A DNA stretch of 53,270 bases, taken from contig NZ_VYIJ01000010.1 in assembly GCF_008709555.1 (NCBI RefSeq), positions 1-53,270 on the forward strand, given 5' to 3'. The notes beneath the pieces were generated by a model. The model had not been told where the DNA came from. It worked only from the letters and a program-made list of their open reading frames with translations, and searched no databases. Source of the DNA: Thermoplasma sp. Lineage in GTDB: Archaea > Thermoplasmatota > Thermoplasmata > Thermoplasmatales > Thermoplasmataceae. A program made the translations under genes and the position numbers. Numbering within the stretch: the first letter of the stretch is position 1; the number at the start of each line of letters is the position of its first letter. Shown piece after piece: positions 1-53,270 of the stretch.

Positions 1-317
1 CCTAAGTTCAATGTAAAAATTTAATAAATCATATATCGAATAAGAAAATATTATTTATTATATTAAATAAATAATCAATTGATATAAATGATATTATATT
101 TAATATTTTAAAATTCATATATAATATTATTATATAATATAAAGCTTATTTTTGAATAATCTAATTAGAATAAAATTTAACTGAAGGATAAATAGATCCA
201 AAAAAATGTTTCATAAGTAAATCTAATTTAGATTTTCGATGCTCAAATTACCAAGTAATTTATGATATTTTAATAATATTTTTTGATTGTAATATACCGA
301 CGAAAATACACATCCTC
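1..317. other. AT-rich intergenic stretch
   Basis: This leading segment is much richer in A+T than the rest of the window; positions 30 to 150 are almost only A and T. I found no convincing reading frame, RNA gene or repeat in it. It lies downstream of the pirin gene, which is read leftward and stops at 318. It may hold the 3' end and terminator of the pirin operon (there are T-rich runs on both strands) or the promoter region of a gene outside the window. Confidence 0.5.
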
Positions 318-1232
318 TCATTGCCAGACAGGGTTCTTGGTTTTCACGAATTTTCCTTCTTGGAGATCCTCGAATGCCTGTACGAGCTCATCATGCGTAT
401 TCATAACGATTGGACCATACCAAGCTATGGGTTCATTCAGCGGCTTACCTGCAATAAGTATCAGTCTGGAGCCTGTGTTTGATTCTATCAAAACGTCCAT
501 TCCTTCTTTGGATAACACGACAACGTTTTTCTCATTGAATGGAGAGCCATTAATTTTTATTGCCCCTTCTAACACTGCTATCATCGTCCGATAGCCCTCG
601 GGTATCGAGAAGCTTGTCTTCGTATCAGCATCCATTAGTATTTCAATATAATATGGGTCGATCCTGTTCATGAGGTCATACTGGAAATTCTCGTTTAGAG
701 CGCCTGAGACCCTGTTAACAGAGCCGGCAATGATTCTTATTTTGTTTCCATAGTCGTCTGAGATCTGAGGTATCTGATCTGCCTTTATCGATCTGTATGC
801 CGGATCGGACATCTTTGAAGTTGCCGGCATGTTAAGCCAGAGCTGTATGCCAGCGTTTGAATCATCCCTCTGCTGATACCTGCTCTCCTCCCCATAGTAT
901 ATCGGCTTTGGCATCTCCTGATGGAATATTCCGCTTCCAGCAGTCATCCACTGTATCTCGCCTGGGAATATTACACCACTATGGCCCTCACTGTCTTCGT
1001 GGAACGTTTTGCCCTTGATCTGATACGTTATCGTCTCTATGCCTCTGTGAGGGTGCCAGGGAAAGCCATTATCGTAATCCTCCCTGCGATCCGAACCGAA
1101 CATGTCCATGAGGAGAAATGGATCGGTTATGTATGCTGTTCGCTGAGAACCGAACATTCTCCTCAGTTTCACACCAGCACCGTCGTATGCCACCGATCCC
1201 TCGAAGACGTATTCAGGTATCTTCATCTTCAA
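318..1232 (-). CDS. Pirin family protein
   Basis: A 304-residue bicupin of the pirin family. The N-terminal cupin carries the family's metal ligands: His60 and His62 in the segment GFPWHPHRGIETITY, and His104 and Glu106 in GIFHQEMP. These correspond to the four iron ligands of human pirin. Members of the family are iron-binding, and some have quercetin dioxygenase activity; the substrate cannot be told from sequence. The length is normal for the family. Its ATG overlaps the stop of the upstream YceI-like gene by 4 nt (ATGA), so the two are very likely co-transcribed and translationally coupled. Confidence 0.9.
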   Translation of the reverse strand: MKMKIPEYVFEGSVAYDGAGVKLRRMFGSQRTAYITDPFLLMDMFGSDRREDYDNGFPWHPHRGIETITYQIKGKTFHEDSEGHSGVIFPGEIQWMTAGSGIFHQEMPKPIYYGEESRYQQRDDSNAGIQLWLNMPATSKMSDPAYRSIKADQIPQISDDYGNKIRIIAGSVNRVSGALNENFQYDLMNRIDPYYIEILMDADTKTSFSIPEGYRTMIAVLEGAIKINGSPFNEKNVVVLSKEGMDVLIESNTGSRLILIAGKPLNEPIAWYGPIVMNTHDELVQAFEDLQEGKFVKTKNPVWQ

Positions 1233-1771
1233 CTCTGCTTCACTTCCACCATTTCTAAAGAAAGTTCCACCTTAACTGTATCGCCAACCATTACGCCGCC
1301 GTTGTCTAGCACCATGTTCCAGGTGAGTCCGAACTCCCTGCGGTTTATCGATGTCTCTGCTGAAAAACCGAATCTCTGGTTTCCATACGGATCCCTGAGC
1401 TTTCCTCCGAGCTCTCCGTCAAAGACGACTTCCTTGGTTACATTCTTTATTGTGAGATTTCCATGAACCTTGTACCGCTCATCAGATACCTTCTCTATCT
1501 TTGTAGATTCAAACGTTATGTAAGGGTATTTCGATACCTCAAAGAAGTTCGAAGACCTGAGATCGTCATCCCTGCCATTTTCGCCCGTGAATATGCTTGC
1601 AACCTCTATCTTCGCCGTGGCCTTCCCGTTCTCAAGATCCTCAGGATCACCGTTGAATACTATCTCATACTTCTTGAAGCTTCCTCTTACCTTTGATATC
1701 ATCATGTGCCTTACAACGAACTCCACGTTGGAATGCGTGGTGTCCGCCATCCATGTCTTCAAAACTTCCAT
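1229..1771 (-). CDS. YceI-like lipocalin-fold protein
   Basis: A 180-residue protein matching the YceI family along its whole length. It begins with the typical WMADTTHSNVEFVVRHMM segment and contains the RSSNFFEVSKYPYITFES motif in the middle. Family members are beta-barrels that bind isoprenoid or other amphiphilic molecules. No signal peptide is visible, unlike many bacterial YceI proteins, so this one probably stays in the cytoplasm. A good ribosome binding site (AGGTG) lies just before the ATG. It is the first gene of a two-gene unit with pirin and is divergent from an HxlR-type regulator, which makes that regulator its likely controller. Confidence 0.88.
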   Translation of the reverse strand: MEVLKTWMADTTHSNVEFVVRHMMISKVRGSFKKYEIVFNGDPEDLENGKATAKIEVASIFTGENGRDDDLRSSNFFEVSKYPYITFESTKIEKVSDERYKVHGNLTIKNVTKEVVFDGELGGKLRDPYGNQRFGFSAETSINRREFGLTWNMVLDNGGVMVGDTVKVELSLEMVEVKQS

Positions 1772-1813
1772 TTTTTCACCTGCTATAATTCCTAAAGTCG
1801 ATATACAATAAAC

Positions 1814-1830
1814 ATTTAAATATTTTAAAT
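1814..1830. promoter_or_regulatory. Inverted repeat over the YceI promoter
   Basis: The sequence ATTTAAA-TAT-TTTAAAT is a perfect inverted repeat with 7-bp arms. It sits about 43 bp upstream of the YceI-like start, where that gene's TATA box is expected, and 38 bp before the HxlR regulator start. It could be the TATA element alone or also a regulator operator. A second TATA-like element (about 1840-1848) fits leaderless expression of the HxlR gene. Confidence 0.45.
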
Positions 1831-1867
1831 AACTCCATGTATATTAACTATACCCATCTTAATAAAG

Positions 1868-2218
1868 GTGAAGGAATTGGATAAAGGAGAAACATGCCCT
1901 ATCGTTGAGGCGATCAGAGAAGTTGGAAATGAGAATGACCTGCTTGTTATAAGATTCCTGTCCGATGGGAGCCTTGGCTTCAATGAGATGCTCAGGATGG
2001 CAGGGACTATGAGCCCTAAGACGCTTTCTAACACTCTTAAAAGGCTGCAGGAAAAGGGCATAATAGTCAGAAATATTGTTTCTACGCAGCCTTTTCGCGT
2101 GGTCTATTCACTCACCCAAAAGGGGATGGATCTTAAGATTGTTCTGAACGATCTGAAGGCCTGGGGATCGAAATGGTTGATGTCGTCAAATCCATATTCT
2201 CTGACGGATAACCGGTAA
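1868..2218 (+). CDS. HxlR family transcription regulator
   Basis: A 116-residue winged-helix protein of the HxlR type. It contains the family's CPI near residue 10 (the Cys is often the redox-sensing residue), the helix-turn-helix segment GFNEMLRMAGTMSPKTLSNTLKRL, here split over residues 37-60, and the wing VVYSLTQKGMDL. It starts at GTG 1868; a TATA-like box some 25 bp upstream suggests a leaderless transcript. It is divergent from the YceI-pirin pair, so local control of those genes, possibly redox or electrophile responsive, is a reasonable inference. Confidence 0.88.
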   Translation: MKELDKGETCPIVEAIREVGNENDLLVIRFLSDGSLGFNEMLRMAGTMSPKTLSNTLKRLQEKGIIVRNIVSTQPFRVVYSLTQKGMDLKIVLNDLKAWGSKWLMSSNPYSLTDNR

Positions 2219-2307
2219 TGAAAACAGATATCATTCTTTTCCGACCAAAAAAATCGAGACCCGAATTATTTATTAAGAGCAAAATGAAAATGTAAAAAAT
2301 GATAGTT

Positions 2308-2970
2308 TTATTGGTGGTCGTAGGCTTCCATCACGTATTCGGCGAACTGGTCGTCTGGGTATGCGCCTATGAAGGTCACATCGTTGTTTATCACTATGTG
2401 CGGGACACTGGAAACGCCGACCTCTTCAGCCTCGTTCTCGAACTCCAGCGCCTCTATCATTTCGCCCTTTATGTTCGGGTTAAGCAGGGCGAACTTGTGC
2501 GCTGTACCGACTGCTCTCGGGCAGTACGGGCATGTAGGTGTAACATAGACCTTTATTGTTATCGGCTTGTCTATCTTAGATATGAGCTCTGCAGCCTTCG
2601 ATGAGACATCAGCTTCACCTATTGACACATTCTTTAGGTCCTCGATGAGCGATCCGAACTCATAACCGGACGGAAGGCCATAATACACGATCCTACCGTC
2701 CTCGACTCCTGCCTTTGAAACGATGGTGGCGGGATACTTCTCAACTCCGTACTTCTTGGCCATCTCCTTGTCCTCATCGAAGTTGTAGACCTTGAGATGG
2801 ATCTTCGGATTTATCTCCGAAACTTCAGTCGCAAGCTGTACGGTCTCCTTGCAGTACCTGCAGTTCTCATCATTTGAAGTGAAAACCACAAGATCAACAT
2901 CATTCTTCAGATACTTGTCGAACTCGCCCTTAAGGTATTCCCTGTCCTCTTTTCTTATGAGATTCGCCAT
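2308..2970 (-). CDS. Protein disulfide oxidoreductase (tandem thioredoxin fold)
   Basis: A 220-residue protein made of two thioredoxin-fold units, the form called PDO in thermophilic archaea. The N-terminal unit has a CRYC motif (Cys37, Cys40) and the C-terminal unit a CPYC motif (Cys147, Cys150). Each is followed by a cis-proline region (near Pro80 and Pro190). Family members form, break and shuffle disulfides in cytoplasmic proteins. No signal peptide is seen. A TATA-like stretch (TTTAAGTATAATAA on its strand) lies just upstream. The gene is divergent from alaX, with a perfect palindrome between the two promoters. Confidence 0.92.
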   Translation of the reverse strand: MANLIRKEDREYLKGEFDKYLKNDVDLVVFTSNDENCRYCKETVQLATEVSEINPKIHLKVYNFDEDKEMAKKYGVEKYPATIVSKAGVEDGRIVYYGLPSGYEFGSLIEDLKNVSIGEADVSSKAAELISKIDKPITIKVYVTPTCPYCPRAVGTAHKFALLNPNIKGEMIEALEFENEAEEVGVSSVPHIVINNDVTFIGAYPDDQFAEYVMEAYDHQ

Positions 2971-3002
2971 GAGCAGTCATTTTTTTATTATACTTAAACT
3001 TT

Positions 3003-3022
3003 GCTACACAGATCTGTGTAGC
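3003..3022. promoter_or_regulatory. Perfect 20-bp palindrome between divergent promoters
   Basis: GCTACACAGATCTGTGTAGC reads the same on both strands without a spacer. It lies between the TATA-like element of the disulfide oxidoreductase gene and that of alaX, a natural place for a dimeric repressor or activator that controls both. A 12-bp palindrome, GCCATGCATGGC, overlaps its right end by 2 bp (3021-3032). No regulator gene for it is adjacent. Confidence 0.55.
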
Positions 3023-3066
3023 CATGCATGGCAAAGCGTTTAAGGCATGATAACATGCTGTGTACC

Positions 3067-3792
3067 GTGACCGAAAAACTGTATTACGACGATATGTACC
3101 TCAAGGAGTTCGAGGCTGAAATAGTTTCCGTTGACTCGAACAGTGTTGTTCTTGATCGGACTGCCTTCTATCCCACCGGTGGTGGACAGCCAAACGATAC
3201 CGGCTTTCTGACAAATGGAGACAGGGCTTACAGGGTGATTGACGTGCAGAAGCGGGAAGACGATGTTGTCCATGTCATTGAAAACGCAGAGGAGCTTAAG
3301 GCCGGCGACCGTGTGATCGGAAAGATAGACTGGGAGAGGAGGTATGCCCATATGAGATATCATACAGCCATACACATTTTGGACGGTATTGTTTCAGCCA
3401 GGCACAATTCAGAGGCCCTGCTCACTGGGGGACAGATATATGAAGATCGATCCCGTATAGATATGAACATAGAGAATTTCACAAAGGAATTCGTCGATCA
3501 GATCATAGAGGAGGCCAACGAATTCATAGCTGAGGGCCATCGCGTGTATGCTGAGAACATAAGCAGGGAGGAAGCGTTGAAGAGGCCAAATTTGGCAAGG
3601 ACAGAGCCTGGAAGAAGACTGATAGAATCATTGCCCGTTGTGAGGATAATAGTCATTGAAGACCTTGACGAGCAGTCAGACGGCGGAACGCATGTTGCAA
3701 ATACGAAGGAAGTTGGCCGCATAATCCTGAGAAAGATAGAGAATAAGGGAAGGAAAAACAAACGCATAGAATTTGAACTTTCAACCGTATAA
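3067..3792 (+). CDS. alaX: AlaX-type alanyl-tRNA editing protein
   Basis: A free-standing relative of the alanyl-tRNA synthetase editing domain, which hydrolyses Ser or Gly mischarged on tRNA-Ala. An RTAFYPTGGGQPNDTG segment and the HTAIH metal motif are clear. The second metal motif reads DGGTH, with Asp where the classic motif has Cys. The frame is open from ATG 3028, but relatives start at TEKLYY. GTG 3067 gives exactly that start and lies about 25 nt after a TTTAAGG box at 3038-3045, so I prefer a leaderless GTG start (241 residues); 3028 and 3055 are alternatives. Function is well supported, the start less so. Confidence 0.88.
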   Translation: MTEKLYYDDMYLKEFEAEIVSVDSNSVVLDRTAFYPTGGGQPNDTGFLTNGDRAYRVIDVQKREDDVVHVIENAEELKAGDRVIGKIDWERRYAHMRYHTAIHILDGIVSARHNSEALLTGGQIYEDRSRIDMNIENFTKEFVDQIIEEANEFIAEGHRVYAENISREEALKRPNLARTEPGRRLIESLPVVRIIVIEDLDEQSDGGTHVANTKEVGRIILRKIENKGRKNKRIEFELSTV

Positions 3793-3958
3793 TGAACTTC
3801 ATATAAAATTTGCGTTTGTTTCTTTAAATTATAGTTTTTATATTCATATATTTTGATTATTTATATTAAATAATTTAAGCAGTTCGTACAATAAATCTTT
3901 AGCCTACCTAGAAAAATCAAGGGTTATCTTACACGCACCTCCATAAATACCGCCTTAG

Positions 3959-3973
3959 ATATTTATATATACC
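3959..3973 (+). promoter_or_regulatory. TATA-like promoter of pckG
   Basis: The run ATATTTATATATACC lies about 25 bp upstream of the pckG ATG at 3993, the spacing expected for archaeal transcription starting at or next to the start codon. There is no GGTGAT-type ribosome binding site, which fits a leaderless mRNA. The remaining spacer, 3793-3958, is AT-rich without other obvious structure. Confidence 0.5.
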
Positions 3974-3992
3974 ATTTTTTCGTAGAATTATT

Positions 3993-5759
3993 ATGCTCGC
4001 GCTGAATGAAACAGAACTTAACAAAAATGCATTGAAATGGATAGAATCTATCAAAAAGTTCACGGATCCTGAAAATGTTGTGGTCTGTGATGGATCAAGA
4101 GAAGAATTTACACAGATAGCGGACGAAATGGTTAGATCTGGAGAATTCATTGAGCTGAACAAGGATCACTATCCTAATTCATTCATTTACAGAAGTGATA
4201 GGACAGACGTAGCCAGAAGCGAGGAACGTACATTCATTGCCGCCCCAGATAGCAAGATGGTCGGAAATCTCAACAATTATATGTCGCTGGAACAGGTAGG
4301 CGATGTGTGGAACAGGTTTTTCAGGAACGCCTATCATGGAAAGACAATGTACGTAATACCATATGCGCTTGGCCCACTAGATTCAAGGTTCACAGACTAT
4401 GGCATAGAGATCACGGACAGCAAATATGTAGTCCTCAATCTGCACTACATCACCAGAATGGGGAAGCAGATCATGCAGAGAATTCCTGATCGATTTGTCA
4501 AGGGAGTTCATGCAACCGGAACCCTCGATCCGAAAAACAAGTACATAATACATCTTCCCTGGGACAAGCCCGAGGGTGTTGATGCGGACATACTCAGCGT
4601 CAACACAAACTATGGCGGAAATGCACTGTTAAGCAAAAAATGCCATGCGCTGAGGATAGCGTCAGTAAAGGCCAGAACTGAGGGTTGGCTGGCAGAGCAC
4701 ATGCTGCTGCTTGAGGTGGAGGATCCGCGGGGCAGAAAGATCTATATAACCGGTGCATTTCCCAGTGCAAGCGGAAAGACAAACCTTTCTATGATCAATC
4801 CGCCAAAGCATTATGCAGATGCTGGCTGGAAGACAAGGCTTCTCAGCGATGACATATCCTGGATGAAGATAGAGGATGGCAAACTGCATGCGACCAATCC
4901 TGAGAACGGATTCTTTGCAGTTGTACCAGGGACTAACCACAAGACAAACAGGAATGCAATGCTGACGTTGACTAAAAACACCATATTCACAAACACGGGG
5001 CTAACAAAGACCGGCGAACCATGGTGGGAAGGGCTCGATCCTGTCGATGATGAAATGTACGACTGGAAAGGAATCCTCAGAAAGCCAAATGGAGATCCAA
5101 TAGCGCATCCGAACTCCAGATTTACCTCTCCCCTGACAAATTATCCATTCCTGTCAGAAAAGATAAACGATCCGGATGGTGTTCCAGTTTCTGCCATTCT
5201 GTTCGGCGGCCGCCGGGCTTCCCTCGTTCCGCTTGTATACGAGGCCTTCAACTGGAACCACGGTGTGTTCATGGGAGCCACTATGGGGGTGGAGAGGACC
5301 GCTGCGTCTGAGGGAAAAATCGGTGAACTCAGGAGGGATCCCATGGCGATGAGGCCGTTCTGCGGCTACAACATATCGGATTACTTCAGGCACTGGATCG
5401 AGATCGGACGGAAGTTGAACAGAAGGCCAAAGATATTCTACGTGAATTGGTTCAGGAGGAGATCCGACGGATCGTTCATATGGCCCGGCTTTTCGGAGAA
5501 CTTCAGGGTGATTGAGTGGATAATATATCGCCTGGATCACAACGATAATGCCGTAGAAACCCCCATAGGATACATTCCAGAACATATAAACACGGAGGGC
5601 CTGAACCTCACAAAGCAGGATATGGATGAGCTGTTCAGTATAGACAGAGAAGGCTGGAGAGAGGAGATGAAGAACATCAGTGAATACTTCAGACAGATAG
5701 GAGACATACCGGAGGATCTCGAGGCTGAATTTGAGATGGAGAGGAGAAGGATATCTTAG
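3993..5759 (+). CDS. pckG: Phosphoenolpyruvate carboxykinase (GTP)
   Basis: A 588-residue GTP-dependent PEP carboxykinase, the enzyme that converts oxaloacetate to PEP for gluconeogenesis. The full-length family pattern is present: [18 protein letters not shown] (about residues 207-224), the P-loop [12 protein letters not shown] (256-267), and SDDISWM. The best known GTP enzymes have a reactive Cys in the P-loop (FPSACGKTN); here it is Ser260. It converges with the sugar kinase gene, overlapping its end by 4 nt. With aconitase and isocitrate dehydrogenase nearby it links the TCA cycle to sugar synthesis. Confidence 0.96.
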
Positions 5760-6754
5760 GATTCAGGCACACTGTCGAGGAACAGGAACTTCTTGATATC
5801 CTCCTGCTTATTCTTGAGGCTTGAATTGAGCTGGCCGATCATCCTATCTCTCAGGTACCTATCAATACTGTTCTTCCTCTCCAGCCCTATCAGGACATCG
5901 CCGATGGCCACCTGGTATCCGTAGTATATGCTCACGTCGACGCTGCTCTTCCTCCTGATCATCTGCCTGTAGAAGTCTCCAGACAGCATGGTTCCCCCGA
6001 GGACAGAATATCGGCCAGAACCGCCAAGAATTCTCGACTTTGCCTTAAGCAGTTCCGCGATGTACGACGAGCTTTCCTCGAAGATTGACATTGCGTATAC
6101 GTTTCCCGCCCTGGCAATGGCCGATACATGCGGTGCCAGCGCAGCCACTACCCTCTTCGCTATCCTCTCCTTGGATATTGCATAAACCGCTTCGTACAGA
6201 TCCATGCCGAAGTACCGAGTCACCATCTCTTTGAAACCAGTATCTGCTATGCCATCATATTCCCTCTCTGCTAGAAGTATGGCCTGCTTGGCCATCCAGC
6301 TGGCTGAAGCCTCGTCGCCGATAAACCAGCCCCATCCCCCAAATCTCTGCGGATCGCCACCATTCTTTATGAAGCCGACGCTTCCTGTTCCTGGGGCGAA
6401 TATAACGCCGTCTTCGTTCAGGTTGGCAAACTTGTACGCTCCGAGGCCGTCTGATACGACCTGTGCATCACCTACGATTGATCTGACTATATCCTTTCCC
6501 AGTTCTGTTGCCTCCTTGCTGTCTCCTATACCGGCAAGTCCGAATACCTTGGTATCTATGCTCCTCACATCCACTCCTGCCTCCGAACATGCCTTTTTCA
6601 CGGCATCAGAGATGTTGGCAGTTGACGTCTCCCTCGGAGCATTTGTGAAATTAGATGGCCCTGATACGCCAACCCCGATGATGCTCTCGCTGATCTCATC
6701 AAAAACTATGGCAAGCGTCTTAGTAGATCCTCCGTCTACGCCCAGAATCATCAT
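5756..6754 (-). CDS. BadF/BadG-type sugar kinase, likely 2-keto-3-deoxygluconate kinase
   Basis: An ASKHA-fold kinase of the BadF/BadG/BcrA/BcrD group. It has the first phosphate motif [13 protein letters not shown], the second motif [12 protein letters not shown] and [15 protein letters not shown], as in N-acetylglucosamine kinases. From memory, the T. acidophilum protein of this type (Ta0122) was reported as a 2-keto-3-deoxygluconate kinase, so I favour that role; N-acetylglucosamine or another sugar is possible. The frame opens at ATG 6766, but ATG 6754 forms an ATGA overlap with the upstream hydratase stop and follows GGAGGAGG, so it is preferred. Length 332. Confidence 0.82.
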
Positions 6755-7494
6755 TCCCTCCTCCATCTGGATAGGATGTCCGTAACCTCTTTCCGTGTGA
6801 ATAGCATGGAAAAATATAATGCCTCTTCCTCCATCGCACGGTCCAGGGGAAGATCCAGTGATGCGTTCACGAGCCGCTTTATGTACTGCAATGTTACGGG
6901 GGGTTTTCTGGATATGTCTTCCACGATCCTCATGGCCTGTTCTTCGTCATCCACAACCTCATCCACCAGCCCTGCAGCCTTGGCCTCCTCTGCGCTCATC
7001 TTCAGTCCAGTCATGGCCATATACATCGCTCTCCCTGCTCCGACGATCCTTGGCAGTATCACGTTTCCGCCCGCACCTGCATTTATTCCTATGGATATCT
7101 CTGGCTGCCCGATCACCGCACCCTTCACCGCTATCCTTATATCGGCAGATTCCGCCAGCTCCAGCCCACCTCCAAGCGAGTACCCCTTAAGTATGGCAAC
7201 AACTGGTTTCGACATATCACGTATCTTCTTCGAGACTCTGTTCATAGCAATCCTGAATTGATATGCAGATGTGCTGTTGAATGATGCCAGCATATCTATA
7301 TCGGCGCCTGCAGAGAAATCCCTTCCTCTACCAGATATCACAACGACGCGTATTTCCTCGTCCAGTTCCGAGTCATCAATGACCTTCTCAAGATCGGATA
7401 TGGTCTCCATATCTATGGCGTTCTTCTTCTCAGGCCTATCAAGATATACATATATCGCAGATCCGATTGTGTTCCTTACAACTGGCATGTGCAT
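6751..7494 (-). CDS. Enoyl-CoA hydratase/isomerase family protein
   Basis: A 247-residue crotonase-fold protein. The CoA-binding and oxyanion-hole segments are clear: [16 protein letters not shown] (about residues 54-69) and [20 protein letters not shown] (about 101-120). A Glu ([13 protein letters not shown]) stands at the position of one catalytic acid in enoyl-CoA hydratase, and the second usual position is Gly/Ala rich, so the exact reaction is open. Family reactions act on acyl-CoA in fatty or amino acid breakdown. It overlaps the downstream sugar kinase by 4 nt in the same direction, though the two have no obvious metabolic link. Confidence 0.88.
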
Positions 7495-7662
7495 CTGGAA
7501 AATACACGCAATCGTGCTATTTTTATCTTCTTTTTCATCCCACGCTCATACCGATCCCAAAACGCACAGATCGATTGAGATACCCCGGATCCGATTGCCC
7601 ACGTATGAAAGATGTTTGATGTTCCCTCAAATTTTTAATGGGGTTCGGCATACCTGTGCGTT

Positions 7663-8523
7663 ATGAAAATAATAGGCCTTCGATCATCTTCAGATCTTGC
7701 TGCGAAGGTTGCAAAACAGCTTCACAGCGAACTTGTCATGCCTGAGGAGAGACGGTTTCCCGATGGAGAGCTATACGTGCGCTGCGATTCGGATCTCAGC
7801 GGGGAGGATGTCTTCATAATAGGCAATACGCACACAGATGCCGAGATAATAGAGATGATACTCACGCTCTCTGCCGTGAGGGATTACGCTGTAAAGAGCG
7901 TCAACATCATAGCGCCTTATTATGGATATGCAAGGCAGCATCAGAGGTACAGGCGGGGAGAGCCCATATCATCGCAGATACTTACCGAGATATTCGCTTC
8001 ATACAGCAGGAGCATAGCGACCGTTGACATACATGATGAACAGACCCTGAGCTACTCCAAGGTAAAGTTTACTGATCTGCATGCGGACAGATCCATCGTA
8101 GATTTTTACCGTCATGTGGATATCGATTACGTCGTTTCCCCTGATGATGGTGGCCTGGATAGGGTTAAGCATGTTGCAGAGGCACTCGGCAAGAAGTATT
8201 TCTATATAGAAAAGAAGAGAATCGATGACAGGACCGTTGAGATGAAGGCGCCTGACATAGACCTTAAGGGCAAGAACGTGCTGATCCTCGATGATATAAT
8301 TTCCACCGGTGGAACGATAGCGAAATCCTCTGCAATACTGAGGCAGAAGGGGGCATCAAGAATATATGTATCTGCCATCCATGGCCTCTTCGTCAACAGC
8401 AGCGAGTCCAAGATCCTGGAGAACGCGGATGAGATCCATGTGACCGATACGGTGGCGGGTAAATACTCGGACATATCTGTTTATCAGGTAGTTTGTGATT
8501 ACATAACCGGTACACATGCCTGA
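7663..8523 (+). CDS. prs: Ribose-phosphate pyrophosphokinase
   Basis: A 286-residue PRPP synthetase, making 5-phosphoribosyl diphosphate from ribose 5-phosphate and ATP for nucleotide and histidine synthesis. It shows the ATP loop (PYYGYARQHQRYRRGEPISS), the flexible catalytic His in TVDIHDEQ, and the PRPP-binding loop VLILDDIISTGGT (about residues 206-218). It is shorter than bacterial enzymes (about 315), as is usual for archaeal ones. A TTTTTAAT element about 25 bp upstream suggests a leaderless mRNA. Its stop overlaps the KptA start by 8 nt. Confidence 0.95.
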   Translation: MKIIGLRSSSDLAAKVAKQLHSELVMPEERRFPDGELYVRCDSDLSGEDVFIIGNTHTDAEIIEMILTLSAVRDYAVKSVNIIAPYYGYARQHQRYRRGEPISSQILTEIFASYSRSIATVDIHDEQTLSYSKVKFTDLHADRSIVDFYRHVDIDYVVSPDDGGLDRVKHVAEALGKKYFYIEKKRIDDRTVEMKAPDIDLKGKNVLILDDIISTGGTIAKSSAILRQKGASRIYVSAIHGLFVNSSESKILENADEIHVTDTVAGKYSDISVYQVVCDYITGTHA

Positions 8524-9226
8524 ACTCAGAACATGCCACGGCCCATATCGCGGAAAGGAATGCCCCGTCTGCGGGAAACCTGGAAAGATACTGATGAACG
8601 AGAGGGAGGTGGACGAGGTCAGCAGGACGCTTGCTGCGATACTGCGGCATGACCCGGAGAGGTACCACATAAGGCTGGACAGCCATGGTTACGCCAGGAT
8701 AGCTGGCATAGTGAGCGTATTGAGAAAGGCCAAGGGCATGAGGTGGATCACGTTCGACCACATAGTTGCGCTTGCTGAAACCGATCCAAAGGGCAGGTAT
8801 CAGGTCTCTGGCGTTCTCATAAGGGCAATGTACGGTCACACAATACCCGTTGATCTGAGCGATCTGCCGGACGACAACATACCAGAAACACTGTATTACC
8901 AGTCGTCTGCAGCTGAAGCCCCGCTCGTCAAGGAGGCTGGCATATACCCTTCGGACAAGAGCTGGATCCACCTTTCAGGTACGTACAGGAGATCATACGT
9001 ATCCGGCCTGTACCACATAGACGACCCGTTCATCCTCCGCATCAACGCCCGATCCATGATCGAGGACGGACACGAGATATACAGATCCAGCGATGATATC
9101 TACCTGACGAAGGAGATACCGCCGGAATACATCAGCGATGCCGATCATGAAGATGTGACGCTGACGGAAGAGGAAAAAATGGATATAGAGAGGGTGAGAA
9201 ACAAAAACAGCAGGAAGGATCAGTGA
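8516..9226 (+). CDS. kptA: RNA 2'-phosphotransferase with N-terminal zinc motif
   Basis: A Tpt1/KptA protein of 236 residues. Family members move the 2'-phosphate of a spliced RNA to NAD. Conserved parts are the LRHDPERYHIRLDSHGYARI region (about 43-62), the IRAMYGHT segment that matches the family IRAxQGHS, and an arginine pair in GTYRRSYVSG. Before the catalytic domain is a 25-residue extension with CHGPYRG and CPVCG (Cys7, His8, Cys16, Cys19), likely a zinc site, as in several archaeal homologues. It overlaps prs by 8 nt and converges with icd, overlapping by 7 nt. Confidence 0.92.
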   Translation: MPELRTCHGPYRGKECPVCGKPGKILMNEREVDEVSRTLAAILRHDPERYHIRLDSHGYARIAGIVSVLRKAKGMRWITFDHIVALAETDPKGRYQVSGVLIRAMYGHTIPVDLSDLPDDNIPETLYYQSSAAEAPLVKEAGIYPSDKSWIHLSGTYRRSYVSGLYHIDDPFILRINARSMIEDGHEIYRSSDDIYLTKEIPPEYISDADHEDVTLTEEEKMDIERVRNKNSRKDQ

Positions 9227-10437
9227 ACAGGCTTTTTCATCCTGTTGATTATCTCCTCCCCGAACTCCGAACATTTCAGTGCCTTTACGTTGAGCAGCCT
9301 GGCGATGTCCTGAGTGAGTTTCTGATCCTTGTAGGTCTGCATTATGGCTTCATCAAGGATGTCTGCGGCCTCATTCCAGCCAAGGTGCTGCAGCATCATC
9401 TCCCCTGAAAGTATTAACGATGTCGGGTTTGCCACGTCCATGCCAGCGTACTTCGGAGCTGTCCCGTGAACCGCCTCGAATATGGCGTAATGATCGCCTA
9501 TGTTCGCGCCTGGAGCAAGGCCAATGCCTCCGACCTGCGCCGCAAGGGCATCTGACAGGTAGTCACCGTTCAGGTTCGGAGTTGCGATCACATCGTACTC
9601 CTGCGTCCTCGTCAGAACCTGCTGGAACATGTTGTCCGTTATTCTATCCTTTATGACTATCTTGGTGGAGTATTTCTCCGGATCCTGAAGGTACTCTGTC
9701 TCGGTGACCGTATAATTTCCGAACTCTGTTTTCGCAACCTCATAGCCCCACTCCTTGAACGCGCCCTCCGTGTACTTCATTATGTTTCCCTTATGCACAA
9801 GCGTGACGCTCTTTCTCTTGTTGGCTATTGCGTACTGTATCGCCTTCCTTACAAGCCTTGTCGATTTGAACTTGCTTATCGGCTTTATTCCAATACCAGT
9901 ATCGCTTGTCAGGTTTATGTTGAAGGTCGATGCCAGGAACTCCCTGACCTTTTTTGCACCATCCGAATCGTATCTCCATTCTATGCCTGCATATAGATCC
10001 TCGGTGTTTTCCCTGAACACGACCATATTCATGTACTCAGGATGCACAACGGGAGATGGTACGCCTGGGAAGTATCTAACAGGCCTGATGTTAGCGTAAA
10101 GATCAAGGTACTGCCTCAGCGTGACGTTCAGGCTCCTGAAGCCCTCACCTATGGGTGTTGTGAGCGGCCCCTTCAGCGATACAACGCACTTCTTCAGTTC
10201 GTCAAGCGATGACTGCGGAAGCCTGTCCCCAGTCTTATCGTAGGCTTCATCACCCGCAAGGATCTTCTTCCATTCTATTGATCGCTTTCCACCGTAGGCT
10301 ATCTCTAGTGCAGCGTTCAGAACGTTTATGGTTGTCTTGGATATGTCCGGGCCAATCCCGTCTCCCTCTATATATCCAATGGTCACTCTATCTGGAATCT
10401 GAAGGGTTCCGTCCTCCTTTATCTGAATATATGCCAT
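9220..10437 (-). CDS. icd: Isocitrate dehydrogenase
   Basis: A 405-residue decarboxylating isocitrate dehydrogenase of the bacterial-like NADP type; coenzyme choice is inferred from relatives. Substrate-binding residues are visible in the phosphate-site loop SLKGPLTTPIGEGFRSLN, in NIRPVRYFPGVPSP and in VVFRENTEDLYAG. The Lys and Asp of catalysis lie in LVHKGNIMKYTEGAF and TPNLNGDYLSDALAA. It carries the oxidative TCA cycle step from isocitrate to 2-oxoglutarate; aconitase, which feeds it, lies about 4 kb away. It is monocistronic as far as I can see. Confidence 0.96.
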   Translation of the reverse strand: MAYIQIKEDGTLQIPDRVTIGYIEGDGIGPDISKTTINVLNAALEIAYGGKRSIEWKKILAGDEAYDKTGDRLPQSSLDELKKCVVSLKGPLTTPIGEGFRSLNVTLRQYLDLYANIRPVRYFPGVPSPVVHPEYMNMVVFRENTEDLYAGIEWRYDSDGAKKVREFLASTFNINLTSDTGIGIKPISKFKSTRLVRKAIQYAIANKRKSVTLVHKGNIMKYTEGAFKEWGYEVAKTEFGNYTVTETEYLQDPEKYSTKIVIKDRITDNMFQQVLTRTQEYDVIATPNLNGDYLSDALAAQVGGIGLAPGANIGDHYAIFEAVHGTAPKYAGMDVANPTSLILSGEMMLQHLGWNEAADILDEAIMQTYKDQKLTQDIARLLNVKALKCSEFGEEIINRMKKPVH

Positions 10438-10541
10438 ATGACTTGAATAGCACCATTCTAATTTATACTTATCATATGGCTGCGAAATCAGTCGAAAAGC
10501 ATCTTTTTGCTTAATGAAAGGGGAAAAAATTTAACGAAAAA

Positions 10542-11228
10542 TCAATAGAAGAGGGATTTAAATGCCTGATAGTAATAGTCAGCAGGTGGCTGGCCATAGG
10601 CCGTTGGCCTCTCATTCATGGCGTAGACTATATCAGAAACGTAGTATCCGGCCAGCGCCCTCCAGAACGTCCTTCCCATGGGAATGAATGCCATGGGTTT
10701 CTTCCTGCCCTTTCTCACATCGATTATCCTGTTCAGATCGGCCAGAAACTCCTGATCGTCTGAATAGGAACACGCTACCTTGACCATATCCACATCCGAA
10801 GCCATCATGGTTTCAAGCGCGTTCATCATGGCTGCAGGATCGGATGTGTGATAGGATCCAATGATCCTTGTCACCGATGGTTTCACGTTTATTTTTCCGA
10901 TCAGATCCATATCAATATCTACTGCGGGCGCCATCTTCCTTATGGCCGTCTCATAGTATTCCTTTGCATCCTTTCCACGGAATGTGAATATGTAGTCTAT
11001 GTCCATTTCCCTCAAGGCGGAGATTAACTCCTCCTCATCTGAAACCTCCCTCTCCGTGAACATGTCAAACCGGATTTCGTACAGATTTCTGTCAGATAGC
11101 GTCCTGTTCTGGAGTTTCTCAATGAACGTCTCAACATCCTCATAGAAGACCGATGTCACGACTATTGGCATTGGGCTGCCTATCACGAACTTTCCTATGC
11201 TGATCCTGTCCCCACTGTACAGCGGCAC
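10542..11228 (-). CDS. aroD: 3-Dehydroquinate dehydratase, type I
   Basis: A 228-residue class I dehydroquinase of the shikimate pathway. It keeps the catalytic pair: His127 in IIGSYHTSD and the Schiff-base Lys150 in MVKVACSY, plus Glu51 in YEIRFDMF. The C-terminal FIPMGRTFWRALAG segment matches the substrate-binding MG..GRxxR region, although altered. The start is GTG 11228. No other aromatic amino acid gene is adjacent. A short spacer (10438-10541) separates it from icd. Confidence 0.93.
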   Translation of the reverse strand: MPLYSGDRISIGKFVIGSPMPIVVTSVFYEDVETFIEKLQNRTLSDRNLYEIRFDMFTEREVSDEEELISALREMDIDYIFTFRGKDAKEYYETAIRKMAPAVDIDMDLIGKINVKPSVTRIIGSYHTSDPAAMMNALETMMASDVDMVKVACSYSDDQEFLADLNRIIDVRKGRKKPMAFIPMGRTFWRALAGYYVSDIVYAMNERPTAYGQPPADYYYQAFKSLFY

Positions 11229-11436
11229 AGTACATGATGATAGAACAGGTTAAAAACATGCCGTGGATTCATTACCTGATGAGTGATCACGCTTATCGAC
11301 GATGATTTTCCTCACCATGAATGGTCGATCCGTCAGCTTTCTCGCAATTTGCAGAAAGTGGATATCTTTTGATATTTTCTCCATCATCCTGTATTTAATG
11401 CTTGATATTTTTCATAGGCTGGATGATCAAGGCGGA

Positions 11437-11877
11437 CTAGGCTTTACCGTTTCTTATCAGGCTGTTTATGTGCTCCACGTTGTTCCTGTAGTTCTCTATG
11501 GCCATCTTTATGTTGATCTCAACCCATGACCAGGCCTTGAGGAGATCGCCTGACCTGAGCCTGTATTTTTTCACCTTTCCATCCTTGATCTCCTCCAGTA
11601 TGTCGAGGTATTTCAGCTTGTTCAGATGTCTGTAAAGTGTCGATCTGCTTGTGTTCAGGTATGCCATGAGCTCCTCAGGGGTCCAGTATCTCTCGCTGTG
11701 TATCAGAAAACACTCCTTGAACAGCCTGAAGTAGACCGATGCCTTTATTGAGTTCATGTCGGTAGATGGGCTTATCCTCGGTATGTAACCTATGTCTGAA
11801 AGAAAATAGGCTATGCTCCTGTCAAGATCTGATTCGTCCACCCTTGATGGAACTGACGTTATTGAGATTTTGAACAT
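11437..11877 (-). CDS. Winged-helix DNA-binding protein
   Basis: A 146-residue protein with a clear helix-turn-helix in the middle: RYWTPEELMAYLNTSRSTLY followed by RHLNKLKYLDILEEI and a basic wing (DGKVKKYRL). This resembles MarR/ArsR-like regulators. The N-terminal 50 residues and the C-terminal helix look like a dimerisation module. I recognise no named subfamily and no effector site. Neighbours (aroD and a methyltransferase gene) do not point to a regulon. The 208-bp spacer after it, up to aroD, holds nothing I can name. Confidence 0.75.
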   Translation of the reverse strand: MFKISITSVPSRVDESDLDRSIAYFLSDIGYIPRISPSTDMNSIKASVYFRLFKECFLIHSERYWTPEELMAYLNTSRSTLYRHLNKLKYLDILEEIKDGKVKKYRLRSGDLLKAWSWVEINIKMAIENYRNNVEHINSLIRNGKA

Positions 11878-12026
11878 CCCATGAATATTATCTGCGGAGT
11901 AAATAACATTTTTCCCAAAGAGGACTGTGCGGCCAGCGGATCAGTTTTTCGTCCCGAACATGATTTTATGCAAAAAGATCCATGGAATATGACCCATTTT
12001 GCATATTTTGCCGTGATTGCCAATGA

Positions 12027-12602
12027 TCATGACTGGTGATGAGGCGGTGATCCTGCATTGGACAGCGTAAGCCGATATAGTATTATTGCCTCAAAGTCGA
12101 ATACGATCTTCTTGACGACTGTGTACTCGTACCCATTATCCATGAACATGGCTTCGTTATCTGTGAGATCCGTCAGGACGAGATAGACACACCCAGATGG
12201 ATTCAGATGAAGCTTGGCCTGATGCAGAAATCTGGAAACGACCTCAAGCTTCTCCCCTCCGCTCCAAGAAATGTCTTCGCCCGAAACAGGCAGATACGGG
12301 GCGTTGAACAGTATGGTGTCGAATTTCCCATGGACATCTGAGAAGAGATCGGAATGATGGACGTTGAGATGCAGGCCATTTCTCAATGCATTTGCCCTGG
12401 CGCATTCCACCGCCAGATCGCTGATATCAACGGCCTCGATCTCGCAGCCCCTTTTCAGGAGGCAGATCGAGACTATACCTGTGCCGCAGCCTATCTCTAT
12501 TGATCTGCCGGAGCATGTTGCATTCTCGGCAAGAAGAAAAGAATCATCCGACGGCGGATAGACGCCGTCGCATTCCTCTATATGCAGGCCGCAGTACTCC
12601 AT
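12027..12602 (-). CDS. HemK2/Mtq2-like SAM-dependent methyltransferase
   Basis: A 191-residue class I methyltransferase. It starts with VYPPSDDSFLLAEN, typical of the archaeal/eukaryotic HemK2 (Mtq2) group, then has the SAM loop SIEIGCGTGIVSICL and the catalytic motif NAPYLP in place of NPPY. Eukaryotic Mtq2 methylates Gln in the GGQ motif of release factor eRF1, so archaeal aRF1 is the likely substrate. Such enzymes usually work with a Trm112 partner, which is not seen here. The gene follows ilvA with a 10-bp gap and is probably in the same transcript. Confidence 0.82.
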   Translation of the reverse strand: MEYCGLHIEECDGVYPPSDDSFLLAENATCSGRSIEIGCGTGIVSICLLKRGCEIEAVDISDLAVECARANALRNGLHLNVHHSDLFSDVHGKFDTILFNAPYLPVSGEDISWSGGEKLEVVSRFLHQAKLHLNPSGCVYLVLTDLTDNEAMFMDNGYEYTVVKKIVFDFEAIILYRLTLSNAGSPPHHQS

Positions 12603-12612
12603 GCTATCCTTT

Positions 12613-13833
12613 TTATGTCACCCTGAATATGTAGCCCATCTCCCTGAGCGTGGCAAGGATCCTGTCAAGGTGATCCTGGCCTCTGACATTCACGCTGAAT
12701 ATTACGCTCTGGAACCCTGGAGGCGTTTCCTTCCTTAGGTTGTCTACCTCTGCATGGTATATATTGCCGCCATTCTTCGCAATGGCCTCCGCTATCCTGT
12801 GCAGGTTGCCAGGCCTATCCGGTATTATACATTCTATACGCACCAGCTGGCCCAGGTTCTCCAGTTCCTTATATATTATCTTTGACATCAGCAATGGGTT
12901 TATGTTTCCGCCGGACACCACTATGGCAACCTTCCTGCCTCTGACGTCCACCTTACCCTCCATTATTGCTGCCAGGCCAACGGCGCCTGATGGCTCAGCC
13001 ACGATCTTCATCCTCTCGAATAGCCTGTATATGGCCTTTGATACACTCTCCTCGGTCACCGTCACTATGTCATCAACATATTTTCTGGCTATCTCAAATG
13101 TCAGATCGCCCGGATACTTCACTGAGATGCCATCGCATATGCTCACGCCGCTCGTGTGGGCGATGATCTTTCCCTCCCTTAGCGAGGCCTTCATGGAGTC
13201 AGAAAGTTCTGATTCTATGCCTATTATGCGAACATCCGGGTTCATGTGCTTAGCCGCCAGTGCTATGCCTGATATCAGGCCACCACCTCCCACGGGCACA
13301 AGAATCGTATCTATATCAGGCCGGTCCTCCATGATCTCTAGGCCTATTGTTCCCTGCCCAGATATGACCCACCTGTCGTTGAATGCCTCTATGAACAGCC
13401 TGTTCTCCTTCATCGCGATCTCATCGGCGTACCTGTGAGCTTCATCGTAATCGAACCCATGAAGTACAACCTCTGCACCGTAACCGGCAACTGCATTGAC
13501 CTTCTGCGGTATCGTGTATTCCGGCATCACGATCTTTGCATTTATGCCGTTAACCTTGGCCGCGTATGCCACACCCTGGGCATGGTTTCCGGCGCTGGCA
13601 GTTATCACTCCCCTCTTCCTGTCCTGATCGCCGATCTTCGAAAATTTGAAGAGTGCACCCCTGGACTTGAATGAACCTGTTTTCTGAAAATTCTCCAGCT
13701 TGAAATACATCTCCGCGCCATACTCGTTTCCGAACGTGGTGGACTTTATCAACGGCGTCCTGTTTATGCGGCCTTCAAGATAGGCCTTTGCTGAAAGGAT
13801 ATCCTCGTAAGAAGGTATCACTTCGCTGTCCAT
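12613..13833 (-). CDS. ilvA: Threonine ammonia-lyase
   Basis: A 406-residue PLP-dependent threonine/serine dehydratase, making 2-oxobutanoate for isoleucine synthesis or breaking down threonine. The PLP Lys56 is in TGSFKSRGA, the phosphate-binding loop is VPVGGGGLISG, and the C-terminal PLP contact is VVSGGNINP. An ACT-like domain follows from about residue 330 (LVRIECIIPDRPGNLHRIAE), which suggests feedback by an amino acid. This two-part form is the shorter threonine dehydratase rather than the long IlvA with two ACT domains, so biosynthetic versus catabolic use is undecided. Confidence 0.92.
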   Translation of the reverse strand: MDSEVIPSYEDILSAKAYLEGRINRTPLIKSTTFGNEYGAEMYFKLENFQKTGSFKSRGALFKFSKIGDQDRKRGVITASAGNHAQGVAYAAKVNGINAKIVMPEYTIPQKVNAVAGYGAEVVLHGFDYDEAHRYADEIAMKENRLFIEAFNDRWVISGQGTIGLEIMEDRPDIDTILVPVGGGGLISGIALAAKHMNPDVRIIGIESELSDSMKASLREGKIIAHTSGVSICDGISVKYPGDLTFEIARKYVDDIVTVTEESVSKAIYRLFERMKIVAEPSGAVGLAAIMEGKVDVRGRKVAIVVSGGNINPLLMSKIIYKELENLGQLVRIECIIPDRPGNLHRIAEAIAKNGGNIYHAEVDNLRKETPPGFQSVIFSVNVRGQDHLDRILATLREMGYIFRVT

Positions 13834-13950
13834 GTGGTGTAATCGCTGCCCTGATTATAAATGAGTTGCAGAATGCGAATTGACTCCATATATCGGGGTA
13901 TCAATGGTACAGCCAGGTCCCATCGCTTCAAAAAATTAGTAATGGAAGAT

Positions 13951-16590
13951 TCATGACGCAAGAATCTTCTTGAGCGAGTATTGCAGGATTCCGCCGCTCC
14001 TTATGTAGTCCGACTCAGCTGGTGTGTCCACCCTGAGTCTGACCTTTATGGTGTGCCTCTCCCCGTTCTTGTCCGTATACGTCATCTTTGCCTCCGATCC
14101 TGGTTCTATGCTTTCTATGTCAACATCGATTGTTTTGGTATAATCTATGTCCTGCGGATTGAACGCATCGTACTCTATGGGGATTACGCCCATCCCAACA
14201 AGGTTGCTGCGGTGGATCCTCTCGTAACTCTTCGCTATGACGGCCTTAACGCCCAGGAGATATGTTCCCTTGGCCGCCCAGTCTCTGGAACTTCCTGTCC
14301 CGTATTCCTTTCCTGCTATCACTACAACGGGTATGCCCTTTTCCTTATACTTCATCGCGGCGTCGTAAACTGACATTTCCCTGTTTTCCGGCACGAATAT
14401 GGTGTATCCTCCTTCCCTCTTGACCATCAGGTTCTTTATCCTGACGTTTGCGAACGTGCCCCTCATCATGACCTCATGGTTTCCGCGCCTTGAACCGTAT
14501 GAGTTGAAATCCTCCGGCCTGACTCCATTCTCCATGAGGTACTTGGCGGCCGGGCTGTCCTTTGCTATGGATCCGGCAGGTGATATGTGATCCGTCGTTA
14601 TTGAGTCGCCAAGGACGAGCAGAGGATACGCTCCCTTTATACGGAAGTCGGTGAACTCTTGATCAAGCCTGAAGTTCTCGAAGAATGGCGGGTTCCTTAT
14701 GTATGTGCTCTTCGGATCCCATGCATATGTTGGTGATGATGGCGCATCTATCTTCTCCCATCTTTCGTTCGTGATGTTTCCGTATCTCCTCTCAAACATA
14801 TCCTTCTTCACATATTTGTTTACGGCTTCGTTTATCTCCTCGTTGGTTGGCCATATGTCCTTGAGATAGACCTTCCTCCCGTTGACGGTCGCTATCGGAT
14901 CTTTATTCAGGTTAACAGTTATATTTCCGGCCAGTGCGTATGCAACAACGAGCGGCGGAGACATCAGGTAGTTTGCCTTCACATCCTTGTGTATCCTGGC
15001 CTCGAAGTTCCGGTTTCCAGAAAGCACGGATACGACGTTGAGGTTATTGTTTACTATGGCATTGTCAAGGTCCTGATCAAGCGGTCCACTGTTTCCAATG
15101 CAGGTCGTGCACCCGTATCCAACTATGTAGAAACCGAGCTTTTCAAGGTAGGAAAGGAGACCTGATTCTGTGAGGTAATCAGTGACGACGCGTGATCCTG
15201 GTGCCAGGCTTGTCTTGACCTTTGGATTGACGGTCAGACCGGCTTCCACAGCCTTCTTCGCTACAAGGCCGGCCGCTATCATGACGTAGGGGTTGCTGGT
15301 GTTTGTGCAGCTGGTTATCGCGGCTATGACGATATCCCCGTCCGAGAGTTCAACATCTCTGCCCTTCATCTTCAGTGGAACCTTGCGGATCGTTACAAGG
15401 CGTTCGTTCCCATTCTGTTCCAGAGTGGACAGGAAGCTTCCGGGCACCTGATCCAGATCCAGCCTCTGCTGCGGCAGTTTCGGCCCAGCGACGCTCGGCT
15501 TGACCGTGGAGAGATCAAGTTCTATGACCCTCGTATACCGCAGATCAGATCCCTCTCCGAATAGACCCTGCGCCTCCAGGTACTTCCTTATTAGATCGAT
15601 GTGATCCTTGGATCTTCCAGTGGTCTCCAGATACTGAAGAGTCTGTTCATCTATGGGGAAGAGCGCACACGTTGCGCCGTACTCAGGGCACATGTTGGAG
15701 ATCGTGGCTCTCTCAGGAACAGAGAGGTATTTCACCGATGGCCCGAAGAATTCCACGAACTTGTCGACAACGTTAACCTTTCTCAGCATTTCTGTGACGG
15801 TGAGAACAACATCGGTAGCCGTCACTCCCGGCTGCATCTTTCCCTTTATGCGGACACCGATGACCTCCGGAAGCGATATGGTTATCGGCTGGCCAAGCAG
15901 TGCAGCCTCGGCCTCTATTCCGCCTACGCCCCACCCAAGCACTCCTATACCATTTATCATGGTGGTATGCGAGTCTGTGCCCACGAGAGAATCGAAATAT
16001 GCATAATCCTTTCCGTCCTCCTTTCCCTCAAACACGACCTCCGCAAGGTACTCCAGGTTGACCTGGTGTATAATGCCGGTACCCGGCGGTATCACCTTGA
16101 AGTTTTTGAACGCCTTCTGTGCCCACTTGAGGAACCTGTATCTCTCCATGTTCCTCTCGAACTCCAGCTCCTCGTTCTTCTCCAGTGCGAATGTTTCTCC
16201 GTAGTAATCAACCTGAACGGAGTGGTCTATAACCAGATCCACCCTGACCTGCGGGTTTATGAGCTCTGGATCCTTCCCAAGGTTCTTCACGGTATCTCTC
16301 ATGGAGGCAAGGTCCACCACCGCAGGTACCCCTGTGAAATCCTGCATGACGACGCGTGAAACCTTGAACCTTATCTCTGTATCGGCAACGTTCTCTGGGT
16401 TCCAGTTCAGAATCGCATTCACGTCCTCATCGGAAATCGATCTTCCATCCAGGTTCCTCACCATGGATTCCAGTATTATCCTCAGGGATCTTGGCAGGCT
16501 GTTGATCCTTTCCCCGAAGATCTTTTTCAGTGGATAATAGTAAAACTTCCTCCCGTTCACCTCAAAAGAATCAGTTTTTATCTCTACCAT
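13951..16590 (-). CDS. acn: Aconitate hydratase
   Basis: An 879-residue aconitase of the AcnA/IRP1 type, interconverting citrate and isocitrate with a 4Fe-4S cluster. The three cluster cysteines are in AITSCTNTSNP (about residue 428) and GYGCTTCIGNSG (about 495 and 498). The early SLVGTDSHTTMINGIGVLGWG block and the C-terminal swivelling domain with YGTGSSRDWAAKG (substrate arginine) are intact. The length is normal. A TATA-like element lies just upstream on its strand. It stands alone in the transcript and supplies isocitrate for icd. Confidence 0.97.
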   Translation of the reverse strand: MVEIKTDSFEVNGRKFYYYPLKKIFGERINSLPRSLRIILESMVRNLDGRSISDEDVNAILNWNPENVADTEIRFKVSRVVMQDFTGVPAVVDLASMRDTVKNLGKDPELINPQVRVDLVIDHSVQVDYYGETFALEKNEELEFERNMERYRFLKWAQKAFKNFKVIPPGTGIIHQVNLEYLAEVVFEGKEDGKDYAYFDSLVGTDSHTTMINGIGVLGWGVGGIEAEAALLGQPITISLPEVIGVRIKGKMQPGVTATDVVLTVTEMLRKVNVVDKFVEFFGPSVKYLSVPERATISNMCPEYGATCALFPIDEQTLQYLETTGRSKDHIDLIRKYLEAQGLFGEGSDLRYTRVIELDLSTVKPSVAGPKLPQQRLDLDQVPGSFLSTLEQNGNERLVTIRKVPLKMKGRDVELSDGDIVIAAITSCTNTSNPYVMIAAGLVAKKAVEAGLTVNPKVKTSLAPGSRVVTDYLTESGLLSYLEKLGFYIVGYGCTTCIGNSGPLDQDLDNAIVNNNLNVVSVLSGNRNFEARIHKDVKANYLMSPPLVVAYALAGNITVNLNKDPIATVNGRKVYLKDIWPTNEEINEAVNKYVKKDMFERRYGNITNERWEKIDAPSSPTYAWDPKSTYIRNPPFFENFRLDQEFTDFRIKGAYPLLVLGDSITTDHISPAGSIAKDSPAAKYLMENGVRPEDFNSYGSRRGNHEVMMRGTFANVRIKNLMVKREGGYTIFVPENREMSVYDAAMKYKEKGIPVVVIAGKEYGTGSSRDWAAKGTYLLGVKAVIAKSYERIHRSNLVGMGVIPIEYDAFNPQDIDYTKTIDVDIESIEPGSEAKMTYTDKNGERHTIKVRLRVDTPAESDYIRSGGILQYSLKKILAS

Positions 16591-16686
16591 AGTGAGATAT
16601 AGCTAGATCAGATTATACCTTTTCGTTTTCCTGTAGTTATATTTACAGCCCGCACTATGCAGGAGATGATCTGCGTTGATATCTCA

Positions 16687-17418
16687 CTACTTCTTGGTCC
16701 TGTAGGATCTGGAATGCTCTATGGATCTCATCAGGAAAATTCCGGCGAGCAGTATTATCTCGTAGTAGATGAAGTAGAGTATCGTCACTGAAAGCACGCT
16801 GTCCGCCATCCACGTGCTCAGTGGCGTATTAATGGGGCCAGGCGCTGCGAGCGTGTAATTGTAGAACGTGAATGTGTAATTGTATATGCCGAGTGGCAAA
16901 GACCCAGAAGGTGCGTCATAGTATACGACCATCTGATCGCCTGAAGTGTAATTCCGAAGCATCCCACTGCTCACGTTGTATTCATAGCCAGGAGAGGCTA
17001 TTCGCAGGCTGAAATTGAACCTCTTCAGGTCCTTGTAATCGCTTATATCCAGTGAGAAATTGTAGGTGGGAAAACTTCCAGAGAAAGGCTTCACGTTTGC
17101 GGTTGCGGTTATAGAACCGACCGGGGTGGTGTACGAAGCTGAGACGGGATGATCCGTTGAATAATACACCTGAGATTCCGCGGATGCTATCAGGAGCGCT
17201 GCCAGAAAAACTATAACCACGCCATACAGGAGCCTCTTCTTGAGACCGTAAAGGCCCAGATAGTGCATCAGCACGAGTATGATTATCGGCACTATGAACA
17301 CGAGAAGGAAAAGGCTCTCGACGTATGATACCAGGTACCCAAGGGCATAGGCAAGCAGAGCTACGATTATCAGTATGAAAACAGCGCTGTATTTCCTCAC
17401 TGTTGCGTTTAAAGGCAT
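16687..17418 (-). CDS. Membrane protein with external glycosylatable domain
   Basis: I do not recognise this 243-residue protein. The first 80 residues form about three transmembrane helices (around 11-33, 36-55 and 60-80). A soluble domain of about 120 residues follows, and one helix near 205-230 comes before a basic tail. The middle domain is rich in N-glycosylation sequons (NFS, NVS, NYT, several copies), which places it outside the cell. T. acidophilum lacks a wall and has glycosylated surface proteins, so a cell-surface role is plausible. No conserved catalytic motif is visible. Confidence 0.7.
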   Translation of the reverse strand: MPLNATVRKYSAVFILIIVALLAYALGYLVSYVESLFLLVFIVPIIILVLMHYLGLYGLKKRLLYGVVIVFLAALLIASAESQVYYSTDHPVSASYTTPVGSITATANVKPFSGSFPTYNFSLDISDYKDLKRFNFSLRIASPGYEYNVSSGMLRNYTSGDQMVVYYDAPSGSLPLGIYNYTFTFYNYTLAAPGPINTPLSTWMADSVLSVTILYFIYYEIILLAGIFLMRSIEHSRSYRTKK

Positions 17419-17549
17419 GACGGGGGATTACCGCAAAAGAGCTATTTAAAGTTGAGCGCAGGATCTTCCATGATGCATGATTGCTATTATCCGCGATCCA
17501 GGCGCTTATACGATCGTAAATGCCTTGTACCTGGCGTTATGCAGAGGGA

Positions 17550-18512
17550 TCAGATGGTGAATTCCTCTTTATCAGACATTATGAGGTCCATGGCCAGCTC
17601 TGCTATATCCGTGCCATAAAGGCCTATTCTCGAGATCTCCTCTGCTATGGAGCTTATAACGGTATCATAGTTCAGTATGCTCAACAGTTCATATTTTCTT
17701 GAAATTATCTCTCCCTTCCTGTTTATTATGCCATCTATCTCCTCAAATTTCTTGGCGTAGAATGCCTCCATGGCTCTGTTGTAGACATCCTTTGAATAGA
17801 TGAGGTTCTCCACCATTTTATCCTTCCCCTTTATGTCCTTTCTGTTCCTTATGACCTGGCATATGTTGACCGCATGGTCCGCTATCCTCTCAAGTATCCT
17901 GGACAGGACAAGTATGTAAACGTTTGACCGGTCATCCCTGCACCTGATCTTTACCTCACGGTATATATACCACTGGTACCTGTCGACCTCATCGTCCCTC
18001 AGAATTATATTCTCTATGAGGTCATCATCCTCGTCCTGTATGGCCTTGATGGTATCCTCTATCATCGTTGACACGTTGAGCGACATCCTCCTGATAGCCT
18101 TCTGAAGCGGGAAAGTGCTTGCGTTCAGCACGTTCTGTAGCACTATGCTCTTTGAGGTTTCTTCTATAACCTCTATGCCCATGACAACCTTGGCGAAGCG
18201 CTTTATATCGTCCCTCATCTCCATGGTCATCTTGTCCTTGGACACTACCACCAGCGTATCAAAGCCGGATATGTATGTCGATGTCAGAAGCCTCTGCAGC
18301 GGCTTTCCCGTATATGACCCTGGAAGAGTGATCTTCTTCGTTATTTCAGGTTCAGTGCTGTCTGGAGGCGCCACGATGAGATCACCACCCTGATCCATAA
18401 CATAGACTTCGCTTCCCTTGCCTATGTTATTTCTCTTCACCCACTCTGGTGGCAGTGATATTATATAGGTTGATCCGCCTGTTACCTGGACCTTTCTGGT
18501 CACGTGTTCCAT
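17550..18512 (-). CDS. AbrB-PhoU domain regulator
   Basis: A 320-residue protein with a SpoVT/AbrB-like swapped-hairpin domain at the N-terminus (RKVQVTGGSTYIISLPPEWV, about residues 5-24) and two PhoU-type helical repeats after residue 110, with acidic metal-binding patches (DEVDRYQWY and RIADHAVN). PhoU proteins sense phosphate status; the AbrB fusion suggests direct DNA binding. No phosphate transporter genes are next to it, so the targets are elsewhere. Its start follows a TATA-like ATATATTGC stretch on the minus strand. Confidence 0.85.
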   Translation of the reverse strand: MEHVTRKVQVTGGSTYIISLPPEWVKRNNIGKGSEVYVMDQGGDLIVAPPDSTEPEITKKITLPGSYTGKPLQRLLTSTYISGFDTLVVVSKDKMTMEMRDDIKRFAKVVMGIEVIEETSKSIVLQNVLNASTFPLQKAIRRMSLNVSTMIEDTIKAIQDEDDDLIENIILRDDEVDRYQWYIYREVKIRCRDDRSNVYILVLSRILERIADHAVNICQVIRNRKDIKGKDKMVENLIYSKDVYNRAMEAFYAKKFEEIDGIINRKGEIISRKYELLSILNYDTVISSIAEEISRIGLYGTDIAELAMDLIMSDKEEFTI

Positions 18513-18650
18513 GTCTATTTATCATATATATCAATAAAAACTTTTTCTATAGCAATATATACCTTATAATGATCCTCGGCTTTACACCGCACCTTCGCGA
18601 GGAGACGGGAAAATTATATATCGATTTTTCCGATGACATCCTGTGATACA

Positions 18651-18821
18651 ATGGCGGACATGCAAACGATCATGAAGGCACAGGCTGAACTTGCATACAT
18701 AAACGAGAGGCTTCAGCAGATACACCAGAACAGACCACAGCAGGGCTTTGATAAGCATGAGTATGAAGTACTAACACAGAGAAAGGCACAGCTTCTGGCG
18801 CTCCTTAATAGAAGGGAATGA
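18651..18821 (+). CDS. Small helical protein of unknown function
   Basis: A 56-residue protein starting MADMQTIMKAQAELAY. It is rich in Gln, Glu, Lys and Leu and predicted largely helical, with a possible coiled coil in the second half (EYEVLTQRKAQLLALL). The frame is open back to ATG 18633, but a TATA-like box (AAATTATATA, 18611-18620) would place the RNA start near 18640, and GTGAT precedes ATG 18651, so I choose 18651. I do not recognise a family. It is divergent from the AbrB-PhoU gene. Confidence 0.6.
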   Translation: MADMQTIMKAQAELAYINERLQQIHQNRPQQGFDKHEYEVLTQRKAQLLALLNRRE

Positions 18822-19030
18822 GCAGCCACCACTTCCAGCCCATCTCTGTAGTATATAACGCACAGTTGAGACACTAGGATTCGCTTAGAGCGGGCGCTCC
18901 AGTTTTGCGTCATTTACATAATATTTTAGGAAGTTCACTCTGGGTTATTGTGTAAAATTATGCAAAATATTTCCATTAACTGTTAAAGCCCTGTGCATGG
19001 CATGGTTACAGCGCCTTGGCATCATTGAAT

Positions 19031-19384
19031 TTATAGGAGTTTGTATTTTCCAGTTATCCTGTCCAGCTTTTCTTCATCGTCCGGGCCGAGGCCGATGCAC
19101 GTTATCGTTCCCGGTTCGACCTGCGTGTATCCCCTATCCTGTACTAATTCGTTTATTATGCCCATGGAATCGGCCATCCTCTTGATCTCCATTATTTCGT
19201 CTAGGCCGTTAACCTTCACAACGATCTTGCGCTGTCCCTCATCGTACCATTCGTCAAAGGTGTCTCTGTCCGTTCTCATCGATCTTAAGGCACAGCTGAC
19301 CGCCGCATGAGCGACCTGGGCCGCTATCTTTCCCTTGCCCATATCCAGATCCTTCCTGACTGCTATGACCATCTTCTTTACCAT
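19031..19384 (-). CDS. pth: Peptidyl-tRNA hydrolase 2
   Basis: A 117-residue Pth2 (archaeal/eukaryotic type), which releases stalled peptides from tRNA. It has the full family signature: [20 protein letters not shown] at the N-terminus with the catalytic Lys/Gln, [18 protein letters not shown] and the end block [14 protein letters not shown] structure of the T. acidophilum protein exists as far as I remember. Its start overlaps the end of carS by 7 nt, so the two are expressed together. Confidence 0.96.
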
Positions 19385-19929
19385 GGCACATCCTTCTTAT
19401 GCATCCTGTATCCAATTATATTTACGGCCCTGTGTATAGGGGGCACTATCACCAGTATCACTATCATTGGGAGGTAGACATAATGCAGCATGAAGTATGA
19501 CCTCTCGAATATGTAAAGGAAAAGAAATGCCATTAGGGCAAAAGGCCACTGATCCAGGAGGCCGCCCTTGCCACCACGGTCTATGCCTATGCGCCTCTTT
19601 ATGAAGGAACCTGCTATGTCTCCGGTCAGAGAACCTGTAGCCATCACTAGAGGTATCATCAGTGCGCCATAGACGTTTCCATAAGTACCGAGGGCGTAAC
19701 CGAATGCGCCTGATATGAGATAGATGATGAAACCGGTGATCGTGCCTATCCCTATGCCTCCCAGGTATCCGCTCAGCGTCTTTCCATTCCCGAGTATCCT
19801 GCGCCCATCAAAAAACTTCTTCCCCCTGTCTATTACGAAGTGCCCTCCTGTTATGACGGCACCCGAGTTCGCTATGAGTGCCGGTATGAACATTATGATA
19901 GACTGTATGACGGCCACTATCTCGTTCAA
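19378..19929 (-). CDS. carS: CDP-archaeol synthase
   Basis: A 183-residue membrane protein of the archaeal CarS family (formerly DUF46), which joins CTP with digeranylgeranylglyceryl phosphate to form CDP-archaeol, the step before polar head attachment. Typical parts are [10 protein letters not shown] near residue 21, [20 protein letters not shown] (about 36-55) and a cytoplasmic [20 protein letters not shown] loop before the last helices. Four to five membrane helices are evident. With IPK/IDI2 about 2 kb away, this belongs to the ether-lipid pathway. Confidence 0.93.
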
Positions 19930-20019
19930 TGCCTGGCTAATCTACGGATATTTAATAAATTTCCTACATGCAGACTGCCGGATATGCCTGGCAACCTAGT
20001 ACGGACTTTCAGCGTTCCT

Positions 20020-20604
20020 TCAGGCCATGCCGGCGACAGTCTTCAGAATATCTGCCTTCGTTATTATGCCCACAAGGTTACCGGCTTCTATTACGAGGAC
20101 AGCATTCGAGTATTTCAGCAGCTGGTATATTATGTTTACAGGCGTGTTCCTGTCAACCTGAGGCAGCACATCGCTCATGACCCTCCTGACGGTCAGCCCT
20201 CTCAGCGAGTCCACGCTCATGCCCTTTAGCAGCATGTCGTTGATGTTGTTCTCCGTTATTGTGCCTATGACCTTGTTCTCCTCATTCACAACGGGCAACT
20301 GCGAAAAACCCTTGTCTCTCATTATGTTGAGAGCGTTCAGTATGGAATCATCCGATCTGCAGACAACCACGTTCTTCGTCATTATTCTGTCGCATGTAAG
20401 GACCATGGTACTTGCCCTCTCGCTTGACTTTGTCAGGTATTCATATATGGCCTTTATCTTGGAATATGTGGGATTTATAGTGCCCTTCTCCAGCCTTGCT
20501 ATGTAGGACTGACTGACGCCAGTGACCTTCGCCAGATCCTTCTGGCTTATTCCCAGATTCTTCCGCATCTTTCTGAGCTCCTCGATGTTGGGCATCATTT
20601 CCAT
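20020..20604 (-). CDS. XRE helix-turn-helix and CBS-pair regulator
   Basis: A 194-residue regulator. Residues about 6-60 are a lambda-repressor-type helix-turn-helix (LRKMRKNLGISQKDLAKVTG then VSQSYIARLEKG). Two CBS domains fill the rest (about 72-125 and 135-190: ILNALNIMRDKGFSQLPVVN, and NIIYQLLKYSNAVLVIEAGN). CBS pairs usually bind adenosyl nucleotides, so this may report energy or SAM state. Two perfect inverted repeats lie over its own promoter, which suggests autoregulation. This HTH-CBS combination is common in archaea. Confidence 0.88.
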   Translation of the reverse strand: MEMMPNIEELRKMRKNLGISQKDLAKVTGVSQSYIARLEKGTINPTYSKIKAIYEYLTKSSERASTMVLTCDRIMTKNVVVCRSDDSILNALNIMRDKGFSQLPVVNEENKVIGTITENNINDMLLKGMSVDSLRGLTVRRVMSDVLPQVDRNTPVNIIYQLLKYSNAVLVIEAGNLVGIITKADILKTVAGMA

Positions 20605-20609
20605 AATGA

Positions 20610-20628
20610 TATATCGCGATTCGATATA
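20610..20628. promoter_or_regulatory. Inverted repeat 1 at the HTH-CBS promoter
   Basis: TATATCG-CGATT-CGATATA is an inverted repeat with perfect 7-bp arms, ending 6 bp before the regulator's ATG. It overlaps the likely transcription start and TATA region, a position suited to repression by the gene's own product. Confidence 0.5.
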
Positions 20629-20632
20629 ATAA

Positions 20633-20649
20633 TATTACCCGAGGTAATA
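20633..20649. promoter_or_regulatory. Inverted repeat 2 at the HTH-CBS promoter
   Basis: TATTACC-CGA-GGTAATA is a second perfect inverted repeat (7-bp arms, 3-bp spacer), centred about 22 bp upstream of the centre of repeat 1, that is, two helical turns away on the same face of the DNA. Its sequence differs from repeat 1, so the two may bind different proteins, or one may be the TATA/BRE flank. Confidence 0.5.
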
Positions 20650-20691
20650 AAAAGATCATTGAATATAATCATATTGAAATGCCGATCCGGA

Positions 20692-21477
20692 TCATAGATC
20701 TACCTTCTCGAACGTTGGATTCTCGTAATCACCGTGGAGTACAGCCGCCGGTGTCTCAGGATCATGGTTGAACACACAGACGTAACCTTCCCTTATCGCC
20801 TTTCTTATGAGGATCTTCTTCATCTGAACGGTCCTAACGGGATCAAGATCAATGGCGGTCCTGTAGGGTAGTTTGAGATGGAATGTTGATGGGACAAGAT
20901 CGCCAAGATACATGACCTTGGTGTTCCCGGTATTCACTAATATGACCTGGTGTCCAAACGTATGCCCTCCAGTTTTTATGACTGTGATGTATTTCCCGAT
21001 CCTTCTCGATCCGTTTAACGCTATCTTCCGCTTTATATCTGAGTAGTTGATGGTGTAGTTGGCCCTTGTCACCGCATTCCTGTACCTGAGATCCCTGAAT
21101 TCGGTGGACTGAGCGTATGTGTATGCGTTCCTGAAATCATTGTTGTGACCAACATGATCGAAATGCAGGTGCGAATTTATTATCATTGTTATCGAATCCG
21201 GATCTCCGTGTTTCTCTATGTATTCAAGCACATCGCTGCTCTTCTCTATCCTGTATATTTTCTGGAATTTCTCGCTGAAGCTCCTACCGATACCACTGTC
21301 TATGAGGAAAGAGATGTCGTCACCGTGTGCGTATACTACGTTGGTTGCCAGCCTTATGGTGTTGTCCACATCCTTAACGGTTCTGGACCATATTGCCTTT
21401 GGTATCACGCCGAATATGGCACCTGCGTCTAGGTAAAAGTAGCCGTCATTCAGTATCTCCAATGTCAAGCCAGACAT
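20692..21477 (-). CDS. Metallo-beta-lactamase fold hydrolase
   Basis: A 261-residue MBL-fold protein. The metal motif is SHLHFDHVGHN (about residues 102-112), with later ligands in GGHTFGHQ, VMYLGDLVP and VCVFNHDPE. The arrangement is close to the lactonase-like branch that includes AHL lactonases, but substrate specificity cannot be read from sequence. It is divergent from the GNAT-IPK operon, with a 94-bp spacer containing the promoters of both. Confidence 0.85.
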   Translation of the reverse strand: MSGLTLEILNDGYFYLDAGAIFGVIPKAIWSRTVKDVDNTIRLATNVVYAHGDDISFLIDSGIGRSFSEKFQKIYRIEKSSDVLEYIEKHGDPDSITMIINSHLHFDHVGHNNDFRNAYTYAQSTEFRDLRYRNAVTRANYTINYSDIKRKIALNGSRRIGKYITVIKTGGHTFGHQVILVNTGNTKVMYLGDLVPSTFHLKLPYRTAIDLDPVRTVQMKKILIRKAIREGYVCVFNHDPETPAAVLHGDYENPTFEKVDL

Positions 21478-21571
21478 GCTGTAATATCGTAGTATTGCAT
21501 TAAAGGTTTGCCGGAGATCCTATCGCTGATGCATACACCAACTTTTTAAATACGCGTGTTTTCGTGTCACG

Positions 21572-22102
21572 ATGAAGATCAGATCCGCCAGAATGAACCT
21601 GGAGATCGAGGAGCCAATCGACATAAGCTATGCAGATGACATAGCTGATCTTGCCAACGACAGAGAACTTGTAAGAAGCATAGGCAGCCATTCCTTTCCA
21701 TATCCGTACACGCGTGAGGATGCCATATACTTCATAGAATCGCAGAGGTCCTATGGAAGCGAGGTCTTCCGCGTTGATTTCCTGATAAAGTTTGAGGGCA
21801 GGCCTGCGGGGGTCATCGGTCTCAGCGAGATCAACCGCACCGACAGCAACGCGCATGTCGGGTACTGGGTCGGAAAAAAGTTCAGGGGTAAAGGTATAGC
21901 GACCGAGGCCCTTCATCTTATTGTTAAATATTCAAGGGATATGAAGATACATCGGCTTTACACCTCCGTGGTTGAGTTCAACTTTCCCTCAATGATCGTA
22001 CTGATGCGCAATGGATTCAGGATCGAAGGGCGAGAGAGTGATGCGATCAGGATAGGTGGAAGATACTACGATTTCATAAAATTCGCAAGGCTGAACATAT
22101 GA
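21572..22102 (+). CDS. GNAT family N-acetyltransferase
   Basis: A 176-residue acetyltransferase of the RimJ/RimL type. The acetyl-CoA loop is VGKKFRGKGIATEALHL (about residues 102-118) and the following helix and strand (LYTSVVEFNFPSMIVLMRNG) are typical. The acceptor may be a protein N-terminus or a small amine. A TTTTTAAATAC element about 25 bp upstream fits a leaderless ATG at 21572. It is the first gene of a tight four-gene operon; its stop overlaps the IPK start by 4 nt. Confidence 0.88.
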   Translation: MKIRSARMNLEIEEPIDISYADDIADLANDRELVRSIGSHSFPYPYTREDAIYFIESQRSYGSEVFRVDFLIKFEGRPAGVIGLSEINRTDSNAHVGYWVGKKFRGKGIATEALHLIVKYSRDMKIHRLYTSVVEFNFPSMIVLMRNGFRIEGRESDAIRIGGRYYDFIKFARLNI

Positions 22103-22836
22103 TTATACTGAAGATGGGCGGAAGCGTTATCACGGATAAGTCGACATACAGAACGGCTAAGCCCGATGCGATCAGGAAAATCGTTGGTGTTCTCTCCGGC
22201 CTGAATGATATCGTCTGCATTGTGCACGGTGGTGGATCCTTTGGCCACATAAAGGCCAGGGAGTACGGCCTGCCAGGACCGAAAACCGAGATGTCGAGCA
22301 TGGGTTACAGCATCGTGCACAGGGACATGGAGGAGCTTGATCTTATGGTAATAAATTCCATGATAGAGCTGGGCATGCGGCCTGTTTCCGTACCGGTTAG
22401 TTCTCTGCGGTACGAGGGTCGATTCGATTATACGCCCATATTGAGGTACATCGATGCTGGCTTTGTTCCGGTTTCCTATGGTGACGTATATATAAAGGAT
22501 GAGCATTCATATGGTATATATTCTGGAGACGACATAATGGCAGATATGGCTGAACTGCTTAGACCGGATATGGCCATTTTCCTGACGGACGTGGATGGCA
22601 TCTACGACAGGGACCCAAAGAGGAACAGAGACGCCGTTCTGCTCAGGGAGATCAGCACAAGCCCTGAGTTCGATCAGGTGCAGAACGATGTGACCGGCGG
22701 CATAGGGAAGAAATTCGAATCCATGATGAGGATGAAGAAAAACGTGAAGAGAGGAGTTTACCTGATCAATGGCAACCATCCGGAGAGGATCAGAGATATC
22801 GGAAGTGGATCATTCATAGGAACGGTGATAAGATGA
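22099..22836 (+). CDS. ipk: Isopentenyl phosphate kinase
   Basis: A 245-residue amino acid kinase-fold enzyme that phosphorylates isopentenyl phosphate to IPP, the last kinase step of the archaeal mevalonate routes. It shows the N-terminal LKMGGSVITDK, the glycine loop VHGGGSFGH with the catalytic His50, and FLTDVDGIYDRDPK. It matches the T. acidophilum enzyme (Ta0103), which I recall as structurally characterised. ATGA overlaps join it to the acetyltransferase gene before it and the IPP isomerase gene after it, placing two consecutive pathway enzymes in one transcript. Confidence 0.97.
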   Translation: MIILKMGGSVITDKSTYRTAKPDAIRKIVGVLSGLNDIVCIVHGGGSFGHIKAREYGLPGPKTEMSSMGYSIVHRDMEELDLMVINSMIELGMRPVSVPVSSLRYEGRFDYTPILRYIDAGFVPVSYGDVYIKDEHSYGIYSGDDIMADMAELLRPDMAIFLTDVDGIYDRDPKRNRDAVLLREISTSPEFDQVQNDVTGGIGKKFESMMRMKKNVKRGVYLINGNHPERIRDIGSGSFIGTVIR

Positions 22837-23879
22837 TAGGAAAGAGGAAGGAGGAGCATATAAGGATCGCGGAGAATGATGATGTATCGGCATTCCACAA
22901 CTTCTGGGACGACATAACACTGATGCATGAGGCCGACCCAGAGGTCAATTACGATGAGATAGACACCTCTGTTGATTTCCTTGGGAAGAAACTTAAGTTC
23001 CCAATGATAATCTCGTCCATGACGGGCGGTGCCGAGATAGCCAAGAACATAAACAGAAACCTCGCCATCGCAGCCGAGAAGTTCGGGATAGGCATGGGTG
23101 TGGGCAGCATGAGGGCTGCCATACTGGACAGGAGCATAGAGGATACCTATGCAGTCATAAATGAGAGCAACGTACCCCTGAAGATAGCAAACATAGGGGC
23201 GCCGCAGCTGGTAAGGCAGGACAAGGAGGCCGTATCCACAAAGGACATAGCCTATATATACGATCTGATAAAGGCCGATTTCCTCGCAGTTCACTTCAAC
23301 TTCCTGCAGGAGATGGTGCAGCCAGAGGGTGATCGCAATTCGAAGGGTGTTATAGACAGGATAAGGGATCTGGCCGGATCATTCAACATAATAGCGAAAG
23401 AAACTGGAAGCGGCTTCAGCCGGAGAACTGCCGAAAGGCTGATAGATGCTGGCGTAAAGGCCATAGAGGTTTCAGGTGTCAGTGGAACGACCTTCGCTGC
23501 TGTTGAGTACTACAGGGCGAAGAAGGAGAACAATCTTGAGAAGATGAGGGTAGGCGAGACCTTCTGGAACTGGGGCATTCCTTCCCCCGCCTCTGTTTAT
23601 TACTGCAGCGATCTGGCACCGGTGATCGGCAGCGGTGGCCTGAGAAATGGCCTTGATCTGGCAAAGGCGATAGCCATGGGCGCGACAGCCGGTGGCTTCG
23701 CCAGAAGCCTTCTGAAGGATGCAGACACCGCCCCGGAACAGCTGATGAAAAACATAGAACTAATACAGCGTGAATTCCGTGTCGCGCTGTTTTTGACGGG
23801 AAACAAAAATGTTTATGAGCTTAAATTTACTAAAAAGATCGTTGCAGATCCACTGAGATCATGGCTGGAGGCAAAATAG
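22833..23879 (+). CDS. fni: Isopentenyl-diphosphate isomerase, type 2
   Basis: A 348-residue FMN-dependent IPP isomerase that interconverts IPP and DMAPP, directly after the IPK step. FMN and substrate motifs are intact: ISSMTGGAEIAKNINRNLAI (about residues 66-85), GVGSMRAAI, VHFNFLQEMVQPEGD, and near the end IGSGGLRNGLDLAKAIAMGA. The type 2 enzyme is the usual archaeal form. It is followed without a gap by the ZPR1-type gene. Confidence 0.96.
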   Translation: MIGKRKEEHIRIAENDDVSAFHNFWDDITLMHEADPEVNYDEIDTSVDFLGKKLKFPMIISSMTGGAEIAKNINRNLAIAAEKFGIGMGVGSMRAAILDRSIEDTYAVINESNVPLKIANIGAPQLVRQDKEAVSTKDIAYIYDLIKADFLAVHFNFLQEMVQPEGDRNSKGVIDRIRDLAGSFNIIAKETGSGFSRRTAERLIDAGVKAIEVSGVSGTTFAAVEYYRAKKENNLEKMRVGETFWNWGIPSPASVYYCSDLAPVIGSGGLRNGLDLAKAIAMGATAGGFARSLLKDADTAPEQLMKNIELIQREFRVALFLTGNKNVYELKFTKKIVADPLRSWLEAK

Positions 23880-24401
23880 ATGGATGTTCCCAGAGAGATC
23901 GAAACTGAGATGGAATGCCCGGTATGCGGTTCTAACCTTTACCTTATCACCTATGATACCCAGATACCTTACGAGGGGCGTATTTCCATATACACCTATT
24001 TCTGCAAGGAGTGCAGGTACAGGAAAACTGAGGTCTACTCCGATGAGAAGCGTGATCCGAAAAAGATCACAGTGAAGGTCGAGAGCCCTGACGACCTCCG
24101 CATAATAGTTTACAGATCTAGAAGGGCAGACGTTTACATACCAGAAATGGAAGCGTCAATAGATTCCGCCGAATATTCCAACGGAGAGATCACGACCATA
24201 GAGGGGATAATATACAGGATAGGGGAAAAACTCGATCTACTTGCAGTTGACGATCAAAATAATGAGAAGATAACGGCACTGAGGAAACGCATAGATGGAA
24301 TAATAAACGGAAAATTTGAATCTTTCACGCTAATAATAATGGATGAATCTGGGAAAAGTGTTGTTCATAGTGATAAGGCCATGGTTGAATCCATGGATTA
24401 G
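23880..24401 (+). CDS. ZPR1 zinc-finger domain protein
   Basis: A 173-residue protein whose first 60 residues are a ZPR1-type zinc ribbon: CPVCGSNLYLI, then TQIPYEGRISIYTYF and CKECRYRKTEV (four Cys). The rest follows the ZPR1 beta-sandwich pattern with SPDDLRIIVYRSRRADVYIP and ends in a helical region. Eukaryotic ZPR1 has two such modules and binds elongation factor eEF1A; archaeal proteins have one, with an unproved role. It begins on the nucleotide after the isomerase stop codon, so it is in the isoprenoid operon. Confidence 0.85.
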   Translation: MDVPREIETEMECPVCGSNLYLITYDTQIPYEGRISIYTYFCKECRYRKTEVYSDEKRDPKKITVKVESPDDLRIIVYRSRRADVYIPEMEASIDSAEYSNGEITTIEGIIYRIGEKLDLLAVDDQNNEKITALRKRIDGIINGKFESFTLIIMDESGKSVVHSDKAMVESMD

Positions 24402-24589
24402 TTCTGCTTCAGGCCGTAATAAATCTTCTTCCCACTTTTTTTATTCGTCTCAATCTTAACCAGTTTGCCGCTCTTCACGAGTTCCTGAAGCTTCTTATCA
24501 AGATCCTTCAGGCCAGTTACAGAAAGGATCTGCTCCTCTGTGAGGTACACATCCGGGTTCTCATTGAACAATTCCAGTACAGGATCCAT
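24398..24589 (-). CDS. Small winged-helix protein
   Basis: A 63-residue protein with a plausible winged helix: LTEEQILSVTGLKDLDKKLQ as helix-turn-helix, then ELVKSGKLVKIETNKKSGKK as a basic wing with YYGLKQN at the end. It resembles small archaeal DNA-binding proteins but I cannot name a family. It converges with the ZPR1 gene, overlapping by 4 nt, and lies after hisS in the same direction with a 50-bp AT-rich gap between. Confidence 0.7.
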   Translation of the reverse strand: MDPVLELFNENPDVYLTEEQILSVTGLKDLDKKLQELVKSGKLVKIETNKKSGKKIYYGLKQN

Positions 24590-24639
24590 AAGCCTCCCAG
24601 AATTCGAAAATATTTAAATTTTTTTCATTTCATGTTCCT

Positions 24640-25920
24640 TCATCTGGCCTTAGAAACCACATGATCCACAATGGAATCAAGAGAAACTGTCTCCTGCTCT
24701 CCAGTACGCATATCCCTAAGAGTTACGTTTCCCTTTTCAAGATCACGTTCGCCAAATATCAGCGCATAATCGGCGTTTATGGCAGAGGCGTATTTGAGCT
24801 GCGATGAAAGCCCACGTTCCATTATCTCAACGGTCACATCTATCCCGACATCCCTTAGCTTTCTAGAGTACTCGTTCAACGTGCCGGAATTTACCTTTCC
24901 GACCCTGCACATGTAAACCGATTTCCTCTGCCTTGGTATTTGAACATTCTCCCTCCTGAGGAGAAGCGATATGACCGCATCGCCCATGCCAAAACCTACG
25001 GCAGGAACGGAATCTCCAGACATAAGAGATGCGAGATTGTCATATCTTCCACCACCAAGTATGGCCCTGAACTGACCAGATCTGTCGTAGGCCTCAAATA
25101 CTATACCCGTGTAGTAGGATAAACCACGCACTATTGAAAAGTCATAGCGCACGTTTCTGACACCGTATGAACCGAGCAGATCCTTCACCAGTCCCATCCT
25201 AGTTATCTCATCGCTACCCCTTCCTGTTATCTTCTCTATCTCGTCTATTCCAAGCGTCCCAGAGCAAAGGTCAACTATCATGGATACCCCATCTTCGCCA
25301 ACACCTGCTGACCTGAGCTGATCGGTGAAATCATCCCTGCTGATCTTGTGGTACCGATCGATGATGGAGAAAATTGAGAATGGATCGGATGATGTAATTC
25401 CGCCTATGATTTCCTCCATAATCTTCCTGCTGTTTATCCTTATCTCATACACATTAGAGAGCCCAAGAGCGTCAAGTATGGATGACGCGAGTGCGATGAC
25501 TTCCGCATCTGCCTCTGGGCTGTCGCTCCCAAATATATCAGCATTGAACTGGTAGTGCTCCCTGTATCTGCCGGCCTGAGGCTCCTCGTAGCGCCATACC
25601 TTAGGAAAACTATACCAGCGAAGGGGTTTCGGAAGATCCTTCCTTGAGGTGACCATCCTCACCGTGGATGGCGTTGCCTCAGGTATAAGCGTTACCTCCC
25701 TGCCCCCCTTGTCAACGAATGAATACGTCTGCTGAAGAAGTTCCTCCCCTGACTTTAACCTGTAGAGGTCAAGATATTCTAGGCTCGGAAAATCTATCCG
25801 CCTGAAACCGAAAGCTTCAGCGACCTCTTCAGCCTTCCTGAATATGAACTTCTCGACATCCATGTCCTCGGGATAAAAATCTCTGAACCCTCGTATCTTT
25901 TCTATCTGCAAACGGTACAC
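24640..25920 (-). CDS. hisS: Histidyl-tRNA synthetase
   Basis: A 426-residue class II aminoacyl-tRNA synthetase. Motif 2 ([20 protein letters not shown]), the histidine-specific [15 protein letters not shown] and motif 3 region [14 protein letters not shown] with VPAVGFGMG are all present, followed by the HisRS anticodon-binding domain. The length is normal and nothing is missing. It is divergent in no sense from its neighbours: the AAA+ ATPase gene lies upstream in the same direction, with an 86-bp spacer carrying a TATA-like stretch. Confidence 0.96.
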
Positions 25921-26006
25921 CTTCTGATAAAATTGTGGGACGGTATATATTTATTTTTATTGCCGCGGATCAGAAAATGATGGGGCGCTATGAAAGGTCG
26001 ATCGAA

Positions 26007-27488
26007 TCATTCGTATGATCTGTCGTCAAGGTTGTAGTTGTAGAAATCTTTCTGCGATGTGGTATTCTCGGAAGAATATGCCGCAGCCATGCTGCCGTAC
26101 TCCTTGGTTATCTTCTCCTCTACAGGTACGTAGAGCTTTATGGCTTCCTCAACATCCTCCTTCTCTATAAGCTTGTTGCCCTTGAACACTGCTATATCCC
26201 CGGCAGCCCTGATCAGGCCGCCAAGTTCCCTGAGTCTCAGCGTGAGCTCATTGTTCTTCTTGTCTATGATCTTCGCCCTCTTCTTTCCTTCTTCTATTAT
26301 GAGACCTGCCGCCTCCATGGTCATATGCGGTATCTTTCCATCCATGGTTATTTCCTGAGATATGAACTGCAGATACTTCATCCTGTTTTCCTCCGTATCC
26401 TTCATAGTGGTCTTCATAAGTATCTCGTATCCATTCCCAACGATCCTGGATCTCAGAGGGCTGAGTATGTATGGAAGATCATTTATGTTGCATGCAGCTA
26501 CGAGTATAAAATCGGCTGGTACCTTGTCCACCCTGACGCTTGCCCCTGCACTCTGAGGGTTCCTACCCGTTATGGGAAATGATTTCTCCTGCATCGCAGT
26601 CAGTATATAGCGCTGTAAATTCCCAAGATGTGTTATCTCATCTATGAAGAGAACTCCCTGATGCGCCTCATGAACCGATCCCGCTATCACCCTTTCGTAG
26701 GGCAGCGTTCCAAGCTGCGGATGCCCGCCGTAAGGGTCATGCCTGACGTCGCCAAGGAGCTCTGTCTCGCTTGCTCCGGTCGCAAGAACAAACGGATTTC
26801 TGTCTATCGGTACGATGGTCTTGCTTGGGCTCTTCTTCTCAAGTCTCCTGCGCCTTTCAAGCGTCTTCTCATCAAGAACCCTTATCTTGTCGTTGTATCT
26901 CTCGTACACTATTATCTCGTCGTGATCTCCGTTTCTCCTCGTGAGCGTGACCTTGTCCAGATTGTTCTGGACACCGAATGCCGCACCTATTACGTTGAAT
27001 ACGTCACCGAAAGGCCCCTGTGTACCCATCTGCACCTTAGGTGAGTTGCAGTTTGGGCATACCGCATCTGATGGTGAAGAGTAGAAACCGCATTTGCTGC
27101 ATCTGTATCCAAGGCGCTCAGCGACGCTTGTAGGGGCATCTTTTGGATCTATTATAATACCTGATGTGGATGTCTCCTCTTCGCGTTCAGCCATGACCTC
27201 TTCCCTGGTCTTTATCTCAACAAATGGCCTCTCAGGATACTGTGGGTTATGCACCACACGTATCTCCTCAGTTGGCCTCTCGATATAGAAGGACATGGCC
27301 TGCGCTATCATCGACTTGCCGACGCCGGGTGGCCCAACCAGCAGAAGATGCCTCCTCTGCTTTGCCGCCACCATGGCTATCTTTACGGCATCATCCTGAC
27401 CTATAACCCTTTCCAGGGGATTCGTTGGTATCTTTATGTAGGATGTGTCGGGATAATCATTATAAGAGTCTACATAGAACGTTCCCAT
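26007..27488 (-). CDS. Lon-like AAA+ ATPase without protease domain, with zinc-ribbon insert
   Basis: A 493-residue AAA+ protein close to archaeal LonB. Walker A is GPPGVGKSM (52-60), Walker B is GVLFIDEITHL (about 278-288) and a sensor region LVAACNINDLPYILSPLRSR follows. A zinc-ribbon-like insert has Cys130, Cys133, Cys144 and Cys147. The chain ends after the AAA+ lid; no Ser-Lys Lon protease domain and no membrane segment is present. It may remodel or unfold proteins for a partner, or act in DNA transactions. It overlaps the preceding dnaG gene by 19 nt, which points to co-expression. Confidence 0.85.
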   Translation of the reverse strand: MGTFYVDSYNDYPDTSYIKIPTNPLERVIGQDDAVKIAMVAAKQRRHLLLVGPPGVGKSMIAQAMSFYIERPTEEIRVVHNPQYPERPFVEIKTREEVMAEREEETSTSGIIIDPKDAPTSVAERLGYRCSKCGFYSSPSDAVCPNCNSPKVQMGTQGPFGDVFNVIGAAFGVQNNLDKVTLTRRNGDHDEIIVYERYNDKIRVLDEKTLERRRRLEKKSPSKTIVPIDRNPFVLATGASETELLGDVRHDPYGGHPQLGTLPYERVIAGSVHEAHQGVLFIDEITHLGNLQRYILTAMQEKSFPITGRNPQSAGASVRVDKVPADFILVAACNINDLPYILSPLRSRIVGNGYEILMKTTMKDTEENRMKYLQFISQEITMDGKIPHMTMEAAGLIIEEGKKRAKIIDKKNNELTLRLRELGGLIRAAGDIAVFKGNKLIEKEDVEEAIKLYVPVEEKITKEYGSMAAAYSSENTTSQKDFYNYNLDDRSYE

Positions 27489-28774
27489 GCTATCACGTTT
27501 ATATCAACGGGCTTCTTCGTTATGTGCCCAAGTTTGAGCCCGTATATATTCTTTATTCCCGCATTGTATGAGACGTCTATCAGCCTCTGTGATATTATGC
27601 CACCCGTTATGACCGTGTTGCCCCTAGGATCCTGAGATATCCTGTCCACAGCCTCCGAAACAGGAAAGGAAAAGAGCTTCTCGCCGTTTGAATCATAGAC
27701 CTCGGTCAGCTTGAGCTGCGCAAGCGCCTCTATCCTCTTGGAAACTTCATGCGGGTTAAGAAGATCCAGAAATCCCTCCTTCTGCACGGTTACCTGCTGG
27801 GTCTGTTCCTCATGCATCTCCTCTGCCCTTGAAGTCTGTTCTGGAGGTTCCTCCACGACTTCAGCTTTGGCCTCATGGTTGTTGCTGGGCTGAGATCCAA
27901 AGACAATATTGTTCCTCTGTGAATATTCCTTGAGCTCGTCGTTCATGCCGTGCATGGACAGGTACTGGTCTATTGGAGTCTTGTACCTGAGGGCCTTGAC
28001 GATCTGCTTGTAGGTAAGTTCCTCAACCTCAGTCCCCGGTGGGGCCCTTGCAACAAAGTCCACTTCGGCTACCTGAAGCATCTCCTTCAGTATTAGATCG
28101 CCGCCCCTGTCTCCGTCCAGAAATACCGTAACTGTTCTCTCCTTTGAAAGCTTTTTAACGGTATCAGGGATGTTTGTACCCTGTACAGCTATGGTATTCT
28201 TTATACCATATTTCAGGAGATTCAGTACGTCATTTCTGCCCTCAACGACGATTATCGAATCAGAATCGTTTATCGCCGGACCTGCTGGAAGCTTTTCCTC
28301 GCCATAGGATATTATCTCTGACTTTTCTACCTCCTCCCTAACGCTCTTGACAAGGCTTTCGCTGAGATCGTCCCCCTTGCTGTTCATATCCTGATAGATC
28401 TTCTTTGCCCTCTCTATTATCTTCTGCCTCTTCTGTACTCTCACGTCTTCAACATTTGCTATCTCAACCTTGGCCTTGCATGGACCTATCCTGTCAATTG
28501 TCTCTAGAGCCGCTGCCAGGATGGCTGTTTCAACCTGATCAAGACCAGAAGGAATGAGGGCATAACCCTCGGTTCTGCCCTTTTTGCTGTCTATCTCGAC
28601 CTCGATCCTCCCGATCTTCCCGCTTTTCTGGAGATCCCTCAGATCCAGATCGTCACCAAGCAAACCCTCAGTCTGACCAAATATTGCTCCAACCACATCT
28701 GGTTTTTCAACCACCCCATCGGTATATATCTTCGCCTTGATCATGTATTTTGTTAAGTTTGGATCTACGTTCAT
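27470..28774 (-). CDS. dnaG: Archaeal DnaG-like primase
   Basis: An archaeal DnaG protein. The TOPRIM domain is clear: SIIVVEGRNDVLNLL with its Glu, and TVFLDGDRGGDLIL with the acidic pair. Archaeal DnaG is found with the exosome and can also prime DNA. I place the start at ATG 28774 (434 residues, MNVDPNLTKYMI), which has a strong AGGTGAT site 4 nt upstream; the frame is open to 28816, but that extension looks unlike a coding start. About residues 265-345 are a variable linker rich in Glu and Gln. Confidence 0.94.
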   Translation of the reverse strand: MNVDPNLTKYMIKAKIYTDGVVEKPDVVGAIFGQTEGLLGDDLDLRDLQKSGKIGRIEVEIDSKKGRTEGYALIPSGLDQVETAILAAALETIDRIGPCKAKVEIANVEDVRVQKRQKIIERAKKIYQDMNSKGDDLSESLVKSVREEVEKSEIISYGEEKLPAGPAINDSDSIIVVEGRNDVLNLLKYGIKNTIAVQGTNIPDTVKKLSKERTVTVFLDGDRGGDLILKEMLQVAEVDFVARAPPGTEVEELTYKQIVKALRYKTPIDQYLSMHGMNDELKEYSQRNNIVFGSQPSNNHEAKAEVVEEPPEQTSRAEEMHEEQTQQVTVQKEGFLDLLNPHEVSKRIEALAQLKLTEVYDSNGEKLFSFPVSEAVDRISQDPRGNTVITGGIISQRLIDVSYNAGIKNIYGLKLGHITKKPVDINVIAWERSM

Positions 28775-28778
28775 CCAT

Positions 28779-28785
28779 ATCACCT
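28779..28785 (-). promoter_or_regulatory. Ribosome binding site deciding the dnaG start
   Basis: AGGTGAT on the minus strand is a full match to the expected anti-Shine-Dalgarno end of archaeal 16S rRNA. It is spaced 4 nt from ATG 28774 and therefore selects this start over the upstream in-frame ATG codons. Confidence 0.7.
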
Positions 28786-28987
28786 TTTTGAATGATAATG
28801 ATATTAACATTACCACCTAAAATCGGCATCAAATTAACAAATGCATAAATGATATATAATGTATTCTATCACGCAACGGACATGGGAAATATAGTTGATC
28901 TGTCTGACGGACAGCTTATTTTTGCGCATTGATACGATGATGGTCAGATATTTATAGGTCAATTAAATAGCAATATCAAGGTTATAC

Positions 28988-30013
28988 ATGATAAGATTCG
29001 GTATTGCTGGAATACCCCTCACAAGCAAGGGAAGGACTTTTATAGATTCGGTTGAAGAAACACATAACCTGGGCCTTAATGCGTTGGAGGTGCAACTTCT
29101 CCGTGTCAACGTGCAGGAGAATTCGGCCGAAGAATATACTGGCCTGAGGCCATACGATGTCGAGGATTCAATAATAATAGACGTACTCAGGCAGGATGAA
29201 GACGGCAACTACAGGAGTGTTGGCATAGATACCGAAATAGAGGAAGATGACATAGTCCAGGAGCTCTTCTGGAACATGGCAAGGAATTATGACGAACTTG
29301 AGACCGGAGGCGAACTTGCCAAGGAACTGGATGTTACACTTTCCATGCATGCACCGTATTATATGGATATGATAGGGTCGCCTGACATAGCTGAGAAATC
29401 GATTAACCACCTCAGATGGGCACTCATCCTTGGGAAGTATCTGGGTGCAAGGAGAGTTGTCACCCATTCTGGCTTCTATCATGGAAGCAAGAAGGACAGC
29501 CTCAACAAATTTGCTGAGGTCTATTCTGATATACTGAACGAGTTCTCTCCAGATAGTGGTTATCCATACATTGGTGTCGAGACCTCCGGGAAGCATGAGG
29601 TCTTCGGTACGACAAAGGAGGTTCTGGAGCTGGCCAGAAGGATAAACATAGAGCCCATACTTAATTTTGCACACGTCCATGCTTTAACTGGAGGTTCCCT
29701 CGTTGAGATAAAGGATTTCGAAAGCGTCATAAATGATTTCAAGAAGTATGCGAAATACGATCTCTACACGGAATTTTCCGGCGTGGAATTCGATGGCAAT
29801 GAGGAACGGAGGCTCACGGCCATAAAACACGGTACGTTGAAGTTTGAAACTCTATCTGAGTATCTGATCGATTATCCAGACGACATGACAATAATCTCTT
29901 CATCGCCACTGCTTGAGCACGACGCGCAGTACATGCAGATAATATATGTCAGGTCGTACTTCAAGAAGATGCAGAGAAAAAGGGTCGTAGAAAAACCACT
30001 TTCGGGTGATTGA
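28988..30013 (+). CDS. Endonuclease IV-like TIM-barrel protein
   Basis: A 341-residue xylose isomerase/AP endonuclease-fold protein. Residues that match endonuclease IV metal ligands are His121 (LSMHAPYYM), His160 (VVTHSGFYHG), Glu198 (IGVETSGK) and His229 (NFAHVHA). The usual Asp of the fourth ligand is Asn226, and the last Glu seems to be replaced in ISSSPLLEHD. An insertion at residues 45-90 is rich in acidic residues. It may still be a DNA repair nuclease with a changed metal site, or a sugar-handling relative. Its stop and the next gene's ATG are adjacent. Confidence 0.75.
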   Translation: MIRFGIAGIPLTSKGRTFIDSVEETHNLGLNALEVQLLRVNVQENSAEEYTGLRPYDVEDSIIIDVLRQDEDGNYRSVGIDTEIEEDDIVQELFWNMARNYDELETGGELAKELDVTLSMHAPYYMDMIGSPDIAEKSINHLRWALILGKYLGARRVVTHSGFYHGSKKDSLNKFAEVYSDILNEFSPDSGYPYIGVETSGKHEVFGTTKEVLELARRINIEPILNFAHVHALTGGSLVEIKDFESVINDFKKYAKYDLYTEFSGVEFDGNEERRLTAIKHGTLKFETLSEYLIDYPDDMTIISSSPLLEHDAQYMQIIYVRSYFKKMQRKRVVEKPLSGD

Positions 30014-30304
30014 ATGCGCGAATATCCTGTCAAGAAGGGTTTTCCAACGGATTATGAATCCATAAGGGCGAAGATATCGGAACTTGGATACAGCGTTAGA
30101 TCAGAGGGAGATCTTCTAATAGCATCCATTCCGGGCATATCCAGGATAGAGATAAAGCCCGATAAAAAAAAGATCCTTGTCAATACTGGCGATTATGATA
30201 GCGGTTCCGACAAACTGGCTGTTGTCAGGGCATACAACGACTTCATAGAGAAGTTGACCGGCTATTCCGCCAAGGAAAGGAAAAAATTGATGACAAAGGA
30301 TTAG
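30014..30304 (+). CDS. Small conserved archaeal protein (COG4004 type)
   Basis: A 96-residue alpha/beta protein. It fits the T. acidophilum protein TA0095, for which an NMR structure of a two-layer sandwich was described, as I recall; its biochemical role is unknown. Visible features are a strand-rich middle (DLLIASIPGISRIEIKPDKK) and a basic C-terminal helix (YSAKERKKLMTK). It starts immediately after the stop of the endonuclease IV-like gene (TGAATG), so a shared role in nucleic acid processing is possible but unproved. Confidence 0.75.
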   Translation: MREYPVKKGFPTDYESIRAKISELGYSVRSEGDLLIASIPGISRIEIKPDKKKILVNTGDYDSGSDKLAVVRAYNDFIEKLTGYSAKERKKLMTKD

Positions 30305-30813
30305 GACGGCATGAAGAACTGGAGGGCCACGGCCAGACCCATTATGATAAGCAGCAGGCCCAGTGTTATGAAAGATGCCATATGAGTTATCCTCCTTATC
30401 CTCTTCATCTCATCGTATTTCTTCTCTGCAGCCAGGCGCATTATCAATTTCCCGTGATAGATGTTGTTTGCGTACATCAGAACTATTGTTATCCAGACTA
30501 TGATCACCTTGTAAAGCAGTATCTCCCCACCCAGCGTCGTCGTCAACAGGGAGAAGTTACCGCCTATGTATTCGTAGCCAAGGTATGCACCGGTCACAAG
30601 GAGTATGGCAACCGTGGCGTCTGTCCACCAGCCGAAGTACCGTCCAATGATACCAACTATCTTCGTCCTCTCACTCTCGTCTGATGTGGCCTTGTAAGAT
30701 GCAGGCCAGACAATGAACCATATGAAGAGCGACCCTCCAATGAAGATCATGGCGGCGAAGACATGTATTATGAGTACTGCAAGCAGTATCCCTACTATGC
30801 TCATACGCTTCAA
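30301..30813 (-). CDS. CopD-like four-helix membrane protein
   Basis: A 170-residue integral membrane protein with four clear transmembrane helices (about residues 7-35, 66-84, 100-118 and 145-167). His17 in the first helix (IIHVFAAMIFIGGSLFIW), a histidine in YHGKL and another in THMASF fit the CopD/DUF2269-like family, which in bacteria is linked to copper or heme. The ligand here is not known. It converges with the preceding gene, overlapping 4 nt. Confidence 0.7.
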   Translation of the reverse strand: MKRMSIVGILLAVLIIHVFAAMIFIGGSLFIWFIVWPASYKATSDESERTKIVGIIGRYFGWWTDATVAILLVTGAYLGYEYIGGNFSLLTTTLGGEILLYKVIIVWITIVLMYANNIYHGKLIMRLAAEKKYDEMKRIRRITHMASFITLGLLLIIMGLAVALQFFMPS

Positions 30814-31148
30814 TTTTTAAGTTCTATAAATTAATGTTGGCTTGCCTGCGAATTTCGATCGAGATGGCTGCAACATTCCTCATAATCGTATTTTTGTAGA
30901 AGTTCATGTCTGACAAGTCCAGTGAAATTGCTTTTAATTTACACCTATATATGTATGATGCCTAATTAGAAATAATATTGATATATGAATAAATATGCTA
31001 TTTCATCGATGATCCGTGAATAATTAATGATACATTTTTTTATTATAAATTTTGAATATTGGCAGACTACGTCTAAACAATGCTCCAATAAAAACATGAT
31101 AGAAATATTTTAATACTTCCTATGTTATTATCATACAGGTGGTAAAGA
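30814..31148. other. Intergenic region before HTa
   Basis: A 335-bp spacer holding the promoter of the CopD-like gene on the minus strand and that of HTa on the plus strand. The HTa side has a TATA-like run (ATATTTTAAT, about 31106-31115). The middle is AT-rich, and I found no tRNA, guide RNA or coding frame in it. Confidence 0.5.
31137..31142 (+). promoter_or_regulatory. Ribosome binding site of HTa
   Basis: AGGTGG stands 6 nt before the HTa ATG, so the message has a 5' leader, unlike many genes nearby. Strong ribosome binding fits a very abundant chromosomal protein. Confidence 0.6.
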
Positions 31149-31421
31149 ATGGTTGGAATCAGTGAGCTATCCAAGGAGGTAGCAAAGAAGGCAAACACCA
31201 CCCAGAAAGTGGCAAGAACCGTGATAAAGTCTTTTCTGGATGAGATAGTCGCGCAGGCCAACGGAGGCCAGAAGATAAACCTGGCTGGCTTTGGTATCTT
31301 TGAGAGAAGGACGCAGGGCCCGAGGAAAGCAAGGAACCCGCAGACAAAGAAGGTCATTGAAGTACCGTCCAAGAAGAAATTCGTCTTCAGGGCCTCAAGC
31401 AAGATCAAATATCAGCAGTAA
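31149..31421 (+). CDS. HU-type histone-like protein HTa
   Basis: The 90-residue DNA-binding protein of Thermoplasma, a bacterial-type HU/IHF homologue. It has the HU helix block (GISELSKEVAKKANTTQKVA), the INLAGFGIFERR turn (about residues 43-54), and the DNA-inserting arm with the GPRKARNPQTKKVIEVPSKK stretch including the conserved RNPQT. It packs DNA in place of the archaeal histone that Thermoplasma lacks, and is a well known case of acquisition from bacteria. It has its own promoter and ribosome binding site. Confidence 0.97.
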   Translation: MVGISELSKEVAKKANTTQKVARTVIKSFLDEIVAQANGGQKINLAGFGIFERRTQGPRKARNPQTKKVIEVPSKKKFVFRASSKIKYQQ

Positions 31422-31528
31422 GCTGATCCATTTTACATCTTTATTTTTATTTCTCCGCTTTTATCTTCTAATGATAAATGAAAGGAAACTCTCAATAAAC
31501 GTAAAAATGTTATAGATCAGATGTGCGC

Positions 31529-32089
31529 TTACCTTGCGGACTGCGCAACCCTTTCTATCTCTTCCTTCTTGCTTATCGCGAATGATGAGGGATCGTTCCT
31601 TGCTGCAGCCATTATCTCATCGGCGAGGCAGTTTACTATGGACTTCTTGTTCTTGAATGAGGCATTCGTCGCACCGGTTGCAATGTTCCTCAGGGCCTCA
31701 TCAACCCTCCTGGATGGGGAAACATCAACCGATTTTGGCACAGCTATACCACCGTATTTGAGTCTGGTAACCTCTTCCCTTGGCCCTGCATTCTCTATGG
31801 CGTTTATCAGTATCTGCAACGGGTTCTGCTTCGTCTTCTCTGCTATTATCTGAAAAGCCTCCTCTGTTATCTTGTAAGCGCTGTATTTTTTGCCGGTCCA
31901 TTTCTCGCTCCTCATCAGCTTGTTTATCAATCTTTCTACCACATTCATATTTATTTTTCCAGCATAATAGGACGAGAACCTGCCACCGGTATGCAGGTTC
32001 AATGCGGACTTTACGTTGATGTATTTCACCATACCTGGATCGTGGATCTCCACGGTATTGACATCGTATTTGTTGAACAGCATCAGCAT
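31529..32089 (-). CDS. rps7: 30S ribosomal protein S7
   Basis: A 186-residue archaeal S7. Family blocks are [20 protein letters not shown], then [20 protein letters not shown], the signature [14 protein letters not shown] and the basic end [16 protein letters not shown]7 binds the 3' domain of 16S rRNA at the head of the small subunit. It follows rps12 directly with no gap and is co-transcribed with it. Confidence 0.97.
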
Positions 32090-32518
32090 TTATCTCACCG
32101 TCTTCTCCTTTCTTCCCTTAACAAGTTCCTTGAGCGAGATCCCATTTACTGCCACAACCTTATACCTCACTCCAGGTATATCACCCTTACTTCTGCCCAT
32201 CCTTCCGCCTATGCCCTCAACGGTGACCTCATCATGCTCATCGATATAGTTGATTGCACCATCACCGACCGCGAAAGCAGTTATCTGTCTTCCGTTCTTT
32301 ATGAGCTGTACCTTGACGCATTTCCTTATGGCGGAGTTAGGCTGCTTGGCCTCTATACCAACCTTCTCTATGGCTATCCCCTTTGCCTGGGGTGCACCCT
32401 CAAGGGGGTCACTCTTCCTCTTGAGCTGAAGAACTCTCCTCTTGTAATCTCTATCGGACCACCTGAATTTCTTCCTCGTCTCGAGTAATTTTCTTCCGGC
32501 GTTTATACCATTTCCCAT
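32090..32518 (-). CDS. rps12: 30S ribosomal protein S12
   Basis: A 142-residue archaeal S12 with the decoding-centre signature [15 protein letters not shown] (about residues 59-73) and a second loop [12 protein letters not shown] perfect GGTGAT ribosome binding site (32522-32527) lies 3 nt before its ATG. It is the first gene of the S12-S7 pair. In many archaea this pair is followed by elongation factor 2 and preceded by RNA polymerase genes; here its neighbours are HTa and purM. Confidence 0.97.
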
Positions 32519-32688
32519 TATATCACCATGATGCCATGAAACTGATCTTACTGTGTGTGATGCATAATACGTATCTGATATTTATATCTGACATTTACCT
32601 TTATATTGATATTCATATATAAAATGATCATATCTCCACTATGCCATGAAATCACAACAAAGTTATTATATGAAGTGATACCCACATC

Positions 32689-33705
32689 ATGAGCGAAGTT
32701 GAAGGGGGGATCATAAACAGGAAGCTCCAGGGTGAATTCGTAAACACCTTCATCAGGCAGTTGAAATTTCACCGTGAAGATTTCAAGAATATTGGATATA
32801 TGGGTGGCTTCACATCAATAATAGACATGGGAAATTTTGCCATCACCTTCAACAATGATGGTGTCGGTACCAAGACGATGATAGCTGAGGCGGTTAATAA
32901 GTATGATACGCTGGGTATCGACTGTGTTGCTATGAACGTTAACGATGCCATAACCGTTGGATCAGAACCAATTGCGATGGTTGATTACCTTGCAGTTAAC
33001 AGGATGGACGATGAGATGGCAAAACAGCTGGGAACCGGATTCAACGTGGGTGCCCAGATGGCCAACATAAGCATAGTGGGCGGGGAAACGGCGGTGCTGC
33101 CAGATGTGGTCAAGCATATAGATGTATCCGGCGCGGTTATTGGAATCGTGCAGAAGAACCAGATAATAACTGGTTCAAATATAAAGGAAGGCGACATAAT
33201 AATAGGGCTGGGAAGCAGCGGACTGCATTCCAATGGCTTCACCACCGTCAGGAAGATAATTGAAGATAACAGGATAGATCTTCAGGATCCTTTCCCTGGA
33301 GATTCAAAGAAGACCTACGAGGTTCTCCTTGAGCCCACCAGGATATATGTGAGGGAGATACTTGATATAATGGGTATAATAACGATAAAGGGCATGGCGA
33401 ATATAACAGGCGGAGGCTTCAAGAACATAACAAGGATGAAGGATATGAAGTACATCATAGATGATCCATTCGAACCCCAGAACGTCTTTGTAAGGCTCAT
33501 GGAGATGGGTGACCTGAATTACGCCCAGATGTTCGAGGTCTTCAACATGGGGACGGGCTTTGTCCTGGTTATAGATGAGGATGAAAAAGTAGATGTGATG
33601 AATGCGCTCAAGGGTAAGGTACCGGTTAAGGTTCTGGGCCATGTGGAGAATGGTACTGGCGTTGAGATACCGAAATATGAGGTCTCACTGAAGGGCTATT
33701 ACTGA
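32689..33705 (+). CDS. purM: Phosphoribosylformylglycinamidine cyclo-ligase
   Basis: A 338-residue AIR synthetase of purine synthesis, closing the imidazole ring with ATP. The PurM fold is complete: FNNDGVGTKTMIAEAVNKYD (about 54-73), CVAMNVNDAITVGSEPIAM, VGGETAVLPDVV, and IGLGSSGLHSNGFTTVR. A TTATTATATG element about 25 bp upstream suggests a leaderless mRNA. It converges with the ABC ATPase gene, overlapping by 7 nt. Confidence 0.95.
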   Translation: MSEVEGGIINRKLQGEFVNTFIRQLKFHREDFKNIGYMGGFTSIIDMGNFAITFNNDGVGTKTMIAEAVNKYDTLGIDCVAMNVNDAITVGSEPIAMVDYLAVNRMDDEMAKQLGTGFNVGAQMANISIVGGETAVLPDVVKHIDVSGAVIGIVQKNQIITGSNIKEGDIIIGLGSSGLHSNGFTTVRKIIEDNRIDLQDPFPGDSKKTYEVLLEPTRIYVREILDIMGIITIKGMANITGGGFKNITRMKDMKYIIDDPFEPQNVFVRLMEMGDLNYAQMFEVFNMGTGFVLVIDEDEKVDVMNALKGKVPVKVLGHVENGTGVEIPKYEVSLKGYY

Positions 33706-34622
33706 TCCCCCCCATTTTTAAGTATAGATATATAGGCTTCCTCCAGCCCAGATCCAACGCTGTCGTACCGTATTATCTTTCCGACCCCAACCAGCTTCTG
33801 GAGTATCTCGGCGCGTTCCTCATTGCTTCCATCATATGGTATAACGACAGAATTCCGGCCATTTATCTGTGGATCGAGCCCAATGGCTTTGATCGCCGAT
33901 ATGGTTCTCTCATCCACCTGATCGAGGAATTCAACGACGACAGCTTTTGTCCTGAATTCTCTTGATATGTTCGATACCTTATCCTTCGCCAGAATCCTGC
34001 CGTGATTTATGAATATGACCTCGTCGCAGACCTCTGAAACCTCGGACAGCAGATGCGAACTCATGAGCACGAGCCTGTCTTCCTTAAGTTTAACAATGAG
34101 ATCGCGTATTATCTTCATCTCAAATGGATCTAGACCGCTTGTGGGCTCATCCAGCAGAAGAACCTGTGGATCCGGCAACAGTGCAGAGGCGATCACCACT
34201 CTCTGCCTCTGGCCCTTGGACAGATCGCCTATCCTCTTATCCAGATCGGGAAGGGCAAGTGCCTTTGAATAATACTCTATCTTATCTCTTGCGTCCTTCC
34301 TGTTCATCCTACGTAGTTCCGCAACGAACATAAGGGAATCTTCAACAGTGAAGTACGGAAACGGTGATGGGGACTCTATGACAGACCCCATACTCTTGAA
34401 AGCCTCGACCGGATTCCTGTTCACATCTATCCCGTTTATCATGGCTTTCCCGGACGACGGCCTGAGAAGATTAGTGAGTATCTTCAGCGTTGTCGTCTTA
34501 CCTGCGCCGTTTGGGCCAAGATATCCGATGGCACCGCTGTCCTCATATCTGAATGATACATTTTCGAGTGCCTTGAACTTTCCGAAATACTTCGATACAT
34601 TGACCAGTTCTATTGACGCCAT
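33699..34622 (-). CDS. ABC transporter ATP-binding protein
   Basis: A 307-residue ABC ATPase with Walker A GPNGAGKTT, the signature LSKGQRQRVVIA, Walker B VLLLDEPTSGLDP and the switch His in LMSSHLL. The C-terminal 80 residues follow the export-type (ABC-2, DrrA/NatA-like) pattern. It lies 5 bp after its permease gene, forming a two-gene exporter of unknown cargo. Confidence 0.93.
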   Translation of the reverse strand: MASIELVNVSKYFGKFKALENVSFRYEDSGAIGYLGPNGAGKTTTLKILTNLLRPSSGKAMINGIDVNRNPVEAFKSMGSVIESPSPFPYFTVEDSLMFVAELRRMNRKDARDKIEYYSKALALPDLDKRIGDLSKGQRQRVVIASALLPDPQVLLLDEPTSGLDPFEMKIIRDLIVKLKEDRLVLMSSHLLSEVSEVCDEVIFINHGRILAKDKVSNISREFRTKAVVVEFLDQVDERTISAIKAIGLDPQINGRNSVVIPYDGSNEERAEILQKLVGVGKIIRYDSVGSGLEEAYISILKNGGDQ

Positions 34623-34627
34623 CTATA

Positions 34628-35452
34628 TCACCCCTTTATCTCCTTCCTGGTGAAAACAAGTATGGATATCAGTGAGAATACTATTATATATCCAAGCATT
34701 ATAAATATAGCTTCATTTCCTGTCGGATTGAATGTGTATATCGTTCCGAAGTGCGTGTGATTGACTGAATGCACAACGTAGCTCTTTTCAAACACCAGAT
34801 ATATCATTTCTCCAGCATAGGTCACGAACATCCATGGATTGATCCCTGCAAGTGCAGATACTATGCCCTGCACCGCAGGATAGACGAGTATCAGAAAAAG
34901 TATGGAGACGACGAGCCCTATGCTTGGAGTCTTGAATATGGCGCTGAAGAGTGTAGCGAATGAGATCAATGCGAGCATGTAAAGCAGGGCGAATCCAAAA
35001 GATGGCACTATTAGATCTGTTACATCACCGTAGAGGTAAAGTGAACCGGCCACCCCACCGAGGTATATTATCAGGACGAGCACGGCGGTGGAGAGGAATG
35101 CTGCTGTGTATCTCCCGATGTACAGGATGCTGCGTCTTATGGGCTGAACAAGCGTGTAATAGGCGGTATTTGTACCTAGATCCATGGATACCATATCGCC
35201 ACCAAAGAAAGCTGCAAGTATTGCGAAATAAGCTGTGATATCGCTCGAAAAGTATGCATCAAGGAAAGCCGCTGAGTTTTCGGACTTGTAAAACGAATAA
35301 TTGTAATGCAGATCGAGAAACAGTATGAGCGCGGTTATGAAAACAGAGAATATCAGAAGTCCAACGAACCTCCGGCTCCTAAAATAGTACGTAAACTGGA
35401 ATCTCGTACCAACCATATAGCTGTGCAAGTCGTTTGCATTTGCGAAAGCCAT
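34628..35452 (-). CDS. ABC-2 type permease
   Basis: A 274-residue membrane protein with six probable transmembrane helices. It starts with a cytoplasmic segment (TRFQFTYYFRSRRF), a first helix (LLIFSVFITALILFLDL), a long outside loop with DMVSMDLGTNTAYYT on the membrane face, then five more helices. This matches the ABC-2 permease layout of drug, lipid or polysaccharide exporters. It pairs with the ATPase gene just downstream, and the substrate is unknown. Confidence 0.85.
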   Translation of the reverse strand: MAFANANDLHSYMVGTRFQFTYYFRSRRFVGLLIFSVFITALILFLDLHYNYSFYKSENSAAFLDAYFSSDITAYFAILAAFFGGDMVSMDLGTNTAYYTLVQPIRRSILYIGRYTAAFLSTAVLVLIIYLGGVAGSLYLYGDVTDLIVPSFGFALLYMLALISFATLFSAIFKTPSIGLVVSILFLILVYPAVQGIVSALAGINPWMFVTYAGEMIYLVFEKSYVVHSVNHTHFGTIYTFNPTGNEAIFIMLGYIIVFSLISILVFTRKEIKG

Positions 35453-35637
35453 ATCGGTGTATCGAAATCGATATTAAAATCCTTTCTATATATTTTTATC
35501 TTATTTTTTCCGTAGGCCTTTATTGGAGAATTTCCTGATCAATGGGTACTGTTGAGCGTCTGCCATAAATTACCATGGGATATATACTTTTCAAGTGACA
35601 CCTTTAACCTGTTAACGTTTTTATAAATCCTGTTGAT

Positions 35638-36255
35638 ATGTATTCTATGAAGATAAATGAGGCTGTTGAGAGGATCGATGGGGCAACGGCCAATTCGTAT
35701 CTCCTAAGCATTGAAGGTAAGAAGATTCTCATAGATACTGGGACGGCCGGCGGAGGCAGGAAGATAATAGACCACTTCGATAGGACTGCAGTGAGACCAG
35801 ATTACGTTATAATAACACACCATCATGCGGATCATGTTGGCGGCCTCAAAGAGATAGCGGATAGGTACAATCCAGAAATATTCGTGCCGGATCTGGAGAT
35901 GAAGATCATTGGTGGCCAGGAGGAACCACCAAAGCCAAAATCATTCTTCGGAAGAATTGTGACCGGTATGCTGAAGTTTGAGCCGGTCAAGGATGTTAAG
36001 CCCGTTTCCAGGGCTAGCATTCCAGGCATAGAGGAGATGGCCACTCCGGGCCATACCATTGGCAGCACCTCCTACATAGTGGAAGATCTGCACATCATTT
36101 TCAGCGGAGATGCTGCCGTTGAATCAGGCGGAGAACTGAAGATAAACAAGAGTTTCTCCTACGAAATAAACAGTGCAGAGAAATCGCTTGAGACAATAAA
36201 GGGCATGAAAGGCTACCTCGTCCTTCCGGGACACGGGGATCCAGTGCAGCTATGA
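35638..36255 (+). CDS. Metallo-beta-lactamase fold hydrolase
   Basis: A 205-residue MBL protein with the metal motif THHHADHVGG (about residues 60-69), TPGHTIGSTSY (about 139-149), a metal-bridging Asp in IIFSGDAAV and the last His in VLPGHGDP. The compact form without extra domains is typical of glyoxalase II-like hydrolases, but the substrate is not evident. A GTTTTTATAAATC element just upstream suggests its own promoter. Confidence 0.87.
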   Translation: MYSMKINEAVERIDGATANSYLLSIEGKKILIDTGTAGGGRKIIDHFDRTAVRPDYVIITHHHADHVGGLKEIADRYNPEIFVPDLEMKIIGGQEEPPKPKSFFGRIVTGMLKFEPVKDVKPVSRASIPGIEEMATPGHTIGSTSYIVEDLHIIFSGDAAVESGGELKINKSFSYEINSAEKSLETIKGMKGYLVLPGHGDPVQL

Positions 36256-36386
36256 TCGTTCCATGACGCGTTGTTGCCGAATTATCATCGTATCCAATTT
36301 TACATCCATTCATTTTCTGATTTGTTTCATGATATTTTCCACGAATACCACAACAGTTTTATGAGGAATGAGACGATATCTCATTC

Positions 36387-37583
36387 ATGAATTCTACCAT
36401 AAAGAACATTGAGATAATAGAGATGGGAGAGAAATCACGTGAGACTTCTTCCCCGTGGAGCTCAACGATACTGCTGGTAAAGATCACAAGTGCTGATGGG
36501 CTCGTTGGATATGGTGAGGCACCCACGACTCTCATGACGCTTCCGGTTCTTGAGAGCATGAAAGAGGTAGCAAGGGTATTCAATGGAAAGGATTTCTTCA
36601 ATGTTGAACGCAACGTATTCGACTTTTACAGAGATTCCTTCTATCTTCCAGTCTCCATGGAAGCCACCTCGGCGCTTAGCGCATTCGAGATAGCCTCATG
36701 GGATCTGATAGGAAAGCAACTGGGAACGCCGGTTTACAAGCTACTGGGCGGTGAAGTGAACCCTAAAATGAGAGCATACGCAAACGGATGGTATAACGAC
36801 TGTGTCTCCCCCGATGATTTCCTGAAGAAGGCAAAGGAAGTTGTGAAGATGGGGTTCACAGCCATGAAGTTTGATCCGTTCGGAGACAACTATGATTCAA
36901 TAACGAACGAGGGCCTGGAGAATGCCAGGAACATCGTAGGAACCCTGAGATCCGAGCTTGGGGACAAGGTCGATCTTCTGATAGAGTACCATGGCAGGTT
37001 CTCAAAGATAGCTGCGATAAAGGCCGGCATGGCACTGGAGGAATACCATCCGTTCTTCTATGAAGAACCGCTTCACCCTGATCTTGACCATGATCTTCTG
37101 GACCTGAAGAACTATTACAGAGTACCGATCGCCCTCGGTGAGAGAGTGCTGAACAAAAAAATATTTGCCCGATTTATATCTCAGAAGCTCGTCGATATAA
37201 TACAGCCAGATCTCACCAATTCTGGAGGAATACTTGAGGGCAAGAAGATAGCGGCGATAGCTGACGGCTTCGGAATACCGGTTGCACCACACAATGCATT
37301 TGGACCAATACAGACCGCTGCTACGCTGAACCTTGACACAACCATCACCAATTTCATTATACAGGAGAGCTTTGAGATGTTCTGGCCGGACTGGAAGAAG
37401 AGGCTTGTATCATCGGGATACAAACTGGAAAACGGGTACTTCAGCCTGACTGGCGAACCAGGAGTGTGCAAGGTTAACGAGGACATAGTTTCAAAATACC
37501 AGGTTTCTGGCATGGAGCCCTTCGACGACAAGGAACCCCCATGGGTGGTTTCCGGTACCTTCAAGCCATACCGACAAAAATAA
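36387..37583 (+). CDS. Gluconate dehydratase, enolase superfamily
   Basis: A 398-residue enolase-superfamily dehydratase of the mandelate racemase type. Metal ligands appear in LLIEYHGR, FYEEPLHP and IALGERV; a basic His stands in PVAPHNAFGP. From memory, the T. acidophilum gluconate dehydratase (reported as Ta0085m) is this gene; it makes 2-keto-3-deoxygluconate in the non-phosphorylating Entner-Doudoroff path. The BadF-type kinase at the left could phosphorylate its product. Galactonate may also be used. Confidence 0.82.
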   Translation: MNSTIKNIEIIEMGEKSRETSSPWSSTILLVKITSADGLVGYGEAPTTLMTLPVLESMKEVARVFNGKDFFNVERNVFDFYRDSFYLPVSMEATSALSAFEIASWDLIGKQLGTPVYKLLGGEVNPKMRAYANGWYNDCVSPDDFLKKAKEVVKMGFTAMKFDPFGDNYDSITNEGLENARNIVGTLRSELGDKVDLLIEYHGRFSKIAAIKAGMALEEYHPFFYEEPLHPDLDHDLLDLKNYYRVPIALGERVLNKKIFARFISQKLVDIIQPDLTNSGGILEGKKIAAIADGFGIPVAPHNAFGPIQTAATLNLDTTITNFIIQESFEMFWPDWKKRLVSSGYKLENGYFSLTGEPGVCKVNEDIVSKYQVSGMEPFDDKEPPWVVSGTFKPYRQK

Positions 37584-37613
37584 TTTTTATATCAGTGCAT
37601 AATCTTTTTTTAT

Positions 37614-38330
37614 ATGGCGCCAGATCAGGACGGACTACAGAAGATTGAGAAGGTTTCAACAGGTATAGAGCGCCTTGACGATCTCTTCTATGGTGGTTTC
37701 GATCGAAATGACAATGTGGTTGTCAAGGGAAACAATTTCTCACAGAAAAGGAATTTCATCTACAGCTTCATAAGGAACGCTGCAAACAGTGGGATAGGAG
37801 TTATCCTCGCTGATTTTGATTTCCCGTCAGAGGGGATAATGGCTGATCTGGCACGCAGCGGCACAAACACCGACATGATACATATACTTGACGGCTTTGC
37901 AAAGCCTTTCCAGATATCTGCACCGGCAAATACGGAGATACTGGACGATCCTTCAAACATACCGTCTGTGCTCAAGCAGATAACATCCGCAGTGCAGAGG
38001 ATGGACGAATATGTCTTTGTTATGATCTCTGCGACAAGGTATCTTATGTCCCAGGATCCGAATACTGACCGCTTCTTCATACAGCTGATAAGCATGAACC
38101 GTAAGAGATCCCTCGTATCCATTTACGCCGTTGACGATTTCGTACCGGAAGAAAGGTCAGAATGGTTCGCGTATCTGATGGATTCTGCACTTCATTTTAG
38201 AAACGATGGTGACAGAGACTACCTCAGGGTGCTCACCCTGAAGAGGATAAGAACAAAGGAATGGGTGAGAATATACCCTGAAGACGGTACATTCACCCTG
38301 GGATCGTTCAACGTCGAACGGATAAAATAA
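37614..38330 (+). CDS. RecA/KaiC-like protein with degenerate nucleotide site
   Basis: A 238-residue protein with the layout of archaeal KaiC/RadA-like ATPases: VSTGIERLDDLFYGGFDRND at the front is the typical approach to Walker A. But the P-loop reads VKGNNFSQKRNF in place of GxxGxGKT/S, and the Walker B strand is YVFVMISATRY without the acidic residue. The fold therefore seems kept while ATP hydrolysis is lost. Gas vesicle GvpD-like and signalling KaiC-like proteins are distant relatives. It precedes a CDGSH gene by 61 bp. Function unknown. Confidence 0.75.
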   Translation: MAPDQDGLQKIEKVSTGIERLDDLFYGGFDRNDNVVVKGNNFSQKRNFIYSFIRNAANSGIGVILADFDFPSEGIMADLARSGTNTDMIHILDGFAKPFQISAPANTEILDDPSNIPSVLKQITSAVQRMDEYVFVMISATRYLMSQDPNTDRFFIQLISMNRKRSLVSIYAVDDFVPEERSEWFAYLMDSALHFRNDGDRDYLRVLTLKRIRTKEWVRIYPEDGTFTLGSFNVERIK

Positions 38331-38391
38331 TACCCTGTTTGTTCACAGCAATTTGCAAAATGTATTTTAATGAGAATCCGTATCATAGAAT

Positions 38392-38601
38392 ATGGCAAGA
38401 CTTGTACTGCACACGAGGGATCATCCCTACGCGATAAAGGTTGGCGACAAAGAGGTTCATATATGCGGCTGCGGCCTGTCCTCGCATAAACCATACTGCG
38501 ATGGAACCCACAAAATAACTGCCGATGAGGGCGATCATATATACATATACAATGCAGAGAAGAAGAGAGAAGAATTCCACTCATTCTACGATAACGAGTG
38601 A
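38392..38601 (+). CDS. CDGSH iron-sulfur domain protein
   Basis: A 69-residue protein with one CDGSH motif: HICGCGLSSHKPYCDGTHK (about residues 23-41), three Cys and one His binding a 2Fe-2S cluster that can be passed on or used in electron transfer. It is the minimal single-domain form seen in archaea and bacteria, without the membrane anchor of mitoNEET. A TTTTAAT element lies about 25 bp upstream. Confidence 0.92.
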   Translation: MARLVLHTRDHPYAIKVGDKEVHICGCGLSSHKPYCDGTHKITADEGDHIYIYNAEKKREEFHSFYDNE

Positions 38602-38643
38602 TCATTCCATAGCGCTGAAAAATAGATGAAGAAAAGATCTAAT

Positions 38644-38705
38644 GATCACTCAGCCTGCCCGTCTTTCATCATGCATCAGAAAGATGAATTCTCATCACAG
38701 TGATC
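38644..38705 (-). ncRNA. C/D box guide sRNA candidate
   Basis: On the minus strand this 62-nt unit has all parts of an archaeal C/D RNA: C box GTGATGA (38698-38692), 12-nt guide GAATTCATCTTT, D' box CTGA (38679-38676), 3-nt spacer, C' box ATGATGA (38672-38666), 12-nt guide AAGACGGGCAGG, D box CTGA (38653-38650). The 12-nt spacing is that required for 2'-O-methylation by fibrillarin RNPs. Flanks GATCAC (38705-38700) and GTGATC (38649-38644) can pair as the terminal stem. It lies about 96 nt after the purN stop on the same strand and has no open frame. Confidence 0.8.
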
Positions 38706-38800
38706 CATTCAATGATGCATTGAGTCTATTTTTCTGTTTCCATCATCATTTCTGATCGCAGTAAAAGTACCTTTTTACTTGTTTCTACGTCGATGATCGG

Positions 38801-39400
38801 TCAAGGTGCAATCACGCGTTTTCCGTCGATCCTGTATCTACCGGATATGACGATATTCAGGGCCTGCAGCACCGCGGAATGCTCTATGGCATGTATCTTA
38901 TTTTCAAGCGTTTCTGGCGTGTCCACGTCATCAACCTGTATGGCCCTCTGCAGTATTATAGGGCCACCGTCTATTTCCTCGGTCACGAAATGAACGGTGC
39001 ATCCAGAGAACTTGGAACCGCTTTTGATGACGGCCTCATGCACCTTCATGCCGTAGAAACCCTTACCGCCGAAGCATGGCAGAAGGCTGGGATGCGTGTT
39101 GATTATCCTGTTCCTGAACCTCTGGATTATTGCTGGTTCGAGTATGCTCAGGAAGCCAGCAAGAAGGAAGAAATCTGCATCTGAACTCTCCATCTCCCTC
39201 ATTAGCTCCGATTGAAAATCATTCCCTCTCTTCACAACAACTGTTGAGATGCCTGCTTTCGTGGCGCGATCGATAGCCATGCACTTCCGATCCGCTATGA
39301 CTTTTGATATCCTGGCATCCAGTTTTCCCGATCCTATTGCATCAATTACCGCCTGCAGCGTCGTGCCAGCGCCGGAAACAAGGACACATATGCTCCTCAT
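38801..39400 (-). CDS. purN: Phosphoribosylglycinamide formyltransferase
   Basis: A 199-residue PurN, adding the formyl group from 10-formyltetrahydrofolate (or its archaeal analogue) to GAR. It has LVSGAGTTLQAVIDA at the start, LAGFLSILEPAII, the catalytic His in NTHPSLLPCFGGKGFYGMKV (Asn and His) and the Asp of TEEIDGGPII. Its 3' flank holds the C/D sRNA candidate. Second purine gene in the window after purM, not linked to it. Confidence 0.95.
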   Translation of the reverse strand: MRSICVLVSGAGTTLQAVIDAIGSGKLDARISKVIADRKCMAIDRATKAGISTVVVKRGNDFQSELMREMESSDADFFLLAGFLSILEPAIIQRFRNRIINTHPSLLPCFGGKGFYGMKVHEAVIKSGSKFSGCTVHFVTEEIDGGPIILQRAIQVDDVDTPETLENKIHAIEHSAVLQALNIVISGRYRIDGKRVIAP

Positions 39401-39445
39401 GACATGATCTGTATCTCTGAAGTTGTCTTAACTGTATCCACGTCT

Positions 39446-40027
39446 TCATTGCCTGATCCGCCGTATCCTTTCAATTATGCTGCCGAAGGCCTCTGATATC
39501 ATAACGTCCCTATCCTTGCTTCCATCGACCGTCACATCCCATCGGAATTTCCTGTATATCTCTCGAACTCTTCTGAGTTTCTGTTCATCTTCGAATCCAG
39601 GGTTCCTCACTCCTCTCATTGAGATGCGATCCATTGCCGTCCGCACGTCGACATCCACATATACCTGGATATCTGGCCTCAGCGTTATTATTTCCGATAC
39701 CTCCTCCATCCATCTCCACGCCTTATCAGGATCGCCGAAGAAGTCCGTTATCCCATCGAACTGGTATGCAAACGATGATCGTATGTAGCGGTCGCATAAC
39801 ACTATCTCGCCATTGTTGATGTGGTACTCTATCTCTCTCTGATGCGCGTACCTGTTGATGGTGAACTTGAGGAAAAGTTCCACCCCGTCACCGGTATAAT
39901 TTTCCATGCTGTCTGTTGGTTCTCTTGTGAGATATACAGGGTAGCCCTCTTCAGATAGCAGGTTAAATATTCCTCTTGCCAGGGTTGTCTTACCAGCCCC
40001 ATCTATGCCCTCAATAGCTATGAACAT
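39446..40027 (-). CDS. tmk: Thymidylate kinase
   Basis: A 193-residue dTMP kinase. P-loop IEGIDGAGKTTLARG (about residues 4-18), the DR motif LCDRYIRSSFAYQ (about 77-89), YVDVDVRTAMDRI and a lid with an Arg-rich stretch are present. Its reaction makes dTDP for DNA synthesis. It stands 45 bp upstream of purN in the same direction, so both may share a transcript. Confidence 0.94.
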   Translation of the reverse strand: MFIAIEGIDGAGKTTLARGIFNLLSEEGYPVYLTREPTDSMENYTGDGVELFLKFTINRYAHQREIEYHINNGEIVLCDRYIRSSFAYQFDGITDFFGDPDKAWRWMEEVSEIITLRPDIQVYVDVDVRTAMDRISMRGVRNPGFEDEQKLRRVREIYRKFRWDVTVDGSKDRDVMISEAFGSIIERIRRIRQ

Positions 40028-40143
40028 TCAGGTGGATAGATGCCACATGATAATAAATGTACTGAGCGGTCGAACTTGCAGTGCATTGATGTGCTGAAGA
40101 ATTTCGCTGTGATCATGAGAATTGCAAATCTTGTTATCCTAAA

Positions 40144-41313
40144 GTGCCATGCAGATTCATGGTATCCAAGAAGTTTAAGGGTTTCAACACCAGGGCCGTT
40201 CAATCTGGAGAGCTAAGAGATCCAAGGTTCGGAAATGTAACCACACCCATATTCGAGACGTCAACGTTCGTTTACCCGAACCCAGAGAGAGAGGCGTACA
40301 CTGACCATACAAGGAATGAACCTTACATATACACAAGGTGGGGAAATCCGACAATACAGTCATTTGAGGAGAAGTATGCCTCTGTTGAGGGATCGGAATA
40401 CGCACTTTCCTTTTCATCCGGTATGGGCGCGATAACATCCACCATCACTGGCCTCCTTCGTCCGGGGAGCAGGATGCTCTCCCTGTCTGATCTCTATGGG
40501 CAGACCTTCTATTTCTTCAACAAGGTTCTCGCCGATCTCGGTATAAAGGTAGATTACATTGATACGGAGAGGATCAACAGATTGGATTTCGATCCAACTA
40601 AATACGACGCGATCTACATGGAGTCAATAACGAACCCAACGCTCAAGGTTCCTGATATCAGATCCGTATCGGAACATGCTGAAAAGCCCCTGATAATAGT
40701 CGATGCAACCTTTGCATCTCCCTACAATCAGCATCCTCTCGATCTTGGAGCGGATGTCGTTATACACAGTGCCACAAAATACATAGGAGGGCACAGCGAC
40801 ATAGTCATGGGTGTTGTTGCCACGCATGTTAAGGACATATTCAACAGCCTCGTCATAAGGAGGAAAACATTCGGATCAACCCCAGATCCCCTCCAGGCCT
40901 ATCTGGCCCTCCGCGGACTCAAGACCCTTGGCCTGAGGATGGAAAAACACAACAGAAACGGGATGGAGATAGCTGAATTCCTGAGGAAAAATGAAGCGAT
41001 ATCGAGGGTCTACTATCCGGACACAGATATCGGAAAAAAGGTTCTCACAGGATTCGGAGGCATGGTGTCATTCGAGATAAGGAGGGGCATGGATGTTCAC
41101 TCCTTCCTGAAGAAGCTGAGCATCCCAATGGTGGCCGCAAGCCTAGGTGGTGTGGAAAGCCTTATAACGCTTCCAGCTGAAACATCGCATTCATCACTCT
41201 CAAGGGAAGAACGTGAGAAGATGGGCATAAGCGACAACCTCGTTAGGTTCTCAATAGGTATAGAGGACACGGAGGACCTGATAGCTGACCTGCAGAATGC
41301 TTTGGCATCCTGA
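40144..41313 (+). CDS. Cystathionine gamma-synthase/lyase family enzyme
   Basis: A PLP enzyme of the Cys/Met metabolism family, 389 residues. The PLP Lys is in IHSATKYIGGHSDIVMG, and other family blocks are YTRWGNPTIQSFEEKYASVE (about residues 58-77), ALSFSSGMGAI and the C-terminal SLGGVESLITLPAETSHSSL. The exact reaction (cystathionine synthase, lyase or methionine lyase) cannot be set apart by sequence alone. ATG 40159 (MVSKKFKGFNTRAVQ) is an alternative start. Confidence 0.9.
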   Translation: MPCRFMVSKKFKGFNTRAVQSGELRDPRFGNVTTPIFETSTFVYPNPEREAYTDHTRNEPYIYTRWGNPTIQSFEEKYASVEGSEYALSFSSGMGAITSTITGLLRPGSRMLSLSDLYGQTFYFFNKVLADLGIKVDYIDTERINRLDFDPTKYDAIYMESITNPTLKVPDIRSVSEHAEKPLIIVDATFASPYNQHPLDLGADVVIHSATKYIGGHSDIVMGVVATHVKDIFNSLVIRRKTFGSTPDPLQAYLALRGLKTLGLRMEKHNRNGMEIAEFLRKNEAISRVYYPDTDIGKKVLTGFGGMVSFEIRRGMDVHSFLKKLSIPMVAASLGGVESLITLPAETSHSSLSREEREKMGISDNLVRFSIGIEDTEDLIADLQNALAS

Positions 41314-41423
41314 TGGCATGGACAGGATAGCCATATCTGCGCAGAAACATGGGTTCATTCAGATGCTTCCTGATGCTTCATGGAAACAAAAAACCTATAA
41401 GATGCTTCATTTAATAAGGGATC

Positions 41424-42467
41424 ATGGACGGTCTGATCATCCCGCGTAGAGGGTCTCACGGCGGATCAAACGGAAAGTTTCAGTTTGAGGTGTATTCTGA
41501 TAGGGCTCCGCCAATAGATCACGAGGTGATCATGGAGGGCGGAAGGAGAAAATACATTGTGTTGGCAGATCGGAGGACGGTCAGGGATCTCATGGAATTC
41601 TATTCCATATACCCTGGATACGAGGATCTGGCTTCTGCCGCGATATTCAATGCGCTGGATGATAAGCCCGCAATACCGAAGATAATGGGTATAGTGAATG
41701 CAACTCCGGATTCATTCTATCCTGGCAGTAGAGTCCTGGGCCACTCGGATCTTGTATTCAGGGTGATAGACGAAAAACCGGATATACTGGACATTGGCGC
41801 AGAGAGCACAAGGCCAGGGAGCAGGGGTGTAGATCCAGCAACTGAGCTTGAAAGGCTCATTCCTGTGGTCAAGATGGTCAGGGATTACTCAGATATACCC
41901 ATATCCATAGATTCAAGGCATCCATCAGTTATCGATGGGCTGACCAAATACGACATAAATTATATAAACGACATATCTGGCTTCACAGATAAGAGGATGA
42001 TAGAAATAGCGAAAGATTCTGGCCTAAACTGCATAATAATGCACATGCGCGGTACTCCCGAGAACATGCAGAGCCTTACCTCATATGATGACATAATATA
42101 CGATGTCGCTGGTTTCCTAGCAGACAGGGCCAATGAACTCCTGAGAAATGAGATCGGTTTCGACCGGATAATACTTGATCCTGGAATAGGATTCGCTAAA
42201 GATACAAAGGGGAATGTTGAGATCCTGAGGAACATAAAGAGCCTGAATGTCGGATTCCCTATCCTTGTTGGTACTTCCAGGAAGACCTTTATAGGGGCCA
42301 TAACCGGACAGAAGGTAGAGAACAGGCTCGCAGGAACGATAGGGACAAGCATATATCTTGCGGAGAACAGGGTATCGATCCTAAGGGTGCATGACGTGAA
42401 GGAGAACAGGGATGCACTGACAACATACCTGGTTCTGGCATCGCAGGGCATGAACGCCGAAACATAA
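41424..42467 (+). CDS. folP: Dihydropteroate synthase family protein
   Basis: A 347-residue protein whose residues from about 88 on match dihydropteroate synthase: MGIVNATPDSFYPGSRVLG, DILDIGAESTRPGSRGVDP, ISIDSRHPSVI, YINDISGFTDKRM, MHMRGTPENMQ, and LDPGIGFAKD with LVGTSRKTFIGAI. The N-terminal 90 residues are an archaeal extension without a known motif. In archaea the family serves folate or modified pterin synthesis. Three GATGCTTC copies lie just upstream. Confidence 0.9.
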   Translation: MDGLIIPRRGSHGGSNGKFQFEVYSDRAPPIDHEVIMEGGRRKYIVLADRRTVRDLMEFYSIYPGYEDLASAAIFNALDDKPAIPKIMGIVNATPDSFYPGSRVLGHSDLVFRVIDEKPDILDIGAESTRPGSRGVDPATELERLIPVVKMVRDYSDIPISIDSRHPSVIDGLTKYDINYINDISGFTDKRMIEIAKDSGLNCIIMHMRGTPENMQSLTSYDDIIYDVAGFLADRANELLRNEIGFDRIILDPGIGFAKDTKGNVEILRNIKSLNVGFPILVGTSRKTFIGAITGQKVENRLAGTIGTSIYLAENRVSILRVHDVKENRDALTTYLVLASQGMNAET

Positions 42468-42519
42468 ACGCCAGATGAAAAATCGGATGGGGAGGCGATC
42501 TGGCCTTCAGGATGGCGTA

Positions 42520-43551
42520 TCATCCTATGTTCAGAAAGCTCGAATAGAATTCATCTATGGAGGATTCTATCTCGGCCCTGCTGAACCCAACAATTCTGGC
42601 ATAGGCGTACAGTGCACCCATGCCGACGCCTTCGCGCACATGGCCCTGGTTATAGAACCTCAGACCTGCGTTCTTCATCCTGCTGAAGTCCATAACAGAA
42701 ACAATGCTGCGATCCTCAAGGCTGAGAATCCTGAAGAGGTCTGATCTGTGCGAGAATACCCATTGCGTGGTCGCGAGAACCGGGTCTGTCCGCCCATTAA
42801 CATGCCTTATCAGATTGGCCACGTTGGCCATCTGCGTACCTCCGGCAAGTATCATCGATGATCTGCGGACCGCCTCTGCCATCCCAACCATGAACAGCAT
42901 TAGATTGTCACCGTACTCCGTGGCGGCTTCCAATGGTGATCGGACGAATCGCCTTCTGAAGCTTTCCTCTGCGACATTTCTCTTCAGTTCATCCGGATCG
43001 GTGGGCATCGTGCTGCTTGTTCCCGAATCTATGCCCATGGCCTTCAGCACTATATAGGCAGTTGTGGTTCCGCCTGGGAAGCTCTCACCTATTATGATGT
43101 TTCTGTAGTTTCCATCGATCATCCTTCCGATGCGACGGCCTGCATCCATGACTTTCTCCGGATCTGCTATGGATCTTTCAATGCCCGGATCCCTGGACGG
43201 ATCCAGGTATGTCTCTAGAAAGATCGTTTTAGGCCGTACTGAAAAACCACCATTGACTATCATGTGTCTGAGACCAGTGAGGGAGAGGATCGCACGCGAC
43301 ACTATCGCCGGCGTGGGTATGCCCTCCGGAGTCATTGGCGGTTCATCCATGCTCAGGCATCTGCCCTCCCCTATTATCTCAGAATCGACAGTGGGTGTTA
43401 TCCTGGTTGACTCCGGAGAGGAGCCGGCCGCTGTTATTCCTTGGCGCAGTGATACCTCAGTTGTACCGGCGATCAGGACAAATATGGTGTTATCCCTTGA
43501 GATCTCAAGATCATCCGCCATCTTTCCCATTATCACATCATCCACATTCAT
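42520..43551 (-). CDS. CobT-like protein (UPF0284)
   Basis: A 343-residue archaeal relative of CobT, the nicotinate-nucleotide:dimethylbenzimidazole phosphoribosyltransferase. Typical parts are ITPTVDSEIIGEG, MTPEGIPTPAIVSRA (about residues 74-88), GESFPGGTTTAYIVLKAMG and ILAGGTQMANV. It probably activates the lower base of cobamides. It overlaps by 4 nt the APC permease gene before it and sits with cobD and cobQ in this region. Confidence 0.88.
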   Translation of the reverse strand: MNVDDVIMGKMADDLEISRDNTIFVLIAGTTEVSLRQGITAAGSSPESTRITPTVDSEIIGEGRCLSMDEPPMTPEGIPTPAIVSRAILSLTGLRHMIVNGGFSVRPKTIFLETYLDPSRDPGIERSIADPEKVMDAGRRIGRMIDGNYRNIIIGESFPGGTTTAYIVLKAMGIDSGTSSTMPTDPDELKRNVAEESFRRRFVRSPLEAATEYGDNLMLFMVGMAEAVRRSSMILAGGTQMANVANLIRHVNGRTDPVLATTQWVFSHRSDLFRILSLEDRSIVSVMDFSRMKNAGLRFYNQGHVREGVGMGALYAYARIVGFSRAEIESSIDEFYSSFLNIG

Positions 43552-44849
43552 GCCTCCTCACCACCGAACCTCACAGAATCAATTGCCGGCCTCCTTGACA
43601 GGAAGAGTATCGAAACGAAAACCGCTACCAGGACGATGGCGTATATCAGGTCTATCATAACATCTGAAGTTGCGTCGGCTATGATTGAATATGCAAGTGT
43701 GATCGTAAGTATGACGAACGATACAGACAGTATGGCCATTGAAAGCCTTTTCCTGTTTGAAAGCATCCATCTGGAAAGTGACGCCGTGGATATCAGATGC
43801 ACTGTTAAATACATTGATGACACTATGCCGCTTACAACAATAAAACCGTAGAATGACCCAATGGTCAGATAAAGACCCCAGGATATCGCGATGTTCAGCA
43901 GGAAGACCAGAGCATAGAACCTGCGCTTCCCCATATAAAGTATATTATCAAGAGACATACGCGCAACAGCGTTCCTGAACGAGTTGAGATAGCCTATGGT
44001 GAGATTGAATGAGCTGGACAGCGAAAAAAATATGAAAGCATAATAGACCATAGATCCTGCTGAAGATCTGATGTAATCCACGATTATATAAGGGTTCATT
44101 GAATAGGAAAGCATTCTTCCGCCCAGGAATGCCTGGACAGCGTATGCCGAAATTGACATCAGAATGCCGGACGCAAAGAAGGCCAGGATAATTCCAAGCG
44201 GTACCGTCTTCTTGCCATTCTTGGTATTCTCCGTTATGAAGAATGCCGATCCGGAACCTGAGAACATGAGCATTCCAAATAGAAGCCCGCTCCAGAGGCC
44301 GCCTCCAGTGAAATCTATCCGACTTATTCCCGGAACGGTACCCTCTGGACGGATCAGCATGATCGCGTCGAGCATGATTATGAAAGCGACCTCCGCCAGT
44401 CCCAGCATCTTCATGGTGTCAACAGATCTGCCCACTCCCCTCGATATAACGTACAGAGCAAGTGTGGTGTAAGCCACCGGTATGATCATTTCGATGTAGA
44501 TGCTGTTTAAAAAGAACGATGCGAATGACATCAGAAAAAGCGTTATGGATGGCAATGCGGAGAAACCGTAGATGAGATAGAGATAAGCGGTGGCAACACC
44601 GGCCCTTTTCCCGGAGATCGTACCAGTGATGGCATAGTATCCGCCATTAGATCTTATCAGCGATGAGGCCCTGTATGGCATATAGATGTTGAAAGCGGAG
44701 AAGCCAAAGGCTATGATCACTATGTAAAATATGGCCTTATAGTCTATAGCCGCAATGATCGAGAAGAGACCAATTATGTTCAGCATAGGCCCTATTGAAG
44801 ACAGAGATTGGAAGAATGGACCAATAGAACCGGAAATGGAGTTGTTCAC
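43548..44849 (-). CDS. APC superfamily permease
   Basis: A 433-residue membrane protein with about 12 transmembrane helices of the amino acid-polyamine-organocation type. The opening PFFQSLSSIGPMLNIIGLFS and the YRASSLIRSNGGYYAITGTI segment match helix 1 and the helix 2/3 loop of the family, and GLLFGMLMFSGSGSAFFITE matches helix 6. It carries a small solute, unknown here. ATGA overlap with the CobT-like gene and cobD 84 bp upstream suggest a cobamide-related solute. Confidence 0.85.
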   Translation of the reverse strand: MNNSISGSIGPFFQSLSSIGPMLNIIGLFSIIAAIDYKAIFYIVIIAFGFSAFNIYMPYRASSLIRSNGGYYAITGTISGKRAGVATAYLYLIYGFSALPSITLFLMSFASFFLNSIYIEMIIPVAYTTLALYVISRGVGRSVDTMKMLGLAEVAFIIMLDAIMLIRPEGTVPGISRIDFTGGGLWSGLLFGMLMFSGSGSAFFITENTKNGKKTVPLGIILAFFASGILMSISAYAVQAFLGGRMLSYSMNPYIIVDYIRSSAGSMVYYAFIFFSLSSSFNLTIGYLNSFRNAVARMSLDNILYMGKRRFYALVFLLNIAISWGLYLTIGSFYGFIVVSGIVSSMYLTVHLISTASLSRWMLSNRKRLSMAILSVSFVILTITLAYSIIADATSDVMIDLIYAIVLVAVFVSILFLSRRPAIDSVRFGGEEA

Positions 44850-44933
44850 GGAAGTTTATTTGACTTCATTATAAGAAATTTTAGTCATTACCTCTGGATG
44901 AGGAGATGCTGAAGGACAGATACTGTACGAATA

Positions 44934-45866
44934 TCACATGAGGAAGGCCATTGCGACCAGGAGCGGCAGAATGAATATTATTGTGTACGAATAAACCGCG
45001 ACGTAGAAGACCCGCATGGAGCGCTCTATATCCCTAACCGATGGTTGGTACCCATCATCGTTAACTATGTATGAACCCTTCTTTTCAAGCCTAAGATTTA
45101 GTGCACATGCCATGGTTGAAATTGGCCAGCCAGCATTCACGCTGTCAAACCTGCTGACATACTTGCGCGGGCTTATCACCTTATGCCTGTAGTTCAGCAC
45201 GTCTGCGGAGAACCCTATGAAGAACCAGGATAGCCTGGCAGGTATGTAATTTATGACGGTATCCATGAAGGCTGAGAACCTTCCGAATTCGAAGTTCTCC
45301 CTGTCCTTGTAGCCATACATTGAGTCCATGGTGTTTATTATTCTCGCCACGAAGGCCCCTGGTATGCCAAGGAATATGAAGAAAAAAAGCGGCGTCATAT
45401 ACCCATCAACGAGGCCCTCCGCGATCGTCTCTATGGCTGCAGACGATATCTCATTCTCATTCAGATTAGATGTATCTCTTCTAACGACCCTTGAAAGGTA
45501 CACCCTTGCATCATTTATGTTTCCGTTCTTGAGGGATTCCACAATTAGCCTTATATGGTCTCCCATTGAAGAGATTGAAAAGGTTGTTTTAAGAACGATC
45601 ATGGAAACAATGACATATATGACCACAACAAAGCTTGAAAGATATATTGCAAGAAAATACGGTACTGCCGTTATGACAATAACTGATACCGCAAAGACAG
45701 AACCCGATATTATCCTGTTGTCGTGATGCCTGAAGTAATTCTCTATCCTCTTTGAGACCCTGCCGGAGAAAACAACCGGGTGTATGTATTCCTTTGGTTC
45801 GCCGAATATTATGTCAACTGCGATCGCGCCTATCAGTATTATTATCATTATGATTAGATTATTCAT
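44934..45866 (-). CDS. cobD: Adenosylcobinamide-phosphate synthase
   Basis: A 310-residue CobD/CbiB membrane protein, which attaches aminopropanol (phosphate) to adenosylcobyric acid. The N-terminal DIIFGEPKEYIHPVVFSGRV matches the family DxxxGdP...HPV motif, ETIAEGLVDGYMTPLFFF is the second signature, and NAGWPISTMACALNLRLEKK the third. Five to six membrane helices are visible. Alternative name cbiB. Confidence 0.93.
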   Translation of the reverse strand: MNNLIIMIIILIGAIAVDIIFGEPKEYIHPVVFSGRVSKRIENYFRHHDNRIISGSVFAVSVIVITAVPYFLAIYLSSFVVVIYVIVSMIVLKTTFSISSMGDHIRLIVESLKNGNINDARVYLSRVVRRDTSNLNENEISSAAIETIAEGLVDGYMTPLFFFIFLGIPGAFVARIINTMDSMYGYKDRENFEFGRFSAFMDTVINYIPARLSWFFIGFSADVLNYRHKVISPRKYVSRFDSVNAGWPISTMACALNLRLEKKGSYIVNDDGYQPSVRDIERSMRVFYVAVYSYTIIFILPLLVAMAFLM

Positions 45867-46235
45867 ATGTTCACCAGTTTCCCGGCTGCAACCACCTGTT
45901 TATATTGTCTTACACGCTGCACTGTGACCAGATCCGGCATGTGGCCACGAATTGCTCCTACTTACCAGAATAATTTGTTATTTATAAAGAAGTTGGAGAT
46001 TGGAAAGGAAACGCTGGAAGGATCAAACTCAGTATCGAGGTGCTGACGAAAACCATGAGGTATTGTTCTGATGCTAATCATGTGCACATTGCCATCATTC
46101 GCATCAGCAATACCATGAACGAACAAATGGATATTGGCCCATGGGGAATGGCTTCATTGGGCACCTGCAGATCGATTATCATCGAAAAGTATGAATATCC
46201 AATTGGATAGCATAACGGCCCTCAAAAAGAATTTA
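45867..46235. other. cobD-cobQ spacer with open frame and hairpin
   Basis: A 369-bp spacer between two leftward cobamide genes. A TTATTTATAAAG element (about 45976-45987) precedes a rightward open frame from about 45973 to TAG 46210 (possible GTG 46040 or ATG 46055 start, 52 to 57 codons). Its sequence does not look like a known protein, and I do not call it as a gene. The strong inverted repeat 46059-46114 lies inside it. Confidence 0.5.
46059..46114. repeat. Long imperfect inverted repeat (hairpin)
   Basis: Left arm GGTATTG (46059-46065), TT bulge, CTGATGC (46068-46074), AAT (46076-46078), ATG (46080-46082) pair with CAATACC, GCATCAG, ATT and CAT in the right arm (46093-46114). That gives about 20 base pairs with a 10-nt loop and two mismatches. 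It could be an RNA hairpin upstream of cobD, a mobile-element relic, or a terminator of cobQ transcription. Confidence 0.6.
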
Positions 46236-47651
46236 TCAGTGGTCCTTTCCATCGACATAAGATAGGATATCTTCCAGATCTATGCTGTTCCTAACCACAG
46301 TGGCAAACCTATCTATCTCCTTTCTGAGATGCTCTTCGGGATCGCCTATATCACTTCCTGTCATGAACCTGAATACTGATCTGTTCTCAAGTATTCCATG
46401 TATATTTGTACCAAAGATCATGCGATCCCTATCCAGGTTTCCTTCCGGACCGTATGTTGTCTCATTCATGTGCTCGTCCCCCAGGTTAGATACCATGCCA
46501 TAATGGATCTCGTATCCCTCCTCCCATGGGCCATCCATAAGGCTGTTATGGACACGGTACCTTACGGATCTCGTTGTCTTCATTTTCTCATAGTGGGTCT
46601 GTGCTCTCAGCAGCCCAAGCCCCTCCACAGACACACCATCCATGGTTATCCTCTGACCCAGCATCTGGTATCCACCGCATATTCCCAGTATCTTTGCCCT
46701 CCCGGCGTTTTCAAGGATCTTCATGAAAATCCCGCTTCTCCTCACATATTCAAGGTCGGCGAACACGTTCTTTGATCCTGGAAGTATGATGAGATCCGCC
46801 TCCGAAATATCTGATGCATTTTCGGCCGTTACATAATTGTATCCTGTATCCGTGTATATGAGCGGATCGAGATCGCTGTAATTCTCCATGAAAGGGTATC
46901 GAATGACCACTATCTTCGAACCCTTTGACCTTGGGTGATCGTAGTCGAACGAGTCCTCACCGGGAAGCCTGTTTTCCGAATACGGAACAACGCCTATCAC
47001 CTTCTTTCCTGTTAGGTCCTGCAGCTTAACTATTCCTGCATCGAGCATCGAGGCGTCACCACGCATCTTGTTTATGACCAACCAGCGAACAAGATCAGGT
47101 CTGGGCATTAGCGATATTGTACCATATATTGACGCGAAGACTCCACCACGCTCTATGTCTCCAACGAGCATCGCAGGAGTATTGTAAATCGATGAAACGT
47201 AAATGTTCGCCAGATCCCTGTCCAGCAGGTTTATCTCTGCAGGGGATCCCGCGCCCTCAGCAACGATGACATCGTGTTCGCCAGCCATCCTGTCAATGGC
47301 CGACCTTATTGCCCTTCCGCCCTCTTTCTTTATGAACTCGTAATATTCTCCAACTGATTTCTTACCCAGGGACTTTCCGAAAAGTATGACTTGGCTTGCA
47401 CCCATGCCCTCAGGTTTCAGCAGTATCGGATTCATGAACCTGGTCGGGACGGTATTTGCGGCCTTTGCCTGAAGCCACTGTGCCCTGGCTATCTCATACT
47501 CACCCTCAACAATTACTGAGTTTAGCGACATGTTTACGGCCTTAAATGGCGCGACCCTGTATCCCATTCCTGAGAGTATCCTGGTGATCGCCATGGCTAT
47601 GGTAGTTTTACCTGACCCAGAGGATGTTCCCAGCACCTGAATCATCTTCAT
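46236..47651 (-). CDS. cobQ: Cobyric acid synthase
   Basis: A CobQ protein that amidates four carboxyl groups of adenosylcobyrinic acid a,c-diamide with glutamine and ATP. It has the synthetase loop VLGTSSGSGKTTIAMAI near its start, MRGDASMLDAGIVKL, and a class I amidotransferase domain with Cys in ILGICGGYQMLG and His in YEIHYGMVS and NIHGILEN. I place the start at ATG 47651 (MKMIQVLGTSSG, 471 residues); the frame opens at TTG 47684, inside the upstream gene's end. Confidence 0.94.
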   Translation of the reverse strand: MKMIQVLGTSSGSGKTTIAMAITRILSGMGYRVAPFKAVNMSLNSVIVEGEYEIARAQWLQAKAANTVPTRFMNPILLKPEGMGASQVILFGKSLGKKSVGEYYEFIKKEGGRAIRSAIDRMAGEHDVIVAEGAGSPAEINLLDRDLANIYVSSIYNTPAMLVGDIERGGVFASIYGTISLMPRPDLVRWLVINKMRGDASMLDAGIVKLQDLTGKKVIGVVPYSENRLPGEDSFDYDHPRSKGSKIVVIRYPFMENYSDLDPLIYTDTGYNYVTAENASDISEADLIILPGSKNVFADLEYVRRSGIFMKILENAGRAKILGICGGYQMLGQRITMDGVSVEGLGLLRAQTHYEKMKTTRSVRYRVHNSLMDGPWEEGYEIHYGMVSNLGDEHMNETTYGPEGNLDRDRMIFGTNIHGILENRSVFRFMTGSDIGDPEEHLRKEIDRFATVVRNSIDLEDILSYVDGKDH

Positions 47652-47673
47652 GCCACTCGACCATCCACGGATC

Positions 47674-48366
47674 TCAGGTTCCAAGAAATCTCATTATCCA
47701 TGGTCTCCTTGGAAGGATATCGCGGGTTTTATACTTTCGTCCAAGCTGCCTGTACATGTCCTCCATCATCGAGTCCATTGTACCTATCCCGTCTATCAGA
47801 TGGTTCTCCATCGCCATCGACGGGGAAAATATCTGCCCCTGTGCAATATCGTCCATCTTATCTGCCGGGATATTCCTCTCCGACATGACAGAATCCCTGA
47901 ATTTCATGTACACGTCGTTCAGAACCCTCATGTAGTGTTCGTTCTCCTCTTCGCTTGGCTCCCTGTATGATGATAGCATGTCCTTGTATCTGCCAACCTT
48001 ATACACCTTCATCTCGACGCCAAGTTTGTCGAGCAGTGGCTTTATGTATGGTATCATAGATATGACTCCTATAGACCCGATGAGTGAAGTTTCAAGCGAA
48101 TATATCCTCGAGGATCCGGTGGATATCCAGTAGGCACCGGAGGCGCATATACCCTGTATGAAAGAGTATACGGGCTTCTTCTTCCTGATCTTACGGATCA
48201 TCTCGAACATAAGCTGCGAAGCGACAGCGTCACCGCCACCGGAGTTGAAAACCAAGACCAGGCCAGCAACCGATTTCTTGCTTTCGGCAAAGGATAGTAT
48301 GGGATAATACGATCTATAAAGCTGTTGAGTTATAGTTCCCTCTATCCTGGTTCTGAGTATGTACAC
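47674..48366 (-). CDS. SppA/S49 family serine protease, no membrane anchor
   Basis: A 230-residue signal peptide peptidase-like protein. The nucleophile Ser is in GICASGAYWIS (about residues 90-100) and the general-base Lys in VYKVGRYKDMLS (about 142-153). VFNSGGGDAVASQ is the oxyanion region, and SLIGSIGV follows. Unlike usual SppA it has no N-terminal signal anchor, and the chain starts directly with the protease domain, so it is probably cytoplasmic or peripheral. It lies just before cobQ in the same direction, possibly by chance. Confidence 0.86.
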   Translation of the reverse strand: MYILRTRIEGTITQQLYRSYYPILSFAESKKSVAGLVLVFNSGGGDAVASQLMFEMIRKIRKKKPVYSFIQGICASGAYWISTGSSRIYSLETSLIGSIGVISMIPYIKPLLDKLGVEMKVYKVGRYKDMLSSYREPSEEENEHYMRVLNDVYMKFRDSVMSERNIPADKMDDIAQGQIFSPSMAMENHLIDGIGTMDSMMEDMYRQLGRKYKTRDILPRRPWIMRFLGT

Positions 48367-48455
48367 AAATACCTATCAAATATCATCTATTTAGTGTTTT
48401 GATCCGCATCTAAACAAGATATCAGGCAAGGCCGATACAGCACCATCCGGATATT

Positions 48456-49100
48456 TTATGGAAGATCCGCCGCCTTCGCTATTTCAGCGTTGATCGCTTC
48501 AGCTGCGGCAAGAGGATCGGCACTCTCATATATCGATCTTCCCACTATGACCAGATCCGCACCGGCTTTTATGGCATCCGCTGCCTTTCCGCCCTGCGAT
48601 CCTATGCCCGGAGACATTATCATTTTCATGGTACGTTTCCTTATCTTCGAAAGATCCGATAACCTGTTTCCAGGTGCTATGTATCCGTATACGCCAGCCC
48701 TCTCAGATATGTCCATGAGCCGCTCATAGTTCCCATTGATGAGGTCTGCCCCGGGATGCGACATGGCTACCACGGAGAATACCTTCATATCACCGGAAGC
48801 TTCCACAACCGATCGAAGTGATTCAAGGCCTGTGAATGAATGTGATATTATGCCCCAGGCTCCCTGATCCCTGGCAAATCTAGCTATAATGCTGTTCGTA
48901 TTTGGTATGTCGGCTATCTTGAAATCGCATACCACCCTGGATATCTTCGCGATATCCCCAATTACAGATCCTGAACCGGCAAGAACCAGCGGCCAGTTGA
49001 TCTTGATGGCAAATACGTTCTTCCCCAAGGATCTGGCAATTCTGATTGCTCGTTCCCTGTCCGTTATGTCCAGCGCCACCACGAGCCTTGATTCTGACAT
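48456..49100 (-). CDS. pyrF: Orotidine 5'-phosphate decarboxylase
   Basis: A 214-residue OMP decarboxylase, last step to UMP. The catalytic DFKIADIPNT (about residues 58-67) is intact, with LVVALDITDRERA at the start, the phosphate-gripping MSPGIGSQGG and LVIVGRSIYES at the end. It is the archaeal size. The IS relic follows upstream of its start, and its promoter lies in the 49101-49290 part of that spacer. Confidence 0.95.
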   Translation of the reverse strand: MSESRLVVALDITDRERAIRIARSLGKNVFAIKINWPLVLAGSGSVIGDIAKISRVVCDFKIADIPNTNSIIARFARDQGAWGIISHSFTGLESLRSVVEASGDMKVFSVVAMSHPGADLINGNYERLMDISERAGVYGYIAPGNRLSDLSKIRKRTMKMIMSPGIGSQGGKAADAIKAGADLVIVGRSIYESADPLAAAEAINAEIAKAADLP

Positions 49101-49293
49101 CTGAAAGGGATTATCAGGTTAAAGAAAATGTTTCCCTGATCATCGATTAAAGGAAGGTTAGGGGTTTGAGGAGATCTACAAGTCTCAACAGCTTCAGCTA
49201 TGATATACACGGGCTTACTCCAATAGAAAGATCTATTGATAGTTTTTCTATTTTTCTTCACATATCCTTCACGAAGACCAAGTGATGTGATAC

Positions 49294-49458
49294 ATAAGTA
49301 GGATCGGTACGATCCGAATCAACACCTGTGGAGATAGCAACCTCCTTAAACCTGTTTCCAGACGTAGATCAAAATAGAGTTTCCAACGAAGGGGAACTGC
49401 GATATGTTTGTATTGGGATCGAGTTTGGTCGCTGAAGCAGGAAGCTCTGAAACTTTAG
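49294..49458 (+). pseudogene. tnpB C-terminal remnant (IS200/IS605 type)
   Basis: A single plus-strand frame reads ISRIGTIRINTCGDSNLL..., then a stop at 49375, then SFQRRG... and WSLKQEALKL* ending at 49458. INxCGD and the closing (M/L)KQEA are typical C-terminal patterns of the TnpB/IS1341 transposon proteins. One in-frame stop and loss of everything before this show a dead relic. The part 49101-49290 to its left has no clear TnpB frame. This fixes that a member of IS200/IS605 once inserted here, with only about 165 bp of gene left. Confidence 0.75.
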
Positions 49459-49474
49459 CGAGGAGCAGCTCACT
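49426..49474 (+). mobile_element. IS200/IS605 right-end-like sequence next to ftsZ
   Basis: After the tnpB relic the DNA reads GAAGCAGGAAGCTC, then TTTAG and GGAGCAGCTCAC, a short imperfect hairpin (GCTC with GAGC) of the kind found at the right end of IS200/IS605 elements, where TnpB guide RNA ends. It stops 1 bp from the ftsZ stop codon (TAG on the minus strand, 49477-49475). The left end was not found. Confidence 0.6.
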
Positions 49475-51226
<1,752 letters not shown>

Positions 51227-52024
51227 TTGAAAAAATATGACATCTCCAAATTTATCTTGGCGATCGGTGTTGCAGCATTTGTAATCGCCCCGTCAGTTGC
51301 CTTTTCTTTGCCTGCGAGTAATAATTCGGCCCAAGACAATTCCATTGTCACCAACGGCGCAAAGATGATCTTCAATCAGCTCGTACAGTTCTCAGGTAAG
51401 GAAAGCACGGTTTACTTCAACTTTTCCGCCTTCATGACGTCAAGCTCTTCTGATTACATTATATATGTGGTAAATACCTATATAACAGCAGATTCAAACA
51501 ATGGGTACTGGGTTGCGGGAAACGAGCCAAACGGCGGTCAATGGTCAGGTCTAAGCTCCTTCACGAATCCGGAATGGGATATCGTGCCGATAGGAACTGG
51601 AGTGACTCCGACAGCGGCTGAATTCAATCAATATTCACCAAACAATGTTATGGAAGAGGGCAGTGCCGGCACCATAACCGTTGGTATCAGCGATACCGCA
51701 GCCCAGACAGTGTACGATTCTTCGCTCTCCTCTACATACTCCGTCGAATTCTCCTACAATGTGCCCATGTTCGAATTGACTCAAACATCTATGACAGACA
51801 GCAATGCTACGTTTGTGTTCTCCAACGATCTTGCCAGTACAGGGCAACACCCACTGGCAACCTCGTTCATGACGGCAGTATCAGTGGAAGGAAGCGGGCC
51901 ATATGACTACGTATCATTGACGGAGGGCGGCCATTTTGCTCATTACTGGGGATGGTTAAATGCATTTACCCATTACTATTGGGTTGAAAATGGCTATGTG
52001 TATGGGATTCCAACGCAGCAATGA
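51227..52024 (+). CDS. Secreted surface protein of unknown function
   Basis: A 265-residue protein starting at TTG 51227, with a signal peptide (basic MKKYDISKF, then FILAIGVAAFVIAPSVAFSL, cleavage near SLPASNNSAQ). The mature part is rich in Ser, Thr, Asn, Tyr and Trp and poor in Cys and Lys, with sequons such as NFS and NAT, typical of exported archaeal beta-rich proteins. The C-terminal end is aromatic (GHFAHYWGWLNAFTHYYWVE). I recognise no family. The next two genes (anchored protein, ABC ATPase) follow in the same direction. Confidence 0.75.
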   Translation: MKKYDISKFILAIGVAAFVIAPSVAFSLPASNNSAQDNSIVTNGAKMIFNQLVQFSGKESTVYFNFSAFMTSSSSDYIIYVVNTYITADSNNGYWVAGNEPNGGQWSGLSSFTNPEWDIVPIGTGVTPTAAEFNQYSPNNVMEEGSAGTITVGISDTAAQTVYDSSLSSTYSVEFSYNVPMFELTQTSMTDSNATFVFSNDLASTGQHPLATSFMTAVSVEGSGPYDYVSLTEGGHFAHYWGWLNAFTHYYWVENGYVYGIPTQQ

Positions 52025-52070
52025 TATAATGACAATATTTATATTATAAATTTTATATGGTGGTTATAAA

Positions 52071-52628
52071 ATGGCCAGTCTGAGGAAAATAATAATTGCG
52101 GCATTGATAGCGCTGATTGTCCTCGTTTCAGGCATCGTCTATTATCATGACTATGTCAACGAGCATTCGCAGCCGTACATCGGCATAGATGTCAGCGTTA
52201 AGCCATTGAATAACGGCTCAGTGGCATTCTATATATCTGCGGTAATAAACTCAACAAACTCCCTGACAAAATTCACATTTCCGGAGACTCAATACATTGA
52301 GGGTATACATGTGTATTATGTCGGCCCGAACATAACTGATGCTAAAGATCTCAGCTCCGGAGTAATCCCTCCAGGCATGTCAAACGTTGATCTATCTGCT
52401 GTTGTACACTTCTATCTGTCAAACGAACATCCCAAGACCGTTGCATACTGGAATGAAACTGTATACAACTTCACCCCTCCACCATTCATGCCTGCGCCAA
52501 ATGGATACTACATAATGTATGCAGATATGGTAGTTGGCGCAGGTTCTGGTATTCCAAACCTCTTCTTACCAAGCGATTTCATAGTGGTTGACAACGGCAC
52601 TGTAAGTCTTGTCAGCTCTGCCAAATAG
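52071..52628 (+). CDS. Membrane-anchored surface protein
   Basis: A 185-residue protein with one N-terminal transmembrane anchor (IIIAALIALIVLVSGIVYY, about residues 7-25) and an outside domain with several N-glycosylation sequons (NGS, NST, NIT, NET, NFT, NGT). No catalytic motif is seen. The position between the secreted protein and an ABC ATPase gene (18 bp before it) suggests a partner in an export or surface-sensing system. Confidence 0.72.
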   Translation: MASLRKIIIAALIALIVLVSGIVYYHDYVNEHSQPYIGIDVSVKPLNNGSVAFYISAVINSTNSLTKFTFPETQYIEGIHVYYVGPNITDAKDLSSGVIPPGMSNVDLSAVVHFYLSNEHPKTVAYWNETVYNFTPPPFMPAPNGYYIMYADMVVGAGSGIPNLFLPSDFIVVDNGTVSLVSSAK

Positions 52629-52646
52629 CGAAAATATGGTGATGTG

Positions 52647-53270
52647 ATGAACGAAGTATTGCTGGAGATGACCAGCGTTGGCAAGAGATACGGAATCAGA
52701 AATACCAAAAAGGCCCTGGAAGGGTTCAGCGTATCGCTTCAGAAAGGCATGTGCCTTGCCCTTATCGGAAGGAATGGCGCTGGAAAGAGCACTGCGCTGA
52801 AGATAATGGCGAACGTGCTCAAACCCACCGAGGGTAGGGTTGCTGTGCACGGGAGGGTCTCCTACGTCCCCGAGAATATGGGTATATACCCGAATCTAAA
52901 TGTGGAAGAAAACGTGAAGTTCTTCTCCGATATATCGGAAGGGCATTCTGACTATGAGCGTATACTGTCAAGGCTGAACATTCTGGGCAGTTCCAAGGTT
53001 CTGGCATCGCAACTCTCCAAGGGTATGAGGAGGAAGCTGTCGGTGGCCGTAGCGATGGCACAGAATCCTGATGTTGTTATATTTGATGAACCGTTCGATG
53101 GGGTCGATCAGACTTCAAGTGAGGAGATCGTCGCCATGATCAGGGATATGAAGAAGCAAAACAAGGCTGTGGTACTTAGTTCCCACAACATATCGTACAT
53201 AGACGGCATAGCGGATGAGGTGATCGTGATAGACAGCGGGAGAATTGTAAGGAGAATAAAGCTTCCGCTG
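52647..53270 (+). CDS. ABC transporter ATP-binding protein (3' end outside window)
   Basis: The first 208 residues of an ABC ATPase, starting MNEVLLEMTSVGKRYG at ATG 52647, with a GGTGATGTG ribosome binding site directly before. Walker A is GRNGAGKST, the signature LSKGMRRKLSVA, Walker B VVIFDEPFDG and the switch His is in VLSSHNI. It belongs with the ABC-2 exporter ATPases. The frame is open to the last base of the window, and a permease gene is expected beyond. Confidence 0.9.
   Translation, partial: MNEVLLEMTSVGKRYGIRNTKKALEGFSVSLQKGMCLALIGRNGAGKSTALKIMANVLKPTEGRVAVHGRVSYVPENMGIYPNLNVEENVKFFSDISEGHSDYERILSRLNILGSSKVLASQLSKGMRRKLSVAVAMAQNPDVVIFDEPFDGVDQTSSEEIVAMIRDMKKQNKAVVLSSHNISYIDGIADEVIVIDSGRIVRRIKLPL

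Follow-up and report, generated by a model that had tools for sequence, protein, structure and literature searches.

A class-wide box C/D sRNA of Thermoplasmata most likely targets 16S rRNA C1402 with a D guide that covaries with a decoding-site base pair

The locus and its box C/D sRNA

The window, that is, the whole stretch of 53,270 nucleotides that was analysed, is contig 1 of the 46-contig draft assembly of a Thermoplasma sp. An earlier note on this DNA had read a box C/D guide sRNA downstream of purN, and when the sequence was read again all the boxes, both 12-nt spacers, the 3-nt loop and the 6-bp closing stem were found exactly as claimed (Table 1). The RNA is intergenic, lying about 95 bases past the stop of purN on the same strand, where that note had put it, and 42 bases past the convergent ORF of a CDGSH-type protein. 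In each of the five same-genus genomes the sRNA lies between these two genes.

Table 1. Features of the sRNA locus in the window
Feature	Position	Strand	Remarks
Whole box C/D sRNA including closing stem	38644..38705	minus	Match of covariance model R1 at 38644-38704
Closing stem, 5' arm GATCAC	38700..38705	minus	Partner is 38644-38649
Box C GTGATGA	38692..38698	minus	TGATGA invariant across 24 homologues
D' guide GAATTCATCTTT, 12 nt	38680..38691	minus	Lineage-specific; weak candidate target 23S TGAGATGGGTTC
Box D' CTGA	38676..38679	minus	Read from the sequence
D'-C' loop TGC, 3 nt	38673..38675	minus	2-6 nt in regular homologues
Box C' ATGATGA	38666..38672	minus	Conserved in the 24-homologue alignment
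D guide AAGACGGGCAGG, 12 nt	38654..38665	minus	Predicted to pair with 16S ACCGCCCGUCAA; D+5 is E. coli C1402
Box D CTGA	38650..38653	minus	Invariant in the 24-homologue alignment
Closing stem, 3' arm GTGATC	38644..38649	minus	6-bp stem with 38700-38705
purN	38801..39400	minus	Co-directional, upstream of the sRNA; context
Gene for small CDGSH-type protein	38392..38601	plus	Convergent to the sRNA; named from a sequence motif; context
Possible promoter gaaacagaaaaataga	38724..38740	minus	A-rich core about 25 nt upstream of the RNA

By sequence definition the RNA is an archaeal box C/D sRNA. The boxes C (RUGAUGA), D' (CUGA), C' (RUGAUGA) and D (CUGA) follow in this order, the guide spacers are of about 12 nt with a short D'-C' loop between the halves (12, 3 and 12 nt), a closing stem of 6 bp lies outside C and D (k-turn), and a guide is complementary to rRNA with a D+5 target, namely, 16S C1402, with one mismatch (position 3, in Thermoplasma). 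On the minus strand a single T stands between the 5' stem arm, which ends at 38700, and box C, which starts at 38698. A strict C/D/C'/D' pattern with guides of 10-14 nt occurs once in the window, at 38644-38705, while none of 200 dinucleotide shuffles of the full window sequence contains it; with a loose pattern there is one match in the window against 5 in 200 dinucleotide shuffles. The R1 match to 38644-38704 has an E value of 2.9e-16, with this very sequence among the members from which R1 was built. The stretch that is a possible promoter of the sRNA is the same at equal distance in genome G058 and differs in the other three same-genus genomes.

G058, in our reading T. acidophilum DSM 1728, does not belong to the species from which the window comes, since the two sRNAs are 97% and the PurN proteins 84% identical; the earlier note had assumed T. 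acidophilum, and the source is a distinct Thermoplasma sp. The draft assembly is without a 16S gene, the 3' end of the 23S gene and tRNA-Asp. Because it does not contain its own 16S, targets were searched in the same-genus genomes G058, G059 and G061. The 23S gene of the window genome (L034, positions 1-2343) runs off the end of its contig, and the completeness of the assembly is given as 99.8%.

Conservation and covariation of the closing stem

Intact boxes were found in the sRNA of 5 out of 5 same-genus genomes and in most of the relatives read across the class, which bears out the earlier identification as a box C/D guide; the covariation of the closing stem and that of the guide with its rRNA target point the same way. 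A pattern of the D guide was scanned over 84,980 species, with one genome per GTDB species. Among the matches listed, most were chance matches in bacteria and nearly all of those labelled Thermoplasmata lay inside complete C/D architectures. The RNA is conserved throughout the class: R1 had a match in 340 of 400 Thermoplasmata genomes, usually one per genome, and the D guide is 12 nt long in nearly all homologues.

Stem and box statistics were obtained from an alignment of 24 homologous sequences. The closing stem covaries. In the five of its six pairs that were counted, 96.7% of the cells are paired, four of the five show change on both sides, and doubly changed cells number 14, where shuffles give 3.3; the pairing was lost when the alignment was slid by one column. 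A C/D-like RNA at positions 2206-2227 (minus strand) of L146, a contig labelled Candidatus Diapherotrites, carries the D guide CAGACGGGCAGA, which suggests that the same D guide is found outside the Thermoplasmata.

The D guide and 16S rRNA C1402

Exact reverse complements of both guides, which the earlier note had put forward as targets, were searched for in Thermoplasma rRNA and tRNA and none was found. For the D guide that note had expected methylation of the C at position 5 of the complement; the register was right, as it corresponds to 16S C1402, but the exact 12-mer is absent. The D guide is complementary to 16S ACCGCCCGUCA (E. coli 1398-1408, helix 44), and the D+5 nucleotide is E. coli C1402, about C1344 in the 16S gene of G058. 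At the Thermoplasma site, ACCGCCCGUCAA, there are seven contiguous pairs (guide positions 4-10) and a pair at position 2; between them, A at guide position 3 faces C1400 as an A.C mismatch. Guide position 3 is A in most of the Thermoplasma family and G in most related families. Every training sequence of R1 has A at this position, and despite this A-only training the distant homologues found by R1 have G, the letter that pairs with C1400. The D guides of these distant homologues, (U)GA(C/U)GGGCG, are complementary to 16S CGCCCGUCA. Possibly the A.C mismatch with C1400 is protonated and thereby favoured in an acidic cytoplasm.

Members of the order have either G or A at guide position 7. Where this base is A the 16S reads CGCCUGUC with U1404, whose helix 44 partner is A1497, and where it is G the 16S has C1404 and its partner is G1497. 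Among the 37 genomes with both sRNA and 16S sequences, guide position 7, 1404 and 1497 are G/C/G in 27 and A/U/A in 10, with 0 exceptions; the regular expression that collected these homologues presupposed the guide core and left position 7 open, and most guides were also read without it. Thus, the D guide co-evolves with 16S position 1404 and with its partner 1497. The 16S tree for counting the switches was built without the tested columns, and its well-supported branches force at least five independent 1404-1497 switches. All five independent pairs go in the same direction (sign test, p = 0.0625), and this p value is at its floor because only five independent pairs exist. The 16S genes with U1404-A1497 in place of C1404-G1497 are those of L344, L347, L353, L382, L383, L335, L348, L350, L386 and L400.

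In 16S and 23S rRNA together, the D guide of G058 forms its duplex of lowest energy at the C1402 site (-15.5 kcal/mol, the second-best site having -11.7), and in each genome's own 16S this site ranks first in 27 out of 37 and within the top four in all 37. In a single species 784 of 3056 permuted D guides find an equally good site, and since the one-species energy is therefore unexceptional, the claim for C1402 rests on the comparison across species. Ranked by run length in Thermoplasma alone, the C1402 site is one of several partial matches, so the D target could be settled only through the class-wide homologues. As the guide base changed wherever the target base in the rRNA changed, C1402 is the most likely target. 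This covariation is strong evidence for direct pairing between guide and 16S rRNA, and the most likely function of the sRNA is to direct 2'-O-methylation of C1402; it is the pairing that the covariation supports, and from it we infer the methyl group itself.

If the pairing is accepted, the RNA could still serve mainly as a chaperone of rRNA folding, one that draws helix 44 towards another site and directs hardly any methylation or none. Such roles have been proposed for archaeal C/D sRNAs (PMC7994747), the two guides of the relatives bind 16S near 902 and 1402, and co-evolution demonstrates pairing rather than catalysis. Against this, boxes D and C and the 12-nt spacing have been kept, as has the D+5 register, which falls on a residue known to be methylated. 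Moreover, only the D' guide is variable, the D guide being fixed, which is not what a bridging pair would show. We therefore consider a chaperone without appreciable methylation improbable. Even less probable is that the D guide of this box C/D sRNA is aimed at another RNA, for which the best candidate was GCCUGUC in the anticodon arm of tRNA-Asp. This sequence pairs with seven D-guide positions, and either G or A at guide position 7 could pair with its U33. It was rejected because every same-family tRNA-Asp that was read has A/G28-G29, with which guide positions 2-3 clash, and because tRNA-Asp is unchanged where guide position 7 differs whereas 16S 1404 changes every time. The D+5 residue on tRNA-Asp would be C31. 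The anticodon loop of Thermoplasma tRNA-Asp is TGTCGA, outside the pattern TGTCAY. A chance or relic C/D-like sequence without function, to which the lack of an Rfam family at gathering score might point, can practically be dismissed in view of the shuffles, the class-wide conservation and the covariation of both the closing stem and the guide with its target.

The D' guide

Most genera of the order have the D' guide UUCAGCCUU, which is complementary to 16S GCAAGGCUGAA and would place D'+5 near E. coli G902. Genera in which the 16S is altered at this target, to GCAAGACUGAA, do not have the order-typical D' guide. The homologues L312, L365, L366, L367, L370 and L358 (genus codes g2, g5 and g14) have a decayed D'/C' half and an intact D guide; in their genomes, where the 16S was read, the D' target is changed to GCAAGACUGAA.

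Thermoplasma has kept the 16S sequence of the D' target and its D' guide has been replaced. The 16S region around 900 was thus rejected as the Thermoplasma D' target, the guide for that site being lost. The earlier note had predicted a target complementary to the D' guide, and in place of a perfect site in Thermoplasma rRNA or tRNA, of which there is none, the search gave a weak candidate in 23S rRNA. This best site, TGAGATGGGTTC, lies at about 2600 in G058 with D'+5 at A2604, which by our alignment we take to be roughly E. coli 2579. Its energy summed over three species is -32.1, whereas the next 23S site reaches -22.9 and the best one in 16S -24.1, and 21 of 948 permuted D' guides (2%) equal the -32.1. 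The 23S TGAGATGGGTTC site is a candidate only, and perhaps the Thermoplasma D' guide is aimed at 23S rRNA near the peptidyl transferase centre. In the window genome, a tRNA at L029 1501-1598 that ARAGORN calls tRNA-Asn is more likely a tRNA-Tyr (GUA) with an intron, and in this intron AACGGTGAATTC matches the D' guide in part, with one mismatch and one G-U pair.

Proposed function and relation to known guides

Based on these findings, we propose with high confidence that the RNA is a box C/D sRNA that guides methylation of C1402 in helix 44, with D' as a changeable second guide. After transcription, the C/D and C'/D' motifs would form the k-turn and k-loop sites at which L7Ae, Nop5 and fibrillarin assemble, as the boxes suggest. 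The D guide would then base-pair with 16S helix 44 at ACCGCCCGUCA, and fibrillarin would be positioned on the 2'-OH five nucleotides upstream of box D, that is, on C1402, in the P-site part of the decoding centre. The second guide would act near G902 in most relatives of the order and is replaced in Thermoplasma, where it perhaps has a target in 23S rRNA.

No Rfam family matches the window RNA at its gathering threshold. The best match is sR2 (RF01139) with 30.8 bits (E value 1.5e-5, gathering 42), and here boxes and spacing agree but the guides do not; the other scores, with gathering thresholds after the slash, are 21.6/38 bits for sR12, 20.6/36 for sR9 and 20.7/45 for snoPyro_CD. The guide GUUCAGCCUAAG of sR60 (RF01309) aligns with GUUCAGCCUUAG, the D' guide of related members of the order, and the sR60 model scores 41.6 bits on L300 (gathering 50). 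The D guide of sR60 is different, and the window Thermoplasma RNA has lost the sR60-like D' guide.

Cm1402 is a known 2'-O-methyl site in bacteria, eukaryotes and one archaeon (PMC11542601), the archaeal position being Cm1369 of Pyrococcus abyssi 16S (PMC11542601, Table 2), which corresponds to the residue predicted here as the target. In yeast snR70 guides 18S Cm1639 and in Arabidopsis AtU43 guides 18S Cm1645, both equivalent to C1402 (PMC8307265, PMC11542601). These are box C/D guides for the same residue as predicted for the window RNA, which differs in being an archaeal dual-guide RNA of about 60 nt; the likeness is one of target position, and a shared target could produce the same guide by convergence. 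In bacteria RsmI, with RsmH, makes m4Cm1402 (PMC5053481), so that the same residue is 2'-O-methylated there by stand-alone protein enzymes and in our prediction by RNA-guided fibrillarin. A seven-species archaeal survey describes predictions in helix 44 as sparse, and the positions named in its text are those equivalent to 1408 and 1494, not 1402 (PMC4644070).

The RNA type itself is already known, and the new element is its three-way covariation with the decoding-site pair. A guide for Cm1402 can be traced in this way through a whole archaeal class by guide base, rRNA base and the partner of the latter, which is much stronger than the complementarity in a single genome on which sRNA target prediction usually depends. 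Archaeal C/D guides have been described as fast-evolving (PMC7994747). We are fairly confident that the guide described here co-evolves with the decoding centre across the class: the 1404-1497 pair, which is normally C-G, has switched between C-G and U-A at least five times, and on each occasion the guide changed between G and A at the matching position. RNA-guided Cm1402 would then be under strong and continuing selection, and the fast turnover of guides would have a fixed exception. A fixed D guide and a partner D' guide that turns over also provide a clean comparison within one molecule.

Natural ribosomes with U1404-A1497 are a ready test of how far this decoding-site pair tolerates change. 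We presume that 16S with U1404-A1497 should mismatch the universal primers of this region (1392R/1406R type, 1492R), and because of this expected mismatch such lineages may be under-counted in surveys. Position 1404 of H. volcanii 16S is an unidentified modified cytidine (PMC2584109), and lineages with U1404 therefore cannot carry that modification. In L347, L353 and L383 (genus code g8) the 16S has AAGGCAUAAC in place of AAGUCGUAAC, which changes E. coli U1495 to G, and in this genus the decoding site therefore has U.G where U1406.U1495 would stand.
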